From positions 186,001 through 250,000 of the forward strand of contig NZ_JAATJI010000001.1 in the NCBI RefSeq assembly GCF_011927825.1: a stretch of DNA of 64,000 nt. Reading direction: 5' to 3'. Positions 1-64,000 of this stretch are shown here, in pieces (positions within the stretch are counted from its first letter, which is position 1; every line of letters begins with the position of its first letter). Origin of the DNA: Polymorphobacter fuscus (GTDB lineage Bacteria; Pseudomonadota; Alphaproteobacteria; Sphingomonadales; Sphingomonadaceae). The position numbers and the translations under genes were made by a program. The notes under the pieces were generated by a model. The model worked only from the letters and a program-made list of their open reading frames with translations, was not told where the DNA came from and did not search any database.

Positions 1-45
1 GAGCAGCAGCCGCAACCGGACACGGTCGAGCAGGGCGCCGATCAT
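1..45 (-). CDS. Partial CDS, N-terminus only, running off the window
   Basis: An ATG on the minus strand at 45-43 opens a frame reading MIGALLDRVRLRLLL to the window edge. A GGACGGA stretch sits a few bases before it, and the stop of the upstream ATPase gene is 19 bases away, so the two could be co-transcribed. The basic-then-hydrophobic start would suit a membrane or secreted protein, but 15 residues are too few to identify it. The start itself is uncertain. Confidence 0.35.
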   Translation of the reverse strand, partial: MIGALLDRVRLRLLL

Positions 46-64
46 CGCGAGTCCGTCCGAATCG

Positions 65-1495
65 TCAAGCCGACAGCCGCGCCATCGCCGACGACATCAA
101 CAGCAGCGCAGCGACCCCCGGATAGCGGAAGCGGAACTGCGTCTCCCCGTTCTTTTCCTGCACTTCGAGAAGGTCGTGCGGACCGGTGAAGCCCTTGAGG
201 TCGCGTTCGAGAATCGACGGCACGCGGGCTTCGCCAAGCTCGGTGATGACGTCGTCGGCACTGAACATGCCGTCGGCGGCGCTGCCGGCGCGTGCGGCGG
301 CGATCAGCACCGGCCATTGCGCCCGGGCTTCCTCGCGGCTGAGGCTGACCTGGACACGCCGCGGCAGCGAGGCATTCCATTCGGTCAGCACGCGTTCCAC
401 CGCGGTGGTGGCGTGCGTATCGGTGACGACGGCGCTGCGCGCATCGAGGGCGACGAGGCCGGCCTGGTGGGCGATAAGCCGGACGAGATAGGGCGACCCG
501 CCCGCCATGACGGTCACGATCCGCGTCGCGCTTTCGGCGAACTCGATTTCGGCGGCAGCCTCGCCGATGCCGATGAGATCGGTGACTTCGGCCGACGACA
601 TCGGACGCAGCGGCAGGCCGACGACGTTGCGGCGCACCGAAGGCGCATAGCCGAGAATTTCGTCGAGATTCTGGGCGACGCCGGTCAGGATCAACTGCAC
701 CCGCGAGGCGCGATCCGACAGGTTCTTGATGAGCTCGGCAACGTCGCGGCGGAACATCGGATCGGCGACGCGGTCATATTCGTCGAGAATGAGGATGACG
801 CGGGTGCCGGTCACATCGGCGAAGACATCGGCGAGTTCACGCGGACCGAATCCCGGTTCCAGCATCGCATCGAAATTGTCGCCGCTTTCCGCTTCGGGCG
901 AATTGGGCAGGACCGACCGATGATAAAGACGCGGAATGCGCGCGGCGAAGGCGGAAAAGAGGGTTTCGAAGCGCGTGTCCGAACCGCAGCTGCCGTACAG
1001 CACGAGGTAGCGGGCCTCGCGTGCCGTTTCGGCAAAGACATGGACGAGGCTGGTCTTGCCGATGCCGCGCTCGCCATAGACGACGACATGCATGCGCTGC
1101 TGCTCGACGGCGTTGATCAGTTGCCGGAGCGCGTCGTGGCGGCCGGCGAAATGTTCGCGATCGACGACCGGCTGCGATGCACCCATTGCGTCGCGCAGCG
1201 CGATCTTGCGGCGCACCATCAGCGCGTCGGTGGATTGTTCGACTTCATCCGAGGCGGTCGCCGTGAAGCGCGGCAAAGTATCGACACGCCCCTGGTCGGC
1301 CGGATTGGCCCAAAGCCGGTCGAGAAACGACGGCCGTTCTTCCAGGGCGGCGCCGACGCTGGTTGCGGGAGGCTGGGCGAATGTCGGCGGTGCCTCTGCC
1401 TGCATGCCGGTATTTTCGGCCTGCTCGCCCAAAGCTTGCGACGCCTCATCCTGTACTGCAACTGACTCAGCGTGACCGCGACGTTTCCAGATCAT
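65..1495 (-). CDS. AAA/P-loop ATPase next to the exopolysaccharide-exosortase cluster
   Basis: A 476-residue P-loop NTPase. Residues 1-100 are low-complexity and poorly conserved in appearance. Walker A is GERGIGKTS at 141-149 and Walker B is VILILDEY at about 233-240, followed by an arginine-rich sensor region; this matches the AAA-type ATPases of ORC/STAND-like form. There is no signal peptide or membrane segment, so it is cytoplasmic. It faces away from the exopolysaccharide genes starting near 1653, and the 157-base gap between them carries a sigma-54-like element pointing at this gene. ATPases of this sort often accompany exosortase/PEP-CTERM loci, so a role in secretion or regulation of that locus is inferred, not shown. 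The ATPase fold is secure; the function is not. Confidence 0.8.
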   Translation of the reverse strand: MIWKRRGHAESVAVQDEASQALGEQAENTGMQAEAPPTFAQPPATSVGAALEERPSFLDRLWANPADQGRVDTLPRFTATASDEVEQSTDALMVRRKIALRDAMGASQPVVDREHFAGRHDALRQLINAVEQQRMHVVVYGERGIGKTSLVHVFAETAREARYLVLYGSCGSDTRFETLFSAFAARIPRLYHRSVLPNSPEAESGDNFDAMLEPGFGPRELADVFADVTGTRVILILDEYDRVADPMFRRDVAELIKNLSDRASRVQLILTGVAQNLDEILGYAPSVRRNVVGLPLRPMSSAEVTDLIGIGEAAAEIEFAESATRIVTVMAGGSPYLVRLIAHQAGLVALDARSAVVTDTHATTAVERVLTEWNASLPRRVQVSLSREEARAQWPVLIAAARAGSAADGMFSADDVITELGEARVPSILERDLKGFTGPHDLLEVQEKNGETQFRFRYPGVAALLLMSSAMARLSA

Positions 1496-1559
1496 TTACG
1501 CTCTATCCTCAACGCTATGGCCGTGTCTTCGCCTAGACGCTGAAAGCCGAAATTGCACG

Positions 1560-1575
1560 TGCTTTATAAGTGCCA
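1560..1575 (-). promoter_or_regulatory. Candidate sigma-54 (-24/-12) promoter for the ATPase gene
   Basis: Read on the minus strand the sequence is TGGCAC-TTATA-AAGCA. The invariant GG and GC dinucleotides are 12 bases apart, as sigma-54 requires, and the -24 box is perfect. The -12 box has AAGC instead of TTGC, so this is a weaker match than the element at 10789. Transcription would begin roughly 50 bases before the ATG at 1495. Confidence 0.45.
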
Positions 1576-1602
1576 CACCCTGAAAGACGAATATCGTTAA
1601 CG

Positions 1603-1622
1603 TCGGCAAGTGACCTTGCCGA
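1603..1622. promoter_or_regulatory. Perfect 8-bp inverted repeat upstream of the barrel gene
   Basis: TCGGCAAG and CTTGCCGA flank a 4-base spacer, giving a perfect dyad about 30 bases before the likely GTG start at 1653. It could be an operator or an RNA stem. No -35/-10 pair next to it is convincing. Confidence 0.4.
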
Positions 1623-1652
1623 TACCCTGCCACATGTGTAGCACGCAGGGCT

Positions 1653-3008
1653 GTGACAATCTCAGCGCGTTTCCTTGCAACATCAGCGACGCCCTGCGGT
1701 CGCCGCCGCCGAGCCGTCCGTTCGGCGGACGGCCGGCGTTTGTGCGCGATGGTCGCGCTGCTGGCGGCGGCGCCCGTCGCCGCGGCGCCGAACACCGATG
1801 GCGACAACGGCCCGGTGCTGGGCGCCGGACTGCTGTCGACACCGATGGTGCAGGGGCGGGCCTGGACCGTCGGCTTCAACATGAACACGCTGAGTGACAC
1901 CAATTTTCGCCGCACCAAGGAGCCGGAGGCCGGCGTGCGGCTGACCCCGTCGGTGTCGGCTGCGGTCGGTCTGCCCGTCGGACGGCAGCAGTTGTTTCTT
2001 GGCGGCGATTTCGGGCGTGACTATTTGCTCGGCAATCCGGAGTTCAACCGCAACCGCAGCTCGATCGGCGGCGGCGTGGCCTGGAAGCTCGGTTCGCGCT
2101 GTTCCGGAGTTGTCGGCGCCGAATATTCGAGCCGGTTGTCGTTCGTCTTCGACCAGGCGGAATTGACCGATAATGTGCAGAATACCGATGTGATCGCGGC
2201 GTCGGCGAGCTGCCAGACCGCCACCGGGCTGGGTTTTGCCGGCAGTGTGCGGAAGTCCGGCATCCGCAACGAACGACCGGAACGCGCCGCCTTCGATCTC
2301 GACAGCACGACCTATTCGCCCAGCATTTCCTATGGCACGCCGACGATCGGTCAGTTCTCGTTGAGCGGGAACTTCAACAATGTGTCGTACCCGAACCGTT
2401 TTGCTCCGACGATCGACGGGCCGGTCGGCGAGGGCGTCCGCATCTTATCGGGTCGGCTGGGCTATTCGCGCAATCTCGGTTCGCGGCTCCAGCTGTCGTT
2501 CGGCGGGTCGTATCTGAAGACGACGCCGTCTCCGGGGGTCATCCTGGCGATCGATGCCAATGGACAGGTCGTCCAGGTGCCGCGCGACAGCTTTACCGGT
2601 AGCGGTTTCGACTTTTCGCTCGATTACAGCGCCTCTAGCCGGCTCAGCATCGGCATCATGGCGACACGCAATGTGCGGGTCAGTCCGAATGTCGGTGCGC
2701 TGTTCATTGTTGCGCAAGGCTATTCTGCCAATGTGAACTACAAGCTGAGTTCGAAGTTGGACGCGGGCGTCGGCGCCACGCACTACAGGAACGATTATCG
2801 GGGCAGCTTCACGACGCCGGACGAAGTCCGGTTGCGGAACAATGACACGACAACGCGGGTCTATGCGCAACTCGACTATTCGCCGGTTGCCCTGTATTCG
2901 ATCGGTGTCGTCGTGGCGCATCAACAGCGCAACGCCGACCCGGACGATTTCGATTTCAAGAGTACGACAGCGCTGCTGCGGTTGCGTGTAAAGTTTGGGA
3001 GAGGTTGA
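1653..3008 (+). CDS. Outer-membrane beta-barrel protein of the exopolysaccharide cluster
   Basis: Up to 451 residues. From about residue 50 the protein is made of alternating polar/aromatic strands (for example FSLDYSASSRLSIGIMA, VYAQLDYSPVALYSIGVVV) and ends in a strand with terminal LRLRVKFGRG, typical of a large outer-membrane barrel. The start is uncertain: GTG at 1653 gives a long arginine-rich leader before the hydrophobic run MVALLAAAPVAAAP, and ATG at 1749 gives only that short run. It is the first plus-strand gene of the export cluster, and its stop overlaps the next start by one base (TGATG). Barrels in this position are found in many exosortase-linked exopolysaccharide loci and are thought to help polymer cross the outer membrane. 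That role is inferred from context. Confidence 0.75.
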   Translation: MTISARFLATSATPCGRRRRAVRSADGRRLCAMVALLAAAPVAAAPNTDGDNGPVLGAGLLSTPMVQGRAWTVGFNMNTLSDTNFRRTKEPEAGVRLTPSVSAAVGLPVGRQQLFLGGDFGRDYLLGNPEFNRNRSSIGGGVAWKLGSRCSGVVGAEYSSRLSFVFDQAELTDNVQNTDVIAASASCQTATGLGFAGSVRKSGIRNERPERAAFDLDSTTYSPSISYGTPTIGQFSLSGNFNNVSYPNRFAPTIDGPVGEGVRILSGRLGYSRNLGSRLQLSFGGSYLKTTPSPGVILAIDANGQVVQVPRDSFTGSGFDFSLDYSASSRLSIGIMATRNVRVSPNVGALFIVAQGYSANVNYKLSSKLDAGVGATHYRNDYRGSFTTPDEVRLRNNDTTTRVYAQLDYSPVALYSIGVVVAHQQRNADPDDFDFKSTTALLRLRVKFGRG

Positions 3009-3814
3009 TGACCGACACGATCGATCGCTTTCGACGGGCGCTGGTGACGCTGGCACTGCTGCTGGTCGCCGCCATTGCCGTCGTCGGCATGGCGGACCGC
3101 GCGCAGGCGCAGGAGGCGGGCTATGTGCTTGGGCCGGATGATACCGTGCAGGTCGTTGTCTATGGCCAGTCGGAATTCAACATCACCACCCGGATCAAGT
3201 CCGACGGCACCATCGTCATGCCGCTGATCGGGTCGGTCAAGGCCGCTGGCCGGACCAACCTGAGCCTCGCCGCTGCGATCACCGACGCGCTGACCAAGGG
3301 CGGGCTGCTCAAGTCGCCGATCGTCAACGTCGAGATCATGAACTATCTCAGCAAGTCGGTGAACGTCGCCGGCAAGGTCGCGCAGCCGGGGATCATCCCG
3401 CTCGACCGTCCGTATCGCGTTCTCGAGGCGCTGTTGAAGGCCGGCTGGGTCAATGATGCCGGTGCGACCTATATCTACCTGCGCCGTCCCGGACAGGAAG
3501 AAATGCGCCTCGATGTCGAGGACCTGGTGCGTGGCGGTCCCGACAAGGACCTGCTGCTGCGTGGCGGCGATACGTTGTTCGTGCCCGATGCCGACCTGGC
3601 CTTCCTCACCGGGCAGATCAACAAGCCCGGCGGTTTCGCGGTGCTTCCCAACATGACGATTCGGCAGGCGATCGCCGCCGCCGGCGGTGTCACCGCCTCG
3701 GGGTCGTCGAACAAGGTCGGCCTGATCCGCGGCAACGCCAAGGAAGTCGATGTGGACACGAATCAGATCGTGCAGAAGAATGACGTGATCGTGGTCAAGG
3801 AGCGGTTGTTCTGA
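3008..3814 (+). CDS. Periplasmic polysaccharide export protein (Wza/GumB/EpsA type, SLBB)
   Basis: A 268-residue protein with a signal peptide ending near AQAQ|E (about residue 35) and no lipobox, unlike Wza itself. A polysaccharide-export domain follows (YVLGPDDTVQVVVYGQ, about 40-120), then two SLBB-type beta-grasp segments (VNVAGKVAQPGIIPL and FLTGQINKPGGFAVL). The family forms the outer-membrane or periplasmic channel of Wzx/Wzy-dependent polymer export, working with the Wzz-type protein encoded next. ATG at 3008 is preferred over TTG at 3005 because GGGAGAGG lies just upstream and the ATG overlaps the previous stop. Length and domain order fit the exosortase-cluster version of the family. 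Confidence 0.9.
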   Translation: MTDTIDRFRRALVTLALLLVAAIAVVGMADRAQAQEAGYVLGPDDTVQVVVYGQSEFNITTRIKSDGTIVMPLIGSVKAAGRTNLSLAAAITDALTKGGLLKSPIVNVEIMNYLSKSVNVAGKVAQPGIIPLDRPYRVLEALLKAGWVNDAGATYIYLRRPGQEEMRLDVEDLVRGGPDKDLLLRGGDTLFVPDADLAFLTGQINKPGGFAVLPNMTIRQAIAAAGGVTASGSSNKVGLIRGNAKEVDVDTNQIVQKNDVIVVKERLF

Positions 3815-3848
3815 CCCGCATTCCGGCGCTTAGTAGAGGTAGTCGCTG

Positions 3849-5246
3849 ATGAGCATCATGCAATTTCTGCGAATTCTGATGGTCCGGCGGTGGATCATCA
3901 TCATCTCGCTGGTGACTTGCGTCGTCGTTGCCGTCGCAACGGCGAAGTCGTTGCCGGAGCGCTATGACGCGCGGGCGCGCGTCATCCTCGACGTCGTCAA
4001 GCCCGACCCGGTGACCGGCCAGATGCTCGGCGGCCCGGCGGTGCGATCCTACATCAAGACGCAGACCGAGTTGATCCAGGATTATCGCGTTGCCGGTGAC
4101 GTGGTCGATCGTGCCGGCTGGCTGCAGAACCCGGCGGTCATCGCCGCATGGCAGGCCGATACCGGCGGTGTCGGCGACATGCGTCGCTGGGCGGCGCAGC
4201 GCATCATCAACGCCACCAATGCCGGGATGGTCGACACCTCGAACATTCTCGAAATCACCTATGAAGGCCCCAATCCCGAAGTCGCCAAGACGATCGTCAG
4301 CATGCTGCGCGACGCCTATATCGACGCCAGCCTGCGCTTCCGCACCGACAGCGCCGGGCGGACGGCCGACTGGTATCGTGAACAGTCCGATCGTGCCCAG
4401 CGGGCCCTGGTTGCCGCCGAAGACGCGATGAACAAGTTCGAAAAGGACAATGGCATCGTCATGGGGCCGCAGAACGCCGAGGCGGAGAGCAGCAAGCTCG
4501 CCAGCCTTCAGGGCGCCCTGATGGCCGCACGCGCCAGCGCGACGGACCGTGACTTCGAGGCGACGCGCGCCGCGACGACGGCACCAGTTGTCGACCAGCT
4601 CAAGGTGCAGTTGGCGACGCTCAACGACCAGATCGGCCAGGCCGGCGAGCGGTTGGGCACCGAGCATCCGACCTACAAGGCCTTGCTGTCGCGCCGCCAG
4701 ATGCTGAACAGCGAGATCTCGCGCGAAACGGCTGCGGCGCGGGCCGCCGGTGCCATGCAGAGCGGGTCCTCGGCCTCGTCGATCGCGCGTCTCAACGCCG
4801 AATATGAAGCGCAGAAGGCGCTCGTGCTCGGCATGAAGGGCAAGCTCAACGAGCTTGGCCAGTTGCAGCGCGAAGTCGAACTGCGGCGCGACCAGTATCA
4901 GAAGGCGGCCGCACGCACGGCCGACCTGCGCCTGCAGGCCAATCTGTCCGAAAGCGGGCTCGTCGTCCTGGGCGACGCGATGGCCAATGGTGCGCCGTCG
5001 TTCCCGAAATGGCCGATGATCCTCGGTATGTCGGCAGGCTTCGGCCTGGCGCTTGGGATCGTCATCGCGATGATCACCGAGCTGATGGCGCGCCGCGTGC
5101 GCGGGGTCGAGGATCTGGCCTTTGCCACCCGGGCGCCGGTTCTGGCGATTGTTGCCGAGGGCAATCGCACCTCCTGGCTGGACCGTATCCGCAATCGTTT
5201 CTCCAGCGGTCGCAAGGCCACAGCTGAATGGCAGCCCGCACAATGA
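3849..5246 (+). CDS. Chain-length determinant protein (Wzz/EpsF type)
   Basis: A 465-residue inner-membrane polysaccharide co-polymerase. The first membrane segment is at about 14-32 (WIIIISLVTCVVVAVATA), a large periplasmic part follows with long helical heptad-like stretches (about 175-370, including the GNVR-type block around EYEAQKALVLGMKGKLNELG), and the second membrane segment is near 390-410, with a short cytoplasmic tail. It sets polymer length and bridges Wzy to the export channel. It overlaps the following kinase-like gene by ATGA, which fits the usual pairing of co-polymerase and BY-kinase. Confidence 0.9.
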   Translation: MSIMQFLRILMVRRWIIIISLVTCVVVAVATAKSLPERYDARARVILDVVKPDPVTGQMLGGPAVRSYIKTQTELIQDYRVAGDVVDRAGWLQNPAVIAAWQADTGGVGDMRRWAAQRIINATNAGMVDTSNILEITYEGPNPEVAKTIVSMLRDAYIDASLRFRTDSAGRTADWYREQSDRAQRALVAAEDAMNKFEKDNGIVMGPQNAEAESSKLASLQGALMAARASATDRDFEATRAATTAPVVDQLKVQLATLNDQIGQAGERLGTEHPTYKALLSRRQMLNSEISRETAAARAAGAMQSGSSASSIARLNAEYEAQKALVLGMKGKLNELGQLQREVELRRDQYQKAAARTADLRLQANLSESGLVVLGDAMANGAPSFPKWPMILGMSAGFGLALGIVIAMITELMARRVRGVEDLAFATRAPVLAIVAEGNRTSWLDRIRNRFSSGRKATAEWQPAQ

Positions 5247-6148
5247 CCGACACGTCGAATGTCATCGATCAGTCGGGCCAGGTGGCGGTTACCGGCGCCG
5301 CGGGGCAGGGCTTTGACTCGCCCATCCGCGACGTGCTGTTGCGGCTGGGCTATCTGACCGAGGACCAGACCCAGCGGGTCGTCGCGTATCAGGCAGAAAA
5401 GAGCCTGGATTTCGACCAGGCGGCGCGCGAGCTCGGCTTCATTAGCGATGATGATCTCGACCGGGCCCGCGACCTGCTGATCAACAGTCTGGCGCTGCAG
5501 AGCACCAACCGGCGACCGGTTTCGGACGAGCTCGTTGTCATCAACGAGCCGGTGTCGCCGCGTGCCGAAGCGATCCGCATGCTGCGCACGCAGATCATCG
5601 CCCAGCACATCAAGGTCGGGCGGCGCGGCATCGTTGTCGCTTCGCCGGTCGAAGGCGTCGGCTGCACCTTCATGGCAGCCAATCTGGCGGCGGGGCTTTC
5701 ACAGGTCGGCGTCAAGACGCTGATCGTCGATTGCAACCTCCGCTCGCCCCGGGTCGACCAGGTGTTCGGGCTCGACCCCAATGCCCCCGGCCTGTCGAGT
5801 TACCTTTCGCTGCAAGTGGCGCGGCCGGAGCGGGTCGTCCATGCCAATGTGCTGCCCAATCTTTCGGTGATCACCGCAGGGCCGCCGGTGCTGATGCCGC
5901 AGGAGCTGTTGTCGTCCAACCGCTTCCGCGACGGCGTCAACACATTGTTGCGCGAATTCGACATGGTGCTGTTCGATACCGCCCCGGCAAATTCGAGTGC
6001 CGATGCGCTGACGGTCGGCGGTGTCGTCGGCTATGCCATGGTCGTTGCGCGACGCGACCACAGCTACTTCAAGGACGTGACGACGCTCGTCAACCAGCTG
6101 CAATCGACACGCTGCACCGTCATCGGTTCGGTTCTGAACGAATTCTGA
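5243..6148 (+). CDS. BY-kinase-like polysaccharide co-polymerase partner with degenerate Walker A
   Basis: A 301-residue cytoplasmic protein of the CpsD/EpsG (tyrosine-autokinase) family. Residues about 18-75 (IRDVLLRLGYLTEDQ, ELGFISDDDLDRA) resemble an MshEN/GspE-N domain. The MinD-like P-loop part starts near 125. The Walker A region reads EGVGCTF at 137-143, so the usual lysine is Cys141. The Walker A' region reads VDCNLR, where DxDLR is usual. Walker B (VLFDTAP) is intact. The C-terminus (VLNEF) lacks the tyrosine cluster that BY-kinases autophosphorylate. The protein may therefore bind and regulate the Wzz-type protein without being an active kinase. ATG at 5243 (ATGA overlap) is chosen over the ATG at 5228. 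Confidence 0.8.
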   Translation: MTDTSNVIDQSGQVAVTGAAGQGFDSPIRDVLLRLGYLTEDQTQRVVAYQAEKSLDFDQAARELGFISDDDLDRARDLLINSLALQSTNRRPVSDELVVINEPVSPRAEAIRMLRTQIIAQHIKVGRRGIVVASPVEGVGCTFMAANLAAGLSQVGVKTLIVDCNLRSPRVDQVFGLDPNAPGLSSYLSLQVARPERVVHANVLPNLSVITAGPPVLMPQELLSSNRFRDGVNTLLREFDMVLFDTAPANSSADALTVGGVVGYAMVVARRDHSYFKDVTTLVNQLQSTRCTVIGSVLNEF

Positions 6149-6150
6149 TA

Positions 6151-7038
6151 GTGGCGACAATCGCACCTGCCGGCCCGGTCGATTGGTCGGCCCTGGCTTC
6201 GCGCTACTGGCTGCTGGTCATCGGTATCCTGGCGATGACGTTGCCGACTCTGGTGTCGCTGGCGCGTGGTCCCTGGTCGATGGAATCGGGCGTCCATGGG
6301 CCGATCGTCGTCGCGACCGGCGGCTGGCTGATCGCCCGTCGGCTTCCGGACATCCGTGCCTATCGTCGCGACGGCAGTTTCGCCCTGGCGCTTGCCGGCG
6401 TGTTGGTGGCAATTCCGCTTTACGCGTTCGGCCGCGCCTATGATTTCATCAGCATCGAGACGGCGGCGCTGCTGCTGGCGCTGGTATCGGTGGCCTATTA
6501 TTATCTCGGTGCCGTCGTCATCCGGATGCTCTGGTTTCCGATCTTCTATCTCGGCTTCGTCATCCCGATCCCGGGCTGGGTGCTGGATACGGTGACCCAG
6601 CCGCTGAAGCTGCTGGTGTCCGAAGTCGTGACCAACGGCCTTGCCGCCTTCGGCTATCCGGTCGCCCGTGTCGGCGTGACGATCTACGTGGCGAGCTATC
6701 AGCTGCTCGTCGAGGATGCCTGCGCCGGCCTCAATTCGCTGGTCAGCCTGTCGGCGATCGGACTGTTCTATGTTTACATGCTGCGGGGCAGCAACTGGCG
6801 CTATTCGATGCTGCTGCTGGCGCTGGTGGTGCCGATCGCCATTGCGGCGAACATGATCCGCGTCGCCGCATTGGTGCTGATCACCTATCATTTCGGCAAT
6901 GCTGCGGCGCAGGGCTATCTCCACAACTTTGCCGGGATGGTGACGTTCACCTCGGCGCTGCTATTCATCTTCCTTGTCGACAAGCTGCTGACTCCGGTGC
7001 GCAACGCGCTGGCGCCCGATCGGCCGGAGGGCGCATGA
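6151..7038 (+). CDS. xrtV: Exosortase, probably V type (XrtV)
   Basis: A 295-residue polytopic inner-membrane transpeptidase-like protein with about eight membrane segments. The exosortase catalytic triad is visible: Cys191 in EDACAGLNS, Arg237 in ANMIRV and His258 in YLHNFAG. The family cleaves PEP-CTERM tails at the inner membrane and passes the protein on to the cell surface. GTG at 6151 follows the previous stop by two bases. The V-type assignment rests on the paired EpsI gene (ATGA overlap), the small accessory protein at 7779-8042, and the PEPxxWA-type tails in this window. The open frame extends upstream into the kinase gene, but that part has no family resemblance. Confidence 0.88.
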   Translation: MATIAPAGPVDWSALASRYWLLVIGILAMTLPTLVSLARGPWSMESGVHGPIVVATGGWLIARRLPDIRAYRRDGSFALALAGVLVAIPLYAFGRAYDFISIETAALLLALVSVAYYYLGAVVIRMLWFPIFYLGFVIPIPGWVLDTVTQPLKLLVSEVVTNGLAAFGYPVARVGVTIYVASYQLLVEDACAGLNSLVSLSAIGLFYVYMLRGSNWRYSMLLLALVVPIAIAANMIRVAALVLITYHFGNAAAQGYLHNFAGMVTFTSALLFIFLVDKLLTPVRNALAPDRPEGA

Positions 7039-7724
7039 ACCGTCGCGATATCCTGCTCGGCGGCGGCCTGATTGCCGCCGCGGCCAGCGCCGAGGTGTTG
7101 CGGCCGCGCGACCGGCTCGTGCTGCTGCCCGAGGGGCGCGCGCTCGAGGAGATCGTCCCCAAGAAGATCGGGTCGTGGCGGCCGATCGAATCGGACGCGT
7201 TCGTGCTGCCGAAAACCGAGGGCAGCCTTGCCGACCGGCTCTACAACCAGACACTCACGCGCTTTTACGAGGCTCCCGACCGGCGGCCGGTGATGCTCGT
7301 CATCGCCTATGGCGCGGTTCAGAACGATCTGCTGCAGCTGCATCGTCCGGAGACCTGCTATTCGGCGGTCGGCTTTGCCATTTCGGATTCGCGGCCGGGA
7401 TTGGTCCGGCTGAGTGATTCGGCGAAATTGCCGACCCGCGAGCTGACGGCGCGGTCGGAAACCCGGGTCGAACCCATTCTCTACTGGACGCGCATCGGCG
7501 ACGACCTGCCGACCACCGGCCGCGAGCAGCGCTGGGTGAAGCTGCGCCAGCAGATGCGCGGCTATCTCGCCGATGGTGTCCTGGTGCGGATGTCGACGGT
7601 GGGCGAGCCCAGCGCCGCCACGTTCGTGGAACTTGGCGACTTCGCGCGCATCATGATGGAAACGATGAAGCCCGCCGATCGTCCTGCATTCATCGGACGT
7701 CGACTCGCCGGCGAGATGGCATAG
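7035..7724 (+). CDS. epsI: EpsI family exosortase-associated protein
   Basis: A 229-residue protein with an N-terminal RR-containing hydrophobic leader (MNRRDILLGGGLIAAAASA) and the EpsI domain. The hallmark HRPETCYSAVGF (about residues 97-108) matches the HxPExCY motif of the family. EpsI is encoded next to, or fused with, exosortases; its biochemical role is not established, and a periplasmic site is likely. It overlaps the exosortase gene by ATGA, so the two are probably translated together. Confidence 0.9.
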   Translation: MNRRDILLGGGLIAAAASAEVLRPRDRLVLLPEGRALEEIVPKKIGSWRPIESDAFVLPKTEGSLADRLYNQTLTRFYEAPDRRPVMLVIAYGAVQNDLLQLHRPETCYSAVGFAISDSRPGLVRLSDSAKLPTRELTARSETRVEPILYWTRIGDDLPTTGREQRWVKLRQQMRGYLADGVLVRMSTVGEPSAATFVELGDFARIMMETMKPADRPAFIGRRLAGEMA

Positions 7725-7778
7725 CCCTACAGGGGCCGGGCGCCGCGATTGTGCACCGCAGCAAAAATCTGCGTGTGT

Positions 7779-8042
7779 TCAGCTTTGGTCATTTGTAAAA
7801 GGCTGCAGAATGAACCAGATGAAAGCGAGGGTCGCGAGGCCGAGGGCGACAGCAGCGAAATGATAGGACATGGAACTCTGTTTGATGGCTTCGTTGCCAA
7901 GGTAATTGGTCGTCGCGCAGCCTATTGCGGCGACGAGATACTGCCACAGATGGTCGCGCGGCGCGCCCTGCGACCGTTGCAGAAACAGCACAATGAGGCC
8001 GGCAAAGACGATGATCGTCGTCCAATCATATGGTGTTTCCAT
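7779..8042 (-). CDS. Small membrane protein, likely exosortase V system accessory protein
   Basis: An 87-residue protein with two or three hydrophobic stretches (WTTIIVFAGLIVLFL, YLVAAIGCATTNYLG and a C-terminal VALGLATLAFIWFIL). The patterns LFLQRS, PRDHLWQYL and NYLGNEA match my recollection of the small accessory protein found beside V-type exosortases in sphingomonads. GAGGGAAC precedes the ATG. It is the only minus-strand gene inside the plus-strand cluster, lying between epsI and the sugar transferase, so it has its own promoter. Its function is unknown; the family name rests on memory and context. Confidence 0.72.
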   Translation of the reverse strand: METPYDWTTIIVFAGLIVLFLQRSQGAPRDHLWQYLVAAIGCATTNYLGNEAIKQSSMSYHFAAVALGLATLAFIWFILQPFTNDQS

Positions 8043-8176
8043 GATGTTCCCTCAATGCTCTTGGCTGCCATTACATCATCTTCAGCCTTTTGCACTACTG
8101 ACATGCGAACGGTGGCGCGGGGGCGTGGCGATTTTGTCACGAGCTGCGCATTGCTGATGGCGATGGGCGGCACGGA

Positions 8177-9640
8177 ATGAACGATCCCCAGGTGAACCTG
8201 TATCGGCAGGCCGAGCGGTCCGGCGGGCGTGCCGGTTTGCCGCTCGACGTGGCGACGTTCGCCGTGCGGATCGTGGAATTCCTGGTGGTGCTGGGCAGCG
8301 GCAGTCTCGCGATCCTGCTGATCCACAATGGGCTGACCGAATCCGAAGTCGCGGTCCATCTGCGCGTCGTTCTCATCACCGGCATCGCCTTTGCCGTCCT
8401 CGCCGAAAGCCTTGGTTGCTACGACCTCGATGCGCAGTTTTCGCTCCGGATGGCGTGGCAGCGGGTGGCGACCAGCTGGCTGACCTCGGCGCTGTTCATG
8501 ATGACCCTCGGGTTCATCCTGAAAGCGTCCGATTCGGTGTCGCGATCCTGGGCCGGTGGCTGGTTTGCGGCGGGCGGGCTGGCGCTGCTGCTGTCCCGCG
8601 GGGCGACGACCGTCTGGGTGCGCCGGCTGAAGAATCGCGGCACCTTCAACCAGCGGGTGGCGGTTTTCGGGGCCGGTCCGCAGGGGGTGCGTTTTGCCGA
8701 TTATGTCTTGAAGCACGACCGGTTGACGATCTCGCTGGTCGGGTTTTTCGATGACCGCCGTGACGGTCGGGTGCCGTCGGCGGCCGCAACCGTCCCGGTG
8801 CTCGGCAATCTTTCCGCGCTGATTTCGCTGATTCGCGATGGGCGCGTCGACCAGGTCGTGGTCGCCTTGCCATGGTCTGCCGAAGCGCGGCTGCAGCAGG
8901 TGGTCAGCCGCCTCGCGCTGACGCCGGTGAAGATCCGTCTGGCGCCCGACCTCGCCAGCTTTGCCTTTGCCCGGCGGCCGATCGTGGTGCTTGGCGACAT
9001 CCCGATGCTGACGCTGTTCGAACGGCCGATCTCGGGCATGGATGCGGCGCTCAAGCTGGTCGAGGACAAGTTGCTGACGCTGACCATCCTGGCGTTCACC
9101 TGGCCGATCCTGCTCGCCATCGCCATCGCCGTGAAGCTCGATTCGCCGGGTCCGGTGTTCTTCCGCCAGCCGCGGGAAGGCTTCAACAACCGGCCGTTCC
9201 GGGTTTTCAAATTCCGCACCATGTATCACAACCGGTCGGAATTCGACGCCATCCAGCAGGCCAGCCGGTCCGATCCGCGCGTGACACGCGTCGGGCGAAT
9301 CCTGCGGCGGACCAGCCTTGATGAGCTGCCGCAGCTGTTCAACGTCTTGAACGGCGACATGTCGCTGGTCGGGCCACGGCCGCATGCGGCGTCGACGCGC
9401 GCCGGCGGCCGGCTGTTCTCCGATGTCGTTGCGTCCTATGCCGCGCGGCACAAGGTCAAGCCGGGGATCACCGGCTGGGCGCAGGTCTGTGGCTGGCGTG
9501 GCGAAACCGATACCGAGGAAAAGCTCGTCAAGCGGCTCGAGCATGACCTTCACTATATCGAGAACTGGTCGCTGGCGTTCGACTTCTACATCCTGTTCCG
9601 GACCATCGGCTCCGTATTGCTGCCCAAAAATGCGTTCTGA
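8177..9640 (+). CDS. Undecaprenyl-phosphate sugar phosphotransferase (WcaJ-type)
   Basis: A 487-residue initiating enzyme of exopolysaccharide synthesis. The N-terminal third has about four membrane helices. A Rossmann-like CoA-binding domain follows ([17 protein letters not shown], about 160-180), then one more helix (about 300-325) and the bacterial sugar transferase domain. The domain motifs are [34 protein letters not shown] and LVGPRPHA, with [10 protein letters not shown] near the end. The enzyme transfers hexose-1-phosphate, commonly glucose, from UDP-sugar to undecaprenyl phosphate; which sugar is used here cannot be read from sequence. Its last 11 bases overlap the acyltransferase start at 9630. 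Confidence 0.93.
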
Positions 9641-10691
9641 ATCGCTTTCGCAGCCGCGCTGGCTGGGCGCGCCCGTTACCGATGCGGAGCTGCGGGCCGA
9701 TGGCAACGCCTTCACGCTCATGCGCTGGATCCTGGCGTCGACGGTGATGTTCTCGCACGGGTGGGATTTGACCCAGCCGTCGCAGGGGCTCGATCCGTCC
9801 GTGGCGATCCTGGGCCAGCCGGTCAGCCGGCTCGCGGTTCTGCTGTTCTTCTCGCTCAGCGGATACCTGGTCATCGGCGGGCTGCTGCGGCGGGGCGTCG
9901 GCACTTTCCTGAAAAACCGGGCACTGCGGTTGATCCCGGGGCTGTGGGTCATGCTGATCGTCGTGCCGGTGCTGCTGTGGCTGGTCTGCGGCACCACCCC
10001 GGCAGCGGACTTCTTCACCCATCGCGAGACCCTGGCCTATGTCTGGCGCAATGCCCTGCTGATCGGCGGCGCCTATACATTGCCGGGCATTTTCCTGGAT
10101 TCGCCGTCGATGGCGGTCAATGGCTCGCTGTGGACGATCCCTTATGAAGTGCGATGCTATCTGGCGCTGGCGTTGCTCGCGGGCCTTGGCTTGGGGCTGA
10201 CGCGGCGGCGGCTGACGATCATCCTGCTCGCGGGGCTGGCGCTGCACCTGGCCTTGCCCGAAAATCTGATTCCGCCGCTCATGCTGGCGCGGCGGTTGGG
10301 CTTCGCGTTCTTCGTCGGCGTGCTGGCATGGCTGTGGCGTGAGCGGATGAGCCTGTCGTGGCCGCTGGCCGTCGCCGGCGTGGCGGCGGCGCTGCTGGTT
10401 CCGGTCGAAAACCGGTACCAGCTGCCGGCCATCGAGATTGCCCTGACCTATTTCGTCATGGTCGCAGCCTTCCGGATGCCGGCGGCGATCAAGACCGCCA
10501 GCCAGCGGCTGCCGGACTATAGCTATGGCATCTATATCTATGCCTTCCCGGCGCAGCAGGTGGCGTTGCACTTCGGTGCCGCCGATCCGCTGGCGAATAT
10601 TGCCTGGGGGTTTCTCATCACCCTCCCGCTCGCCGCGCTGTCCTGGCACCTCATCGAGGAACCGGCACTGTCACTCAAAAGAGTGCGCTAA
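9630..10691 (+). CDS. Acyltransferase family 3 (OafA/YrhL-like) membrane protein
   Basis: A 353-residue polytopic protein. The family's early histidine is in MFSHGWD (about residue 38), FFSLSGYLVIGG follows, and NGSLWTIPYEVRCY marks the conserved second loop; about ten membrane helices span the rest. Family 3 enzymes O-acylate (often O-acetylate) surface polysaccharides from the cytoplasmic side. Given its overlap with the sugar transferase gene, decoration of this cluster's exopolysaccharide or its lipid-linked unit is the likely job. ATG at 9630 is the first plausible start; the frame is open further upstream inside the neighbour. Confidence 0.87.
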   Translation: MRSESLSQPRWLGAPVTDAELRADGNAFTLMRWILASTVMFSHGWDLTQPSQGLDPSVAILGQPVSRLAVLLFFSLSGYLVIGGLLRRGVGTFLKNRALRLIPGLWVMLIVVPVLLWLVCGTTPAADFFTHRETLAYVWRNALLIGGAYTLPGIFLDSPSMAVNGSLWTIPYEVRCYLALALLAGLGLGLTRRRLTIILLAGLALHLALPENLIPPLMLARRLGFAFFVGVLAWLWRERMSLSWPLAVAGVAAALLVPVENRYQLPAIEIALTYFVMVAAFRMPAAIKTASQRLPDYSYGIYIYAFPAQQVALHFGAADPLANIAWGFLITLPLAALSWHLIEEPALSLKRVR

Positions 10692-10891
10692 CCCGAACGG
10701 GTGCAAACTGTCGGCAGGCTTTACAGTTCCAAATCTAGCCAAAAGTAGTAGGTGCGCATTTTCATACGCTTAGCGTTACGAACGCAATTGGCATGGGCCT
10801 TGCATAGACTTTCGCAAGGGGATGTTCTCCGGATTTCCCGAGTGTTTCCAAACCTTTACCCTTTGTTAAATCCTTTGCGGAGTGGCTCTAA
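10692..10891 (+). other. Regulatory intergenic region before the PEP-CTERM gene
   Basis: This 200-base gap is visibly AT-richer than its surroundings. It holds the sigma-54 promoter at 10789-10804 and a probable leader of about 75 bases. No open frame of note was seen in it. Confidence 0.6.
10789..10804 (+). promoter_or_regulatory. Sigma-54 (RpoN) promoter of the PEP-CTERM gene
   Basis: TGGCAT-GGGCC-TTGCA matches the consensus TGGCAC-N5-TTGCW with one mismatch. The GG at 10790 and GC at 10802 have the required 12-base spacing. Transcription would start near 10815, leaving a leader of about 75 bases before the ATG at 10892. PEP-CTERM genes in other bacteria are known to be driven by RpoN together with a PrsK/PrsR-type two-component system, so an enhancer-binding activator encoded elsewhere is expected. 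Confidence 0.78.
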
Positions 10892-11689
10892 ATGTCGAAG
10901 ATCAAGCTCATCATGGCCGCTGCGGTCGCAGCGGCATCCCTGTCCTCCACTGCAGCGCATGCTGTCATCGAAACCTTTGCGACGTTCAGCAGCCCGACAT
11001 CGGCCGCCAATGTGCGCTGGGTCAACAACGGCGTCGGCAAAACCTCGTCGGTCACCAACACCTCGACCGGCACCGGCGGCTATTTCTACACCATCGGCTC
11101 CGCGACCGGTACGGTTCCGGCCTCGACCATCGTGGCATTCAACTTCCTCCAGCCGGTTCTGGCGACTGTTAGCCCGATTTCGGCTGACTTCTTCATGGAC
11201 ATTACGGTGACCAACACGCCGGCATCGACCATGGGCGGGTTCAGCATCCAGATCGTTCCGACTGGCTCTTTCTCCTTCACGAGCCGTCAGGCCGTGACCG
11301 TCGGCAATGTCACCTATGCAGCGGGCTCCAACCTGCTGACCGGCACCTTCTCGGCCGGGTCGATCTTTGGTGCTTCGACGTCGGGTTCGTTTTCGGGCAA
11401 TTCGGACACTGGCGTCCTGACCTATACGTCGGACTTCCTCGATTTCGACGCCACCGCGGCGCGTGATTTCTCGATGTCGATGACCTCGATCACGCCGTCG
11501 ATCTTCCGCACCACCGGTCGTGCACTGCGCACCTTCACCGGTGTTGCCGGCGGCAGCTTCTCTTCGGATCCGGCGCCGATCGTCAATGCCGTTCCCGAAC
11601 CGCAGGTCTGGGGCATGCTCGTCGTCGGCTTCGGCCTTGTCGGCGTCCAGGTTCGCCGCCGCGCCCGCAACGGCAGCGTCGTCGCCTGA
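10892..11689 (+). CDS. Secreted PEP-CTERM sorting-domain protein
   Basis: A 265-residue protein with a clear signal peptide (MSKIKLIMAAAVAAAS...AAHA, cleavage near residue 24). The Ser/Thr/Gly-rich beta-type body has no recognised catalytic motif. The C-terminal sorting tail has the PEPQVWGM motif near residue 236, then a hydrophobic helix (LVVGFGLVGV) and an arginine cluster (RRRAR). Such proteins are cleaved by the exosortase and released to the surface or the exopolysaccharide matrix. Its position directly after the polysaccharide genes, and the RpoN promoter, support a matrix or floc role, which is inferred. A strong hairpin terminator follows at 11706. Confidence 0.9.
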   Translation: MSKIKLIMAAAVAAASLSSTAAHAVIETFATFSSPTSAANVRWVNNGVGKTSSVTNTSTGTGGYFYTIGSATGTVPASTIVAFNFLQPVLATVSPISADFFMDITVTNTPASTMGGFSIQIVPTGSFSFTSRQAVTVGNVTYAAGSNLLTGTFSAGSIFGASTSGSFSGNSDTGVLTYTSDFLDFDATAARDFSMSMTSITPSIFRTTGRALRTFTGVAGGSFSSDPAPIVNAVPEPQVWGMLVVGFGLVGVQVRRRARNGSVVA

Positions 11690-11705
11690 TCGTCTGACGC
11701 ATCGC

Positions 11706-11745
11706 AAAAAGGGCCTGCCGGCGGCGACGTCGGCAGGCCTTTTTG
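11706..11745 (+). terminator. Rho-independent terminator after the PEP-CTERM gene
   Basis: GCCTGCCG (11713-11720) pairs with CGGCAGGC (11731-11738). The stem is extended by AAAAAGG on one side and CCTTTTTG on the other. The T-run lies at the 3' end on the plus strand, 17 bases after the stop codon. The flanking A-run would let it work in both directions. Confidence 0.88.
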
Positions 11746-12166
11746 TGTCTGGTGCCTGCGGACATGGAGGCTGTCGCCTGCGCGCAACTGCATCGGCCGC
11801 AATGCCGGGACACCGCGCAAGCGCTGCCGTGGCTCCGTATTTCGGGCCGGGTCGCGCACGGCCTTCGCTTCGGCCGGAGGGACGGGTGCGCGAATCCCTG
11901 CAGTTTGTGGCAAAATGACCCCGCCGCCGTAGCGCGTGCGACAGGCAGAGGCTGCGCCCCGATTCCCGCTTTCCGATCGAATGGCAACACCATGGTCGTT
12001 CGAGCTTGATTCCGGACATATTCGTGCCCTAAACGGCATCTAACGATAATGAAGCGTCGTCATGCCATATGGCGGGATCATTTCGATGTGATCGCTTGGC
12101 CCCGCCGGGGCCGCACGTTATGGCTGTTGGGCGGGGATTGCGCGCAGGGGATCAAGGGCAAAACCA
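11746..12166. other. Intergenic region before the propionyl-CoA synthase operon
   Basis: About 420 bases with no credible gene. The first part (to about 11980) is GC-rich, with short open frames on both strands that show no family resemblance. The last 160 bases include an AT-richer patch near 12005-12055 that could hold the operon promoter, and AAGGGC about eight bases before the ATG at 12167. No strong -35/-10 pair, operator dyad or riboswitch fold stands out. Confidence 0.5.
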
Positions 12167-15100
12167 ATGACCGATATTGCAACTCTGGCGGCGGATGCGC
12201 GGCCGGCGCGCCTCGAGCCCGTCAGCAACCCGATCCGGACGCGGGCCGATTGGGACGATCTGCGAGCGGCGGTGGTCGCCGATCCGGGTGCCGTCCATGG
12301 CGCGATCGCGGCGCGCAACCTGCACTGGCTGGTCCCGCTTGCGGATGGCACATCGGCGTGGCTCGCCTTCGACGGCACGGGCTGGTCGGGTTGGGACGCA
12401 GCCACCGCCGCGCCCGTCACCCCCGACCTGGCCGCCGATTTTGCCCCATGGACGCGGGCCTTCAACGATGACGACGCGCCGCATTTCCGCTGGTTCGATG
12501 GCGCGCGGACCAATTGCGGCTTCAACGAGGTCGATCGGCATGTCCTCGCCGGCCATGGCGACGAGACCGCCTTCATCTTCGAAGGCGATCGCTGGGACAT
12601 GGCGCAGGACCAGGGCCGCGGCGCGCCGGTCGATTGCTATGGTGTCAGCCGCAAGCGGCTGCTGCTCGAAACCGCCAAATGCGCGATCGCGCTGAAGAAC
12701 CTGGGGCTCAAGGCCGGCGACCGTATCGCGCTCAACATGCCCAACATCCCGGCGCAGCTCTACTGGACCGAAGCGGCCAAGCGGATCGGCGTGCTCTACA
12801 CCCCGGTGTTCGGCGGCTTTTCCGACAAGACGCTTTCGGACCGCATCCATGACGCCGGCGCGCGGATCGTCATCACCGCCGATGGCGGCTATCGCATGGC
12901 GCAGATCGTGCCGTTCAAGACCGCCTATACCGATCCGGCGCTCGACAATTATGTCCCGGTGCAGGTGGCGTTGCGGCTGTTGGCCGATCGGCTCGCCGGT
13001 GACGATCTCGGCCTGTCGGCGGAGATGGCGGCGGCGATGGTCGAAACCGTCAGCGCGACGCTGAAGGGCGAAGTCACCGTCGAGCGCGGCGATGTCATGC
13101 GCGGCGTCGGCCGCGCGCTGGCCGAACTGGGCAAGGCGGGAACCGTCGATTCGACCGCGGCGGCGCGAATCCGCATCGCGGTCGCCGAAAGCCTGGTGGC
13201 GACGCCGCCGCGCGTCGACGCCGTGGTCGTCGCGCGCCACACCGGCCAGCCCGATATCGTCTGGCGCGACCGCGACCTGTGGAGCCACGACCTGACCAAC
13301 AAGGCGCTGGCCGAAATCCTCGCCGCCGCCGGCGTTGCTTCGGAGGCCGAACTGCTGGCACTGCCGGACACCGATTTCGTTCGCGCCATCTGGGCGGCAG
13401 CGCCGGTGCTGCCGGTCGATGCCGAATATCCGATGTTCTTCATCTACACCTCGGGGTCGACGGGCAAACCCAAGGGCGTCGTCCATGTCCATGGCGGTTA
13501 CGCCGCCGGGATCGCCGAAACGATGAAGGTGGCGTTCGATGCGCGGCCCGGCGACGTGCTGTATGTCGTTGCCGATCCGGGCTGGATCACCGGCCAGAGC
13601 TACATGATCTCCGCCCCGCTGCTGACGCGCGTGACGACGGTGCTGGGGGAGGGGGCGCCGGTGTTCCCGCATTCGGGGCGCTTCGCCGCGATGATCGAGC
13701 GGCACGGCGTCACCATCTTCAAGGCCGGCGTGACCTTCCTGAAGGCGGTGATGAGCGACCCGCAGAACCTGAAGGACATCCAGAATTACGACATGGGCGG
13801 CCTGCGCGTCGCGACCTTCTGTGCGGAGCCCTGCTCGCCGCCGGTGCAGGCGTTCGGCATGGCGAATGTGACGCCGCAATATATCAACAGCTATTGGGCC
13901 ACGGAACACGGCGGCATCGCCTGGACGCATTTCTACGGCAACGACGATTTCCCGCTTGCCGCCGATGCGCGGACCTTCCCGCTGCCCTGGATCGTCGGTG
14001 ATGTCTGGGTGGAGGACGAGGCCGGCGACGGCCAGGCGGTGGCGCCGCTGGCGCGTGCCGGCGGCGGCGGCGGCGTCAACTGGCGCCGCGCCGATGTGGG
14101 CGAAAAGGGCGAAATCGTCATCGCCGCGCCCTATCCCTATCTGGCGCGCACCGTCTGGGGCGACCCCGAGCATTTCACCGTCGTCGATGGCAGTGTGGCG
14201 GCCGGCTGGAAGGGCGACGCCGAGCGTTGGGACAGCAATTACTGGCGGCGCTGGAATGGCGTCTGGGCCTATACCCAGGGCGATTTCGCCGTGCGGCATG
14301 CCGATGACGGCTTTTCGCTCCATGGCCGGTCGGACGATGTCATCAATGTCTCGGGCCACCGCATGGGCACCGAGGAGATCGAAGGCGCGATTTTGCGCGA
14401 CAAGCAGCTCGACCCCGACAGCCCGCTCGGCAATGTCCTGGTGGTCGGTGCGCCGCACCGCGAAAAGGGGCTGACCCCGATCGCGTTCGTGACGGCAGCG
14501 CCGGGCCAGACTCTGACGCGCGACGACTTCCGCCGCCTGTCTGACCTGGTGCGGCAGGAAAAGGGCGCCGTTGCGGTGCCCGGTGATTTCATCGAGGTCA
14601 GCCAGTTCCCTGAAACCCGCAGCGGCAAATATATGCGGCGGATGGTGCGGGCGATCGTGGAGGGCGGCGACGTCGGCGATGTGACGACGCTGCGCAACCC
14701 CGAAAGCCTCGATGAGCTGAAAAAGGTGATCGGCGACTGGCAGCGGCGGCAGAGCCTGTCCGAAGACCAGCAGATCTTCGACCGCTATCGCTATTTCCGC
14801 ATCCAGTACAACGAAGTCGCGCCCGGGCAGAAGGTTGCGACGGTGTTCGTCACCAACCCGCCGGTCAATGCGCTGAACGAGCGCGCCATCGACGAGCTGG
14901 TCATCGTTGTCGAGCATCTGTCGCGGCGCGACGATGTCGTCGCCGTCGTCTTCACCGGCGACGGCACGGCGAGTTTTGTCGCCGGTGCCGATATTCGCCA
15001 GTTCCTCGACGAAATCCACACGATCGAGGAAGCGCGGGTGCTGCCCAACAACGCCCAGCTGGCGTTCGCGCGCATCGAAAGCATGGGCAAGCCGTGCGTC

Positions 15101-17671
15101 GCCGCGATCCAGGGCGTCGCGCTCGGCGGCGGCATGGAATTCGCGCTGGCCTGCCATTGGCGGGTGGCGGAGGCGCATGCGCGCTTCGGCCAGCCCGAAA
15201 TCCGGCTGCGCCTGCTGCCCGGCTATGGCGGCACGCAAAGGTTGCCGCGCCTGCTCGCCGAAAAGCGCGGGCCGGAGGGGCTGCGCGATGCGCTCGACCT
15301 CATCCTTGGCGGCCGCAGCATCGATGGCGAAGCGGCGCTGGAAATCGGCCTTGTCGAAACCCTTGCGACCGGTGCCGATGACGCGCTCGGCCTCGCCCAT
15401 GCCGCGGTGCGCGAGTTCGTTCGCCATGGCGAGAACAGCAAGCTCGGCCGCGTCTGGGCGGAACGCCGCAAGGCCGCCAAGGGCGCCTGGCAGCAGCCGG
15501 CGCATGTCGATCTCGACGAAGCGCTGGCGGATGACTTTGTCCAGCGCATTCTGCGCCAGCTCGAATGGGCCGGCCGCGCGACCGCCGGCGAACGCGCCAT
15601 CGCTGCGATCCGCGCCGGCTGGACCGAGGGCATGGCCGCCGGGCTGGAACGCGAGGCGCAGCTGTTCGCCGAAGCCGTGGTCGACCCGCAGGGCGGCAAG
15701 ACCGGCATTCGCGAATTCCTCGACAAGAAGAGCCCGCCGCTGCCGGTGCGCCGCAACGGCGTCTTCATCGACAGCGAGCATGACGCCCGGGCCGAGCGGC
15801 TGGAAGCGGCCGGCGACCTGTTGCCGGTCGGCGCACCCTTCTTCCCCGGCGTGACGGCGATCCCTGGCCACCAATATGCCTTTGGCATTGCGCGCGACGC
15901 CGATACCGGGGCGCCGCGGTTCGGCCAGCCGGCGACGCATGAGCGCGAGCTGATCGTGCCGGTGCCGGCACCGGAGCCGAACGAGGCACTGGTCTATCTG
16001 CTGACGTCGGAGGTCAACTTCAACGATATCTGGGCGTTGACCGGGATTCCGGTGTCGCCCTTCGATGGCCATGAGGAAGATTTCCAGACGACCGGGTCGG
16101 GTGGCCTGGCATTGATCGCGGCGCTGGGCTCCGAAGCGCGGGGCGAGGGCCGTCTGAAGGTCGGCGACATGGTCGCGGTCTATTCCGGCACGTCGGATCT
16201 GCTCAGCCCGGCGGCCGGCCGGGACCCGATGTTCGCCGATTTCAGCATCCAGGGCTATGAAACCAAGACCGGCAGCCACGCCCAGTTCCTCACCGTCCAG
16301 GCGCCTCAGCTGCATGCCGTTCCCGGCGACCTGACGCTCGAACAGGCGGGCAGCTATATCCTCAACCTCGGCACGATCGTGCGCTGCCTGTTCACGACGC
16401 TGGAAATCGTCGGCGGCAAGACGATCTTCATCGAAGGCTCGGCGACCGGGACCGGGCTCGATGCGCTGAAGTCGTCGAAGGCCAGCGGGCTGGCGGTGAC
16501 CGGGCTGGTGTCGAGCCCGGCGCGCGCGGAGTTCGTGACGCTGAAGGGCGCGGTGGGCGCCATCGACCGGACCGATGCGCGCTTTGCCGCGCTTTACACG
16601 CCGGTTCCCGATGGGGCGGAGGCGTCGCGGGCGTGGGAGGCAGCGGGCGCACCGCTCGTCGCGGAATACAAGCGCCTCAACAATGGCAAGCTGGCCGATT
16701 ATGCCGTCAGCCATGCCGGCGAGACGTCGTTCCCGCGCAGCTTCCAGCTGCTCGCCGAAGGGGGCAAGCTGGCCTTTTATGGCGCGTCGTCGGGCTATCA
16801 CCTCGGCTTCATGGGCAAGCCAGGGGCATCGACCGCCGAGGCGATGCTGCAAAAGGCCGGTGCCCGGGGCGGCGAGGCGATCCTGATCTTCTACGGTCCC
16901 AATTCGACGGCGCTCGCCGACGAAACCGGGCTGGAGATGATCGAGGCGGCGCGCGGCATCGGCGCCCGCACCGTCGTGGTCACCACCACCGATGGCCAGC
17001 GTGAATTCATCCTGTCGCTGGGTTTCGAAGATGCCGTGGCGGGGGTCGTGTCTCTGGAAGGCATCAAGCGGCGGGAGGGGGCCAATTTCGAATGGCCCGA
17101 CACCATGCCGCGTTTGCCGGTAGCGCGTGCCGATATCGAGGCCTTCCGCGAAGCCGTGCGCGAATTCCAGGACAAGACGCTCAAGCCGTTCGGCAGTGCC
17201 GTCGGCAAGTTGCTGCGATCCCCCGACAACCCGCGCGGCGCTCCCGACATCGTGCTGGAACGTGCCGGGCAGGACACGCTCGGGGTCACCTCGGCGCTGG
17301 TCAAGCCCTTCACCGGGCGGATCGTTTATGCCGAGGACATGGCCGGGCAGCGCTATAATTTCTACGCGCCGCAGGTGTGGACGCGGCAGCGGCGGATCAT
17401 CATGCCGACCGCCGAAATCCTCGGCACGCATCTGTGCAATGCCTATGAAGTGACGCGGATGAACGACATGGTCGCAGCCGGGCTGCTCGACGTAACCGAG
17501 CCGACGGTGGTGCCATGGGAGGGATTGCCCGAAGCGCACCAGTCGATGTGGGACAACCGCCATTCGGGCGCGACCTATATCGTCAACCATGCGCTGCCGG
17601 CGTCGGGGCTGCGCAGCCGTGACGAACTGTACGAAGCCTGGGCGGCCGAAGCCCCTGCGACCTCGAACTGA
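12167..17671 (+). CDS. pcs: Trifunctional propionyl-CoA synthase
   Basis: An 1834-residue fusion, close in size to the Chloroflexus enzyme. Domain 1 (about 1-870) is an AMP-forming acyl-CoA ligase with YTSGSTGKPKG near 426-436, WATEHGG, GRSDDVINVSGHRMG near 720 and the catalytic lysine in RSGKYMRR at Lys821. Domain 2 (about 875-1130) is an enoyl-CoA hydratase with both catalytic glutamates, in ALGGGMEFAL and FGQPEIRLRLLPG. Domain 3 (about 1250-1834) is a zinc-free MDR reductase of crotonyl-CoA reductase type (EVNFNDIWALTG, FIEGSATGTG). Net reaction: 3-hydroxypropionate + ATP + CoA + NADPH to propionyl-CoA + AMP + PPi + NADP+ + water, with acrylyl-CoA held inside the protein in the characterised homologue. 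All three domains look intact. The malonyl-CoA reductase gene starts 11 bases later. Confidence 0.95.
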   Translation: MTDIATLAADARPARLEPVSNPIRTRADWDDLRAAVVADPGAVHGAIAARNLHWLVPLADGTSAWLAFDGTGWSGWDAATAAPVTPDLAADFAPWTRAFNDDDAPHFRWFDGARTNCGFNEVDRHVLAGHGDETAFIFEGDRWDMAQDQGRGAPVDCYGVSRKRLLLETAKCAIALKNLGLKAGDRIALNMPNIPAQLYWTEAAKRIGVLYTPVFGGFSDKTLSDRIHDAGARIVITADGGYRMAQIVPFKTAYTDPALDNYVPVQVALRLLADRLAGDDLGLSAEMAAAMVETVSATLKGEVTVERGDVMRGVGRALAELGKAGTVDSTAAARIRIAVAESLVATPPRVDAVVVARHTGQPDIVWRDRDLWSHDLTNKALAEILAAAGVASEAELLALPDTDFVRAIWAAAPVLPVDAEYPMFFIYTSGSTGKPKGVVHVHGGYAAGIAETMKVAFDARPGDVLYVVADPGWITGQSYMISAPLLTRVTTVLGEGAPVFPHSGRFAAMIERHGVTIFKAGVTFLKAVMSDPQNLKDIQNYDMGGLRVATFCAEPCSPPVQAFGMANVTPQYINSYWATEHGGIAWTHFYGNDDFPLAADARTFPLPWIVGDVWVEDEAGDGQAVAPLARAGGGGGVNWRRADVGEKGEIVIAAPYPYLARTVWGDPEHFTVVDGSVAAGWKGDAERWDSNYWRRWNGVWAYTQGDFAVRHADDGFSLHGRSDDVINVSGHRMGTEEIEGAILRDKQLDPDSPLGNVLVVGAPHREKGLTPIAFVTAAPGQTLTRDDFRRLSDLVRQEKGAVAVPGDFIEVSQFPETRSGKYMRRMVRAIVEGGDVGDVTTLRNPESLDELKKVIGDWQRRQSLSEDQQIFDRYRYFRIQYNEVAPGQKVATVFVTNPPVNALNERAIDELVIVVEHLSRRDDVVAVVFTGDGTASFVAGADIRQFLDEIHTIEEARVLPNNAQLAFARIESMGKPCVAAIQGVALGGGMEFALACHWRVAEAHARFGQPEIRLRLLPGYGGTQRLPRLLAEKRGPEGLRDALDLILGGRSIDGEAALEIGLVETLATGADDALGLAHAAVREFVRHGENSKLGRVWAERRKAAKGAWQQPAHVDLDEALADDFVQRILRQLEWAGRATAGERAIAAIRAGWTEGMAAGLEREAQLFAEAVVDPQGGKTGIREFLDKKSPPLPVRRNGVFIDSEHDARAERLEAAGDLLPVGAPFFPGVTAIPGHQYAFGIARDADTGAPRFGQPATHERELIVPVPAPEPNEALVYLLTSEVNFNDIWALTGIPVSPFDGHEEDFQTTGSGGLALIAALGSEARGEGRLKVGDMVAVYSGTSDLLSPAAGRDPMFADFSIQGYETKTGSHAQFLTVQAPQLHAVPGDLTLEQAGSYILNLGTIVRCLFTTLEIVGGKTIFIEGSATGTGLDALKSSKASGLAVTGLVSSPARAEFVTLKGAVGAIDRTDARFAALYTPVPDGAEASRAWEAAGAPLVAEYKRLNNGKLADYAVSHAGETSFPRSFQLLAEGGKLAFYGASSGYHLGFMGKPGASTAEAMLQKAGARGGEAILIFYGPNSTALADETGLEMIEAARGIGARTVVVTTTDGQREFILSLGFEDAVAGVVSLEGIKRREGANFEWPDTMPRLPVARADIEAFREAVREFQDKTLKPFGSAVGKLLRSPDNPRGAPDIVLERAGQDTLGVTSALVKPFTGRIVYAEDMAGQRYNFYAPQVWTRQRRIIMPTAEILGTHLCNAYEVTRMNDMVAAGLLDVTEPTVVPWEGLPEAHQSMWDNRHSGATYIVNHALPASGLRSRDELYEAWAAEAPATSN

Positions 17672-17682
17672 AAGAACCGACG

Positions 17683-20600
17683 ATGGGCAAGACCACCACC
17701 GCCGCAACAACTGCGCCTGTCGGCCGCCTGGCCGGCAAAGTCGCGCTGATCACCGGTGCCGCCGGCAATCTGGGGCAGAATATCGCCCGGCGCTATCTGG
17801 CCGAAGGCGCCACCGTGGTGTTTTCCGGGCGCGACCGCGCGCGGACCGACACGGCGCGCGAGGCGGCAGTGGCGGCGGCAGAGGTCGACAGCGATCGCGC
17901 CTCGACGGTGGTCATCGACGGGGCCGACGCCGAGAGCGTGCGCGCCGGCATCGCCGAAGTCGTCGCGCGCCATGGCCGGATCGACATTTTGGTCAACAAT
18001 GCCGGGTCGGCCGGCCCCAAGCAGCCACTGGAAAACCTGCCTCTGAGCACCGCCGATCTGGCGGCCCTGCAGGCCGCGGGCAGCACCGACAGCGAGACAG
18101 TGGGCGACGCCGCGCGCAACATCATGGTCGTCGCCTGGAACATGGTGCGCGCCGCCGCCGGCGCGATGGGGGAGGGCGGATCGATCATCAACGTGTCGAC
18201 GATCTTCTCGCGCACCGAATATTATGCGCGCGCTGCCTATACCGTTCCCAAGGCGGCGATGAACGCGCTGTCACGCGAACTGGCGACGGAGCTGGGGCCG
18301 CGCGGCATCCGCGTCAATTTGCTGTTCCCGGGGCCGATCGCCAGCGAGCGCATCCGCAACGTCTTTGCCGCCATGGACGGCCTGCGCGGGGACGAAGCCG
18401 GCGCGACGGCGAACCATTTCTTCGACCTGATGGCGCTGGAACGCAGCGTCGATGGCGCTGCCCGCGCCAAGACCTTCCCGACCCCCGCCGACATTGCCCA
18501 CACCTGTGTCTTCCTCGGCTCCGATGAATCGGCGGCCTTCTCCGGCCATGATTTCGAAGTCACCCATGGCATGGCGGTCCGGCCCGAATCGCGATCGACC
18601 TTCACCTCGCGGCCGACGATGCGGTCGATCGACGGCGGCGGGCTGGGGGTGCTGGTCAGCGCCGGCAGCCAGCTCGACGACGCCATCGCGATCGCCCGTG
18701 TGCAGGCCGATGCGGGTGCGGAGGTACTTCTCGGCTTTCATGCCAGGGCGGCCGCCGAGGACGCGACAGCGCAGCTGGCGGACACGCCGCGCATTCACGT
18801 CGTGCATTTCCCCCGCCACGACAATCTCGTCATGGACCGGGTGCTTGCCGAGTTCACCGCCACCTGCTGCCCGGTGACCGGCGCCATCATCCTGCCGACG
18901 CGCGCCGCCGGCTATTTCACCGGCGCGATTGGTGACGCCAGCGACGCGCAGGTCGAACGCTTTGTCGATGACGAGCTGGAAGCCAATATCGCCGTGGCGC
19001 GCACGCTCAGCCGCTATTGGAAGCGGCACGACGGCCTGCTCCACGATCCGCGCTTCGTCTTCGTGTCGAACGGCGATGATGGCGCCGGCAACGCCTATGC
19101 CAATCTGCTGCGCGCCGCATTGGAGGAGCTGATCCGCGTCTGGCGCGACGAAAGCGCCGTCGACGCTGCGCATGGCCGGCGCGACAAGCCCGAATGGGGC
19201 AACCAGATCGTCCGCTACACCAATGCCGAGCCCGAAAGCCTGTCGTTCGCCGCCGGCCAGGCAGCGCGGATCGTGCTCAAGGAGCGCAAGATCGACCCCG
19301 TCAATCTGTACCTGCCCGAAAGCATCGCCGAAGCGACCGGCGCGCGGCGCGCAATGGTGGGGACGACCGAGAACATCACCGGCCTTCACCTCGGCAAGGT
19401 GGCGCTGATCACCGGCGGCTCGGCCGGCATCGGCGGCCAGGTCGCGCGGCTGCTGGCGCTCGCGGGGGCCAAGGTGATGATGGTCGCCCGCCGAGAAAGC
19501 GAGCTGGCGGCGGCACGCGAACGCATCGTCGGCGAGCTGGAAGACATCGGCTTTTCGGGCGTCGAGCGCCGGGTGCGCACCCTCGCCAATGTCGATGTCG
19601 CCGACATGGCAAGCCTGAAGCATGCCGTCGACGAGACGATCAAGGCATTCGGCCACATCGATTATCTCATCAACAACGCCGGCGTGTCGGGGGCCGAGGA
19701 AATGGCCGTCGACATGGACCTGAAGGCGTGGCGCAACACGCAGAACGCCAATCTCATCTCCAACTATGCGCTGATGCACATGGTCGTGCCGATGATGAAG
19801 GCGCAGGGCTCGGGCTATATCCTCAACGTGTCGAGCTATTTCGGCGGGGAGAAGTTTCTCGCCGTCAGCTACCCCAACCGCACCGACTATGCGGTGTCGA
19901 AGGCCGGGCAGCGCGCCATGGTCGAATCGATGGCGCGGCATCTGGGGCCGGAAATCCAGATCAACGCGATTGCGCCGGGGCCAGTGGATGGCGACCGGCT
20001 GGCGGGGCTGGGCGGCAAGCCCGGGCTGTTCGAACGGCGCGGCCGGCTGATCCTGGAGAACAAGCGGCTCAACGCCGTCTATGCCGCAACCATCAAGGCG
20101 GTACGCCGCGGCGAGAATGTCGAGACGATATTGGGCCGGTTGGCACGCAACGACACGGTGCAGTTGAGCCACGACAAGGCGGTGCCGCAGGAACTGCGCG
20201 ACCTGGCGCTGGCGTGCGCGCGCGAAGGCGATGAAAGCTGCTGCTGGGATCGGTACCTGCTGACACCGGCGCTGGCGGCAAAGCTGGTCAAGCGGCTGCG
20301 GCTCGGCGGGTTTTTCCTGGGGCTGGGCTGGGCGAGCAAGCCCGATGACGGCTGGCTGCTGCGCTTCCCGCCCGATGACATGCCGTGGCTGCCGGCGGCG
20401 CAGATCGGCCGTGAGGCTGCCAAGGTCCGGTCGGGGGTGCTGTCGCAGCTGCATCTCGGCAAGATGCCGACCGAAGGCGAAGTCGCGCAGGCGACGGTGT
20501 TCTTCCTTGCCGACCGCGCCGTGTCGGGGGAAACCTTCATGCCGTCGGGTGGGCTCAACGTCGAACGCTCGACGACCGAGCGCGAGTTGTTCGGCAGTCC

Positions 20601-21333
20601 CAGGCAGGAGCGCGTCGACGCCATGGCGGGCAAGACGGTCTGGCTGGTCGGCGAACATCTGGTCGACTACCTCGCCGAAAGCGCGCGCAGCTTCCTGGCC
20701 GCCGGCGTGGCCCGGGTCGTGCTGCTGCCGATGACGGCGGCGGGCGGTGCGGCGCTGGCGACGGCGATCGACGGCGGTAACCGGGTGGAAACGCTGGTCG
20801 TCGGCGACGCCATCGAGGACAGCCTCGACGCGGCGCTCACGCAATGGGGCCGGCCGACGACGATCGTGTCGACGCCGTTCAAGCCGCTGCCCGATGCGCT
20901 GTTCGATGGCCCGACGCCGCTCGATGGCGCCGGCTTTGCCGATGTCGTGGAAACCAACCTGACGCATCATTTCCGCGTCGCGCGCAAGGCGTCGCTGTTC
21001 GATGGCTGCCAGATCGTGCTGGTGTCGCCCGACGTGCCGATGGGGCAGGGTGGCGGCTCGGCGTTCGCACTGGCGAACTTCGTCAAGACGACGCTGCACG
21101 CCTTCACCGCGACGATCGCGGTCGAGAACGAGCGGCTGGTCCATGACGTGCCGGTCAACCAGATCAACCTGACACGCCGCGTCCGCTCCGAGGAACCGCG
21201 CAACGCCGCCGAGCATGACGAGGAGGTCAAGCGCTTCGCCCGCGCCGTGCTGCTGGCGGGAACGCCGCTGCCCGATGCCGAGGATTCGCGCTATCGGGCG
21301 CGGGTCTATCGCGGCGTGTCGATCACGGTCTGA
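17683..21333 (+). CDS. mcr: Bifunctional malonyl-CoA reductase (two SDR modules)
   Basis: 1216 residues, nearly the length of the 1219-residue Chloroflexus protein. The N-terminal half has a short-chain dehydrogenase with TGAAGNLG near residues 24-31 and a Tyr186-x3-Lys190 pair (AYTVPK); in Chloroflexus this half reduces malonate semialdehyde to 3-hydroxypropionate. The C-terminal half has TGGSAGIGG near 577-585 and Tyr736-x3-Lys740 (DYAVSK); in Chloroflexus it reduces malonyl-CoA to the semialdehyde. Each SDR is followed by a degenerate SDR-like stretch (for example 310-540, and 980-1216 starting near GKTVWLVGEHL), as in the known enzyme. Both catalytic pairs are present, so activity is expected with NADPH. 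With pcs it forms a complete malonyl-CoA to propionyl-CoA module. Confidence 0.95.
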   Translation: MGKTTTAATTAPVGRLAGKVALITGAAGNLGQNIARRYLAEGATVVFSGRDRARTDTAREAAVAAAEVDSDRASTVVIDGADAESVRAGIAEVVARHGRIDILVNNAGSAGPKQPLENLPLSTADLAALQAAGSTDSETVGDAARNIMVVAWNMVRAAAGAMGEGGSIINVSTIFSRTEYYARAAYTVPKAAMNALSRELATELGPRGIRVNLLFPGPIASERIRNVFAAMDGLRGDEAGATANHFFDLMALERSVDGAARAKTFPTPADIAHTCVFLGSDESAAFSGHDFEVTHGMAVRPESRSTFTSRPTMRSIDGGGLGVLVSAGSQLDDAIAIARVQADAGAEVLLGFHARAAAEDATAQLADTPRIHVVHFPRHDNLVMDRVLAEFTATCCPVTGAIILPTRAAGYFTGAIGDASDAQVERFVDDELEANIAVARTLSRYWKRHDGLLHDPRFVFVSNGDDGAGNAYANLLRAALEELIRVWRDESAVDAAHGRRDKPEWGNQIVRYTNAEPESLSFAAGQAARIVLKERKIDPVNLYLPESIAEATGARRAMVGTTENITGLHLGKVALITGGSAGIGGQVARLLALAGAKVMMVARRESELAAARERIVGELEDIGFSGVERRVRTLANVDVADMASLKHAVDETIKAFGHIDYLINNAGVSGAEEMAVDMDLKAWRNTQNANLISNYALMHMVVPMMKAQGSGYILNVSSYFGGEKFLAVSYPNRTDYAVSKAGQRAMVESMARHLGPEIQINAIAPGPVDGDRLAGLGGKPGLFERRGRLILENKRLNAVYAATIKAVRRGENVETILGRLARNDTVQLSHDKAVPQELRDLALACAREGDESCCWDRYLLTPALAAKLVKRLRLGGFFLGLGWASKPDDGWLLRFPPDDMPWLPAAQIGREAAKVRSGVLSQLHLGKMPTEGEVAQATVFFLADRAVSGETFMPSGGLNVERSTTERELFGSPRQERVDAMAGKTVWLVGEHLVDYLAESARSFLAAGVARVVLLPMTAAGGAALATAIDGGNRVETLVVGDAIEDSLDAALTQWGRPTTIVSTPFKPLPDALFDGPTPLDGAGFADVVETNLTHHFRVARKASLFDGCQIVLVSPDVPMGQGGGSAFALANFVKTTLHAFTATIAVENERLVHDVPVNQINLTRRVRSEEPRNAAEHDEEVKRFARAVLLAGTPLPDAEDSRYRARVYRGVSITV

Positions 21334-21365
21334 GCCGCGGGCGGCGATCGTGCGCCGCCCCGCGA

Positions 21366-22424
21366 TCAGAGGGTCAACGGACCATGGTCGAGGCGCGGCA
21401 AAACGTGCCGCGCGAACAGGTCGCCTTCGGCGGCGTGCGGATAGCCCGACAGGATGAACGCATCGATCCCCATTGCCTGATAGGCGTGGAGCTTGGCGAG
21501 CACCTGGTCGGGGTTGCCGACGATGGCGGCGCCGCAGCCGGAGCGGGCGCGGCCGATGCCGGTCCACAGATTGTCCTCGACATAGCCGTCGCTGGCGGCG
21601 TCGCGCAGTTCGGCCTGGCGCAGCACGCCGACCGACTGCGAGTCGAGCGATTTGGCGCGGATGGCGTCGCCGGTGGCGGCGTCGAGCTTCGACAACAGCC
21701 GGTCGGCATAGGCGCGCGCCTCGGCCTCGGTATCGCGGACGATGACATGGGCGCGATAGCCGAATTTGAGCGTCCGGCCATAGGTGGCGGCGCGGGCGGT
21801 CATGTCGTCGATGATGCCCTGCACGACGGGGGTGGTGTCGGGCCACATCAGATAGACGTCGGCGGCGCGGGCCGCGGCATCGCGCGCGTCGGGGCTGAGT
21901 CCGCCGAAATACAGTGGCGGGCATTTGCCCGAGACGGTGGTAACGCCGGGCGGGTCGAGCTTGAGATTGTAATGCTCACCCTGGTGGTCGAGCGCCTCGC
22001 CGTTGAGCAGCGTCTTGAGGATCGTCATCACCTCGACGGTGCGGCCGTAGCGCGGCTTCGAGGCCAGCGTTTCGCCCGGCAGGTCCGACGAGATGATGTT
22101 GATGTTGAGGCGCCCGCCGGCGATCCGGTCGAGCGTCGCGATCTGGCGCGCCAGCTGCGGCGGCCAGGCTTCGCCGGTGCGCACCGCGAGCAGCAGCTTG
22201 ATGCGCCGGGTGAGGACGGCGATGGCGGCGGCAAAGGCGGTCGAATCGATGCCGAGCGCATAGCCCGACGGCAGCAGCACATTGTCGAAGCCGCCGGTTT
22301 CGGCGCCCAGGACAATGTCGCGGCAATGTTCGAAGCTGGATTTCAGCAGCGGGTCGGGCACGCCCAGAAATTCATAGTCGTCGTCGCACAGCGCCGAGAA
22401 CCAGCTGACTTCACATTGGGTCAT
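21366..22424 (-). CDS. LLM-class flavin-dependent monooxygenase (SsuD-like)
   Basis: A 352-residue protein of the luciferase-like TIM-barrel family, closest in pattern to alkanesulfonate monooxygenase SsuD (ARQIATLDRIAGGRLNINIISSD, PPLYFGGLSPDA, and an AIVGNPDQVLAKL segment near the end). Members use FMNH2 supplied by a separate reductase to oxidise sulfonates, dibenzothiophene sulfone, nitriloacetate or similar substrates. No reductase or sulfonate ABC transporter is encoded nearby, so the substrate is unknown. The ATG at 22424 overlaps the aldo/keto reductase stop (ATGA). The frame extends upstream, but that part lies over the reductase gene. Confidence 0.85.
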   Translation of the reverse strand: MTQCEVSWFSALCDDDYEFLGVPDPLLKSSFEHCRDIVLGAETGGFDNVLLPSGYALGIDSTAFAAAIAVLTRRIKLLLAVRTGEAWPPQLARQIATLDRIAGGRLNINIISSDLPGETLASKPRYGRTVEVMTILKTLLNGEALDHQGEHYNLKLDPPGVTTVSGKCPPLYFGGLSPDARDAAARAADVYLMWPDTTPVVQGIIDDMTARAATYGRTLKFGYRAHVIVRDTEAEARAYADRLLSKLDAATGDAIRAKSLDSQSVGVLRQAELRDAASDGYVEDNLWTGIGRARSGCGAAIVGNPDQVLAKLHAYQAMGIDAFILSGYPHAAEGDLFARHVLPRLDHGPLTL

Positions 22425-23356
22425 GGCAGATCTTCTCCCAGGGACGCGACCAGGATGGCGTACCATTCGGCGCGGGTGAAGCGCACCTTGTAGGCGTCGG
22501 CGCTTTCGGCGATGCGGCCTTCGTTCTGGCTGCCGACGATCGGGATGATGCCGGCGGGGTGCGCCATGATCCAGGCATAGGCGGCCGCGGCGACGCCGAC
22601 GCCATGGCGCTGGCCATGCGCCGCCAGCGCGGTCTTGACGGCGACGATGCGGCTGTCTTCGGCAACCTTGCGGCCGGGCCGCGGATCCCCCTCGCCAAGC
22701 CGGCCTTGCCCCAGCGGCGACCAGGCCATGACGCCCAGCCGGTGTTCCATCGCGCCGTCGAGCGTGCCGTCGAACAGCGGTGCCGTTGCCAGCGGCGAAA
22801 ATTCGGGCTGGGTCGACGCCAGCGCCGATGTCAGGTGCCGCGCCAGCGCGCGCGTCTGTGCCGGCGTGTGGTTGGAGACGCCGACCGTGCCGATCTTGCC
22901 TTCCGCCACCAGCGCATCGAGCGTCGCGGCGACATCGGCGGGATGGGCCAGCATGTCGGGGCGGTGCACCTGCCACAGGTCGATATGGTCGACACCCAGC
23001 CGGGTCAGCGATGCCTCGACCGCGGCGCGCAGATAGGCGGGCGACGAATCATAGGGCACGCCCATGCGGATGCCGCCCTTCGACGCCAGCACGATCCGGT
23101 CGCGCAGTCCGGGGCTGTCGGCGAACACCCGGCCGAGCAGCGCTTCCGATGCGCCGAACGGCTCGTCATTGTCCGGGCCATAGATGTCGGCGGTGTCGAA
23201 GAAGGTGATGCCGGCGGCGAGCGCCGCTTCGACGCGGCGGCGGGCGGCGGCAACGTCATCGCCGGCGAAGCGCCACATGCCCCACGCCATTGGCGAAACC
23301 TGCAATGCGGACTTGCCGAGCGGCCGGGGATCGGGAGAAAGAACGATGTCATCCAT
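22421..23356 (-). CDS. Aldo/keto reductase
   Basis: A 311-residue NADPH-dependent oxidoreductase of the AKR11/YdhF-like group. The barrel motifs are FFDTADIYG (catalytic Asp and Tyr), ASKGG (catalytic Lys), HIDLWQVHRPD (His), VGVSNHTPAQT and MAWSPLGQGRL, and PIVGSQN binds the cofactor. The preferred ATG is at 23356; an upstream ATG at 23404 would overlap the divergent oxidoreductase gene and has no better ribosome binding site. It is followed directly by the flavin monooxygenase gene, so the two probably serve one catabolic route. The substrate is not readable from sequence. Confidence 0.85.
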   Translation of the reverse strand: MDDIVLSPDPRPLGKSALQVSPMAWGMWRFAGDDVAAARRRVEAALAAGITFFDTADIYGPDNDEPFGASEALLGRVFADSPGLRDRIVLASKGGIRMGVPYDSSPAYLRAAVEASLTRLGVDHIDLWQVHRPDMLAHPADVAATLDALVAEGKIGTVGVSNHTPAQTRALARHLTSALASTQPEFSPLATAPLFDGTLDGAMEHRLGVMAWSPLGQGRLGEGDPRPGRKVAEDSRIVAVKTALAAHGQRHGVGVAAAAYAWIMAHPAGIIPIVGSQNEGRIAESADAYKVRFTRAEWYAILVASLGEDLP

Positions 23357-23384
23357 GACACGCCAATGCCCGGAGCCTTGCCAA

Positions 23385-24470
23385 ATGAAAAGTACCGATG
23401 TCATCCGCTATGGAATTGTCGGGACCGGCATGATGGCGATCGAGCATATCGCCAATCTGGCGCTCACCCCCGGCACCAGGGTCACCGCCATCGCCGACCC
23501 GGTGACGTCGTCGCTCGATCGCGCGGCCGCGGCCATCGGCCATGACGTCGCGCGCTTCGCCGATGCCGAGGCGCTGGCCGCGTCGGGCCTGTGCGACGCC
23601 GTTGTCATCGCCTCCCCCAATTTCACCCATGCGCAGGTGCTGCCGCCGCTGATGGCCGCCAACCTGCACATCCTGTGCGAAAAGCCGCTGGCGACGACGA
23701 TCGCGGACGCCCGCGCCATCGCCGATGCGGCAAAGGCCTATGGGCGGGTGTTCTGGACGGCGATGGAATATCGCTTCATGCCGCCGATGGCCGAATATGT
23801 CCGCCAGATCCACGATGGCCGGGTCGGCCGGCTGCACATGCTCGCCATCCGCGAGCATCGCTTTCCGTTCCTCGTCAAGGTCGGCGACTGGAACCGCTTT
23901 TCGGCCAACACCGGCGGCACGATGACCGAAAAATGCTGTCATTTCTTCGACCTGATGCGGCTGATCGTCCAGTCCGAACCAGTGCGCGTCTTTTGTTCGG
24001 GCGCGATGGACGTCAACCACCGCGACGAACGCTATGATGGGCGGACCCCCGACATCATCGACAACAGCTTCACCACCGTGGATTTCGCCAACGGCGTCCG
24101 CGCCATGCTCGATTTGTGCATGTTCGCCGATGGCGCCGAACAGCAGGAGGAGATCGCCGCCACCGGCGATGCGGCGCGGCTCGATTGCTTCATCCCGGCC
24201 GGCGCCATCGTCCACAGCCCGCGCGTCGGCTTCATGAACCCCAAGCAGGCGACGCGCGACGTCATCCATACCGATGGCGCGGCGCTGGCGGCGGGGCAGC
24301 ATCATGGCTCGACCTTCTACCAGCACCAGCATTTCGCCGCGGCGGTGCGCGGGCAGGGGCCGGTGATGGTTACCGCCGATGATGGCCTGCGCGCCGTGGC
24401 GATGGGGCTGGCGGCGGAAATGAGCGCGCGCGACAAGCGCGTGGTGGCGATGGCCGAACTGGGGCTTTGA
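23385..24470 (+). CDS. Gfo/Idh/MocA family oxidoreductase
   Basis: A 361-residue NAD(P)-dependent sugar or inositol dehydrogenase-like protein. The N-terminal Rossmann fold starts with YGIVGTGMMA. The EKPLA motif near residues 99-103 holds the conserved lysine, and the C-terminal alpha/beta domain carries TGGTMTEKCCHFFDLMR, the substrate-site histidine region. CGGAG lies nine bases before ATG 23385. It diverges from the aldo/keto reductase with only 28 bases between starts, so at least one promoter must overlap coding sequence. It is upstream of a TonB receptor, suggesting metabolism of an imported carbohydrate-like compound, which is inferred. Confidence 0.87.
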   Translation: MKSTDVIRYGIVGTGMMAIEHIANLALTPGTRVTAIADPVTSSLDRAAAAIGHDVARFADAEALAASGLCDAVVIASPNFTHAQVLPPLMAANLHILCEKPLATTIADARAIADAAKAYGRVFWTAMEYRFMPPMAEYVRQIHDGRVGRLHMLAIREHRFPFLVKVGDWNRFSANTGGTMTEKCCHFFDLMRLIVQSEPVRVFCSGAMDVNHRDERYDGRTPDIIDNSFTTVDFANGVRAMLDLCMFADGAEQQEEIAATGDAARLDCFIPAGAIVHSPRVGFMNPKQATRDVIHTDGAALAAGQHHGSTFYQHQHFAAAVRGQGPVMVTADDGLRAVAMGLAAEMSARDKRVVAMAELGL

Positions 24471-24604
24471 CCGCCACCGCTGTTGCCGCGTTGCAACAGC
24501 GGCGGCGTTTCGCGGCAGCGTCGATTGACGCACAGCGAAGAAAGGCTTTGTTGCGGCAATCGATCGACCTGGGAGAAACCCCGGCGACGGCTTTGGGAGG
24601 CACG

Positions 24605-26983
24605 ATGATGCGGACACTCTTTCTCGGCACTGTGGCGCTTGCGGCGTTGAGTGTTGCGCCGGCGCAGGCGCAGGTGGCGGCGTCGTCGAGGCCGGGGCCA
24701 GCGCCGGGGCCGGTGGCGGCGGCAGACACCGACGATTCGCTGGAAATCATCGTCACCGCGCAAAAGCGGTCGGAACGGTTGCAGGACGTGCCGGTGGCGG
24801 TGTCCGTCGTCTCGGGGGACATGCTCGCGCGCCAGGGCGCACTCAGCCTCGAAGGCGCGCAATATCTCGTCCCCAGCCTCAATTTCCGCAAGTCGGGGAC
24901 GTCGATCAACCAGTCGCTGTTCCTGCGCGGCGTCGGCACCTCGACCTTCTCGATCGCCGGCGAGCCCTCGGTGTCGACCGTTCTCGATGGTGTCGTGCTG
25001 TCGCGCGCCGGCGAGGCCTTTTCCGACCTTGTCGATATCGAGCGGATCGAAGTGCTGCGCGGGCCGCAGGGGACGCTGTTCGGCAAGAATTCCTCGGCAG
25101 GGGTCGTCAACATCGTTTCGAAGCGGCCGGGCGACGTGCTGGGCGGCTTTGCCGAAGGCGGGCTTTATCTCGGCAACGGCACCGAATATCGCGCGCGCGG
25201 CGCCATCGACGTGCCGCTCAGCGACAATGCCCGCAGCCGCATCACCGGTTTCTACGGGAAATATGACGGCAACATCTTCAACGATGCTGCCGGCATCAAT
25301 CGCCGGGTCAACGGCTATGAACGCTATGGCGTCCGCGGCATGGTCGAGGCCGATATCGGCGAAAGCGCCAAGCTGACGGTCATCGCCGACTGGCGCCAGG
25401 CGAACGACGATTGCTGCGCCGAAGTCATCGGTACGGCGCCCACCGGCGTCGGCGCGCTGGCGCTCGCCGGCATCAACTTCCAGGGCGATGAAACGCGCAC
25501 GATCCGCCAGAACCTCGTCACCCGCACCGAGGAAACCAGCTGGGGCCTGTCGGCGCAGCTCGATGCCGAGCTCGGCACGCAAACCGTCACGTCGATCACC
25601 GCCTATCGCAACTATGCCAACCGCGAGATCCGTGACGGCGACTGGATCGGCCAGCCGATCGCCGGCATTCCGCAGCTCCACGACGATGGCCCGCAGACCG
25701 GCAGCACCTTCAGCCAGGAACTGCGGCTGACCTCGCCCGCCGACCAGTTCGTCAGCTATGTCCTGGGTGCCTTTTACTCGCACGCCGTCTCGGAACGCAC
25801 CTTCACCCGCAACGTGGTCAGCTGCAATCCGGCCCCGGCGGTTGCGGCCGTCGTGCCGTGCGGCGCGGCGGGCGCGCCGCCGACGTCACTGTTTTCGGGC
25901 ACCGCCAATTTCGGTTCGACGTTCGACAATGTCGCCGTTTTCGGCCAGAGCACGATCAACTTCAGCGACCGGCTGCGCGGCATCGTCGGCCTGCGTTACA
26001 CGATCGACAATCTGTCGGTGTTCCACCGCCGGGTGACAACACCCAACGTCGCCGGCATCCCGGGCGTCAACCGCAACTTCGACCAGGGCGTGTTCAACAC
26101 GTCAACGCCGGCGAACATCAACGGCGACCCGCTGGCATCGAACGGCGCACCTTTCACCACCGCGACCAACGCCGACAACCTGTCGGGCAAGGCCGGGCTG
26201 CAGTTCGATGTCAATTCGGACGTCATGGCCTATGGCACCTATTCGCGCGGCTACAAGGGGCCGGCGTACAACATCTTCTTCAACCTCAACGCCAATGGCA
26301 CCAATGTCATCGCGCCTGAAACCGCCGACAGCTATGAAATCGGCCTGAAGAACGTGCTGTTCGACGGTTCGCTGATCCTCAATCTCGCCGGCTATTACGC
26401 CAAGTACAAGAATTTCCAGGCGAACAACCCCGATCTGGTGGCCGGCGTGGTCATCACGCGCTTCACCAATGCCGGTGACATTTCCACCCGCGGCGGGGAA
26501 CTCGACCTGGTTTGGCGCCCGGTCACCGACTTCACCATCACGGGCGGGCTGGCCTATACCGATGCCCGGGTCGACCGTTTCAACGCGCCGCCGGGGGCGG
26601 CGGTCGTGCCCGTCGGCACGCCGCTGGCCTTTGCGCCGAAATGGAAGGGGTCGCTGGGCGCCGATTATCGCTGGCGCACCGGCGCGGCGGTCGACCTGGC
26701 GTTCGGCGTCCAGGCCTCGACCCAGTCGAGCCAGTTGTCGCTGTTCGACGCAAGCGCGCTGGTGCGCCAGCAGGGCCTGATCGACGCCTACAGCCTGGTC
26801 GACCTGCAGTTCGCGGTGGTGGAGAAGGACGACCGCTTCCGCCTGCAGTTCGTCGTCAAGAACCTGTTCGACCAGAGCTTTCCCGCCCAGATCACCAACG
26901 GCGGCCCCGGCGGGTCGCTGCGCTACCTGATCCCGCGCGAGGCCGATCGTTACTTCGGGGTGACGGGGCGGTACAATTTCTAG
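24605..26983 (+). CDS. TonB-dependent outer-membrane receptor
   Basis: A 792-residue barrel receptor with signal peptide (MMRTLFLGTVALAALS...AQAQ), a TonB-box-like EIIVTAQKR stretch, a plug domain (about 50-165, with LFLRGVGTSTF and VLRGPQGTLFGKNSSAGVVN) and a 22-strand barrel ending in YFGVTGRYNF with the terminal aromatic residue. GGGAGG precedes the ATG. Sphingomonads use this class for uptake of plant- or xenobiotic-derived molecules as well as iron chelators. The neighbouring oxidoreductases and MFS transporter favour an organic substrate. The 134-base gap upstream separates it from the Gfo/Idh gene; co-transcription is possible. Confidence 0.93.
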   Translation: MMRTLFLGTVALAALSVAPAQAQVAASSRPGPAPGPVAAADTDDSLEIIVTAQKRSERLQDVPVAVSVVSGDMLARQGALSLEGAQYLVPSLNFRKSGTSINQSLFLRGVGTSTFSIAGEPSVSTVLDGVVLSRAGEAFSDLVDIERIEVLRGPQGTLFGKNSSAGVVNIVSKRPGDVLGGFAEGGLYLGNGTEYRARGAIDVPLSDNARSRITGFYGKYDGNIFNDAAGINRRVNGYERYGVRGMVEADIGESAKLTVIADWRQANDDCCAEVIGTAPTGVGALALAGINFQGDETRTIRQNLVTRTEETSWGLSAQLDAELGTQTVTSITAYRNYANREIRDGDWIGQPIAGIPQLHDDGPQTGSTFSQELRLTSPADQFVSYVLGAFYSHAVSERTFTRNVVSCNPAPAVAAVVPCGAAGAPPTSLFSGTANFGSTFDNVAVFGQSTINFSDRLRGIVGLRYTIDNLSVFHRRVTTPNVAGIPGVNRNFDQGVFNTSTPANINGDPLASNGAPFTTATNADNLSGKAGLQFDVNSDVMAYGTYSRGYKGPAYNIFFNLNANGTNVIAPETADSYEIGLKNVLFDGSLILNLAGYYAKYKNFQANNPDLVAGVVITRFTNAGDISTRGGELDLVWRPVTDFTITGGLAYTDARVDRFNAPPGAAVVPVGTPLAFAPKWKGSLGADYRWRTGAAVDLAFGVQASTQSSQLSLFDASALVRQQGLIDAYSLVDLQFAVVEKDDRFRLQFVVKNLFDQSFPAQITNGGPGGSLRYLIPREADRYFGVTGRYNF

Positions 26984-26997
26984 GCGGCCAGGTCCTG

Positions 26998-27019
26998 GGC
27001 TGCCGGGTTTCAGGCAGCC
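26998..27019. terminator. Hairpin between convergent TonB receptor and MFS genes
   Basis: GGCTGCC (26998-27004) pairs with GGCAGCC (27013-27019) across an 8-base loop. It overlaps the last codons of the transporter gene. No T-run follows, so it may stop transcription poorly or simply stabilise 3' ends. Confidence 0.45.
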
Positions 27020-28257
27020 GGGCGTTCGTCCAGCGGGTTGACCGGCCGAATGACCGGCAGCATCAACTGGATGAACGCCAGCGCCAGCAGATAGGCGACC
27101 GCGCAGATGGCGAACATCGGCCAATAGCCATGGCCGTTGTCGATCGACCAGCCCGCCAGCTCGATGATGAGGCTGCCCGAAATATTGCCGGCGACGGCGC
27201 CCATGGCGATGACACGGGCAATGCCGCTAGCCGGGACGATGTCGGTGCTCAGCCCGAAGATGTTGGTTGAAATCCCCTGATGCGCGAACAGGCCGACGCC
27301 GATCAGCAGCGCCGCCACCCAGGCACTTTGAGTCAGCAGCGCCAGGGGGATGGGAACGATCAACAGCGCATAGAACAGCATCGAGCGCTTGCGCGCCGCA
27401 TTGATGCTGAGGCCGGAGTCGACGAGCTTGGGAAACAGCCAGCCCGATGACAGGGCACCGGCAGCGGCGAAGCTGAAGATCAGCACGATCGGATAGCCGA
27501 GCGCCCCCTGTTCCAGGCCGAATTCGCGGTGAAAGAAATCGGGGGTCCAGAACAGCACGAACCACCAGACGAGATCGGACAGGGCCTTGGCGCCGATGAT
27601 CGTCCAGCTGCTGCGCGCCCGCAGCAGCATGCCCCAGCCGGCGGCCTTTGGCGTCGCGGCCGTGACGGCTTCGACCGGCCGCAGCCGCCGGGTGCCGATG
27701 ATCCAGAAGATTGCCCAGACCAGCCCGAGGCCGCCGGTGACAAGGAAGGCCGCCCGCCAGCCGAACGCCAGCGCCAGCGGCGGAATCAGCAGCGGCGTCA
27801 AGATGGCGCCGATATTGGGGGCGGTGTTGAACAGCCCCAGCGCGAACGACCGTTGCCGGAGCGGCAGATAGACCGCCGCCGTCTTGACCGCCGCCGGTGT
27901 GCCGACCGATTCCGCCACCGCCAGCGCCACCCGCGCGGCGACGAACTGCTGCACCGAACCGGCAAAGGCATGCGCCATGCCGGCAAGGCTCCACAGCACG
28001 ACGCCGAGGCCGAGCGCCAGCCGAACGCCGACACGGTCGACGAACCAGCCGACGAGCAGCAGCGCCGAGGCGGCGGCAATCTGGAACGCCGAGCCCAGAT
28101 GGGCATAGTCGCTCGACGTCCAGCCGAATTCGGCCTCCAGTGTCGGCTTGAGCAGCGACAGCACCTGGCGGTCGACATAGTTGAGCGCGATCGCCACGAA
28201 CAGGAGGCCGACGAGCAGGCGACGCCCGGCTGCGGTCATTCCGGCCGCTGCCTCCAT
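27010..28257 (-). CDS. MFS transporter (ACS / hexuronate type)
   Basis: A 415-residue, 12-helix major facilitator. NYVDRQVLSLLKP in helix 1 and LVGWFVDRVGVRLALGLG after helix 2 (the GxxxDRxG loop motif) match the anion:cation symporter subfamily, which carries hexuronates, glucarate, phthalate or similar organic anions. ATG at 28257 overlaps the ftsY stop by one base (TGATG); ATG at 28239, with GGAGG upstream, is an alternative. A transporter tied to dapF-ftsY is unusual; its role more likely links to the catabolic genes on its other side. Confidence 0.88.
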   Translation of the reverse strand: MEAAAGMTAAGRRLLVGLLFVAIALNYVDRQVLSLLKPTLEAEFGWTSSDYAHLGSAFQIAAASALLLVGWFVDRVGVRLALGLGVVLWSLAGMAHAFAGSVQQFVAARVALAVAESVGTPAAVKTAAVYLPLRQRSFALGLFNTAPNIGAILTPLLIPPLALAFGWRAAFLVTGGLGLVWAIFWIIGTRRLRPVEAVTAATPKAAGWGMLLRARSSWTIIGAKALSDLVWWFVLFWTPDFFHREFGLEQGALGYPIVLIFSFAAAGALSSGWLFPKLVDSGLSINAARKRSMLFYALLIVPIPLALLTQSAWVAALLIGVGLFAHQGISTNIFGLSTDIVPASGIARVIAMGAVAGNISGSLIIELAGWSIDNGHGYWPMFAICAVAYLLALAFIQLMLPVIRPVNPLDERPAA

Positions 28258-29174
28258 CAGGACGTGCCGGTCAGGGCGTCGGCAAATTCCTCGGCGGTGA
28301 ACGGCCGCAAATCGTCCATGCCCTCGCCGACGCCGATGGCGTGGATCGGCAGGCGGAAACGCTCCGCAGCTGCCACCAGCACACCGCCGCGCGCCGAACC
28401 ATCGAGCTTGGTCATCACCAGCCCGGTGACCTTGGCGATGTCGCGGAACACCTCGATCTGGTTGAGGGCGTTCTGGCCGGTGGTGGCATCGAGCACCAGC
28501 ACCGTGTCGTGCGGCGCCGCCGGGCTGAGCTTCTGGATGACGCGCCGCATCTTGGCGAGTTCGTCCATCAGCCCGGCCTTGTTCTGCAGCCGGCCGGCGG
28601 TATCGATGATCAGCACGTCGCTGCCGGCGGCGCGTGCCGCCTTCAACGCCTCGAAGGCCAGGCCCGCCGCGTCGGCCCCTTGTTCGCCTGAAATCACCGG
28701 CACGCCGATCCGTTCCGCCCAGATCTTCAGCTGGGCGATGGCGGCGGCGCGGAACGTGTCACCGGCGGCGAGCATGACGGTATAATCCGCCTCGGTGAAG
28801 CGGCGCGCCAGCTTGGCGATGGTCGTCGTCTTGCCCGAGCCGTTGACGCCGACGACGAGGATGACGTGCGGCCGCGGAAAGGCGGTGACCTGCAGCGCCT
28901 TGGCGACGGGCGCCATGACGGCGGTGACTTCGGCAGCAACGGCGGCGCGCAGCCCGGCCTCGTCGATGCCCTTGGCGAATTTGACGTCGGCGAGGCGATC
29001 GCGGATGCGGCCGGCGACGGCGGGCCCCAGATCGGCGGCGATCAGCGCCTCCTCGATCGCGTCGAGCCTTGCGTCGTCGAGCGGCATGCTGCCGGTGGCG
29101 AGGCCGGCGAGGCTGTCCCCCAGTTTCGATGTCGAGCGGGTGAGGCCGGATTTCAGCCGGTCGAGCCAGCTCAT
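28257..29174 (-). CDS. ftsY: Signal recognition particle receptor FtsY
   Basis: A 305-residue GTPase that docks SRP-ribosome complexes at the inner membrane. The N domain (about 1-95) is followed by the G domain with G1 GVNGSGKTTT, DTFRAAA, the Walker B DTAGRLQNK, TKLDGSARGG and a C-terminal GVGEGMDDLRPF. There is no long acidic A domain, as is usual in alphaproteobacteria. GGAGG lies seven bases before ATG 29174. The start overlaps the dapF stop by ATGA. In related genomes a methylthiotransferase gene often sits between dapF and ftsY; it is absent here. Confidence 0.96.
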   Translation of the reverse strand: MSWLDRLKSGLTRSTSKLGDSLAGLATGSMPLDDARLDAIEEALIAADLGPAVAGRIRDRLADVKFAKGIDEAGLRAAVAAEVTAVMAPVAKALQVTAFPRPHVILVVGVNGSGKTTTIAKLARRFTEADYTVMLAAGDTFRAAAIAQLKIWAERIGVPVISGEQGADAAGLAFEALKAARAAGSDVLIIDTAGRLQNKAGLMDELAKMRRVIQKLSPAAPHDTVLVLDATTGQNALNQIEVFRDIAKVTGLVMTKLDGSARGGVLVAAAERFRLPIHAIGVGEGMDDLRPFTAEEFADALTGTS

Positions 29175-29980
29175 CGATAATCCTCCAGGTCGACGGTGCC
29201 GGTGAAGGCGATCACCGCCGGGCCGGCCATGACCAGATGGCCGTCGTCCTGCCGCGTGATGACGAGGTCGCCGCCCGGCAGGCTGACGGTGACGCGCGCA
29301 TCGGCGAGGCCGCGGCGCTGTGCGACGGCGACGGCCGCGACCGCGCCGGTGCCGCAGGCGCGGGTGAGGCCGGCGCCGCGCTCCCAGACGCGCAACACCA
29401 TGTGGTCGCGGGCCGGAAGCGCCGCGACGCCGACGTTGATGCGTTCGGGGAAAACCGGGTCGTGTTCGATCTCCGGCCCGATGACGCCGAGATCGATGGC
29501 GTCCGGATCCGCGACGAAAAACACGATATGCGGGTTGCCGACATTGGCGGCACCAGGGTTTGCGAGCAGCCCCCAGGCCAGCGGCAGCGCCAGCGTGTCC
29601 ATCGCATAGGCGAGCGGCACAGCGTCCCAATCGAACCTGGGTGTCCCCATGTCGACGCTGGCGCCGCCGACCAATGCGGTCGCCGTCAGCAGGCCGCCCG
29701 CGGTTTCGATGCTGGCATCGCCGCCGACCAGTGCCGCGACGGCGCGGCTGCCGTTGCCGCAGGCGCCGACGGCTTCGCCGTCGCAGTTCCAGAACCGTGC
29801 GCGCACCGTGGCGACGGCGCTGGCATCGACGACGATCAGCTGGTCGCAGCCGATGCCGGTGCGGCGATCGGCGAGGCGGCGCACCAGGTCGGCATCCGGG
29901 TCGAAGGCGTCGCCGCGTGCGTCGAACACGACGAAATCATTGCCCAGGCCGTGCATTTTCAGGAAGGACCGTGGCGCCAT
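29171..29980 (-). CDS. dapF: Diaminopimelate epimerase
   Basis: A 269-residue cofactor-independent racemase converting LL- to meso-diaminopimelate for lysine and peptidoglycan. The N-terminal FLKMHGLGNDFVVFD is diagnostic. The two catalytic cysteines are in ACGNGSRA (first half) and RACGTGAVA (second half). ATG at 29980 gives the usual family N-terminus; ATG at 30016 would add twelve residues and has AGG too close to it. It couples to ftsY by ATGA overlap. The divergent pdxH gene starts at 30092. Confidence 0.95.
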   Translation of the reverse strand: MAPRSFLKMHGLGNDFVVFDARGDAFDPDADLVRRLADRRTGIGCDQLIVVDASAVATVRARFWNCDGEAVGACGNGSRAVAALVGGDASIETAGGLLTATALVGGASVDMGTPRFDWDAVPLAYAMDTLALPLAWGLLANPGAANVGNPHIVFFVADPDAIDLGVIGPEIEHDPVFPERINVGVAALPARDHMVLRVWERGAGLTRACGTGAVAAVAVAQRRGLADARVTVSLPGGDLVITRQDDGHLVMAGPAVIAFTGTVDLEDYR

Positions 29981-30091
29981 GGCCAGCCTGATACGGCCGC
30001 CGGGGAAATCTGTCATCCTGCAAAAAAGTCGGTCGCGGTGGCCGTTCCGACAGCGGGTGACTTCGGCACCGGGAGGCGATAGAGCGTCGGG

Positions 30092-30679
30092 ATGGACACC
30101 GTCGACACCGATCCCTTCACGCGCTTTGCCCGCTGGTTCGCCGAAGCCAGCGCCACCGAGCCGGCCGACCCCAACGCCTTTGCGCTGGCGACCGCGACAC
30201 CGGACGGCCGGCCATCGGTTCGCGTCGTGCTGTGCAAGGGCTGGGACGACCAGGGTTTCGTCTTCTACAGCAACATGGACAGCCGCAAGGGTGCCGAAAT
30301 CGCCGCCAACCCGCTGGTGCACATGGATTTCCACTGGAAGTCGCAGCGCCGCCAGGTGCGCGTCGACGGCGCCGCCGCGCTGGTCGACGATGCCGAGGCG
30401 GACGCCTATTTCGCCACCCGCCCGCGCGAATCGCAACTGGGCGCCTGGGCGTCGGACCAGTCCCGGCCGCTGGCGACGCGGGAAACGTTCGAGGACCGCA
30501 TCGCCGCCGCGGCCGCGCGCTTCGATGGCGGCGAGGTGCCGCGGCCGCCGCGCTGGTCCGGCTGGCGGATCGTGCCGCAGGTGATCGAATTCTGGCAGGA
30601 CCGCGACAACCGGCTGCACGAACGGCTGGTCTTCACCCGCACCGGCGGCGGCTGGACATCGGGGTTGCTGTACCCGTGA
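30092..30679 (+). CDS. pdxH: Pyridoxamine 5'-phosphate oxidase
   Basis: A 195-residue FMN enzyme that makes pyridoxal 5'-phosphate. Recognisable segments are [33 protein letters not shown] (FMN binding), [26 protein letters not shown] and the C-terminal [17 protein letters not shown]. The length is slightly under the family norm of about 200-215. Its stop overlaps the following GTG start (GTGA), so it is coupled to the PhzF-like gene. Confidence 0.95.
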
Positions 30680-31506
30680 CCCGCATCCCGTTCCGGCAGG
30701 TCGATGCCTTTGCCGATGCGCCGTTCAGCGGCAATCCGGCGGCGGTGATGCTGCTCGGCGAATGGCTGCCGGATGCGCAGCTGCAGGCGATCGGGCAGGA
30801 GAACAACCTCGCGGAAACGGCGTTCCTGGTGCCCTGTGCCGATGCCGAAGTCGCCGATTTCGAACTGCGCTGGTTCACCCCCGCGGTCGAGGTGGCGCTG
30901 TGCGGCCATGCCACGCTGGCCAGCGGCCATGTCATCTTGGGCAGCGCGGCGGGAATGGACATCGTGCGCTTCGCCACCCGCCGGTCGGGCGTGCTGACGG
31001 TGGCCCGCGCCGATGGCGGCGGCTTGCGCATGGCACTGCCGGCCTTGCCCGCCACGGACGCACCCGGCGCCGCCGACCGTGCGGCGATTACCGCGGCGCT
31101 GGGCGCGGTGCCGGCCGAAACCTGGCTGCGCGGCCGTGACCATGTGGTCGCGGTGTACGAACATGCCAGCGAAGTCAGGGCGTTGCAGCCCGATTTTCGC
31201 GCGCTGGCAAAGCTGTTGACCGGCGATGTGCTGTTCATCGCCACCGCCATCGGCATCGGCGATGCCAGCGGCGCGCAGGTCGTCAGCCGGGTGTTCGTGC
31301 CCGGTGCCGGCATCGACGAGGACAGCGTCACCGGATCGGCGCACGCCGTCATCGCGCCCTATTGGGCGGACCGGCTGGGCCGGGCGGACTTCACCGCCTA
31401 TCAGGCCAGCGCGCGCGGCGGGCATATGGGTTGCCGTCTCGAAGGCGACCGGGTGGTGCTGACCGGCCGCTGCGTCACCACCATCGAGGGCGAATTCATC
31501 CTCTGA
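30676..31506 (+). CDS. PhzF family isomerase/epimerase
   Basis: A 276-residue protein with the DapF-like double-lobe fold of PhzF. The motifs are [19 protein letters not shown] at the N-terminus, the acid in [10 protein letters not shown] (PhzF catalytic Glu45 equivalent), [13 protein letters not shown] and the second-lobe [16 protein letters not shown]. PhzF itself acts in phenazine synthesis, but most members have no assigned substrate, and no phenazine genes occur here. GTG at 30676 is chosen for its GTGA overlap with pdxH. The 3' end overlaps the opposing peptidase gene by 11 bases. Confidence 0.9.
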
Positions 31507-32089
31507 CCACGGTGAGCGTGCCCGCCGGAGTCGGCGCGATCAGGTCCGCCGCCGGCACCACCCCGGCGATCCAGCCGGCCCAGTGTTCGCGCGGCATCAG
31601 CACGATCTGGCGGCTGTGGTAGGGCGCGATGTCGGGGCCGGGTTCGCAGGTCAGCATGGTGAACGCCTCCCCCACCACCGGGTCGGCGCGCCACAGGCCG
31701 GCGATGCAGAAGAAGGGCGCGCCGGTCATGGTGAAAAGCCATTTGTCCTTGCGTTTGGCCCTGGGGTCTTCGGCCGTGGTGAATTCGTAGAAGCCGTCGA
31801 CGGGGATGAGGCAGCGGCCGCCCTTGGCGACATTGCCGAGGGTGCGGCCTTCCGACCGGTAATTGTACACCGGCTTGCCCGTCGGCCCGGGCCAGGACCA
31901 GCGGCGCTGCACCATTTCGGCTTCCTTGTCGGGCGCGGCGCGGATGATCGGGGTGGTGTCGGTGATGCGGATGCTGTCGGTGGCGGGAAGGTTGGGCAGG
32001 CCCTCCGGGAAGCGCAGCGGGATCTTCAGTTCGTTGAAATCCTCGCGGATGAGGGCGAGGGCGATGCGCCGGGCGACTTCGTTGCACAT
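31496..32089 (-). CDS. SOS response-associated peptidase (HMCES/YedK-like)
   Basis: A 197-residue SRAP domain protein. After loss of Met1 the N-terminal residue is Cys2 (MCNEVARRI), which in YedK/HMCES forms a thiazolidine crosslink with abasic sites in single-stranded DNA. The supporting residues are in YNYRSEG (Asn), PVDGFYEF (Glu) and APYHSRQIVLMP (His). The substitution of HSRQIVLM for the common HxRMP pattern is noted, but the catalytic histidine is kept. No canonical GTTC-N7-GTTC box was seen before it; instead an 8-bp dyad lies at 32104-32122. Confidence 0.93.
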   Translation of the reverse strand: MCNEVARRIALALIREDFNELKIPLRFPEGLPNLPATDSIRITDTTPIIRAAPDKEAEMVQRRWSWPGPTGKPVYNYRSEGRTLGNVAKGGRCLIPVDGFYEFTTAEDPRAKRKDKWLFTMTGAPFFCIAGLWRADPVVGEAFTMLTCEPGPDIAPYHSRQIVLMPREHWAGWIAGVVPAADLIAPTPAGTLTVVRG

Positions 32090-32103
32090 GGCCAAGGCGC
32101 TGC

Positions 32104-32122
32104 CAGATAGCGCAGCTATCTG
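32104..32122. promoter_or_regulatory. 8-bp perfect inverted repeat just before the SRAP gene
   Basis: CAGATAGC and GCTATCTG flank the triplet GCA. The dyad begins 15 bases before the minus-strand ATG at 32089, so it could act as an operator or as an RNA hairpin close to the ribosome binding site. Confidence 0.4.
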
Positions 32123-32196
32123 CAAGACGCCGCAGGCCCGGCCGGCGGGGCGGGCGGCGTCGCGGACCGAACCCGTCCGACGACGCGGCTTTGCCG

Positions 32197-32292
32197 CGTC
32201 CCCTTGCTTCCTTCCTTTCGCTCGGGATGAGCGGAATTGCATATCCGCCTTCGAAGACCCGGAGATGGACCCCCGCCTTCGCGGGGGTGACG
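32197..32292. repeat. Intergenic palindromic repeat element(s)
   Basis: Two dispersed-repeat-like pieces lie in the gap between the peptidase and the next gene. One is a CTCGGGATGAGCGGAA tract (32220-32235), similar to TTAGAATGAGCGGAAA near 55731. The other is the hairpin ACCCCCGCCTTCGCGGGGGT (32269-32288). Elements of this type are common between genes in sphingomonads. Only one partial second copy is visible in this window. Confidence 0.5.
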
Positions 32293-32343
32293 GATATCGG
32301 GGGTCGGATCGCCGTCAACGCCCACGCCCGAAAGTCTCGAAAG

Positions 32344-33024
32344 TCACACCGAATCGCACCCGCGACCTTCGCCGCGGGCGGCAATGGGCGGGCGGAATTC
32401 CTCCCAGCGGATGCGGGGCTCTGCGGCCGGTTTCGGCAGGCGCGGCGCCGCTGCGTCGGCGGGCCAGGCGGTGAAGGCGGTGCCATGGGCGTGCAGCGCG
32501 GCGAGGATCGCGGTTTGCGCGCCCTGGTCATCGAGCAGCACCGGCGGGGCGGGCGGCGGCGGCGTGCCCTTGCGGCGGCTTTGGGAGGCGAGGGCGGCGC
32601 GCGCTGCCGCTTCCACGGCGCGGGCATGGGCGCGGGCGCGTTCGGCGCGTTCCTCGGCGCGGGCGCGTTCGCGGATGGCGAGGAGGTGGACGAGCAGCCG
32701 TTCCGAACAGGGCTTGTGCCGTTCGATGATGACGCCGTCGCGCGCGATGACCTCGTGCTCGCCGTTGATGACGCGATCGAGCGCGACCTGTTCGAGCAGC
32801 TCCCACGCCTGGGCGAGCGCCTTGTCCCAGGCGGCGCGAAACTCGGTCGCCTTGGGGTGGAGCCGCAGGCGATGCGCCGACCGCACGCTCATCCCCACCG
32901 CCCGCGCCGCCTCGGTGACGGAGGCGGTCTGCGCGAGGGTTTCAATGAACGACCATTGTCGCTCGGGTGTCCAGCCATCCTGGCGTGGGTGGAGCGGGGC
33001 GGGGGCGAAGGGGGGCTGGGTCAT
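32344..33024 (-). CDS. Helix-turn-helix protein of unknown role
   Basis: A 226-residue protein with a helix-turn-helix at about 24-55 (FIETLAQTASVTEAARAVGMSVRSAHRL), followed by a helical stretch rich in Glu, Arg and Ala (about 120-150) and a proline-rich tail (GTPPPPAPPVLL). The HTH pattern resembles those of phage terminase small subunits and of a widespread sphingomonad family without a known function. The start at 33024 lies right before a cluster of dyads at 33029-33060 that could be its own operator. Not phage-linked here: no terminase or capsid genes are present. Confidence 0.65.
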   Translation of the reverse strand: MTQPPFAPAPLHPRQDGWTPERQWSFIETLAQTASVTEAARAVGMSVRSAHRLRLHPKATEFRAAWDKALAQAWELLEQVALDRVINGEHEVIARDGVIIERHKPCSERLLVHLLAIRERARAEERAERARAHARAVEAAARAALASQSRRKGTPPPPAPPVLLDDQGAQTAILAALHAHGTAFTAWPADAAAPRLPKPAAEPRIRWEEFRPPIAARGEGRGCDSV

Positions 33025-33028
33025 GATC

Positions 33029-33060
33029 GGTTGTGTAACCGATTTGGTTGTAAATTACAA
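33029..33060. promoter_or_regulatory. Operator-like dyads before the HTH gene
   Basis: GGTT-GTGT-AACC (33029-33040) is followed by the perfect dyad TTGTAA-A-TTACAA (33048-33060). Both lie 5-36 bases upstream of the ATG at 33024 on the minus strand. A regulator binding here, possibly the HTH protein itself, would block its transcription. This is inference from position and symmetry only. Confidence 0.4.
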
Positions 33061-33436
33061 GATGTCTCGGTTGCAAATGTCGCTTGCCAACTCACGCCCG
33101 CCAGCCGGCTGAGGGTTGCGTTGGTGATTGGATGCACTGTCGGCTATGTAAGGTCGCCCAAGCGCTTGACCTAGCGGCGGGCTAACGCCGCATAAGGCGC
33201 TGCAACAGCAGGCGAAGCGCTTCCTGCGCTGGCGGAACAAATCGCGCCCGGCGCACTAGCGCTGATGAATCAAATAGGTTAAAAACAGTTTCGGGCCATC
33301 ACCGACTCCCCAGAAGGTGATGACCCGAGAAGACCAGCAATGTCTTGGCGACGGTCCGCTGGTCCAAGAGAGTCGATTGCCTCTCTGCCTGTCAGCGCAG
33401 AGAATACTATAGCAATTTGCTCGATTGACAAGGGCC

Positions 33437-33451
33437 GTACGTCGCAAACGA
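33437..33451 (+). promoter_or_regulatory. Hairpin abutting the ribosome binding site of the Cas2-like gene
   Basis: CGTCG-CAAAC-GACG-type pairing (CGTCG with CGACG, loop CAAA) stands directly before AAAGGG, the likely ribosome binding site of the ATG at 33466. It could tune translation. Confidence 0.35.
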
Positions 33452-33465
33452 CGAAAGGGCCTATC

Positions 33466-33753
33466 ATGGCTGTTTACCTTGTTACGTACGATCTGAGCTA
33501 CGAAACGAAACGTCCACCCATCGTCCAGTTTATTAAAGAGCACTACGACTGGGCGAGGCTGTCTGAATCATCGTACGCCATCGAAACTACTCTCGATGCG
33601 GCCGCGATTTACAGCATCTTCAGCCACTTCCTCGACAACAACGACCGCTTTTATGTCATCAGGCTGTCGGCACCGATCGCTGGCTATGGTCCGGTTGCGG
33701 TGAACGAATGGCTTGAAATGAAGCTGCTGAAGCAACCCGCACTTCCTGCATAA
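33466..33753 (+). CDS. Small Cas2/SinR-like (ferredoxin-fold) protein
   Basis: A 95-residue protein opening with MAVYLVTYDLSYE, then a helix, ESSYAIETTLDAAAIYSIF, and a third strand RFYVIRLSAP. This is the strand-helix-strand layout with early Tyr-Asp that typifies the Cas2/VapD/SinR-like superfamily. SinR-like proteins occur outside CRISPR systems on islands and plasmids, with unknown roles. There are no cas genes or repeats here, so it is not a CRISPR component. GC content is much lower than in the neighbours, suggesting recent transfer. AAAGGG precedes the ATG. Confidence 0.6.
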   Translation: MAVYLVTYDLSYETKRPPIVQFIKEHYDWARLSESSYAIETTLDAAAIYSIFSHFLDNNDRFYVIRLSAPIAGYGPVAVNEWLEMKLLKQPALPA

Positions 33754-33762
33754 CTAGGTCTT

Positions 33763-33799
33763 CTAGCGCCCTCGCCTCACCAGAGGTGAAGGGCGCTAG
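33763..33799 (+). terminator. Ten-base-pair hairpin after the Cas2-like gene
   Basis: CTAGCGCCCT (33763-33772) pairs perfectly with AGGGCGCTAG (33790-33799), and an inner CCTC/GAGG pairing is possible. No T-run follows, so it may be a 3'-end stabiliser or a weak terminator; it lies ten bases after the stop codon. Confidence 0.5.
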
Positions 33800-33916
33800 C
33801 ACGTAGGCACCATCAATCTTTCTAGGCGCATCGCCTCGTTCCTTGTCCTTCGGCTTACGCGGCGTCGGCGGCGTTTCAGCAGCCGCCGCAGCACGTCATC
33901 TTCTCGCTTTTGATCG

Positions 33917-34528
33917 GTGTCAGCTATCAGAACCCTCAAGCGCCTTAACCCGTATCGCCGCCTTCGCGCCTACATGGCGCGACGTGACCGCGCCGCGCTC
34001 CAAGCTGCCCAATGGGCGGAAACTCAGAGCGTGCTCGGCCTTGTCGGCACGCTGACGATAACATGGGCGGGCGTTGAGCGCATGCTTGATGAGTTGATCG
34101 CATGGTATCAGCATCACGGCACCGAATTGCAGGCCGAGCACCCGCGCAGCCTTTCTGCCAAGCTGAAATACCTTCGCGTGATGCAACGCGATCCTCGCTT
34201 TTCGCCCGAAACTCAAGAGTTTTTACGGCAAACCCGTATTGAAGCGAAGCGCTTAGGCGACGCGCGACACGACCTGATACACGGGCTGCTGCATCGAAGG
34301 CCTTGGCGTGGCGGGGCCTGGCATACACAGCGAGTTATCTACGACGGTCCCTTCGCTCGTGTCCAAGACAAGGCTTACTCGCAAGAAGAGTTGCGTTCGA
34401 TCATCGCCCAAGCGTCAGACCTTGGCGGCTATCTGTCGCCAAAGGTCTGGGTAATCATTGGCGGCGATGGTCGCCGCTTCCCCGCGAGCGATCTTGAGAA
34501 CGCACGCCGCGAACTGGGAATAAGTTAA
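33917..34528 (+). CDS. Uncharacterised protein with a HEPN-like R-x4-H motif
   Basis: A 203-residue protein, mostly helical in appearance, with a basic N-terminus. Residues 117-122 are RHDLIH, matching the R(N/D/H)-x3-H signature of HEPN nucleases (Arg117, His118, His122), preceded by a helix with conserved-looking ...FLRQTRIEAKRLGDA. A preceding helix, TLTITWAGVERMLDELIAWY, would fit the first HEPN helix. HEPN proteins are often RNases in toxin or defence systems, but the family also has non-catalytic members. The GTG at 33917 has a weak ribosome binding site; ATG 33974 is an alternative. GC content is low, like the Cas2-like gene before it. The motif is seen; the function is inferred. Confidence 0.55.
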   Translation: MSAIRTLKRLNPYRRLRAYMARRDRAALQAAQWAETQSVLGLVGTLTITWAGVERMLDELIAWYQHHGTELQAEHPRSLSAKLKYLRVMQRDPRFSPETQEFLRQTRIEAKRLGDARHDLIHGLLHRRPWRGGAWHTQRVIYDGPFARVQDKAYSQEELRSIIAQASDLGGYLSPKVWVIIGGDGRRFPASDLENARRELGIS

Positions 34529-34887
34529 AGCGCGCTCGATGTCCCAACAGCGCACTTCATATTCGATTTCTTGAAGCAACTCAGTATCGCCGGCACGTCC
34601 CAACTCTTGTAAGGCCGTCTGCTTGTTTTCTCAAGTATATAATTGCCGCTCTAAGCGGTCGTTTGCCCAGAACCGGGACTAGTATTCATCCTGATCGTCT
34701 GCCTTACAGACATGGGTGAGGAGTGGGGTCTGGGGCCAAGGCCCCAGCCGCCGGAGGCGCTTCGGGCACGGCAGGGCAGGCGGTTCCCATTTTCGACGCG
34801 CGCACACCCGCACCCGGCGCGCCGGGTGTGTCTCGCCTCTCGCGCGGGCGAGAGAGGGGGAGGGTGGTTTGCCCTCCCCCGGTGGTG
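34529..34887. other. Intergenic region at the right edge of the islet
   Basis: About 360 bases. The left half is AT-rich (around 34620-34700) with no supported gene. The right half returns to high GC and contains stem-loops: CACACCCG/CCGGGTGTG near 34803-34830 and the strong GGGGGAGGG/CCCTCCCCC stem that ends the minus-strand PEP-CTERM gene. No tRNA or attachment-site repeat was recognised at the border. Confidence 0.5.
34856..34882 (-). terminator. Strong hairpin after the second PEP-CTERM gene
   Basis: GGGGGAGGG (34856-34864) pairs with CCCTCCCCC (34874-34882) over about nine pairs with a nine-base loop. It starts five bases after the minus-strand stop at 34888. The sequence beyond it on the minus strand is TCTCT, only a weak T-run. 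Confidence 0.6.
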
Positions 34888-35544
34888 TCAGGCGGTGACG
34901 TGGGTGGTGCGGCGGCGGCGGGCGCTGGCGCCGACGAGGCCGAAGCCGGCGATCATCATGGCCCAGCTGGCGGGTTCGGGGATGGCGCCGGCGCTGGTGG
35001 TGATGTCGAGGCTCCAGCCGCCGGCGACGGTGCCGACGTCGGCGGCGAACGTATCGGCGACGAGAAGCGTCCAGGTGCCGTTGGCGCTGAGGCCGTTGAA
35101 GCCGGCGAAGCTGGTGGCGTTGTCGTAGAAGGTGAAGGTGTAGCCACCGAAGTTCGACGGCAGATAGGTGCCCGAGGTGATCGGGAACGGGCTGACGAAG
35201 GTTTGGGGCAGCTGCGACGATGCGGCGTCGGAGAAGGTGAGGTTGACGCCGCTGATATCGATGCTGCCGCCGGCGAAGCTCATGAAGATGAAGCCGAGGC
35301 CGGCGTCGGCGTTGATCAGGCCGAGGAGGAGATCGTCCGGATAGGTGTGGCTGAGCCCGGCGAGCGACAGGGTCAGGTTGGTGATGGTGCCGGTGGTGCC
35401 GGCGATGGTGATATCGCTGAAGCTGTCATCGTTGTCGAGGATGACGATCGGCGTCGGGTTGGAATAGACGACCGCGGCCGCGGGTGTGGATGCCATGGCG
35501 ATGCCGATGGCGGCGGCAAGTGGAACGAAGCTCAGCTTGGTCAT
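34888..35544 (-). CDS. Secreted PEP-CTERM protein with a proprotein-convertase P-like domain
   Basis: A 218-residue protein. The signal peptide MTKLSFVPLAAAIGIAMAS..AAA is cleaved near residue 24. The body (about 45-185) resembles the P (homo B) domain: ITNLTLSLAGLSHTYPDDLLLGL and SANGTWTLLVADTF followed by GGWSLDI. Its usual partner, a subtilisin-type protease, is absent, so here it may be a stand-alone beta-sandwich. The tail IPEPASWAMMIAGFGLVG plus RRRR is a classic PEPxxWA-CTERM signal for the exosortase encoded near 6.2 kb. GAGAGGGG precedes ATG 35544. No sigma-54 site was found upstream, unlike the other PEP-CTERM gene. Confidence 0.88.
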   Translation of the reverse strand: MTKLSFVPLAAAIGIAMASTPAAAVVYSNPTPIVILDNDDSFSDITIAGTTGTITNLTLSLAGLSHTYPDDLLLGLINADAGLGFIFMSFAGGSIDISGVNLTFSDAASSQLPQTFVSPFPITSGTYLPSNFGGYTFTFYDNATSFAGFNGLSANGTWTLLVADTFAADVGTVAGGWSLDITTSAGAIPEPASWAMMIAGFGLVGASARRRRTTHVTA

Positions 35545-35745
35545 TTCGAAGGCCCCTCTCTTTACGATCAGATACGGTTCGCATGATGCCGGCTGGCGGA
35601 GCCCAAGCCTGTTCCTACCCCTGTTATCGTTGACGATGGTGCCCCTCTGCCCGGTTGCCGACTCGCCGGGCATTCACAATGGTTAACATGAATCATTTTA
35701 TAGAACGTAAATATTCATCAACGTTCGTTGAGAAAGATTTCGGCT

Positions 35746-38655
35746 TTATGCACGGACCTTGCGGCGGGGTTTGGCCGGGGCGGGGGCCGGGTCCGGGGCT
35801 GGCGTCGCGGCGGGGGTGAGCAGGGGCGCGAGGTAATGGCCGGTGTGGCTGCCGGGGGTTGCCGCGATGACTTCGGGGGTGCCGGTGGCGACGATCTGGC
35901 CGCCCTTGTCGCCGCCGTCGGGCCCCAGGTCGACGACCCAGTCGGCGGTCTTGATGACGTCGAGATTGTGTTCGATGACGACGACGGTGTTGCCCTGGTC
36001 GACAAGGGCGTGGAGGACTTCGAGCAGCTTGCGGACGTCCTCGAAGTGGAGCCCGGTGGTGGGTTCATCGAGGATGTAGAGCGTCTGGCCGGTGGCGCGG
36101 CGGGCGAGTTCCTTGGCGAGCTTGACGCGCTGCGCCTCCCCGCCCGACAGGGTGGTCGCCTGCTGGCCGATCTTGACATAGCCGAGCCCGACTTCGTGGA
36201 GCATGGCGAGCTTTTCGCGGATGGGGGGGACGGCCTTGAAGAATTCGACGCCGTCTTCCACCGTCATGTCGAGGACGTCGGCGATCGACTGGCCCTTGAA
36301 CTTCACTTCCAGCGTTTCGCGGTTGTAGCGGGCGCCGTGGCAGACGTCGCAGGTGACATAGACATCCGGCAGGAAGTGCATTTCGATCTTGATGAGGCCG
36401 TCGCCGCTGCACGCCTCGCAGCGGCCGCCCTTGACGTTGAAACTGAAGCGCCCGGGCTTGTAGCCGCGCGCCTGCGCTTCGGGCAGGCCGGCGAACCAGT
36501 CCCGGATGTTGGTGAAGGCGCCGGTGTAGGTGGCGGGGTTGCTCCGGGGCGTGCGGCCGATGGGGGACTGGTCGATGTCGATGACCTTGTCGAGATGCTG
36601 CAGCCCGTCGATGCTGTCGTGCGGGGCCATGACGAGGCGGGCGCCGTTGAGCTCCCGCGCCGCGGCGGCGTAGAGCGTGTCGATGGTGAAGGTGGATTTG
36701 CCGCTGCCCGAGACGCCGGTGATGCAGGTGAAGGTGCCGAGCGGGATGGCGGCGGTGACGCCCTGCAGGTTGTTGCCGCGGGCGTTCTTGACGGTGAGCT
36801 TCTTGCCGGTGCCCTTGCGGCGGGTGGCGGGCACGGCGACGCTGCGGCGGCCGGACAGGTAATCGGCGGTGATGCTGCCCGGGGTGGCGAGGATGTCCGC
36901 CAGCGTGCCGCGCGCGACGACGGCGCCGCCATGGACGCCGGCGCCGGGCCCCATGTCGACGATGTAATCGGCGGTGCGGATGGCGTCTTCATCATGTTCG
37001 ACGACGAGGACGGTGTTGCCGAGGTCGCGCAGGCGGCGGAGGGTGACGAGCAGGCGGTCGTTGTCGCGCTGGTGGAGGCCGATCGACGGTTCATCGAGGA
37101 CGTAGAGGACGCCGGAGAGGCCGGAGCCGATCTGGGAGGCCAGGCGGATGCGCTGGCTTTCGCCGCCGGACAGGGTGCCGGACTTGCGATCGAGATTGAG
37201 GTAATCGAGCCCGACATTGTCGAGGAAGCCGAGGCGTTCGATGATTTCCTTGAGGATGCGTTCGCCGATGGTGCGCTGCTTGGGCGTCAGCTGCTCGGCG
37301 AGGCCTTTCGCCCAGGCGAACGCCTGGCTGACCGGGCGGCGGACGGCCTGGGCGATGGTTTCGCCGGCGACCTTGACGGCAAGCGCCTCGGGCTTGAGGC
37401 GGTCGCCGTGGCAGACTTCGCACGGGGCGGCGGACTGGTAGCGCGACAGTTCCTCGCGCATCCAGGCGCTTTCGGTGGCGCGCAGGCGCTTTTCGAGGTT
37501 GGCGATGACGCCTTCGAACGGCTTGACGACCTCATAGGATTTGCGGCCGTCCTCGAAGCGCAGCGGGATGGCGCGGCCGCCGGTGCCGTGGAGGATGGCG
37601 CGCTGCGCCTCGGCGGGCAGGCTCGCCCAGGGTGCCTTCAGCGTGATGTTGTAGGCGCGGGCGACGCTGCCCAGGACCTGCATGTAATAGGGGCTGGGCG
37701 GGTTGGACTTGGCCCAGGGCATGACGGCGCCCTTTTCGATGCTGAGCGCGTGGTTGGGGACGATGAGATCTTCGTCGAAGAGCAGCTTTTCGCCGAGGCC
37801 GTCGCACGCCGGGCAGGCGCCCTGGGGGGCGTTGAAGGAGAACAGCCGCGGTTCGATCTCGGCAATGGTGAAGCCGGAGACGGGGCAGGCGAATTTTTCG
37901 GAGAAGGTGATGCGGTCCTTCGGCGCGCCTTCGGCCCCATCGGCCATTTCGGCGATGGCGAGGCCTTCGGCGAGTTTCAGCGCGGTTTCGAAGCTTTCGG
38001 CGAGGCGGGGTTCGAGGCCTTCCTTCACGACGATACGGTCGACGACGACGTCGATGTCGTGCTTGTATTTCTTGTCGAGCGCCGGGGCGGCGTCGATGTC
38101 GTGGAATTCGCCGTCGATCTTGACGCGGGTGAAGCCGTCCTTCTGCAGCTGCGCCAGTTCCTTGCGATATTCGCCCTTGCGGCCGCGCACGATGGGGGCG
38201 AGCAGGAACAGGCGGGTGCCTTCGGGCAGCGCCATGACGCGATCGACCATCTGGCTGACCGTCTGGGCGGTGATCGGCAGCCCGGTGGCCGGGCTGTACG
38301 GGACGCCGACGCGCGCCCACAGCAGCCGCATATAGTCATAGATTTCGGTGACGGTGGCGACGGTGGAGCGCGGGTTCTTGCTCGTGGTCTTCTGTTCGAT
38401 GCTGATGGCCGGCGACAGCCCCTCGATATGGTCGACGTCGGGCTTGGACATCAGCTCCAGGAACTGCCGGGCATAGGCCGACAGCGATTCCACATAGCGG
38501 CGCTGGCCCTCGGCATAGATGGTGTCGAAGGCGAGGCTCGATTTGCCGCTGCCCGACAGGCCGGTGATGACGGTCAGCGCATTCTTGGGCAGGTCTACAT
38601 CGACGCCCTTGAGGTTGTGTTCGCGCGCGCCGCGGACCTGGATATGGGTGAGCAT
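35746..38655 (-). CDS. uvrA: Excinuclease ABC subunit A
   Basis: A 969-residue DNA-damage sensor of nucleotide excision repair. It has two ABC ATPase units: the first Walker A is GLSGSGKSS near residue 33 and the second is GVSGSGKST in the C-terminal half. Each signature reads LSGGE(S/A)QR. The zinc fingers show as CPACDGLG and CEVCHGD in the first half and CEACSGDG with [10 protein letters not shown] in the second. ATG at 38655 gives the normal family start ([15 protein letters not shown]). An SOS box lies ten bases upstream, so the leader must be very short. Length and all motifs are complete. Confidence 0.97.
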
Positions 38656-38665
38656 GGGGTGATTT

Positions 38666-38680
38666 GTTCCATATTTGTTC
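38666..38680. promoter_or_regulatory. LexA (SOS) box of uvrA
   Basis: GTTC-CATATTT-GTTC is an exact match to the alphaproteobacterial SOS box GTTC-N7-GTTC, described for uvrA and recA promoters in this class. It sits 10-25 bases before the minus-strand ATG at 38655. LexA bound here would cover the likely -10 region or start site. Confidence 0.88.
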
Positions 38681-38812
38681 GCCGCAGGCAAGATGGAACC
38701 GAGATAGGGGCGGTGCGGGGCATCGGCAACCGGCGGTGGTGACGCGCCGACATGGAAACGACCGCGCCGGTTGGCCCGGCGCGGTCGTCCTCCTCCCCAG
38801 CGCGGCCGCGGT

Positions 38813-39217
38813 TCAGCGGCGGCGGTAACGGCCTTCGAACCAGGTCCCGGCGGCAAGGGCGATGAACACCGGGAAGGTCCAGAAGATCAGTGCGATGTAA
38901 TAGGCCCAGGCGAAGTCGCCCGTCTGCACCATGCTGGCGAAATGGAACATGGTTCCAACCAGCTGGAACGCTGCCGCATACATCGGCCAGAAGCGGTCGC
39001 TGCGCAGAGCGAGGACCAGCAGGCCGATGAAAAGTGCAACGTCAACGACGAGGACGCCGCCTTCCGTATGGGTATATGCGCCATCGGTGACGATGTTCGA
39101 TGCGACGACGGCGAGCAGGCCACCGATCGCAGCGAGCCGTTCATCGAGGCCACCCCAACGCAAGGCGTAAGCGCAGCAGCCAGCGATGGTCAAAAGGGTG
39201 ATAACCGACCAGAGCAT
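38813..39217 (-). CDS. Small polytopic membrane protein of unknown function
   Basis: A 134-residue protein with four hydrophobic helices ([68 protein letters not shown]) and a basic C-terminus (GRYRRR). GGAGG precedes the ATG at 39217. The pattern resembles a family widespread among sphingomonads that I cannot assign a role. It lies between uvrA and the 127-residue protein gene, facing the same way as both. Confidence 0.72.
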
Positions 39218-39290
39218 GATGCCTCCAAAAGTCGCAACTGCACAGGACAACCCGCCCCGGGCGACGGGGCGGGTGGTTGTACTGTCAGCT

Positions 39291-39674
39291 TCAGGCGGCG
39301 ATGGCGGTGACGGCAAGGCCTTCGTCGAGTTCGGCTTCGCACATCTTGGACACGTCGCCGATGGCCATCGGGGTGAGGCCGACATTGTGCAGCGCGCCCG
39401 ACATGGCGCGGTGGGTGCGCAGGATCTGGGTGCGCGACTTGACGAGGGTCTGGCAGGTTTCCATGGCGTGCATCAGCGATTCCTGTAGCACATGGGTGCC
39501 GACATTGGCCTGCTGGGTGGCGAGTGGCATGCCGGCGGCGAGGGCGGCGACGGCGGCGACAGCGGCATCGATGGCGGCTTCGGCGGCGATGAGCTGTTCG
39601 GTGAGCTGGTGGGCGGCGATACGGATGGGGGCCTGGGTGTTACCGAAAGCGGCGACATTCGACTGAGAAATCAT
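39291..39674 (-). CDS. Small alanine-rich helical protein of unknown function
   Basis: A 127-residue soluble-looking protein. Residues 20-50 are nearly all Ala, Ile, Leu and Glu (QLIAAEAAIDAAVAAVAALA), and a second helix spans about 60-90 (VLQESLMHAMETCQTLVKSR). It has no signal peptide or known motif. The ribosome binding site GGAAGGA is strong and well spaced, arguing for a real, well-translated gene. It lies 79 bases downstream of the LuxR-type regulator gene on the same strand, so the two may form an operon. Confidence 0.65.
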   Translation of the reverse strand: MISQSNVAAFGNTQAPIRIAAHQLTEQLIAAEAAIDAAVAAVAALAAGMPLATQQANVGTHVLQESLMHAMETCQTLVKSRTQILRTHRAMSGALHNVGLTPMAIGDVSKMCEAELDEGLAVTAIAA

Positions 39675-39753
39675 GACAATATCCTTCCGTTGCGCAACCT
39701 AGGGGTTTGCGCGGTTGATGGTCACCCTCCCGGATGACCATCACCCGGAAGCG

Positions 39754-40515
39754 TCAGATTAAGGTTTTCAGTGCGGCGAGGGCGGCCAATATCGAGCCGA
39801 AGGCCAGCGCCGAACCAACTGCAATCATGAAGATCCATCCGAGCCGCGCGCCGACCGAAAGATCGTTGCGTTGTCCCCACGGCAGGGATCGGACCCCTGG
39901 TTCACCGGTCGGGCGGATGCTGGGTCCAGGGTCAAAAGACCCAGCACCCGCCCTATTGGTGTCGAACAAGGTTTCGACATCCATCGATGCGGTTGCCAGA
40001 CGGGGAGGGCCGTTGACGATCGGATCGACGACCGGGCTGGAGGCGGGGGTGATGCAGTCGACCGAAAAATTGGTGATGTCTGCGTCGTCACCGCTGTCCA
40101 GAGCCGGTGATTGCATTTTCGCCGGATCCGTCGGCTCGGCAACATCCGGTGCCTGATATATCAACGACTGATATTGGGCCGAGGCACGATCCGGGGTGGT
40201 TTCCCCGCCGGATTCCTCCTGCACCAGCATCCGCGCCGCTTCGATCCGGCTGGCGACGCCCAGCGTTTTCATGGCAGTGCGCAGACGCATGTCGACCGTG
40301 TGCGGCGAGACGCCGAGCACACGGGCAATATCCTTCGATTTCATGTGGTTGTAGACGAGGCGCAAGCAATCGCGCTGGCCATCCGTAAGGGCCAGCACGT
40401 TCGGGTTCGAGGCCTCCTGCCGTATTGTCACACTAGAACACCACCGTGGCTGAGGGCCATTGTCAAGGTCGTCCGCAACGTCGCTGCCATATTCATCGGC
40501 ATAGTTTACAAGCAT
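39754..40515 (-). CDS. LuxR-type DNA-binding protein with C-terminal membrane anchor
   Basis: A 253-residue protein. A GerE/LuxR helix-turn-helix occupies about 43-98 (LTDGQRDCLRLVYNHMKSKDIARVLGVSPHTVD). A long low-complexity linker follows, and one hydrophobic segment ends the chain (IFMIAVGSALAFGSILAALAAL). Thus the DNA-binding part is probably tethered to the inner membrane. No sensory domain is visible. GAGGAGA precedes ATG 40515. It diverges from the acyl-CoA carboxylase gene 182 bases away and could regulate it or the small gene downstream; neither is shown. Confidence 0.8.
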   Translation of the reverse strand: MLVNYADEYGSDVADDLDNGPQPRWCSSVTIRQEASNPNVLALTDGQRDCLRLVYNHMKSKDIARVLGVSPHTVDMRLRTAMKTLGVASRIEAARMLVQEESGGETTPDRASAQYQSLIYQAPDVAEPTDPAKMQSPALDSGDDADITNFSVDCITPASSPVVDPIVNGPPRLATASMDVETLFDTNRAGAGSFDPGPSIRPTGEPGVRSLPWGQRNDLSVGARLGWIFMIAVGSALAFGSILAALAALKTLI

Positions 40516-40697
40516 TACGAATCTCCTCGCTGGCCGGGCGTCGGTGTGGCCATTCAAAGCGATAGGCCAACCTCGCCTAAAATGAACAGTTTCGCAACCT
40601 TCGCCTTCTACGCACCTGCGACCCGAATCGTTCCAGCACCAATCCGAATCGAGCGGCGGCGTTGCCATGCCGAGCGGGCGCGGCCTAGACTGAATGC

Positions 40698-42245
40698 ATG
40701 ACCTGGCAGCCCGAAATCGACGAACTGTTGCAACGGCGGGCGGCGGCCCTGGGGATGGGCGGGCCGGCAAAGCTGGAAAAACAGGCAGCGATGGGGCGGA
40801 TGAATGCCCGTTCGCGGCTCGCCGCGGTCGCCGACGAGGGCAGTTTCCGGGAAATCGGCGCGCTGGCGGGCTTTGCCGCCTATGCCGACGATGGCGCGAT
40901 GCTGAGTTTCCAGCCTGCCAACTTCCTGTTCGGGCGGGCGACGGTCGATGGCCGGCCGGTGGTGCTGACCGCCGACGACTTCACCGTGCGCGGTGGCGCC
41001 GCCGATGCGAGCCTGCACCGCAAGCTGACCGATGCCGAACGGCTGGCGAGCGAATATCGCCTGCCGCTGATCCGCATGATCGAAGGCACCGGCGGCGGCG
41101 GATCGGTCCGCACCCTGGAAACAATGGGTTACACCTATATCCCCGAGATTCCCGGTTGGGAGATCATGGTCGACAATATGGCGCGGGTGCCGGTTGTGGC
41201 ACTGGGCCTTGGCCCCGTCGCCGGGCTGGGCGCCGGGCGGCAGGTGATGGCGCATTATTCGATCCTGGTCGACGGCGTGGCGCAGATGTTCGTCGCCGGC
41301 CCGCCGGTGGTGGCGGCCGCCGGCGAGATCCGCACCAAGGAAACGCTGGGCGGCGCGCATATCCATGCCGCCAATGGCGCCATCGACGACCGGGTGGACA
41401 GCGAGGCCGAGGCCTTTGCCCGGTTGCGGCGGTTCCTGTCCTATCTGCCGAGCTCGGTCGAGGAGCTGCCGGCGCGTGGGGTGGTGAAGGACAAGCGCCG
41501 CAAGGGCGAGGACTGGCTGGCCAGCGCAGTGCCGCGCGACGGGCGCAAGCTGTACCCGATCCGGCCGATCGTCGAGGCGATCGTCGACCGTGACAGCTGG
41601 TTCGAGATCGGCCGCGAATGGGGGCTGGGGGTGGTCACCGGCCTTGCCCGGATCGACGGCTGGCCGGTGGCGGTGATCGCGTCCAACCCCGAAAGCCTGG
41701 GCGGATTGTGGACCGCGGCGACGGCGCGCAAGGTCGAACGGCATGTCGACCTGGCCGATACCTTCCATCTGCCGGTCGTCCATCTGGTCGACAACCCGGG
41801 CTTCCTGATCGGCCGCCGGGCCGAGGATGAGGCGACAATTCGCTGGGGTTCCAGGGCGTTAGCAGCCATATATCAAGCATCGGTACCCTGGGTATCGGTC
41901 ATTTTGCGCAAGGCCTATGGCATGGCGGGCAGCGGCCATGCGCCGGCCGACCGCTTTCGCTGGCGGATGGCCTGGCCATCGGGCGACTGGGGGTCCTTGC
42001 CGATTTCGGGCGGGCTGGAAGCCGCCTATCGCGCCGAGCTGGAGGCGAGCGAGGACCCGGCGGCGCGGCTGGCCGAGATCAAGGCGCGGCTGGAACGGGT
42101 GCGATCGCCATTCCGCACGGCCGAACATTATGGCGTGGAGGCGATCATCGACCCGCGCGACACGCGCGCCGAGCTGTGCGAGTTCGTCAACCTGGCGCAG
42201 CGGGCGCTGGTGCCGGGGCGCAAGGGGCGCGGGTTGCGGCCCTGA
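40698..42245 (+). CDS. Acyl-CoA carboxylase carboxyltransferase (beta) subunit
   Basis: A 515-residue crotonase-fold carboxyltransferase of the propionyl-/acetyl-/methylcrotonyl-CoA carboxylase type. The two oxyanion-hole segments are seen as RMIEGTGGGGSVRT (N-lobe) and VDNPGFLIGRRAE with RKAYGMAGSG (C-lobe). It needs a biotin carboxylase and biotin carrier subunit, and neither is encoded in this window. If it is a propionyl-CoA carboxylase it would take the product of the pcs-mcr pathway to methylmalonyl-CoA. Substrate choice cannot be read safely from the sequence, and the gene is 19 kb from that operon. Confidence 0.88.
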   Translation: MTWQPEIDELLQRRAAALGMGGPAKLEKQAAMGRMNARSRLAAVADEGSFREIGALAGFAAYADDGAMLSFQPANFLFGRATVDGRPVVLTADDFTVRGGAADASLHRKLTDAERLASEYRLPLIRMIEGTGGGGSVRTLETMGYTYIPEIPGWEIMVDNMARVPVVALGLGPVAGLGAGRQVMAHYSILVDGVAQMFVAGPPVVAAAGEIRTKETLGGAHIHAANGAIDDRVDSEAEAFARLRRFLSYLPSSVEELPARGVVKDKRRKGEDWLASAVPRDGRKLYPIRPIVEAIVDRDSWFEIGREWGLGVVTGLARIDGWPVAVIASNPESLGGLWTAATARKVERHVDLADTFHLPVVHLVDNPGFLIGRRAEDEATIRWGSRALAAIYQASVPWVSVILRKAYGMAGSGHAPADRFRWRMAWPSGDWGSLPISGGLEAAYRAELEASEDPAARLAEIKARLERVRSPFRTAEHYGVEAIIDPRDTRAELCEFVNLAQRALVPGRKGRGLRP

Positions 42246-42251
42246 ACGACG

Positions 42252-42521
42252 CTATTGCGCGGTCATGCCCATGGCGCGGGCCTTTTCGGCGCAGCTTTTG
42301 AGCTCGGCGGCGTCGACGACGCTGTCCTTGTCGACATCGCAAAAGGCAAAGCCCATGTCGCGGCGGCCGGCGGCGCGCCATTCGGCCTTGTCCCATTTGC
42401 CGTCCTTGTTGGCATCGGCGGCGACCAGCCTGGCCTGTGCGTCGCTGGCGGCGGGAGCGGCGGGCGCCGCCTGGGCGTTGATTGCCGTGGCAGCGAGGAT
42501 TGCGGAAAGGAACAGGCGCAT
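42252..42521 (-). CDS. Periplasmic EF-hand protein
   Basis: An 89-residue protein with a signal peptide (MRLFLSAILAATAINAQA) and two EF-hand loops, DANKDGKWDKAEW and DVDKDSVVDAAEL, which would bind calcium. Cysteines at two places (FCDV and SCAE) may form a disulfide in the periplasm. The stop lies seven bases beyond the convergent carboxyltransferase stop. Its ATG overlaps, head to head, the proposed ATG of the opposite uracil-DNA-glycosylase gene, so one of those starts may be wrong. Confidence 0.75.
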   Translation of the reverse strand: MRLFLSAILAATAINAQAAPAAPAASDAQARLVAADANKDGKWDKAEWRAAGRRDMGFAFCDVDKDSVVDAAELKSCAEKARAMGMTAQ

Positions 42522-43179
42522 GGCAGCTTCCCGATTGCGGCACGATGTGCGTCATAATAACGCAGCCGATGCCGAGGATGCAAGCGACGCGCTGGCGGCA
42601 TTGCTCGCCGAGGTGCGGGCGTGCCGGTTGTGCGCGCTGCCGGCGGGGCCACGGCCGATCGTCGAAATGTCGGGAACGGCGCGGTTGCTGATCATCGGCC
42701 AGGCGCCGGGGACGCGGGTCCATGCCAGCGGCGCCGCGTGGGACGATGCCAGCGGCGACCGTTTGCGCGAATGGACCGGGCTGCCGCGCGCGGTTTTCTA
42801 CGATACGGCGCGGGTGGCGCAGGTGCCGATGGGGCTGTGCTATCCCGGCAAGGGGGCGAGCGGCGACCTGCCGCCGCGCCGCGAATGTGCGCCGCTGTGG
42901 CACGACCGGCTGCTGGCACAACTGCCGGCCGACCGGCTGACCCTGCTGGTCGGCGCCCATGCGCAGAAGCGGTACATGGGGGGCGCCGGCAACATGACGG
43001 CACGGGTGCGGGATTTTCGCGCGGCGCCGGCGGGGCTGTTCCCGCTGCCGCACCCATCGTGGCGGAGCACCGGCTGGATGCGGCGCAACCCCTGGTTCGA
43101 GGCGGAAGTGCTGCCGGAACTGCGGTCCGCCGTGGCGGTGGCTATTCGCGGCGCAGATTTTCCAGCCGGTCCTCGGTGA
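42520..43179 (+). CDS. Uracil-DNA glycosylase family protein
   Basis: Up to 219 residues of the UDG superfamily. The cysteines in RACRLCALP resemble the iron-sulfur ligands of family 4/5 enzymes, followed by LLIIGQAPGTRVHASG (motif A region) and LFPLPHPSWRS (motif B, with His). GQAPG(T) replaces the GEAPG/GDAPG seen in many members, so activity on uracil is not certain. The N-terminus is uncertain: ATG 42520 overlaps the divergent EF-hand start, and GTG near 42547 is an alternative. The 3' end overlaps the opposing Nudix gene by 38 bases. Confidence 0.8.
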   Translation: MAASRLRHDVRHNNAADAEDASDALAALLAEVRACRLCALPAGPRPIVEMSGTARLLIIGQAPGTRVHASGAAWDDASGDRLREWTGLPRAVFYDTARVAQVPMGLCYPGKGASGDLPPRRECAPLWHDRLLAQLPADRLTLLVGAHAQKRYMGGAGNMTARVRDFRAAPAGLFPLPHPSWRSTGWMRRNPWFEAEVLPELRSAVAVAIRGADFPAGPR

Positions 43180-43936
43180 CCGGATAGTCGCAGCCTTCGG
43201 GGATGACGAGCCACATGGTGCCGTCGCGGTTGACGATTTCGGGCTGGATGAACGGCGGCAAGCGGCCGGCGGCGGCGGCCATGACCGCGTCGATGCTGGC
43301 ATATTGGCCGATGCGTTGCAGGTTGCACTTGGTCGGGAACACCAGCGCCGCCTCGCCGCATGCTTCGGCGGTGAGGACATCGGCGGCGGTGGTCCAGCGG
43401 ATGGCGACGGCCTCGTTGCCATCGGGGGAGATGGCGGCCGACGCGGTGTTGCCGGCGTCGGCGAGGTAGAAGAGCGTGTCGAAGCGGCGCTTGATCGGGG
43501 CCGCGGCGGGCGGTTCCCAGCGGGCGAAGGGGATGAAGCGGGCGGCATCGACGCGGTGGCCGAGGTCGGCGAGGATGGCGGCAAAGCTGGTCGCTTCATC
43601 GGCGGCGGGCCCGGCGGACAGCGCGGCACGGGCGGCGGCGAGGGCGACCGGGTCGGGGGCGTCGCCGCTGGTCAGCAGCACGCCGGTTTCCTCCAGCGCT
43701 TCGCGGCAGCAGGCGATGCGCGCGGCGGCGTCGTCATCGTCGAGCCCGTCGAAGCCGAAGGCGAGTTGCGGGTCGCGGGCGGTGCCGAGATCGGCATCAT
43801 CGACGCGGCCGCCGGGGAAGACCAGCGCGCCGCCGGCAAAGGCGAGGTTGTCGCCGCGGCGGACCATCAATGTTTCGGGGGTGCCGTCCGGCCGGGCGCG
43901 AAGCAGGATGACGGTGGCGGCGGGGATGCTGGTCAT
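43142..43936 (-). CDS. Nudix hydrolase
   Basis: A 264-residue Nudix protein similar to the NUDT7/19-like or RppA-like group. The Nudix box is split: VFPGGRVDDADLG is separated by an insertion from REALEETGVLL, which keeps the REx2EExG metal-binding core. Substrates of related proteins include CoA derivatives and other nucleoside diphosphates. The start overlaps the cytochrome c stop (ATGA), so the two are coupled. The 3' end overlaps the convergent glycosylase gene by 38 bases. Confidence 0.85.
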   Translation of the reverse strand: MTSIPAATVILLRARPDGTPETLMVRRGDNLAFAGGALVFPGGRVDDADLGTARDPQLAFGFDGLDDDDAAARIACCREALEETGVLLTSGDAPDPVALAAARAALSAGPAADEATSFAAILADLGHRVDAARFIPFARWEPPAAAPIKRRFDTLFYLADAGNTASAAISPDGNEAVAIRWTTAADVLTAEACGEAALVFPTKCNLQRIGQYASIDAVMAAAAGRLPPFIQPEIVNRDGTMWLVIPEGCDYPVTEDRLENLRRE

Positions 43937-44709
43937 TGCGGCAGCTTAGTCCCCCGGGCGGCATTGGCGCGCAGATAATTCCAGATCCGGCGGATTTCGG
44001 CATCCGTCAGTTTGAACAGGCGGTCCCGGCTGTATTCGGTCATGCCGCTGGCGCTGCCGTCGGCGCGCGTGCCGTTGCGCAGCAGGCGGGCGAAATCGGG
44101 CAGGGTGTAGGCCGAGGCGACGAGGAGGTTGGCGGGCGCGCCTTCGCCTTCATAGCCCTTCAGGTCGGCGCCGTGGCAGTCGCCGCAGATGAGCAGCGCC
44201 AGGCGGCGGCCTTCGCCGTGGCCGGGCAGGGGTCGCGGCGCCCTGGCGAGATCCTCCGCAAGAAAGCCGGCGGGAGGCTTGGCCTTGCCCGAGGCGATGG
44301 CGGCGCGGGCCCGCGGGCCGAAGACGGCGGGCGGGTGGTCGACCCCGGTGGGCGGGACGGAGCGCAGAAAGGCCGTGAGGTCGCGCATCTCCGCATCGTT
44401 GATCCAGTGGAAGCTGTGGACCGGCATCACCCAGATGTCGCTGCCGTCCGGTCGCTTGCCGGTGCGCAGGGCGCGGGCGATATCGGCGTCGCGCCACCCA
44501 GGCAGGCGGCGGCTGAGGTTGGTGCTCCAGGCGACCAGCCGCTCGGGGTCTTCCTCGACAAGGTGGCCGGTCATGTCGCGGTTGTGGCAGCTGACGCAGC
44601 CCATCGTATAGGCGAGGCGCTCACCATTGGCGGGATTGGCGGGGTTGGCGGCCGCGGCAGGAAAGGCGATCGCCGTCGCCGCGACCATTTTCAGCCAGAA
44701 GCGCCGCAT
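43933..44709 (-). CDS. Periplasmic dihaem cytochrome c
   Basis: A 258-residue secreted protein with signal peptide (MRRFWLKMVAATAIAFPAAA) and two CxxCH haem sites, CVSCH (about residue 36) and CGDCH (about residue 165). Methionines that could be sixth ligands are present (TEYS preceded by SGM; VMPVHS). The repeated cytochrome domain layout fits the gluconate/alcohol dehydrogenase-type electron-carrier cytochromes. AGGGGGC precedes the ATG. Which dehydrogenase it serves is not apparent; the Nudix gene downstream is probably coincidental in function. Confidence 0.87.
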   Translation of the reverse strand: MRRFWLKMVAATAIAFPAAAANPANPANGERLAYTMGCVSCHNRDMTGHLVEEDPERLVAWSTNLSRRLPGWRDADIARALRTGKRPDGSDIWVMPVHSFHWINDAEMRDLTAFLRSVPPTGVDHPPAVFGPRARAAIASGKAKPPAGFLAEDLARAPRPLPGHGEGRRLALLICGDCHGADLKGYEGEGAPANLLVASAYTLPDFARLLRNGTRADGSASGMTEYSRDRLFKLTDAEIRRIWNYLRANAARGTKLPQ

Positions 44710-44790
44710 ATCTGCCCCCTGATTGTCCGGCGCGCACTTTAGCATCGGCATCATGGGGCGCAATTGCTGCGCCTCTGCTATGACGGGGGT

Positions 44791-45381
44791 ATGACCGCGC
44801 CCGAAATCATCGGCATCGCTGCCAGCCTGAGCCTGCTCGCCGGCTGGCGGCTGTATGCCGCGGTGCTGGCGGCGGGGCTGGCGGTGCGCTTCGGCGGTTT
44901 CGGCCTGCCGGGGGAACTCGCCGGGCTGGCGGTGCTGGGCAATTGGTGGGTGCTTGGCGTGGCGGCGGCGGGGACGCTCGCCGAGTTCCTCGCCGACAAG
45001 GTGGCGATCATCGACAGTGTCTGGGACGCGGTGCACACGCTGGTGCGACCGATCGGCGGGGCGCTGCTGGCCTTTGCCGTGGTGGCGCCCGACAATGCGG
45101 CGCTGGGCGTGGTGACGGTGCTGCTCGGCGGCGGCGCGGCGCTGGCGGCGCATGGCGCCAAGGCGGGGACGCGGGCGGCGATCAACACCTCGCCCGAGCC
45201 GGTGAGCAATGTCGTCGCGTCGGTGGCCGAGGACGGCGTGACCGCGGCCGGGCTGTGGCTGGTATTCGCGCATCCGCAATGGGCGGCGGCGGTGGCGGCG
45301 GTGTTGCTAGTGATCACGGGCACGATGCTGTGGACGGCGTGGCGCGTCGTCGGGTCGCTGCGCCGGCGCTGGCGGCGATAG
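44791..45381 (+). CDS. DUF4126-type membrane protein
   Basis: A 196-residue polytopic protein with four or five helices and the pattern APEIIGIAASLSLLAGWRLY, FLADKVAIIDSVWDAVHT, HGAKAGTRAAINTSPEPVSN, which fits the DUF4126 family of unknown function. GGGGG precedes ATG 44791. The arginine-rich tail (RRRWRR) should be cytoplasmic. ispG follows after 53 bases and may be co-transcribed. Confidence 0.82.
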   Translation: MTAPEIIGIAASLSLLAGWRLYAAVLAAGLAVRFGGFGLPGELAGLAVLGNWWVLGVAAAGTLAEFLADKVAIIDSVWDAVHTLVRPIGGALLAFAVVAPDNAALGVVTVLLGGGAALAAHGAKAGTRAAINTSPEPVSNVVASVAEDGVTAAGLWLVFAHPQWAAAVAAVLLVITGTMLWTAWRVVGSLRRRWRR

Positions 45382-45434
45382 CTGGCGGTCGCAGGCGCAG
45401 CACGCTATAGCGGCGACAGATTCAGGAGCATCCT

Positions 45435-46568
45435 ATGAGCGTTCGTCCGTGGCGTGACATCAGCCGCCGCAAGTCCCGCCAGATCATGGTCGGCAAGGTG
45501 CCGGTGGGCGGCGATGCGCCGATCGCGGTGCAGACGATGACCAACACGCTGACCAGCGACGCCGCGGCGACGATTGCGCAGATCCTGCGCTGCGAGGAGG
45601 TCGGCGCCGATATCGTGCGGGTGTCGTGCCCCGATGTCGAATCGACCGCGGCGCTGCGGACCATCGTGCGCGGGGTGAATGTGCCGATCGTCGCCGACAT
45701 CCACTTCCACTACAAGCGCGGGCTGGAAGCCGCCGACGCCGGCGCCGCCTGCCTGCGCATCAACCCCGGCAACATCGGCTCGCAGGCGCGGGTCAAGGAA
45801 ATCGTCAACGCGGCCAAGGCCAATGGCTGCTCGATCCGCATCGGCGTCAACGCCGGGTCGTTGGAGAAGCACCTGCTCGAAAAATACGGCGAGCCATGTC
45901 CCGAGGCGCTGGTCGAAAGCGCGCTCGAGCATATGAAGATGCTGCAGGACGAGGATTTTCACGAGTTCAAGATCTCGGTGAAGGCGTCGGACGTGTTCCT
46001 GGCGGTGGCGGCCTATAATGGCCTCGCCGAAGTCTGCGATTATCCGCTGCACCTGGGTATTACCGAAGCCGGCGGCCTGCAGGGCGGCACGGTCAAATCG
46101 TCGATCGGGCTCGGCATGCTGCTGTGGGCGGGGGTGGGCGATACCATCCGCGTGTCGCTGTCGGCCGACCCGGTCGAGGAGGTCAAGGTCGGCTACCATA
46201 TCCTGAAGTCGCTCGGCATCCGGGCGCGCGGCGTGCGGGTGGTGTCGTGCCCCAGCTGTGCGCGGCAGGGGTTCGACGTGGTCAAGACCGTCGAGACGCT
46301 GGAAACGCGGCTGGCGCATATCACCACGCCGCTGTCGCTGTCGGTGCTCGGTTGCGTCGTCAACGGCCCCGGCGAAGCGCGCGAGACCGATATCGGGCTG
46401 ACAGGCGGCGGCAATGGCCGGCACATGGTGTTCCTGTCCGGCATCACCGACCACGTCATCGAGAGCGAGAAGATGGTCGATCACATCGTCATGCTGGTCG
46501 AGAAAAAGGCCGCGGAACTGGATGCGGCCAAGGCGGCGGCGGAAGCGGCGGCGATCGCGGCGGAATGA
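45435..46568 (+). CDS. ispG: 4-hydroxy-3-methylbut-2-enyl-diphosphate synthase (IspG/GcpE)
   Basis: A 377-residue iron-sulfur enzyme of the MEP isoprenoid pathway. A TIM-barrel N-terminal part ([33 protein letters not shown]) is followed by the ferredoxin-like cluster domain with Cys272 and Cys275 in SCPSC, Cys307 in [10 protein letters not shown] and Glu314. It converts MEcPP to HMBPP, with reduced ferredoxin or flavodoxin as donor. The C-terminus has an extra Ala/Glu-rich tail ([14 protein letters not shown]). Carotenoid and quinone synthesis depend on it. Confidence 0.97.
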
Positions 46569-46573
46569 TCTAC

Positions 46574-46592
46574 CTCCCCCCGCCGGGGGGCG
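46574..46592. terminator. GC hairpin between convergent ispG and protease-TPR genes
   Basis: CCCCCC (46576-46581) pairs with GGGGGG (46585-46590) over a three-base loop, in the 29-base gap of two convergent genes. It resembles the CTCCCCCGGCGGGGGAG stem at 57504 and may be a repeat used as an end-of-transcript structure. Confidence 0.5.
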
Positions 46593-46597
46593 GTCGG

Positions 46598-48376
46598 CTA
46601 TTCTAGCTTGTAGCGCTGCGCCCGTTCGGTGATGGTCTTGTCGATCGCCAGCGCGGCGGTGCGGTCGGTGTCGGCCGCTGCCGTGTTGCCGAGGCGGCGG
46701 TGGACGATGCTGCGGGTGTAGAGTGGCCAGGCATTGCCCGGCCGGGCGGCGAGCGCGGCGTCGAGATCGGCGAGCGCCTTGGCAAGGTCGCCGCGGCGCA
46801 GGTGGACCAGGGCGCGGCTGTTGCGGAACGCCGGCTCGTCGGGCCGCAGGCGCAGCGCGGTGTTGCAGTCCGCCATTGCCGCGTCCAAATCGCGATTGCG
46901 CAGCGCCCGCGCCCGGCAGCGGCCGTTGAGCGCGAGGGCGCGGTTGCGGTCCTCGGGGTGCGCGTCCAGCCAGGCGGTGTAATTGGCCAGCACCGGTTCC
47001 ACGCTGTCGGCGGCTTCGAACAGCCCGGCGAGTTGCAGTCGGGCATCGGCCGAAGGTGCCAGCGCTGCATCGGCAGCCTGCAGGTCGGGAAGTGCACCGG
47101 CGACATCGCGCCCGGCCAGCTTCAGCCGCGCCCGCGCCAGCCGCGCCGTGGCATCGCCGGGTGCCAGGGCGATGGCCCGATCGAGGTCGGCGGCGCCGGG
47201 TCGCGGCTGGCGATTGCCGAGGTGCGCCATTGCGCGCTGGTAGAACAGCTGGGCGTCGCCGGGGGCAAGGGCGATGGCCTTGTCGAAATCGGCGATGGCG
47301 GCGGCGAACTTGCGGTCTGCGGCGCGGATGGCGCCGCGCCGGCTGAAGCCCGCGGCGTCGGTCGGTTCCGCGCTGCGGTCGGTCAGGTCGATGGCGGCGC
47401 CGCTGCCGTCCACCGCGCCTTTGGGTTCGAAGCCGAAGACGGGGCCGCCTTCGTAGGTGATGAACATGCGATGCGTCTGGTTGTCGACATAGACGCGGTG
47501 GCTGAGGAAGAAGTCGATGCCGATCAGCATGTCGGTATCGGGCAGTGTCAGGTCGGCAATCTGCAGATTGGGCCGCGGGATGATCTCGCCGCCGATGTCG
47601 ATGCTGTCGAACGGAGCGCGCCAGGTGCGGGCCCGGCCCTGGCCGAGGCCGGTGGCGAAGCGATCGGGGGTGACACCGGGCGAATCGGGAGTCACGCCGA
47701 TGCGTCGGGCGGCATCCAGTGTCAGCAGGGCGGCGGCCGCGCCGGTGTCGAAGGTCGCCATGACCTTTTTGCCGTTGATCTTGATCGCCGCCATCGTGTG
47801 GCGCTGGCGCGGTGCCATCGGGGCGATGTCGAGGATGGTGACCGGCTTGTCCGCGGCCCAATAGGCCATGCCGGTGTTGCGGCAGCCGTTGCTCTTCATG
47901 ATCCGCACGATGCCGTGCGGCAGGTCATATTCGACATCGGCGAGGCCGAGGATATTTTGCCCGAGCAGGCCGGCAAAGCCGGTATCGCTGCCGCCGACGG
48001 CGAATTCGATATTGTTCAACGTCTGGCCGGCGATGCCGATTTCGCGCGCCGTGGCGACGCCGATCGAACTGGCGCCGCCGATGCCCCGCATGCGCGCGCG
48101 CGGGGCGATCGGCTTGACGGCGAGCCCGTGTTCCAGCGCATTGGCCTTGGCGATGGTGCTGTGAAAGGCGCCACTGTCGAGGATGAAGCGCGCATCCGTG
48201 CCATTGATCCGGACGGTGACGATCGGCCGCCGCCCGACCATGGTGACGGGCAGTTCGACATAGCGGGTGACCTGGCAGGCCGCGTGCGCCGCCGCCGCCG
48301 GCAGGGCGATGATGGCGGCGGCGACCGCAACTACGGCGGTCCGAAGGGGCAGCGGCAGGAACCTTGGCAGCGACAC
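46598..48376 (-). CDS. Secreted double retropepsin-like protease with TPR repeats
   Basis: A 592-residue protein. After a signal peptide (AVVAVAAAIIALPAAAAHA) come two aspartyl-protease-like units, with ILDSGAFHSTI (about residue 68) and TFDTGAAAALLTL (about residue 200). Five or six TPR units follow to the end (for example FDKAIALAPGDAQLFYQRAMAHLG and ADLDAALAARPGNAWPLYTRS). The two D-S/T-G signatures in one chain could form a pseudo-dimer active site. TPRs might hold substrates. GTG at 48376 is the chosen start because starts further upstream overlap the divergent acetyltransferase gene. Periplasmic location is inferred; no substrate is known. Confidence 0.82.
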   Translation of the reverse strand: MSLPRFLPLPLRTAVVAVAAAIIALPAAAAHAACQVTRYVELPVTMVGRRPIVTVRINGTDARFILDSGAFHSTIAKANALEHGLAVKPIAPRARMRGIGGASSIGVATAREIGIAGQTLNNIEFAVGGSDTGFAGLLGQNILGLADVEYDLPHGIVRIMKSNGCRNTGMAYWAADKPVTILDIAPMAPRQRHTMAAIKINGKKVMATFDTGAAAALLTLDAARRIGVTPDSPGVTPDRFATGLGQGRARTWRAPFDSIDIGGEIIPRPNLQIADLTLPDTDMLIGIDFFLSHRVYVDNQTHRMFITYEGGPVFGFEPKGAVDGSGAAIDLTDRSAEPTDAAGFSRRGAIRAADRKFAAAIADFDKAIALAPGDAQLFYQRAMAHLGNRQPRPGAADLDRAIALAPGDATARLARARLKLAGRDVAGALPDLQAADAALAPSADARLQLAGLFEAADSVEPVLANYTAWLDAHPEDRNRALALNGRCRARALRNRDLDAAMADCNTALRLRPDEPAFRNSRALVHLRRGDLAKALADLDAALAARPGNAWPLYTRSIVHRRLGNTAAADTDRTAALAIDKTITERAQRYKLE

Positions 48377-48494
48377 GCCGACAGTCTGGCGTGTCCGGCG
48401 CGCGGCGTCGAGGGGCGTCGAAGGTCGGGGGCGGCAGACGGCATGGTTTGCGCGGCGAGGTTGCGTGTCTGGCCGGCAGATGGTGAAAGGCACG

Positions 48495-48968
48495 ATGACC
48501 ATTCGCCCCGCCACCCCCGCCGATGTCGCCACGCTTCGCCGGTTGATCGTCGATCTGGCGGTCTACGAACGCGAACCCGATGCGGTGAAGGCGACCGAGG
48601 CCGACCTCCATGCGGCGCTGTTCGGGGCGCGGCCGATCGCCGAGGCGGTGATTGCGGAACAGGACGGCACGCCGGTGGGGCTGGCGATCTTCTTCACGTC
48701 GTTTTCGACCTGGGAGGGCAAGGGCGGGCTGTATCTGGAGGACCTGTTCGTCGTGCCCGAAGCGCGCGGGCAGGGCATCGGCAAGGCCTTGCTGGTGCAT
48801 CTGGCGGGGATTGCGGTGGCGCGGGGCCATGCCCGTTTCGAATGGCAGGTGCTCGACTGGAATGCGCCGGCGATCGGATTCTACGCGGCGCTGGGGGCAG
48901 AGGCGCAGGACGCGTGGACGAAGATGCGGGTGGATGGCGCGGCGTTGGCGCGGCTGGCGGCGGGGTGA
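48495..48968 (+). CDS. GNAT family N-acetyltransferase
   Basis: A 157-residue acetyl-CoA-dependent acetyltransferase. The core is LYLEDLFVVPEARGQGIGKALLVHLAGIA, with the RGQGIGKA acetyl-CoA pyrophosphate-binding motif, and the C-terminal VLDWNAPAIGFYAALGAE completes the fold. The pattern LYLEDLFV is typical of spermidine/thialysine-acetylase-like members. GAAAGG precedes ATG 48495. It is divergent from the protease-TPR gene; the substrate is unknown. Confidence 0.9.
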   Translation: MTIRPATPADVATLRRLIVDLAVYEREPDAVKATEADLHAALFGARPIAEAVIAEQDGTPVGLAIFFTSFSTWEGKGGLYLEDLFVVPEARGQGIGKALLVHLAGIAVARGHARFEWQVLDWNAPAIGFYAALGAEAQDAWTKMRVDGAALARLAAG

Positions 48969-49024
48969 GGGGGCCGGGTTGGCAAGAAGCGAGGGGGCAG
49001 GAAGCAAGGGTCAGCAAGCAAGGG

Positions 49025-49043
49025 GCATGGGCAAAGCCCATGC
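49025..49043. repeat. Perfect palindrome downstream of the acetyltransferase
   Basis: GCATGGGC-AAA-GCCCATGC is a perfect eight-pair hairpin in the 178-base gap between convergent genes. It is preceded by imperfect direct repeats of GCAAGG/GCGAGG (about 48985-49024). It may end transcripts from either side, though no T-run is present. Confidence 0.5.
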
Positions 49044-49146
49044 TGGCGCCGGACGGGTTCGGCGGGGGAAGGCGCCGCCGCCCCGCCGATCGGTCTTGCG
49101 CCTGTCGGCGCGCTACGCTGCCCGATGCGCGCGCGCGGCGCTGCGA

Positions 49147-49731
49147 CTACGCCCTTGGAGCGCCGGGGTGTTCCTTCAACGCCGGCGTTTCGACCCCGGC
49201 CTGCGCGTCGTTATAGCGGTCGATCGATTCGAGGATCAGTCGCTCGGCGGTTTCGCGGCCTTCCCAACCCTGGAACTTGACCCATTTGCCGGGCTCCAGA
49301 TCCTTGTAATGGGTGAAGAAATGCTCGATCTGCTGGAGCAGGATGTCGGGCAGGTCGGTATATTCGGCGACATTGCTGTAATAGGGATAGACCTTGTTGA
49401 CGCTGACGCAGAGCAGCTTGGCGTCGCCGCCGCCATCGTCTTCCATCATCATCACCCCGACCGGGCGGACGCGGATGATGCAGCCGGGGATCAGCGGCGT
49501 GCGCGCCACGACCAGTGCGTCGATCGGGTCGCCATCATCGGCCAGCGTGTTGGGGATGAAGCCGTAGTTGGTCGGGTAGCGCATCGCGGTGTGGAGAATG
49601 CGATCGACGAACAATGCGCCCGAGGCCTTGTCGATCTCGTATTTCACCGGTTCGCCGCCGAGCGGGCATTCGATGATGACATTGACGTCATGCGGGGGGT
49701 TCACGCCGATCGGAATCTGGTCGATGCGCAT
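49147..49731 (-). CDS. ppa: Inorganic pyrophosphatase
   Basis: A 194-residue family I soluble pyrophosphatase. The active-site segments are [41 protein letters not shown] (metal-binding Asp cluster) and [17 protein letters not shown] (Lys/Tyr). It hydrolyses PPi from biosynthetic reactions, including the AMP-forming ligase step of pcs. The length is slightly above the usual 175-180 because of a C-terminal tail ([14 protein letters not shown]). It is a single gene. Confidence 0.97.
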
Positions 49732-49800
49732 GCAATTCTCCTGTTGTGCGGTGCGGCGTAAGGCCTGGACCGCGATTCGTCTATCGAAAGGGATGGCGCA

Positions 49801-50118
49801 ATGGCGTGGCTGGCACTTGTGATCGGTGGGCTGTTCGAAGTCGGTTTCACCACGTCGTTACGGTTCGTCGATGGTTTTCGCAACGCGCCATGGGTGGCGG
49901 CGTTCCTTGTTTCGGTCACCCTCAGCATGGGAATGCTCGAATATGCCGGGCGGACGATCCCGCTCGGCACCGCCTATGCGGTGTGGGCAGGCATCGGCGC
50001 GGTCGGCACCGTGCTGGTCGGAATCCTGTTCTTCGGCGAAGCTGCCAGCCTGGTGCGGCTGGGGCTGATCGCCGTGCTGCTGGCGTGCATCATCGGGTTG
50101 AAGGCGATCGACGGCTGA
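49801..50118 (+). CDS. Small multidrug resistance (SMR) transporter, SugE/Gdx-like
   Basis: A 105-residue, four-helix transporter. The essential glutamate is in [14 protein letters not shown] (Glu13). [20 protein letters not shown] marks the third-helix signature, and GLKAIDG ends the protein. SMR proteins act as dual-topology dimers exporting guanidinium or quaternary ammonium compounds with protons. Which subclass this is cannot be settled by eye; no guanidine riboswitch was seen in the 69 bases upstream. Confidence 0.9.
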
Positions 50119-50134
50119 CCGCGGCCACACCGGA

Positions 50135-50506
50135 TCAGGCAATTTCCCCATTGGGCAGGCGCGGTGCGGCGGCGACCGCCGCTGCGAGGTGCGTCAGCAG
50201 CGCGTAATGATTGGCATAGCCGGCACATTCATGCGCCAGGTCGCCGAGCCGCTTGGTCGGGCCATTGTTGTGGCGGATGATGTTGGAGCCTTGCGACGCC
50301 GCATCGGGCTTGTGCCGCACCACCTTCACCCGGCAGCCGCCGGCGCCGAAATGGACATGGTAGATGTCGAGCGCGCCGGGGACGGAGAAGCTGACATTAT
50401 AGCCGCCGAGGCCGTCGCTGCGTTGAATGACATTGGCGGCGCCGACGCCGCCGACACCGGCAGTCACATGCGCGCTGCCATCGCCCATTGCGTAATAATA
50501 GCCCAT
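50135..50506 (-). CDS. Hypothetical protein
   Basis: A 123-residue protein without signal peptide or membrane helix. The N-terminal half is Gly/Val-rich with beta-type patterns (GGYNVSFSVPGALDIYHVHFGAGGCRVKVV). The C-terminal half is helical (HECAGYANHYALLTHLAAAV). The HVHFGAGGC segment could hold a metal or active site, but I recognise no family. ATG 50506 is preferred over 50518 because GGGGAG is well placed before it. The ends sit cleanly between the SMR and M61 genes. Confidence 0.55.
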   Translation of the reverse strand: MGYYYAMGDGSAHVTAGVGGVGAANVIQRSDGLGGYNVSFSVPGALDIYHVHFGAGGCRVKVVRHKPDAASQGSNIIRHNNGPTKRLGDLAHECAGYANHYALLTHLAAAVAAAPRLPNGEIA

Positions 50507-50586
50507 GACGCTCCCCATCGCCCGATCGTTACGGCCGCATAATAGCGCCGGACGGCGGCCGGGAACAGCGGGATTTCAGGGCGATT

Positions 50587-52503
50587 TCAGCGCGGTTCGA
50601 GCAGCCTGTCGAGCGGGGTGTCGGAACCGCCGGTCTTTTCGAAGCGCGGGTAGCGCAGCCCGCCGGCCCAGGCGAGATCGACGCTGCGCAACCGGTCGCC
50701 GGTCTTGACGAGCAGGCGGATGGGGTCGCGGCTGCCCTTTGCCGCGGTGATTTCAGCCTTGAACAGATCGTCCGAATAGGGGCGGTCGTTGACGGCGACG
50801 AGCGTGTCGCCAACGGTCAGCCCGGCGGTGAAGGCGGCGCTGTCCCAGATCACCTGCTCGACGGCGCCATCCTTGCCGATGACGAGGCCGCCCGAATAGC
50901 TGAGGTTGTTGACCTTGCCGGTCCGCATCTGGTCGGCGAAGGCCGGGGTCGGGGTGTCGGTGTAGACGAGCTTGTAGCCCGAGGCGGTGAAGCCGGCGAG
51001 CGGAGCGCCCTCGGCCTTTTCGGTCAGCCGCCGGGTCAGCAGGCCGGACCAGTCATAGGGTGCGACAGTGTTGAGCGTCTTGACGATGTCGTCGAAATTG
51101 TAGGGGACGACGCCCCAGTCGCCTTCGCCGGTGCCGAAGAAGGTGCGCGCGAAATCGTCGAGCCCGCGCGCGCCGCGGGTTTCGCGGCGCAGGATCGAAT
51201 CGACTTCCATCCAGATCAGCAGGCCTTCGTTGTAATAATCCTCGCTGCGCTGCCAGCTGAGCCAGGCCTTGGGCTGGCGCGCGCTGATGACAGGGTCGTT
51301 CGTGGTGTCGTCGAGCGAGCGCCAGCGGCGCGCCGGGCGATTGTCGAGCGAGGCGGCGATGGCGGCGTAGCTGTCGAGCGTTTCCTGCTTGGTGAACAGC
51401 CCCGAGCGGGCGCCGAGGACATAACCCCAGAATTGCGTCTGGCCTTCGTACACCCACAGCGCCGAGTTGCGCAGCGGGGTGGAGAAATCGGGGACGATGC
51501 TGTCGGCACCGCGGCGGTGCTTGCCGTTCCAGCTATGGGTGAATTCGTGCGGCAGCAGGTTGCGGCGGCCGGGGCCCTTGTCCCATTCGGTGAAATAGCC
51601 CGGATTGACGCCGTTTTCGCTGCTGCGGTGATGTTCGAGGCCGATGCCGCCGAGGTTCTCGCTGAGCGAGACCAACAGGTCGTAATGGTCGAACTGGCGG
51701 GTGCCGAACAGCTTGATCGCCTGGTCGACAAGCCGCTTGTGGGCGTCGATCTGTGCCGGGGTGGCGGCGAGCAGCCGTTCGGAATCGGCGATCGCGTCGA
51801 GCGTCACATTGTGGCCGAGGTCCCATTTGCGGAAATACCGCCCGGCGATGAACGGGCTGTCGACCAGCGTTTCGTAATCGACGGTTTCATAGGTGATGGT
51901 GTCGCCGCGCGTGGCGGTGGCGCGCAGCGCGCCGGCGGCCGTCCAGCCCTTGGGCCAGGTGACGCTGATGCTGGCGGGAATCTGGCGGGTGAACCAGCCG
52001 GCGGGGTAGAGCGAGACCTGATTGGGCTGCAGGCTGATCATGTCCGCCGTGACGGTGGTGCGGCCCTGGTTGCCGGCGGTGGGGGTAAGGAAGTCGAAGC
52101 GGACATCGAGAGCGCGGACGCCGGCAGGGACATCGACATGGAAGGCATAGACGTCGATCTCGTCGCGCTTCCATACCAATGTCTTGCCATTGGCGGTGAT
52201 GACGAGGCCGGCGAGCTTTGAGATTTCGCCGCGCGGGCCGTGGTTGCCGGGCAGCCATTTGGGGAACAGCAGCGTCATCGGGCCGGCATCCGGCACCGGG
52301 ATGGTTTCAACGACATGGAAGATGCCGCGCACCGTGTCGGTGGCGTCGACCTTGACCGCCAGCGTGCCGGGGAAAGGCATGTCGCGCGCCGCCGGGATGG
52401 TGTTCACGAAGGGCAGCGGGGTGGGCTTCGAAAGCGGCGCGGCGGTGGCGGTTGTGGCAAGCAGGCCGAGCAGCAGAATTGATTTGTGCATGAAGGTCCT
52501 CAT
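50587..52503 (-). CDS. M61 family metallopeptidase (glycyl aminopeptidase-like)
   Basis: A 638-residue secreted peptidase. The signal peptide (MHKSILLLGLLATTATA) is followed by an N-terminal beta domain and the zinc catalytic domain with H319-EFT-H323 (HEFTHSWNGK); the downstream WVYEGQTQFWG supplies the third ligand Glu. A PDZ-like domain near 515-600 (AGLTVGDTLVAVNDR) completes the M61 layout. Family members remove N-terminal glycine or alanine. ATG 52503 and ATG 52491 both have good ribosome binding sites; the second gives a more ordinary signal peptide. It diverges from hisS with 71 bases between. Confidence 0.93.
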   Translation of the reverse strand: MRTFMHKSILLLGLLATTATAAPLSKPTPLPFVNTIPAARDMPFPGTLAVKVDATDTVRGIFHVVETIPVPDAGPMTLLFPKWLPGNHGPRGEISKLAGLVITANGKTLVWKRDEIDVYAFHVDVPAGVRALDVRFDFLTPTAGNQGRTTVTADMISLQPNQVSLYPAGWFTRQIPASISVTWPKGWTAAGALRATATRGDTITYETVDYETLVDSPFIAGRYFRKWDLGHNVTLDAIADSERLLAATPAQIDAHKRLVDQAIKLFGTRQFDHYDLLVSLSENLGGIGLEHHRSSENGVNPGYFTEWDKGPGRRNLLPHEFTHSWNGKHRRGADSIVPDFSTPLRNSALWVYEGQTQFWGYVLGARSGLFTKQETLDSYAAIAASLDNRPARRWRSLDDTTNDPVISARQPKAWLSWQRSEDYYNEGLLIWMEVDSILRRETRGARGLDDFARTFFGTGEGDWGVVPYNFDDIVKTLNTVAPYDWSGLLTRRLTEKAEGAPLAGFTASGYKLVYTDTPTPAFADQMRTGKVNNLSYSGGLVIGKDGAVEQVIWDSAAFTAGLTVGDTLVAVNDRPYSDDLFKAEITAAKGSRDPIRLLVKTGDRLRSVDLAWAGGLRYPRFEKTGGSDTPLDRLLEPR

Positions 52504-52574
52504 TGGCGCCCCTCTGATAATCGCCGGTGCGCGCTGATGACAAGCGCGGCCTTGTCGCTTAATCGCGGGGCATC

Positions 52575-53831
52575 ATGAGCAAAGTTCAGAAACCCCGCGG
52601 CACCCAGGACATGATCGGCGAGGCGGCGGCACGCTTCGACCATGTCATCGAGACGTTCAACCGGGTGCGCAAGCTGTATGGCTTCGGGCGGGTCGAGGTG
52701 CCGGTGTTCGAAGCGACATCGGTGTTCGCGCGGTCGCTGGGGGAAACGACCGATGTCGTGTCGAAGGAAATGTATTCGTTCGAGGACCGCGGCGGGGAAT
52801 CGCTGACGCTGCGGCCCGAGTTCACCGCCGGCATTGCGCGGGCCTATATCGAGAATGGCTGGCAGCAATATGCGCCGCTGAAGGTCGCGGCCTGGGGGCC
52901 GCTGTTCCGGTACGAACGGCCGCAGAAGGGCCGGTTCCGGCAGTTCCACCAGCTCGATGCCGAAGTGATCGGCGCGGCAGAGCCGGCGGCGGACGTGGAA
53001 GTCATCGCGCTCGGGCAGCAGCTGTTGAACGAGCTGGGCGTGGCCGGCGATGTGGTGTTGCAGCTCAACACGCTCGGCGATGCCGAAACCCGCTCGGCGT
53101 GGCGCGACGGGCTGGTGGCGCATTTTTCGGCGCATCGTGATGTGCTGAGCCCCGAAAGCCTCGAGCGGCTGGCGAAGAACCCGCTGCGGATTCTGGATTC
53201 GAAAGCGGAGGCCGATCGCGCGCTGGTGGCCGATGCGCCGCGGATCGACGCGTATATGACATCGGAGGCGGGGGCGTTCTTCGAGGCGGTGCAGAAGGGC
53301 CTGCAGGCGTCGGGCGTGGATTTCGTGCGGGCGGAATCGCTGGTGCGCGGGTTCGACTATTATCGGCACACGGCGTTCGAGTTCGTGACCCAGGCGCTGG
53401 GGGCGCAGGGGACGGTCATCGGCGGCGGGCGCTATGACGGGCTGATCGGCGCGATGGGCGGGCCGGAGACGGCGGCGGTCGGCTGGGCCGGGGGGATCGA
53501 GCGGTTGGCGATGCTGGTGGCAGAGCCCCGCGAAAATGGTGTTGTTGCTGTGGTGCCGGACAGTCCCGAGCTGCAGGAACGCGCTGAACAAGCACTGCGG
53601 CTTCTTCGCGATTCCCGCATCCCGGCAGAAATGGCCTACCGCGGCAACGCCAAAAGGCAGGTTGAGATAGCCAAGAAGCGGGCTACCCATGCTATCTTGT
53701 TTGTCCGAGGCGCCGATGCGCCACAGCCCTACTATATTCAGCATCTTGGTCGCGACGAGGCGATGAACCGTATCTCACAGATCATTATTGAGCGCGCACT
53801 GGGCCCGGAAGAGGGCCGGGAGCGGCTGTGA
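52575..53831 (+). CDS. hisS: Histidine-tRNA ligase
   Basis: A 418-residue class II synthetase. Motif 1 is near [10 protein letters not shown], motif 2 is [18 protein letters not shown], the histidine-binding loops are [15 protein letters not shown] and the motif 3 region is [12 protein letters not shown]; the anticodon-binding domain spans about 330-418. The last 90 codons (from about 53530) use A/T-ending codons far more than the first part, a shift visible by eye. The stop overlaps the prfA GTG start (GTGA). Confidence 0.97.
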
Positions 53832-54892
53832 TCATCTCCCCCGAGCGGATCGCGCAGATCGAGCGGCGGCATGCCGATCTGGCGGCGCAGATGGGCAATC
53901 CCGATCTGGCCGCCGACAAGTTCGTCCAGCTGTCCAAGGACTATGCCGAGCTGACGCCCGTCGTCGAGGCGGCGGCGGCGGTGCGGGCGCTGCGCGAGGA
54001 GGCGGACGATCTGCGTGGGATCGCCGCCGATGACGAGATGCACGCGATGGCGCAGGAGGAGCTGGCCGCCATCGCCGAGCGGCTGCCGGCCGCCGAGCGG
54101 GCGCTGGCGCTCAAGCTGCTGCCGACCGACAAGGCCGATGCCAAGCCGGCGATGCTCGAAATCCGCGCCGGGACCGGCGGCGACGAGGCGGCGCTGTTCG
54201 CTGGTGATCTTTACCGGATGTACGAACGCTATGCAGCGACGCGCGGCTGGCGGATCGAGCTGATGTCGGCGTCGGCGGGCGAAATGGGCGGCTTCAAGGA
54301 AATCATCGCCAGTGTCACCGGCGACAGCGTCTTTGCGCGGCTGAAGTTCGAAAGCGGCGTGCATCGCGTCCAGCGCGTGCCGGCGACCGAGACGCAGGGG
54401 CGCATCCACACCAGTGCGGCGACGGTGGCGGTGCTGCCCGAGGCCGAGGAGGTCGATATTCAGATCGAGGACAAGGATTTGCGCATCGACGTCTTCCGGT
54501 CATCGGGGCCGGGCGGCCAGTCGGTCAACACCACCGACTCTGCAGTGCGGATCACCCATTTGCCATCGGGGCTGGTGGTGCAGCAGCAGGACGAGAAATC
54601 GCAGCACAAGAACAAGGCCAAGGCGATGAAGGTGCTGCGGTCGCGGCTGTACGACCTTGAACGGTCGAAGGTCGATTCGGCGCGGTCGGCGGACCGCAAG
54701 GCGATGGTGGGGTCGGGCGACCGGTCGGAGCGCATCCGCACCTATAATTACCCGCAGGGGCGGGTGACCGACCATCGCATCAACCTGACGCTGCACCGGC
54801 TGCCGGAAATTCTCGAAGGGCCGGGGCTGGAGGAGCTGGTCGCGGCGCTGATTTCCGAGGATGAGGCGGCGCGGCTGGCGGAACTGGGGTGA
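53828..54892 (+). CDS. prfA: Peptide chain release factor 1
   Basis: A 354-residue factor that reads UAA and UAG. The GGQ motif is at 229-231 ([11 protein letters not shown]), the site methylated by PrmC. The codon-recognition region contains [18 protein letters not shown]. The N-terminal coiled-coil domain (about 1-100) and a C-terminal basic tail are normal. GTG at 53828 overlaps the hisS stop. The prmC gene, whose product methylates the GGQ glutamine, follows six bases after the stop. Confidence 0.97.
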
Positions 54893-54898
54893 CGGGTT

Positions 54899-55699
54899 GT
54901 GAATGTGCGCGACGCCTTGCGCAGTGCAGCGGCGCGGATCGACCGCTTCGATGCCGAAGTGCTGCTGGCGCATTTTGTGGGTATTTCGCGCGGGGACTTG
55001 CTGCTCGACGGCGATCGGGCGGTCGATGCGGCGGCCTTTGCGGTGCTGGTCGACCGGCGGGCGGCGCATGAGCCGGTGGCCTATATCATCGGCGCGCGCG
55101 AATTCTGGTCGCTCGACCTTAAGGTGACGCCGGCGGTGCTGATCCCGCGGCCCGACAGCGAGACACTGGTCGAGGCGGCGTTGCGCGCCGTGGCACGGCC
55201 GCCGGCACGGCTGCTGGACCTCGGCACCGGCAGCGGCGCGCTGCTGCTCGCCGGGTTGACCGAATGGCCGGCGGCGACGGGCCTGGGGGTCGATGCCTCG
55301 CCGGCGGCGCTGGCGGTGGCGGCGGACAATGCGACGCGGCTGGGGCTGGGCGGGCGCGCCGCGTTCCGGCTGGGGGATTGGGGTGCGGGGCTGGACGAGC
55401 GCTTCGACGTGATCTTCTGTAACCCGCCCTATGTCGAGACCGGCGCCGATCTGGCACCCGATGTGCGCGACCATGAGCCGGCGTCGGCCTTGTTCGCCGG
55501 AATCGACGGCCTCGACGATTATCGCCGGCTGGTGCCGCATCTGCCGCGGCTGCTGGCGGACGGCGGCGTGGCGGTGGTGGAGATCGGCTGGATGCAGGCC
55601 GATGCGGTGCTGGCGCTGGCGGCGGCGGCGGGGCTGCACGGCGACGTCGCGCAGGATCTGGCGGGGCGCGATCGGTGCCTGGTCTTGCGGGTGGCCTAG
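54899..55699 (+). CDS. prmC: Peptide chain release factor N5-glutamine methyltransferase
   Basis: A 266-residue SAM-dependent methyltransferase. An N-terminal helical domain (about 1-70) precedes the Rossmann domain with [15 protein letters not shown] (SAM binding), the catalytic NPPYVET (near residue 180) and a C-terminal beta segment. Its target is the GGQ glutamine of release factors 1 and 2. GTG 54899 is the start; there is no ATG nearby. It is the end of the hisS-prfA-prmC unit. Confidence 0.95.
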
Positions 55700-55756
55700 C
55701 CCTGGGGGCCGGTGCGTCCCTCGACTGCGCTTAGAATGAGCGGAAATCGGGGGGTT
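55700..55756. repeat. Possible dispersed intergenic repeat
   Basis: The 57-base gap between convergent genes includes TTAGAATGAGCGGAAA (around 55731-55746), close to CTCGGGATGAGCGGAAT near 32220. The two copies suggest a short dispersed element, typical of intergenic sequence in this group. Confidence 0.4.
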
Positions 55757-57403
55757 CTACACGTCGCGGCGTTCCAGAACCCGGCCCGAGATCACCAGCA
55801 GCTGCGGGCGGCCTGCGACGAAGCCGGCGAAGGCGAAGCGTTCGGGTGACCAGACCGGGTCTTCGACCCGCCAGTCATTTTCGGCGATCTCCATGATCGG
55901 CTCGGTGCCGCCGAGCCACAGCCGCTCACCGCGCGCCACCAGCGTGACGCCGCCGATCCAGGGGTCGTCGCTTTCATAGCGGCCGGCGTGCGCCGCCAGG
56001 CGTGGCGGGGTGGCGGGCAGCGGCGCCGAGGCGCCGGCGCGGACCAGCCGGCGGGCGCCATGGTCGATCGCCACCACGGCGCCGGCGGGGTTGCGGACGA
56101 AGACCAGCGGGAAGGCGCGGAAATCGGGGTGTGCGGTGACGAAGCGGTCCTTGCCGGTCGGTTCCAGCGCCGTGCCGTCGAGCGCGAGCGGCGCAGCGGT
56201 GATGGTGATGCCGTCATAGGCGCCGGCATAATCGCCGGGGCTGGCGACAGGTTTGGGGCCGAGTGCCGGCGGCGGCGGGATCGGCTTGCCCTCACGGGCC
56301 AGCCGCAGCGCGGTGACGGCAAAGGCGGTCAGCAGGCGCGGGCGATAGCCGGTGCTGCCGATGGCGCAACTGGCGAAGGCGCCGGTGCCCGCCGCTGCAT
56401 CGACGTGGAACGACGACGAAAAACCGATCATGCCGCCGGTGTGGTGGAGCAGCCGCCGGCCATCCTCGACCCGGTGCATCAGGCCGAGGCCATAGCGGTC
56501 ATCGGGGTTGTCGGGGCTTTCGACAACGGGATTGGCGAGCCAGGCGCTGGCGGTCGCGTCGCTGACCAGCCCGGCCCCGCGGCCGTTGCCGATGGCGATG
56601 AGGAAGCGCAGGTAGCGTGCCATGTCGGGCAAGGTCGATGCCACCGACCCGGCGCCGAAGGTCGTCGACACCCAGGGTGCCGGCGCCAGCGGGTTCTGCC
56701 GGCGGACGGGCAGGTCGGGGCGCAGCGTCGCATAACAGGCGGTGTGGCGGCCGCGATCGGCCCAGGCAATGGCGCCGCGGGTATCCGCCATGCCGAGCCG
56801 GCCGGTGATGCGCGCGGCGATGACGGCGGCGAGCGGGCGGCCTTCGATGCGGGCGATCATGTCCCCCACCAGGCCATAGCCGGTGTTGCTGTACGACCAG
56901 CGCGCGCCGGGTTCGAAGCCGCGCCAGAGCAGGCTGTTGTCGGGTCGCCAGGTCGGCGCGAAATCGGGCAGGCCGGTGGTGTGATCGAGCAGGCCGCGGA
57001 TGGTGAAGGGCGCGCCGGGGGGCAATTGCGCCTCGGGCAGGACCGAGCGGATGTCGGCGTCGAGATCGAGGCGATGTTCGTCGGCGAGTTGCAGGCAGAG
57101 GAGCGCGACGAACGACTTGCTGATCGATCCGATCTGCCACAGCTCCGTGCCGGTCAGCGGCTTGCGGGCTTCGTAATCGCTGGTGCCCGACTGGATGAGC
57201 GCGGTGAAATCGCCATCGGTGACCACGAGGCCCATCGCCGGCAGTGCGAAAAAGGCGCGATGGGCGTCGAGATAGGCGGCGATGGCGGTGAGGGCGGCGC
57301 GCTGGCTGGCGCTGGCGCCGGGAGCGGTGATGGCGGCACGACTGGCGGCGGGGACCGACAGTGCCGCGGCGCCGGCGAGGAACAGGCGGCGGTCGATCGG
57401 CAT
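55757..57403 (-). CDS. Secreted serine hydrolase (class C beta-lactamase fold)
   Basis: A 548-residue protein. The leader [21 protein letters not shown] has an RR pair before a hydrophobic run, so Tat export is possible. The catalytic Ser-x-x-Lys is SISKS (near residue 95), Tyr-x-Asn is YSNTGY (near 170) and the KTG equivalent is HHTGG. The C-terminal ~170 residues form a beta-rich extra domain. Members include esterases, D-aminopeptidases and penicillin-binding-like hydrolases; the substrate is not readable, and resistance to beta-lactams should not be assumed. Confidence 0.88.
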
Positions 57404-57503
57404 ATATGGTTCCCCCGGTGGTGCGGTGGTTGTGGGGGCGGGTTTACGGGGGAGTCAATATCGCCGGGATGCCCCTCTCCCGGGTCGGCTGCGCCGTCTC
57501 TCG

Positions 57504-57524
57504 ACCTCCCCCGGCGGGGGAGGT
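57504..57524. terminator. Nine-pair GC hairpin downstream of the aldo/keto reductase
   Basis: ACCTCCCCC-GGC-GGGGGAGGT is a perfect stem just beyond the minus-strand stop at 57527. It is preceded by CCCCTCTCCCGGGTCGG (57470-57487), reminiscent of the palindrome inside rnhB at 60820. No T-run follows on either strand. Confidence 0.55.
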
Positions 57525-57526
57525 GG

Positions 57527-58531
57527 TCAGAGGCGGACCATCGACATCATGAACTTGGAGCCATAGCGGTCGCCGGCGGTGGTGCCGGGGGGCAGGGCGG
57601 CGTCGAGCGCGGCCATGTCGGCGGCGGTGAGGGCGAGCGCCGCGGCGCCGGCATTGTCTTCCAGCGTGACGCGGCGTTTCGAGCCCGGGATGGGGACGAC
57701 ACCCGGACCCTTGTGGAGCAGCCAGGCGAGCGCGACCTGCGCGGCGGTGGCGCCATGGGCGGCGGCGATGCCCTTGACGATGGCGACGGCGGCCATGTTG
57801 GCGTCGTAATTGGCGCCCTGGTAGCGCGGGTCCTTCGACCGGTAATCGCTGTCCGGCAGGTCTTCGGCGCGCGGCTGCTGCCCGGTGAGGAAACCGCGGC
57901 CGAGCGGCGAATAGGGCACGAAGCCGATGCCGAGTTCGGCGCACAGCGGCACGATATCGGCCTCCACACCGCGTTCCCACAGCGACCATTCGCTTTGCAG
58001 CGCGCTGATCGGATGGACCTTGTGGGCGCGGGCGAGTGTTGCCGGCCCGGCTTCGGACAGGCCGAGGAAGCGGACCTTGCCGGCGTGGACGAGGTCGGCC
58101 ATGGCGCCGACGGTGTCCTCGATGGGGACGGCCGGGTCGACGCGGTGCTGGTAGAACAGGTCGATATGGTCGGTGCCCAGCCGTTTCAGGCTGGCATCGG
58201 CGACGGCGCGGACGTTTTCGGGGCGGGAATTGACGCCGGCGACCTTGCCGTCGGCGATGTCGAAGCCGAATTTGGTGGCGATGATCGCCTGGTCGCGGCG
58301 CCCGCGCAGGCCTTCGGCAAGCAGTTCCTCGTTCCGGAACGGGCCATAGACTTCGGCGGTATCGAGGAAATTGACGCCCAGTTCGAGGGCGCGGTGGAGG
58401 GTGGCGATGGCCTCCCCGCGGTCGACGGTGCCGTACATCGCGGTCTGGCCGGCGGTGCCCGCCATGCCCATGCAGCCAAGGCCGAGGGCGGACACGGTGA
58501 GGCCCTGGGTGCCGAGCTTGCGTGTTTGCAT
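57527..58531 (-). CDS. Aldo/keto reductase (AKR13-like)
   Basis: A 334-residue NADPH-dependent oxidoreductase. The motifs are [30 protein letters not shown] (catalytic Asp/Tyr), IATKFGFD (Lys), [12 protein letters not shown] (His), GLSEAG and [14 protein letters not shown], with a cofactor loop IPGSKR near the end. The pattern is closest to the YajO/AKR13 group, often induced by aldehydes or pyridoxal. It lies alone between two opposite genes. It is less similar to the other aldo/keto reductase of this window (22421-23356) than a recent duplicate would be. Confidence 0.9.
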
Positions 58532-58636
58532 GTTGATCTCCTGTCCCGTCGCGGTTTAGGCGCCGGGTTTCGACAAGCCAATGTGGTGCGCGTAAAGGTA
58601 TGCGATGACAAAATGGCTTTGGGGAGTGCGCGCGCG

Positions 58637-59968
58637 ATGAGTCGCAGATATTTCGGCACCGACGGCATCCGCGGCCTGACCAACACGGCGCCGATGACCG
58701 CGGCGATCGCGATGAAGGTCGGCCAGGCGGCGGGCAAGCGCTTCCTGCGCGGCGCCCACAAGCACCGGGTGGTGATCGGCAAGGACACGCGCTTGTCCGG
58801 TTACATGATGGAATCGGCGCTGACGGCGGGGTTCACCTCGGTGGGGATGGACGTCATCCAGGTCGGGCCGATGCCGACGCCGGCGGTGGCGATGTTGACC
58901 CGGTCGCTGCGCGCCGACCTTGGGGTGATGATTTCCGCCAGCCACAACCCCTATCACGACAATGGCATCAAGCTGTTCGGCCCCGATGGCTATAAATTGT
59001 CGGACTCCGACGAGGCCGAGATCGAGGCGATGATCGAAGGGGATATGACGCTGGCGGAGCCGCAGGCGATCGGCCGGGCACGGCGGATCGACGACGCCCA
59101 GGGCCGCTACATCCATTTCGCCAAGGCGACCTTTCCCGACCATCTGCGGCTCGACGGGTTGAAGATCGTCATCGATTGCGCCCATGGCGCGGCGTACAAG
59201 GTGGCGCCCGAAGCGCTGTGGGAACTGGGTGCCGAAGTGGTGCCGATCGGTGTGGCGCCCAACGGCTTCAACATCAACGACGGCATCGGATCGACCCACC
59301 CCAAGGCGCTGCAGCTGGCGGTGCTGGAAAGCGGCGCCGATATCGGCATCGCGCTGGATGGCGACGCCGACCGGCTGATCGTCGTCGATGAACGCGGGCA
59401 GATCGTCGATGGTGACCAGATCATGGGGTTGATCACCCTGCGCGCCGCGGAGGCCGGCACGCTGAAGGGCGGCGGGCTGGTGGCGACGGTGATGTCCAAC
59501 CTGGGGCTGGAACGGCTGCTCCACGCCAATGGCCTGGGGCTGCACCGCGCCGGGGTGGGCGACCGCTATGTGCTGGAGGCGATGAAGGCCGGCGGTTATA
59601 ATGTCGGCGGCGAGCAATCGGGGCATCTGATCCTCGCCGACCATTCGACGACCGGCGACGGGTTGGTGGCGTCGCTGCAGGTGCTGGCGGCGCTGGTGGC
59701 GACGGCCAAGCCGGCGAGCGAGCTGCTGCGGCTGTTCGAGCCGGTGCCGCAGCTGTTGAAGAGCGTGCGCTATACCGGCGCGCCGCTCGACACCGACAAG
59801 GTCAAGGCGGTGATTGCCGATGGGGAGGCCCGGCTGAACGGCCATGGCCGGCTGCTGATCCGCAAGTCGGGCACCGAGCCGGTGATCCGGGTGATGGCCG
59901 AAGGCGACGACCGGCTGCTGGTCAAGGCGGTGGTGGACGAGATTTGCGCGGCGGTGGTGGCGGTTTGA
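58637..59968 (+). CDS. glmM: Phosphoglucosamine mutase
   Basis: A 443-residue enzyme making glucosamine-1-phosphate for UDP-GlcNAc, peptidoglycan and lipopolysaccharide. The N-terminus [13 protein letters not shown] is diagnostic. The phosphoserine is Ser102 in [12 protein letters not shown], the magnesium loop is ALDGDADR, the sugar-binding loop is GGEQSGHL and the phosphate-binding loop is [12 protein letters not shown]. The ATG at 58637 is chosen on family alignment; an upstream ATG at 58613 would add eight residues. thiD starts within four bases of the stop. Confidence 0.97.
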
Positions 59969-59970
59969 CC

Positions 59971-60759
59971 GTGATCGACAGGCCGGCGCGTATCCTCATC
60001 ATCGCCGGGTCCGACAGTGGCGGCGGCGCCGGCATCCAGGCCGACATCAAGACCGTCACCTGCCTTGGTGGCTATGCAATGACGGCGGTGACGGCGATCA
60101 CCGTGCAGAACACGCTGGGGGTGACCGGCATCCATGGCATTCCCGCCGAAGTGGTGGCGGCGCAGATGCGGGCGTGCATCGACGATATCGGTGTCGATGC
60201 GGTCAAGATCGGCATGATCGGGGCGGCCGATACCGTGGTCGCGGTGGCGGAAGTGCTGGCGGGGCTGCGCGTGCCGATCGTGCTCGATCCGGTGATGCTG
60301 GCGAAGGGCGGGGCGAGCCTGCTGGACGATGATGCGGCCCAGGCGCTGGTCGCGCGGCTGCTGCCGCTGGCGACGGTGGTAACGCCGAACAGCCCCGAAC
60401 TGGCGGCGCTGGCCGGGAGCGCGGTCGAGGACGAAGCCGATGCACTGCTGGCGGCCCAGGAACTGCTGCTGCAGGGGCCGGGCGCGGTGCTGGCCAAGGG
60501 CGGGCATCTGCCGGGCGATCGCATCATCGACTGGCTGGTGACGCGCGGCGGGAATACGGCGTTCACCTCGGACCGGATCGAGACGCGGCACACCCATGGC
60601 ACCGGCTGCACGTTGGCGTCGGCACTGGCCTGCGGGCTTGGGCAGGGGCTGGCGCTGGAGGCGGCGGTGGTGCGGGCGCGGGCGTTCGTGGCGCAGGGCA
60701 TTGCGCGGGCCCCGGGCCTTGGCGCGGGCCATGGGCCCCTGGGGTTTTATCCGCTGTGA
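59971..60759 (+). CDS. thiD: Hydroxymethylpyrimidine/phosphomethylpyrimidine kinase
   Basis: A 262-residue ribokinase-fold enzyme of thiamine synthesis. It begins [21 protein letters not shown], the usual N-terminal glycine-rich signature. [18 protein letters not shown] and the C-terminal [15 protein letters not shown], with its catalytic GTGC anion hole, complete the pattern. GTG 59971 is chosen; TTG 59965 overlapping the glmM stop is possible. No TPP riboswitch precedes it, so thiamine control, if any, is elsewhere. The next gene (rnhB) overlaps by GTGA. Confidence 0.95.
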
Positions 60760-61425
60760 GGGGCGCCGCGCGCATTGCCCCCTCACCCCGCCGCGCTTCG
60801 CGCGAGTCGCCCTCTCCCGCGAGGGGAGAGGGGCCATCGTTTCTCAACGAAGACCGGATCGGCGGGCGCGTCGTCGGCGTCGACGAGGCCGGGCGCGGGC
60901 CGCTGGCGGGGCCGGTGGTGGCGGCGGCGGTGTGGATCGATCGGGCCCGCTGTCCCGAAGGGCTCGACGACAGCAAGGCGCTGTGTGCGGCGCGGCGGGA
61001 AGTGCTGCACGACAAACTGCACGGCGTCGCGGTGATCGGCGTCGGCATGGCGAGCGTCGAGGAGATCGACCGGCTCAACATCCTGTGGGCGACGATGCTG
61101 GCGATGGAACGGGCGGTGGCGGCGCTGGCCTGCGGCTTCGATCATGTGCTGGTCGATGGCAACCGCTTGCCGCGCTGGCACCACCCGGCGACGGCGGTGG
61201 TGGGCGGTGACGCCTTGTGCGTGTCGATCGCGGCGGCGTCGATCATCGCCAAGGTGACGCGCGACCGGCTGATGGAAGCGCTCGACGCCGAGCATCCGGG
61301 CTATGGCTGGGCGCGCAACAAGGGGTATGGCACTGCCGATCATGCCCGCGGGCTGGCCGAACATGGGCCCACGATCCACCACCGCCGCAGCTTTGCGCCG
61401 GTGCGGGCGATGTTGCCGGGGCTTT

Positions 61426-61427
<2 letters not shown>
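60756..61427 (+). CDS. rnhB: Ribonuclease HII with repeat-derived N-terminus
   Basis: A 223-residue enzyme that cuts RNA in RNA-DNA hybrids. The catalytic Asp-Glu is [17 protein letters not shown] (near residue 40), LDDSKAL follows, the third acid is HVLVDGN, and the fourth is in [11 protein letters not shown]. The first ~32 residues ([19 protein letters not shown]) are not RNase H and are encoded by a palindromic CCCTCTCCCGCGAGGGGAGAGG element. No ATG lies between this element and the catalytic core, so the GTG at 60756 (GTGA overlap with thiD) appears to be the start, making the element coding. Confidence 0.93.
60779..60835 (+). repeat. Palindromic repeat embedded in the 5' end of rnhB
   Basis: CCCCTCACCCCGCCGCGC is followed by TTCGCGCGAG and then the stem CCCTCTCCCGCGAGGGGAGAGGG. 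This is the form of a dispersed intergenic palindrome common in alphaproteobacteria. Here it lies inside an open frame, adding about 20 residues to RNase HII. Confidence 0.65.
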
Positions 61428-62705
<1,278 letters not shown>

Positions 62706-62715
62706 GCAGCCCGGC

Positions 62716-63696
62716 ATGGACCATTACCGGCCGATCGCACTTGGGGACGGCGTGCTGCTGGCGGGCGGCCCGTTGCGCTTTGCGCGCGCCGAGGTGCTGG
62801 CGCGGGGTCGGGCGCCGCGGACCGTGGCGGCAAAGGACATTCCCGAACCCGTGCTCGCGCGGCTGACGCGGCCGCGGCCGGCGCTGCCGGGGGTTCCGGC
62901 GGGACGGACGGGGGTGATGGGCATATTGAATGTCACGCCCGACAGTTTTTCCGATGGCGGCCGCCATGCCGCGGCGCCGGCGGCCGCGGCACGGGCCATG
63001 GCCGCGGCCGGCGCCGACATCATCGATGTTGGGGCGGAATCGACGCGGCCGGGGGCGGCGGCGGTCGACACCGAAACCGAGGCCGCGCGGCTGGCGACGG
63101 TGTTGCCGGGCCTGGCCGGACTGACCTGGAGCATCGACACGCGCAAGGCGGCGATCATGGGCCGGGCGCTGGACGCCGGCGCGGCGCTGGTCAACGATGT
63201 GTCGGCGCTGGGGCATGACCCGGCGGCGCCGGCGCTGGTGGCGGCGCGCGGTTGCCCGGTGGTGCTGATGCATGCGCAGGGGACGCCCGAAACGATGCAG
63301 GCGGCGCCGGCCTATGACGATGCGCTGCTCGACGTCTATGACTGGCTGGCGATGCGGATCGATGCCTGTGTGGCGGCCGGCATCGACCGGTCGCGGATCA
63401 TCGCCGACCCCGGTATCGGGTTCGGCAAGACGCTCGAGCACAATCTCGCGGTGCTGCGCGGGTTGACGCTGTTCCACGGGCTGGGCGTGCCGCTGCTGCT
63501 GGGGGCGAGCCGCAAGGCGCTGATCGGGCGGATGGCGGGCAATGCGCCGCCGGATGCGCGGCTGCCCGGCAGCCTGGCGCTGGCGCTGCATGGCGCCGCC
63601 TGCGGCGTTCAGATGGTGCGCGTCCATGATGTGGCGGAAACGGTCCAGGCGCTGGCGGTGTGGCGGAGCGCGACCCTTGCTGATGCGTTAGGGTGA
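62716..63696 (+). CDS. folP: Dihydropteroate synthase
   Basis: A 326-residue TIM-barrel enzyme joining hydroxymethyl-dihydropterin pyrophosphate and p-aminobenzoate in folate synthesis. The core motifs are GVMGILNVTPDSFSDGG, IIDVGAESTRPGA, SIDTRKA and DPGIGFGKTLEHN. The first ~65 residues are extra compared with the usual 280-residue enzyme (an N-terminal extension common in alphaproteobacteria). It starts ten bases after the ccrM stop, so the two may share transcripts. Confidence 0.95.
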   Translation: MDHYRPIALGDGVLLAGGPLRFARAEVLARGRAPRTVAAKDIPEPVLARLTRPRPALPGVPAGRTGVMGILNVTPDSFSDGGRHAAAPAAAARAMAAAGADIIDVGAESTRPGAAAVDTETEAARLATVLPGLAGLTWSIDTRKAAIMGRALDAGAALVNDVSALGHDPAAPALVAARGCPVVLMHAQGTPETMQAAPAYDDALLDVYDWLAMRIDACVAAGIDRSRIIADPGIGFGKTLEHNLAVLRGLTLFHGLGVPLLLGASRKALIGRMAGNAPPDARLPGSLALALHGAACGVQMVRVHDVAETVQALAVWRSATLADALG

Positions 63697-63783
63697 CAGG
63701 TTGAGTGGTGCGCGCGCTTGTGCAATGCAGCGTGACATCTTCACACCGGTGCGGCATCTGTTATCACCGACAGGGACAGTTTT

Positions 63784-63978
63784 ATGACCACGGCAACTTC
63801 GGGTACGGCGACTTCGGGAATGGCAAATTCGGGAATGGCGATGGCGGACGACGGGGAAAATTCGCAAAAGCAGCTCGGCGAACGCCGCGAGACCTTCGAC
63901 GGCTTCATTTCCGCGACGAAATGGGCAGTGATCCTGGTGGCGCTGGCGCTGATTCTGATGGCGGTCTTTCTCGTCTGA
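63784..63978 (+). CDS. Small single-helix membrane protein, probably aa3-type cytochrome oxidase subunit IV
   Basis: A 64-residue protein. The C-terminal half, RRETFDGFISATKWAVILVALALILMAVFLV, matches the layout of bacterial aa3-oxidase subunit IV: an acidic/aromatic ETFDGF motif, a TKW turn and one helix. The N-terminal 20 residues are an imperfect Ser-Gly-Met/Thr-Ala repeat, encoded by a short tandem DNA repeat (about 63795-63842), which is unusual for the family. AGGGA precedes ATG 63784; an in-frame ATG near 63841 would skip the repeat. No oxidase genes are in view, so the assignment is by pattern only. Confidence 0.6.
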   Translation: MTTATSGTATSGMANSGMAMADDGENSQKQLGERRETFDGFISATKWAVILVALALILMAVFLV

Positions 63979-64000
63979 TCGCGGTGCCGCAGCCGATGGG

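Follow-up and report, generated by a model that had tools for sequence, protein, structure and literature searches.

A pcs–mcr operon from a sphingomonad and its co-occurrence with photosynthetic reaction-centre genes

We report an operon for two giant multifunctional proteins, propionyl-CoA synthase (Pcs) and malonyl-CoA reductase (Mcr), which across the sampled genomes of its family occurs together with reaction-centre genes. The genes, the families to which they belong, their operon, most of the partner genes and this co-occurrence are direct observations. On balance, we think it probable that the pair forms the central part of a route of reductive carboxylation running alongside phototrophy, which would take acetyl-CoA and two bicarbonate to succinyl-CoA and thereby serve both as a means of carbon co-assimilation and as a sink for NADPH.

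Architecture and Affinities of Pcs and Mcr

Both genes lie on the forward strand of the window (the whole stretch of 64,000 nucleotides that was analyzed). The pcs gene (12167..17671, the stop codon ending at 17671) codes for a protein of 1834 aa and mcr (17683..21333) for one of 1216 aa, with a gap of 11 bases between the stop at 17671 and the start at 17683. These coordinates, lengths and the gap, given in a preliminary description of the locus, were reproduced from the open reading frames. Long antisense frames of 1852 and 1217 aa overlie pcs and mcr, and are interpreted as shadow frames in DNA of 67% G+C.

Pcs was identified by its Pfam domains (AMP-binding, AMP-binding_C, ECH_1/ECH_2 and ADH_zinc_N), its PDB matches and its identity to other Pcs proteins. 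PDB 6eqo (1850 aa) covers residues 25–1829 with 2866 bits, and pairwise identities, which are what places the protein, are 63–76% to the Pcs of 11 other loci, including 73% to that of Aerophototrophica crusticola. Three regions follow one another on the forward strand, the first two with approximate borders. The 3-hydroxypropionate-CoA ligase region (about residues 1–870; 12167..14776) combines the two AMP-binding domains with the motifs YTSGSTG at 427 and RSGK from residue 818, which places the lysine at 821. The enoyl-CoA hydratase region (about residues 888–1200; 14828..15766) has the ECH_1/ECH_2 match and two glutamates, Glu991 and Glu1011, from the motifs GGGMEF and FGQPEI. The enoyl-CoA reductase region (about residues 1216–1834; 15812..17668) has the ADH_zinc_N match, and the crotonyl-CoA carboxylase/reductase structure 4gi2 aligns with its residues 1216–1548; the NCBIfam model crot-CoA-red scores 189 bits against Pcs, below its cut-off of 379. 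With ligase, hydratase and reductase fused in about 1800 aa and a close match to a solved Pcs, the window pcs is, as judged from sequence, a genuine propionyl-CoA synthase of predicted activity.

Mcr, identified by Pfam, PDB matches, alignment and a tree, shows two short-chain dehydrogenase (SDR) stretches in Pfam and is matched over its full length by PDB 8hi4 and 8hjw (1144 and 1105 bits). Its N-terminal half (17719..19326, forward strand; PDB 6k8v and 8hi6), with Tyr186 and Lys190, presumably converts malonate semialdehyde to 3-hydroxypropionate. Its C-terminal half (19327..21330, forward strand; PDB 6k8s with 1063 bits, 8hi5 and 8a30), with Tyr736 and Lys740, presumably converts malonyl-CoA to malonate semialdehyde. 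Both pairs are invariant in a seven-row Mcr alignment that includes two Chloroflexota-type sequences. A length close to 1220 aa, two SDR halves and both catalytic Tyr-x3-Lys pairs mark the window mcr as a genuine SDR-type malonyl-CoA reductase, again with predicted activity. All the catalytic residues named in the preliminary description, namely lysine 821 of RSGK, the two hydratase glutamates (numbered here 991 and 1011) and the two Tyr/Lys pairs of Mcr, were thus found in place.

In a midpoint-rooted tree of 47 Mcr-only rows, the proteobacterial rows split from two partial Chloroflexota-type rows with 100% SH-aLRT, and genus g1 is monophyletic at 100. The tree omits the fragments L033–L036, six mcr genomes without a locus and all other SDR proteins, and rows L012, L137 and L140 retain extra residues at the start. 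Locus L190 (genome G020) was left out of the analysis. As the tree holds only Mcr, with partial Chloroflexota rows and a midpoint root, placement inside rather than outside Mcr rests on full-length similarity. The same full-length matches of Pcs and Mcr bear out the earlier reading that a sphingomonad-type genome, so placed by its relatives, carries the whole module from malonyl-CoA to propionyl-CoA, and that both proteins belong to their families; the rarity claimed for the pair did not hold.

Distribution in the Family and Link to Phototrophy

At a threshold of E 1e-100 or better, mcr was found in 39 of the 397 sampled genomes of the family, distributed over 12 of its 96 sampled genera, and 23 of the 24 sampled genomes of the source genus have the pcs–mcr pair. 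Confining such pairs to Chloroflexaceae and a few aerobic bacteria was therefore too narrow. Reaction-centre genes are present in 76 of the 397 genomes, and their relationship with mcr is pronounced in three respects, all of them counted with shared ancestry uncorrected. First, Photo_RC was detected in 37 of the 39 mcr genomes, the two exceptions being assemblies of 67% and 88% completeness. Second, among good assemblies (completeness of 90% or more, contamination of 5% or less), it was detected in all 36 mcr genomes. Third, by genus, 11 of the 12 mcr genera have reaction-centre genes, with a chance probability of 9e-6 if genera are independent. Further, one genome of the source genus, G020 (100% complete), has neither mcr nor reaction-centre genes, and pufLM is present in both of the genomes with the pair from a Gammaproteobacteria MAG and Aerophototrophica. 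Counting against our main reading, 39 of the 76 reaction-centre genomes are devoid of mcr; thus, phototrophy does not require mcr.

Eleven genomes with mcr and puf on the same contig were picked by eye: the two lie 63–122 kb apart in G024, G286, G214, G349 and G176, and 0.45–2.45 Mb apart in the other six. A contig scan with Chloroflexota outside the sample gave at least 80 loci; among the 80 listed, only L037 and L038 match the whole Mcr, and the other 78, with 28–38% identity confined to short-chain dehydrogenase stretches, were dropped as Mcr by judgement of the table. There was no mcr match in 72,556 plasmid records (E 1e-50), and viral carriage was rejected, with just three weak SDR matches of 24–31% identity.

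Key enzymes of the 3-hydroxypropionate bicycle have previously been reported in phototrophic sphingomonads, and in the related phototroph Porphyrobacter ULC335 the bicycle genes were raised by day, according to the available text of PMC10674011. Given these reports and the known families involved, this CO2-linked enzyme pair is not itself new. What is added here is the family-wide co-occurrence of mcr with reaction-centre genes, the position of accA behind mcr, the partner genes of the source genome and its Calvin operon.

Gene Neighborhoods and the Upstream Block

The pcs gene adjoins mcr in all 43 genomes whose loci have at least 500 bases upstream. Of the 44 genomes with 1 kb or more of downstream sequence, 10 have accA starting no more than about 64 bases from the stop of mcr: five in genus g30, two in g41 and one each in g22, g123 and Aerophototrophica crusticola; in one further genome, it lies 2.1 kb beyond mcr. 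Both locus counts are drawn from 54 mcr genomes, the rest having contigs that were too short or lacking a locus, and AccA was identified by NCBIfam in three genomes and by tblastn in the others. Since accA codes for a carboxyltransferase subunit of acetyl-CoA carboxylase, its position directly 3′ of mcr ties the pair to acetyl-CoA carboxylation. Against our main reading, accA of the source genome is away from mcr, at C1:2007 kb.

These neighborhoods bear on an alternative that we regard as unlikely, namely that the module mainly assimilates external 3-hydroxypropionate or malonate-derived compounds, with CO2 uptake being incidental. By established chemistry, 3-hydroxypropionate use needs Pcs alone, and the source genome also has genes for propionyl-CoA carboxylase and methylmalonyl-CoA mutase. 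Closest on the 3′ side are genes for a protein resembling alkanesulfonate monooxygenase and for an aldo-keto reductase; neither reaches the cut-off of its best model, and neither gives a sign of anaplerosis. However, such assimilation leaves unexplained why mcr is retained with pcs in every one of the 43 genomes, why accA follows mcr in 10 of 44, and why no well-assembled sampled genome has mcr without reaction-centre genes.

Upstream of pcs we found a candidate promoter/operator block (11995..12044, forward strand), whose core, GACATATT, lies at 12015 and thus 152 bases 5′ of the start codon. The core GACAYRNT recurs 138–212 bases before the codon matching Pcs residue 21 in all 14 genomes of the genus with an upstream region, and at no comparable place in 16 other pcs loci (one with only 309 bases upstream), two of which have a match near −495; GACATAWT occurs four times in the window, counting both strands. 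Sites of the PpsR type, TGTN12ACA, show no enrichment 5′ of pcs (3 of 30 regions versus 1.8 expected from mononucleotide shuffles), leaving PpsR-type light regulation of pcs unsupported. A sigma-70 promoter scan of 11600–21500 gave three weak sites, none of them 5′ of pcs.

Partner Genes and the Proposed Route

Of the partner genes to which the preliminary description had pointed, three sets are present in the source genome: the reaction-centre genes pufLMC, a methylmalonyl-CoA mutase above its NCBIfam cut-off, and pccB- and pccA-like genes of propionyl-CoA carboxylase (Pfam domains including PCC_BT). The propionyl-CoA to succinyl-CoA branch is hence represented by genes for the carboxylase and the mutase. 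Candidates for acetyl-CoA carboxylase subunits are the PF01039 matches at C1:2007 kb and C1:1595 kb.

In the route that we favor, acetyl-CoA carboxylase would yield malonyl-CoA; Mcr would reduce this in its C-terminal half to malonate semialdehyde, and the latter in its N-terminal half to 3-hydroxypropionate, using two NADPH in all. Pcs would then activate, dehydrate and reduce 3-hydroxypropionate to propionyl-CoA on one chain, at the expense of ATP, CoA and NADPH, and PccAB with methylmalonyl-CoA mutase would carry propionyl-CoA on to succinyl-CoA. The net conversion of acetyl-CoA and two bicarbonate to succinyl-CoA would come at a high ATP and NADPH cost, affordable where light supplies the ATP, and the route would also be open to external 3-hydroxypropionate. 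It is the activities, the direction and the light dependence of this route that we infer.

A different use, which appears rather improbable, is that the module supplies propionyl-CoA as a building block, whether for odd-chain lipids or for a stored copolymer, and disposes of surplus NADPH with no net gain of carbon. The established chemistry of both enzymes uses three NADPH per propionyl-CoA, and CO2 fixation is said to relieve over-reduction in purple non-sulfur bacteria (PMC12999727, available text), but the propionyl-CoA carboxylase genes and the mutase leave the road to succinyl-CoA open. Isocitrate lyase and malate synthase are also encoded in the source genome, which counts against our main reading; the malate synthase frame runs off the end of the stretch and scores 466 of 594.5 bits. 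An isocitrate lyase match (PF00463) was likewise found in each of the 27 mcr genomes among the sampled relatives, one as a fragment only. Thus, the glyoxylate shunt does not have to be replaced by the pcs–mcr route, and such replacement was rejected as a need.

It is very improbable that the pair belongs to a complete autotrophic 3-hydroxypropionate bicycle, even with acetyl-CoA carboxylase subunits, propionyl-CoA carboxylase, Mcr, Pcs and methylmalonyl-CoA mutase all encoded. The source genome has two HpcH/HpaI-family (PF03328) genes only, neither reaching the cut-off of its best NCBIfam model. One, CitE/RipC-like and short of both cut-offs, lies, by eye, among genes for polysaccharides and flagella; the other, HpaI/GarL-like, lies, by eye, near sugar-acid genes. 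In the Chloroflexus cluster, the lyase gene is grouped with CoA-transferase and dehydratase genes; by eye, neither of the two genes here has such company. The CitE-like lyase could act on malyl- or citramalyl-CoA. With no clear malyl-CoA lyase among these genes, a complete bicycle is unlikely, and the earlier caution that a full bicycle was not shown stands.

Light-stimulated CO2 uptake has been reported in some aerobic anoxygenic phototrophs (PMC12999727, available text). With reaction-centre genes in 11 of the 12 mcr genera and accA sometimes in the operon, the pcs–mcr pair is a direct candidate for part of it.

Calvin Cycle and Oxygen-Independent Genes

In the source genome, a form I RuBisCO operon lies next to complex I genes and to hemN, bchE and ubiTUV. 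RuBisCO (792.7 bits), phosphoribulokinase (505) and CbbX (503) all exceed their NCBIfam cut-offs; the small subunit is matched by Pfam RuBisCO_small (118 bits) and by no NCBIfam model, and the catalytic lysine motif GLDFTKDDE is present. At the gene level, the Calvin set therefore has both RuBisCO subunits, the lysine motif and phosphoribulokinase. True RuBisCO was found in 5 of the 397 sampled genomes of the family. A second PF00016 match in the source genome was kept out of the RuBisCO count, its best model being OiaX, below the cut-off.

According to the available text of PMC12654162, aerobic anoxygenic phototrophs can neither grow autotrophically nor make RuBisCO. We tentatively raise the possibility, itself rather doubtful, that the source organism departs from the ordinary type in having two light-driven CO2 routes (the Calvin cycle and that half of the 3-hydroxypropionate bicycle which leads from acetyl-CoA to succinyl-CoA) and in making bacteriochlorophyll, haem and ubiquinone without oxygen. 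It might then live photoautotrophically, perhaps as a facultative anaerobe, within a group whose members are described as strictly photoheterotrophic, and across the family pcs–mcr might be a light-tied accessory trait, unseen without a reaction centre in good assemblies. The Calvin operon and the oxygen-independent pigment and quinone genes would offer a test of the obligate heterotrophy of all phototrophs in the family.

Comparison with Known Systems

The structures 6eqo and 6k8s are, we take it, those of Pcs and Mcr of Erythrobacter and Porphyrobacter type aerobic anoxygenic phototrophs, which the window proteins resemble in domain order, length, key residues and phototrophic host. The Pcs of Erythrobacter NAP1 has been used as such (PMC11599936, available text), and phototrophs of this type are described, in the available text of PMC10674011, as having key bicycle enzymes without a full carbon fixation pathway. 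In contrast to them, the source genus has no accA behind mcr in the genomes examined, its pcs has a conserved upstream block of its own, and the source genome adds a Calvin cycle operon.

The bicycle of Chloroflexus aurantiacus uses the same two multifunctional enzymes, and the window Mcr is 50% identical to each of two partial sequences that are presumably Chloroflexota-type. The second cycle is complete in C. aurantiacus, whereas no clear malyl-CoA lyase was found in the source genome. Further, mcr (Caur_2614), pcs (Caur_0613) and accA (Caur_1647) are apart there by locus numbers (PMC3150298, available text), whereas pcs and mcr here share one operon.

Finally, Polymorphobacter has been listed with pufLM and form IC RubisCO (PMC12999727), and the source genome is likewise that of a sphingomonad with a reaction centre and RuBisCO. 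The available text of that paper leaves pcs, mcr, bchE and ubiTUV unmentioned for Polymorphobacter; all of them are present in the source genome.

The pcs-mcr pair and its setting

In the window, the propionyl-CoA synthase gene pcs (12167–17671, plus strand, 1834 residues) is followed after 11 bases by the bifunctional malonyl-CoA reductase gene mcr (17683–21333, plus strand, 1216 residues). The open reading frame coordinates and matches to solved structures bear out the preliminary description of two giant proteins with this spacing and these lengths. Residues 25–1829 of Pcs match chain 6eqo (2866 bits), labelled by its depositors as acetyl-CoA synthetase and which we take to be the Erythrobacter NAP1 propionyl-CoA synthase; Mcr is matched over its whole length by 8hi4 and 8hjw and in its C-terminal half by 6k8s. 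Both proteins show the expected Pfam domains, and the catalytic residues earlier assigned to them are present at the same numbers, with Y186, K190, Y736 and K740 of Mcr invariant in a seven-row alignment including two Chloroflexota-type partial sequences. The pair comprises intact members of known enzyme families and is, as such, not new; the enzyme activities, reaction direction and light dependence ascribed to it are putative. It is worth following up because of its tie to reaction-centre genes, the operon with accA seen in some genomes and the additional presence of a Calvin operon.

The window spans positions 186001–250000 of contig C1. The G+C content of the pair (0.68) is close to that of the window (0.67). 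Minus-strand open frames over pcs and mcr (12152–17710 and 18271–21924; 1852 and 1217 codons) were taken as shadow frames of a high-G+C genome. Upstream of pcs lie genes for polysaccharide export, an exosortase and a 265-residue protein without a Pfam match, while alkanesulfonate-monooxygenase-like and aldo-keto-reductase-like proteins are encoded 3′ of mcr on the opposite strand. None of the six flanking genes on each side recurs near pcs-mcr in eleven other loci compared, among which the recurrent neighbors are accA (three loci), an ABC-transporter ATPase (two) and one further gene (two). In all 14 genomes of the genus with the upstream region, a GACAYRNT core (at 12015 in the window) stands 138–212 bases 5′ of the codon that corresponds to Pcs residue 21. 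No such core occurs at the equivalent position in 16 other pcs loci; the motif is a possible control element. PpsR-type sites are not enriched upstream of pcs. Separately, a carboxyltransferase-like gene (40698–42245; Carboxyl_trans, 254 bits) lies 19 kb downstream of mcr; it scores only 250 of 999 bits against mmdA and is therefore not a usual PccB.

Co-occurrence of mcr with reaction-centre genes

The preliminary description had proposed a search for reaction-centre genes, and pufL, pufM and pufC are indeed present in the 3.36 Mb P. fuscus genome. We surveyed two overlapping samples for mcr and for reaction-centre genes (Photo_RC). Among 148 genomes (P. fuscus and relatives), 27 had mcr, 36 Photo_RC and 25 both; the two exceptions, G005 and G044, are 75% and 67% complete. 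Among 397 genomes of the family the counts were 39, 76 and 37, the exceptions being G044, as before, and G269 (88% complete). Of the 360 genomes with completeness of 90% or more and contamination of 5% or less, 36 have mcr and 72 have Photo_RC, and all 36 mcr genomes are among the 72. The naive probability of the overlap is about 1e-29, and by genus, with 11 of 12 mcr genera falling within the 31 reaction-centre genera of 96, it is 9e-6, both uncorrected for shared ancestry. The converse does not hold: 39 of the 76 reaction-centre genomes in the family sample lack mcr. Among the matches listed from a named collection, two cover the whole length of Mcr: L037, from a Gammaproteobacteria MAG, and L038, from Aerophototrophica crusticola; both genomes also have pufLM. 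These two, the 27 of the first sample and 25 further genomes from the 397-genome draw bring the known mcr genomes to at least 54.

Within the genus of P. fuscus, mcr occurs in 23 of the 24 sampled genomes (P. fuscus included), and the Mcr proteins of the 21 in the tree form one clade (SH-aLRT 100%); the pair therefore appears to be established in this genus and maintained by vertical descent. G020, a 100% complete member, lacks both mcr and Photo_RC. In another genus, g7, six of seven reaction-centre genomes (G029, G181, G242, G290, G390 and G450) have four Photo_RC matches rather than two, which hints at a duplicate pufLM set.

Linkage of accA to mcr

The gene pcs lies directly 5′ of mcr in all 43 genomes whose locus extends at least 500 bases upstream. 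Where the locus extends 1 kb or more downstream (44 genomes), accA begins no more than about 64 bases after the mcr stop in ten, in several without a gap (distances taken from tblastn ends): L038 (6225–10934), L189 (12124–16722; the genome also of L133), L029, L034, L130, L131, L134, L135, L136 and L138. Five of the carriers belong to genus g30 and two to g41, g22 and g123 contribute one genome each, and the tenth is A. crusticola; none of the own-genus genomes examined shows this arrangement. AccA exceeds the NCBIfam cut-off in two of the ten adjoining cases and in G153, where accA is 2.1 kb from mcr. In the tree (quick method), the A. crusticola Mcr groups with g41 at SH-aLRT 99, nested among the sphingomonad proteins, so the simplest reading is that a pcs-mcr-accA block was transferred between lineages.

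A Calvin operon in P. fuscus

Only P. fuscus had PF00016 among 13 genomes tested. In the family sample, 12 of 397 genomes matched, five of them (P. fuscus, G047, G087, G191 and G220) with E below 1e-133 and counted as having true RuBisCO large subunits; the others (1e-63 to 1e-67) resemble RuBisCO-like proteins. Only P. fuscus and G220 of these five are in both the mcr and Photo_RC lists. A further P. fuscus gene (L156, 8832–10100; contig C2, 335 kb) encodes a RuBisCO-like protein with OiaX as best model, below cut-off, in what by eye looks like a sugar-acid cluster.

The P. fuscus operon (fbp, prk, cbbA, cbbL, cbbS, cbbX; contig C1, 1146083–1151841) is followed by complex I genes and then by hemN, bchE, a B12-type ribonucleotide reductase (below cut-off), ubiT, ubiU and ubiV. 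NCBIfam cut-offs are exceeded by fbp, prk, cbbL, cbbX, hemN, bchE and the three ubi genes; Pfam matches were obtained for cbbA, cbbS (without an NCBIfam match) and five complex I proteins, and the remaining complex I genes were assigned by eye. The whole stretch (C1, 1146083–1176322; L155 from 6084, L166 to 17823) appears to be a sphingomonad island serving CO2 fixation and the synthesis of pigments and quinones without oxygen.

In G220, from another genus, the operon has a different gene order, with a divergent LysR-type gene, and shares a contig with pcs-mcr (L180, 7298–16828; L181, 3055–12044), fbp lying about 6 kb from the mcr end and cbbL 11 kb from mcr. The P. fuscus CbbL, with 1bxn as best solved match, shares 79% identity with its G220 counterpart, 77–84% with the other three family RuBisCOs and 87% with rhizobial plasmid copies. 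The two operons were possibly gained separately.

Pathway partners

P. fuscus has pccB-like and pccA-like genes (C1, 77–83 kb), the latter with a PCC_BT domain. Methylmalonyl-CoA mutase, likewise proposed for a search, was found (NCBIfam 1195 bits, cut-off 876). The two HpcH/HpaI-family genes both fall below the cut-offs of their best models, CitE (162 bits, cut-off 443) and HpaI (165 bits, cut-off 369). On these findings the acetyl-CoA to succinyl-CoA branch is predicted to be encoded, with no clear lyase for the second cycle of the 3-hydroxypropionate bicycle. Isocitrate lyase is present (1071 bits, cut-off 446), near a malate synthase frame that scores 466 bits (cut-off 594.5) and runs off the end of the sequence examined. 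As the glyoxylate shunt is also present, the branch probably plays an accessory part, at times when ATP and NADPH come at low cost.

Comparison with known systems

Key bicycle enzymes are described for Porphyrobacter ULC335 and Erythrobacter NAP1, in ULC335 raised by day (PMC10674011), and an incomplete bicycle was assigned to aerobic anoxygenic phototrophs in a bloom study (PMC11089705). A glacier-lake study names Sandarakinorhabdus among potentially mixotrophic genomes and associates anoxygenic photosynthesis with non-Calvin fixation (PMC10239486). In the titles and abstract openings surveyed in the open-licence literature, we found no prior report of mcr confined to reaction-centre genomes or of the accA linkage, for which we claim novelty only tentatively. 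Section 10 of PMC12999727 lists Polymorphobacter, a sphingomonad, as having both pufLM and form IC RubisCO; that section does not mention pcs or mcr. In contrast to the mcr-accA junctions described here, the locus numbers of mcr, pcs and accA in Chloroflexus are distant from one another (PMC3150298).
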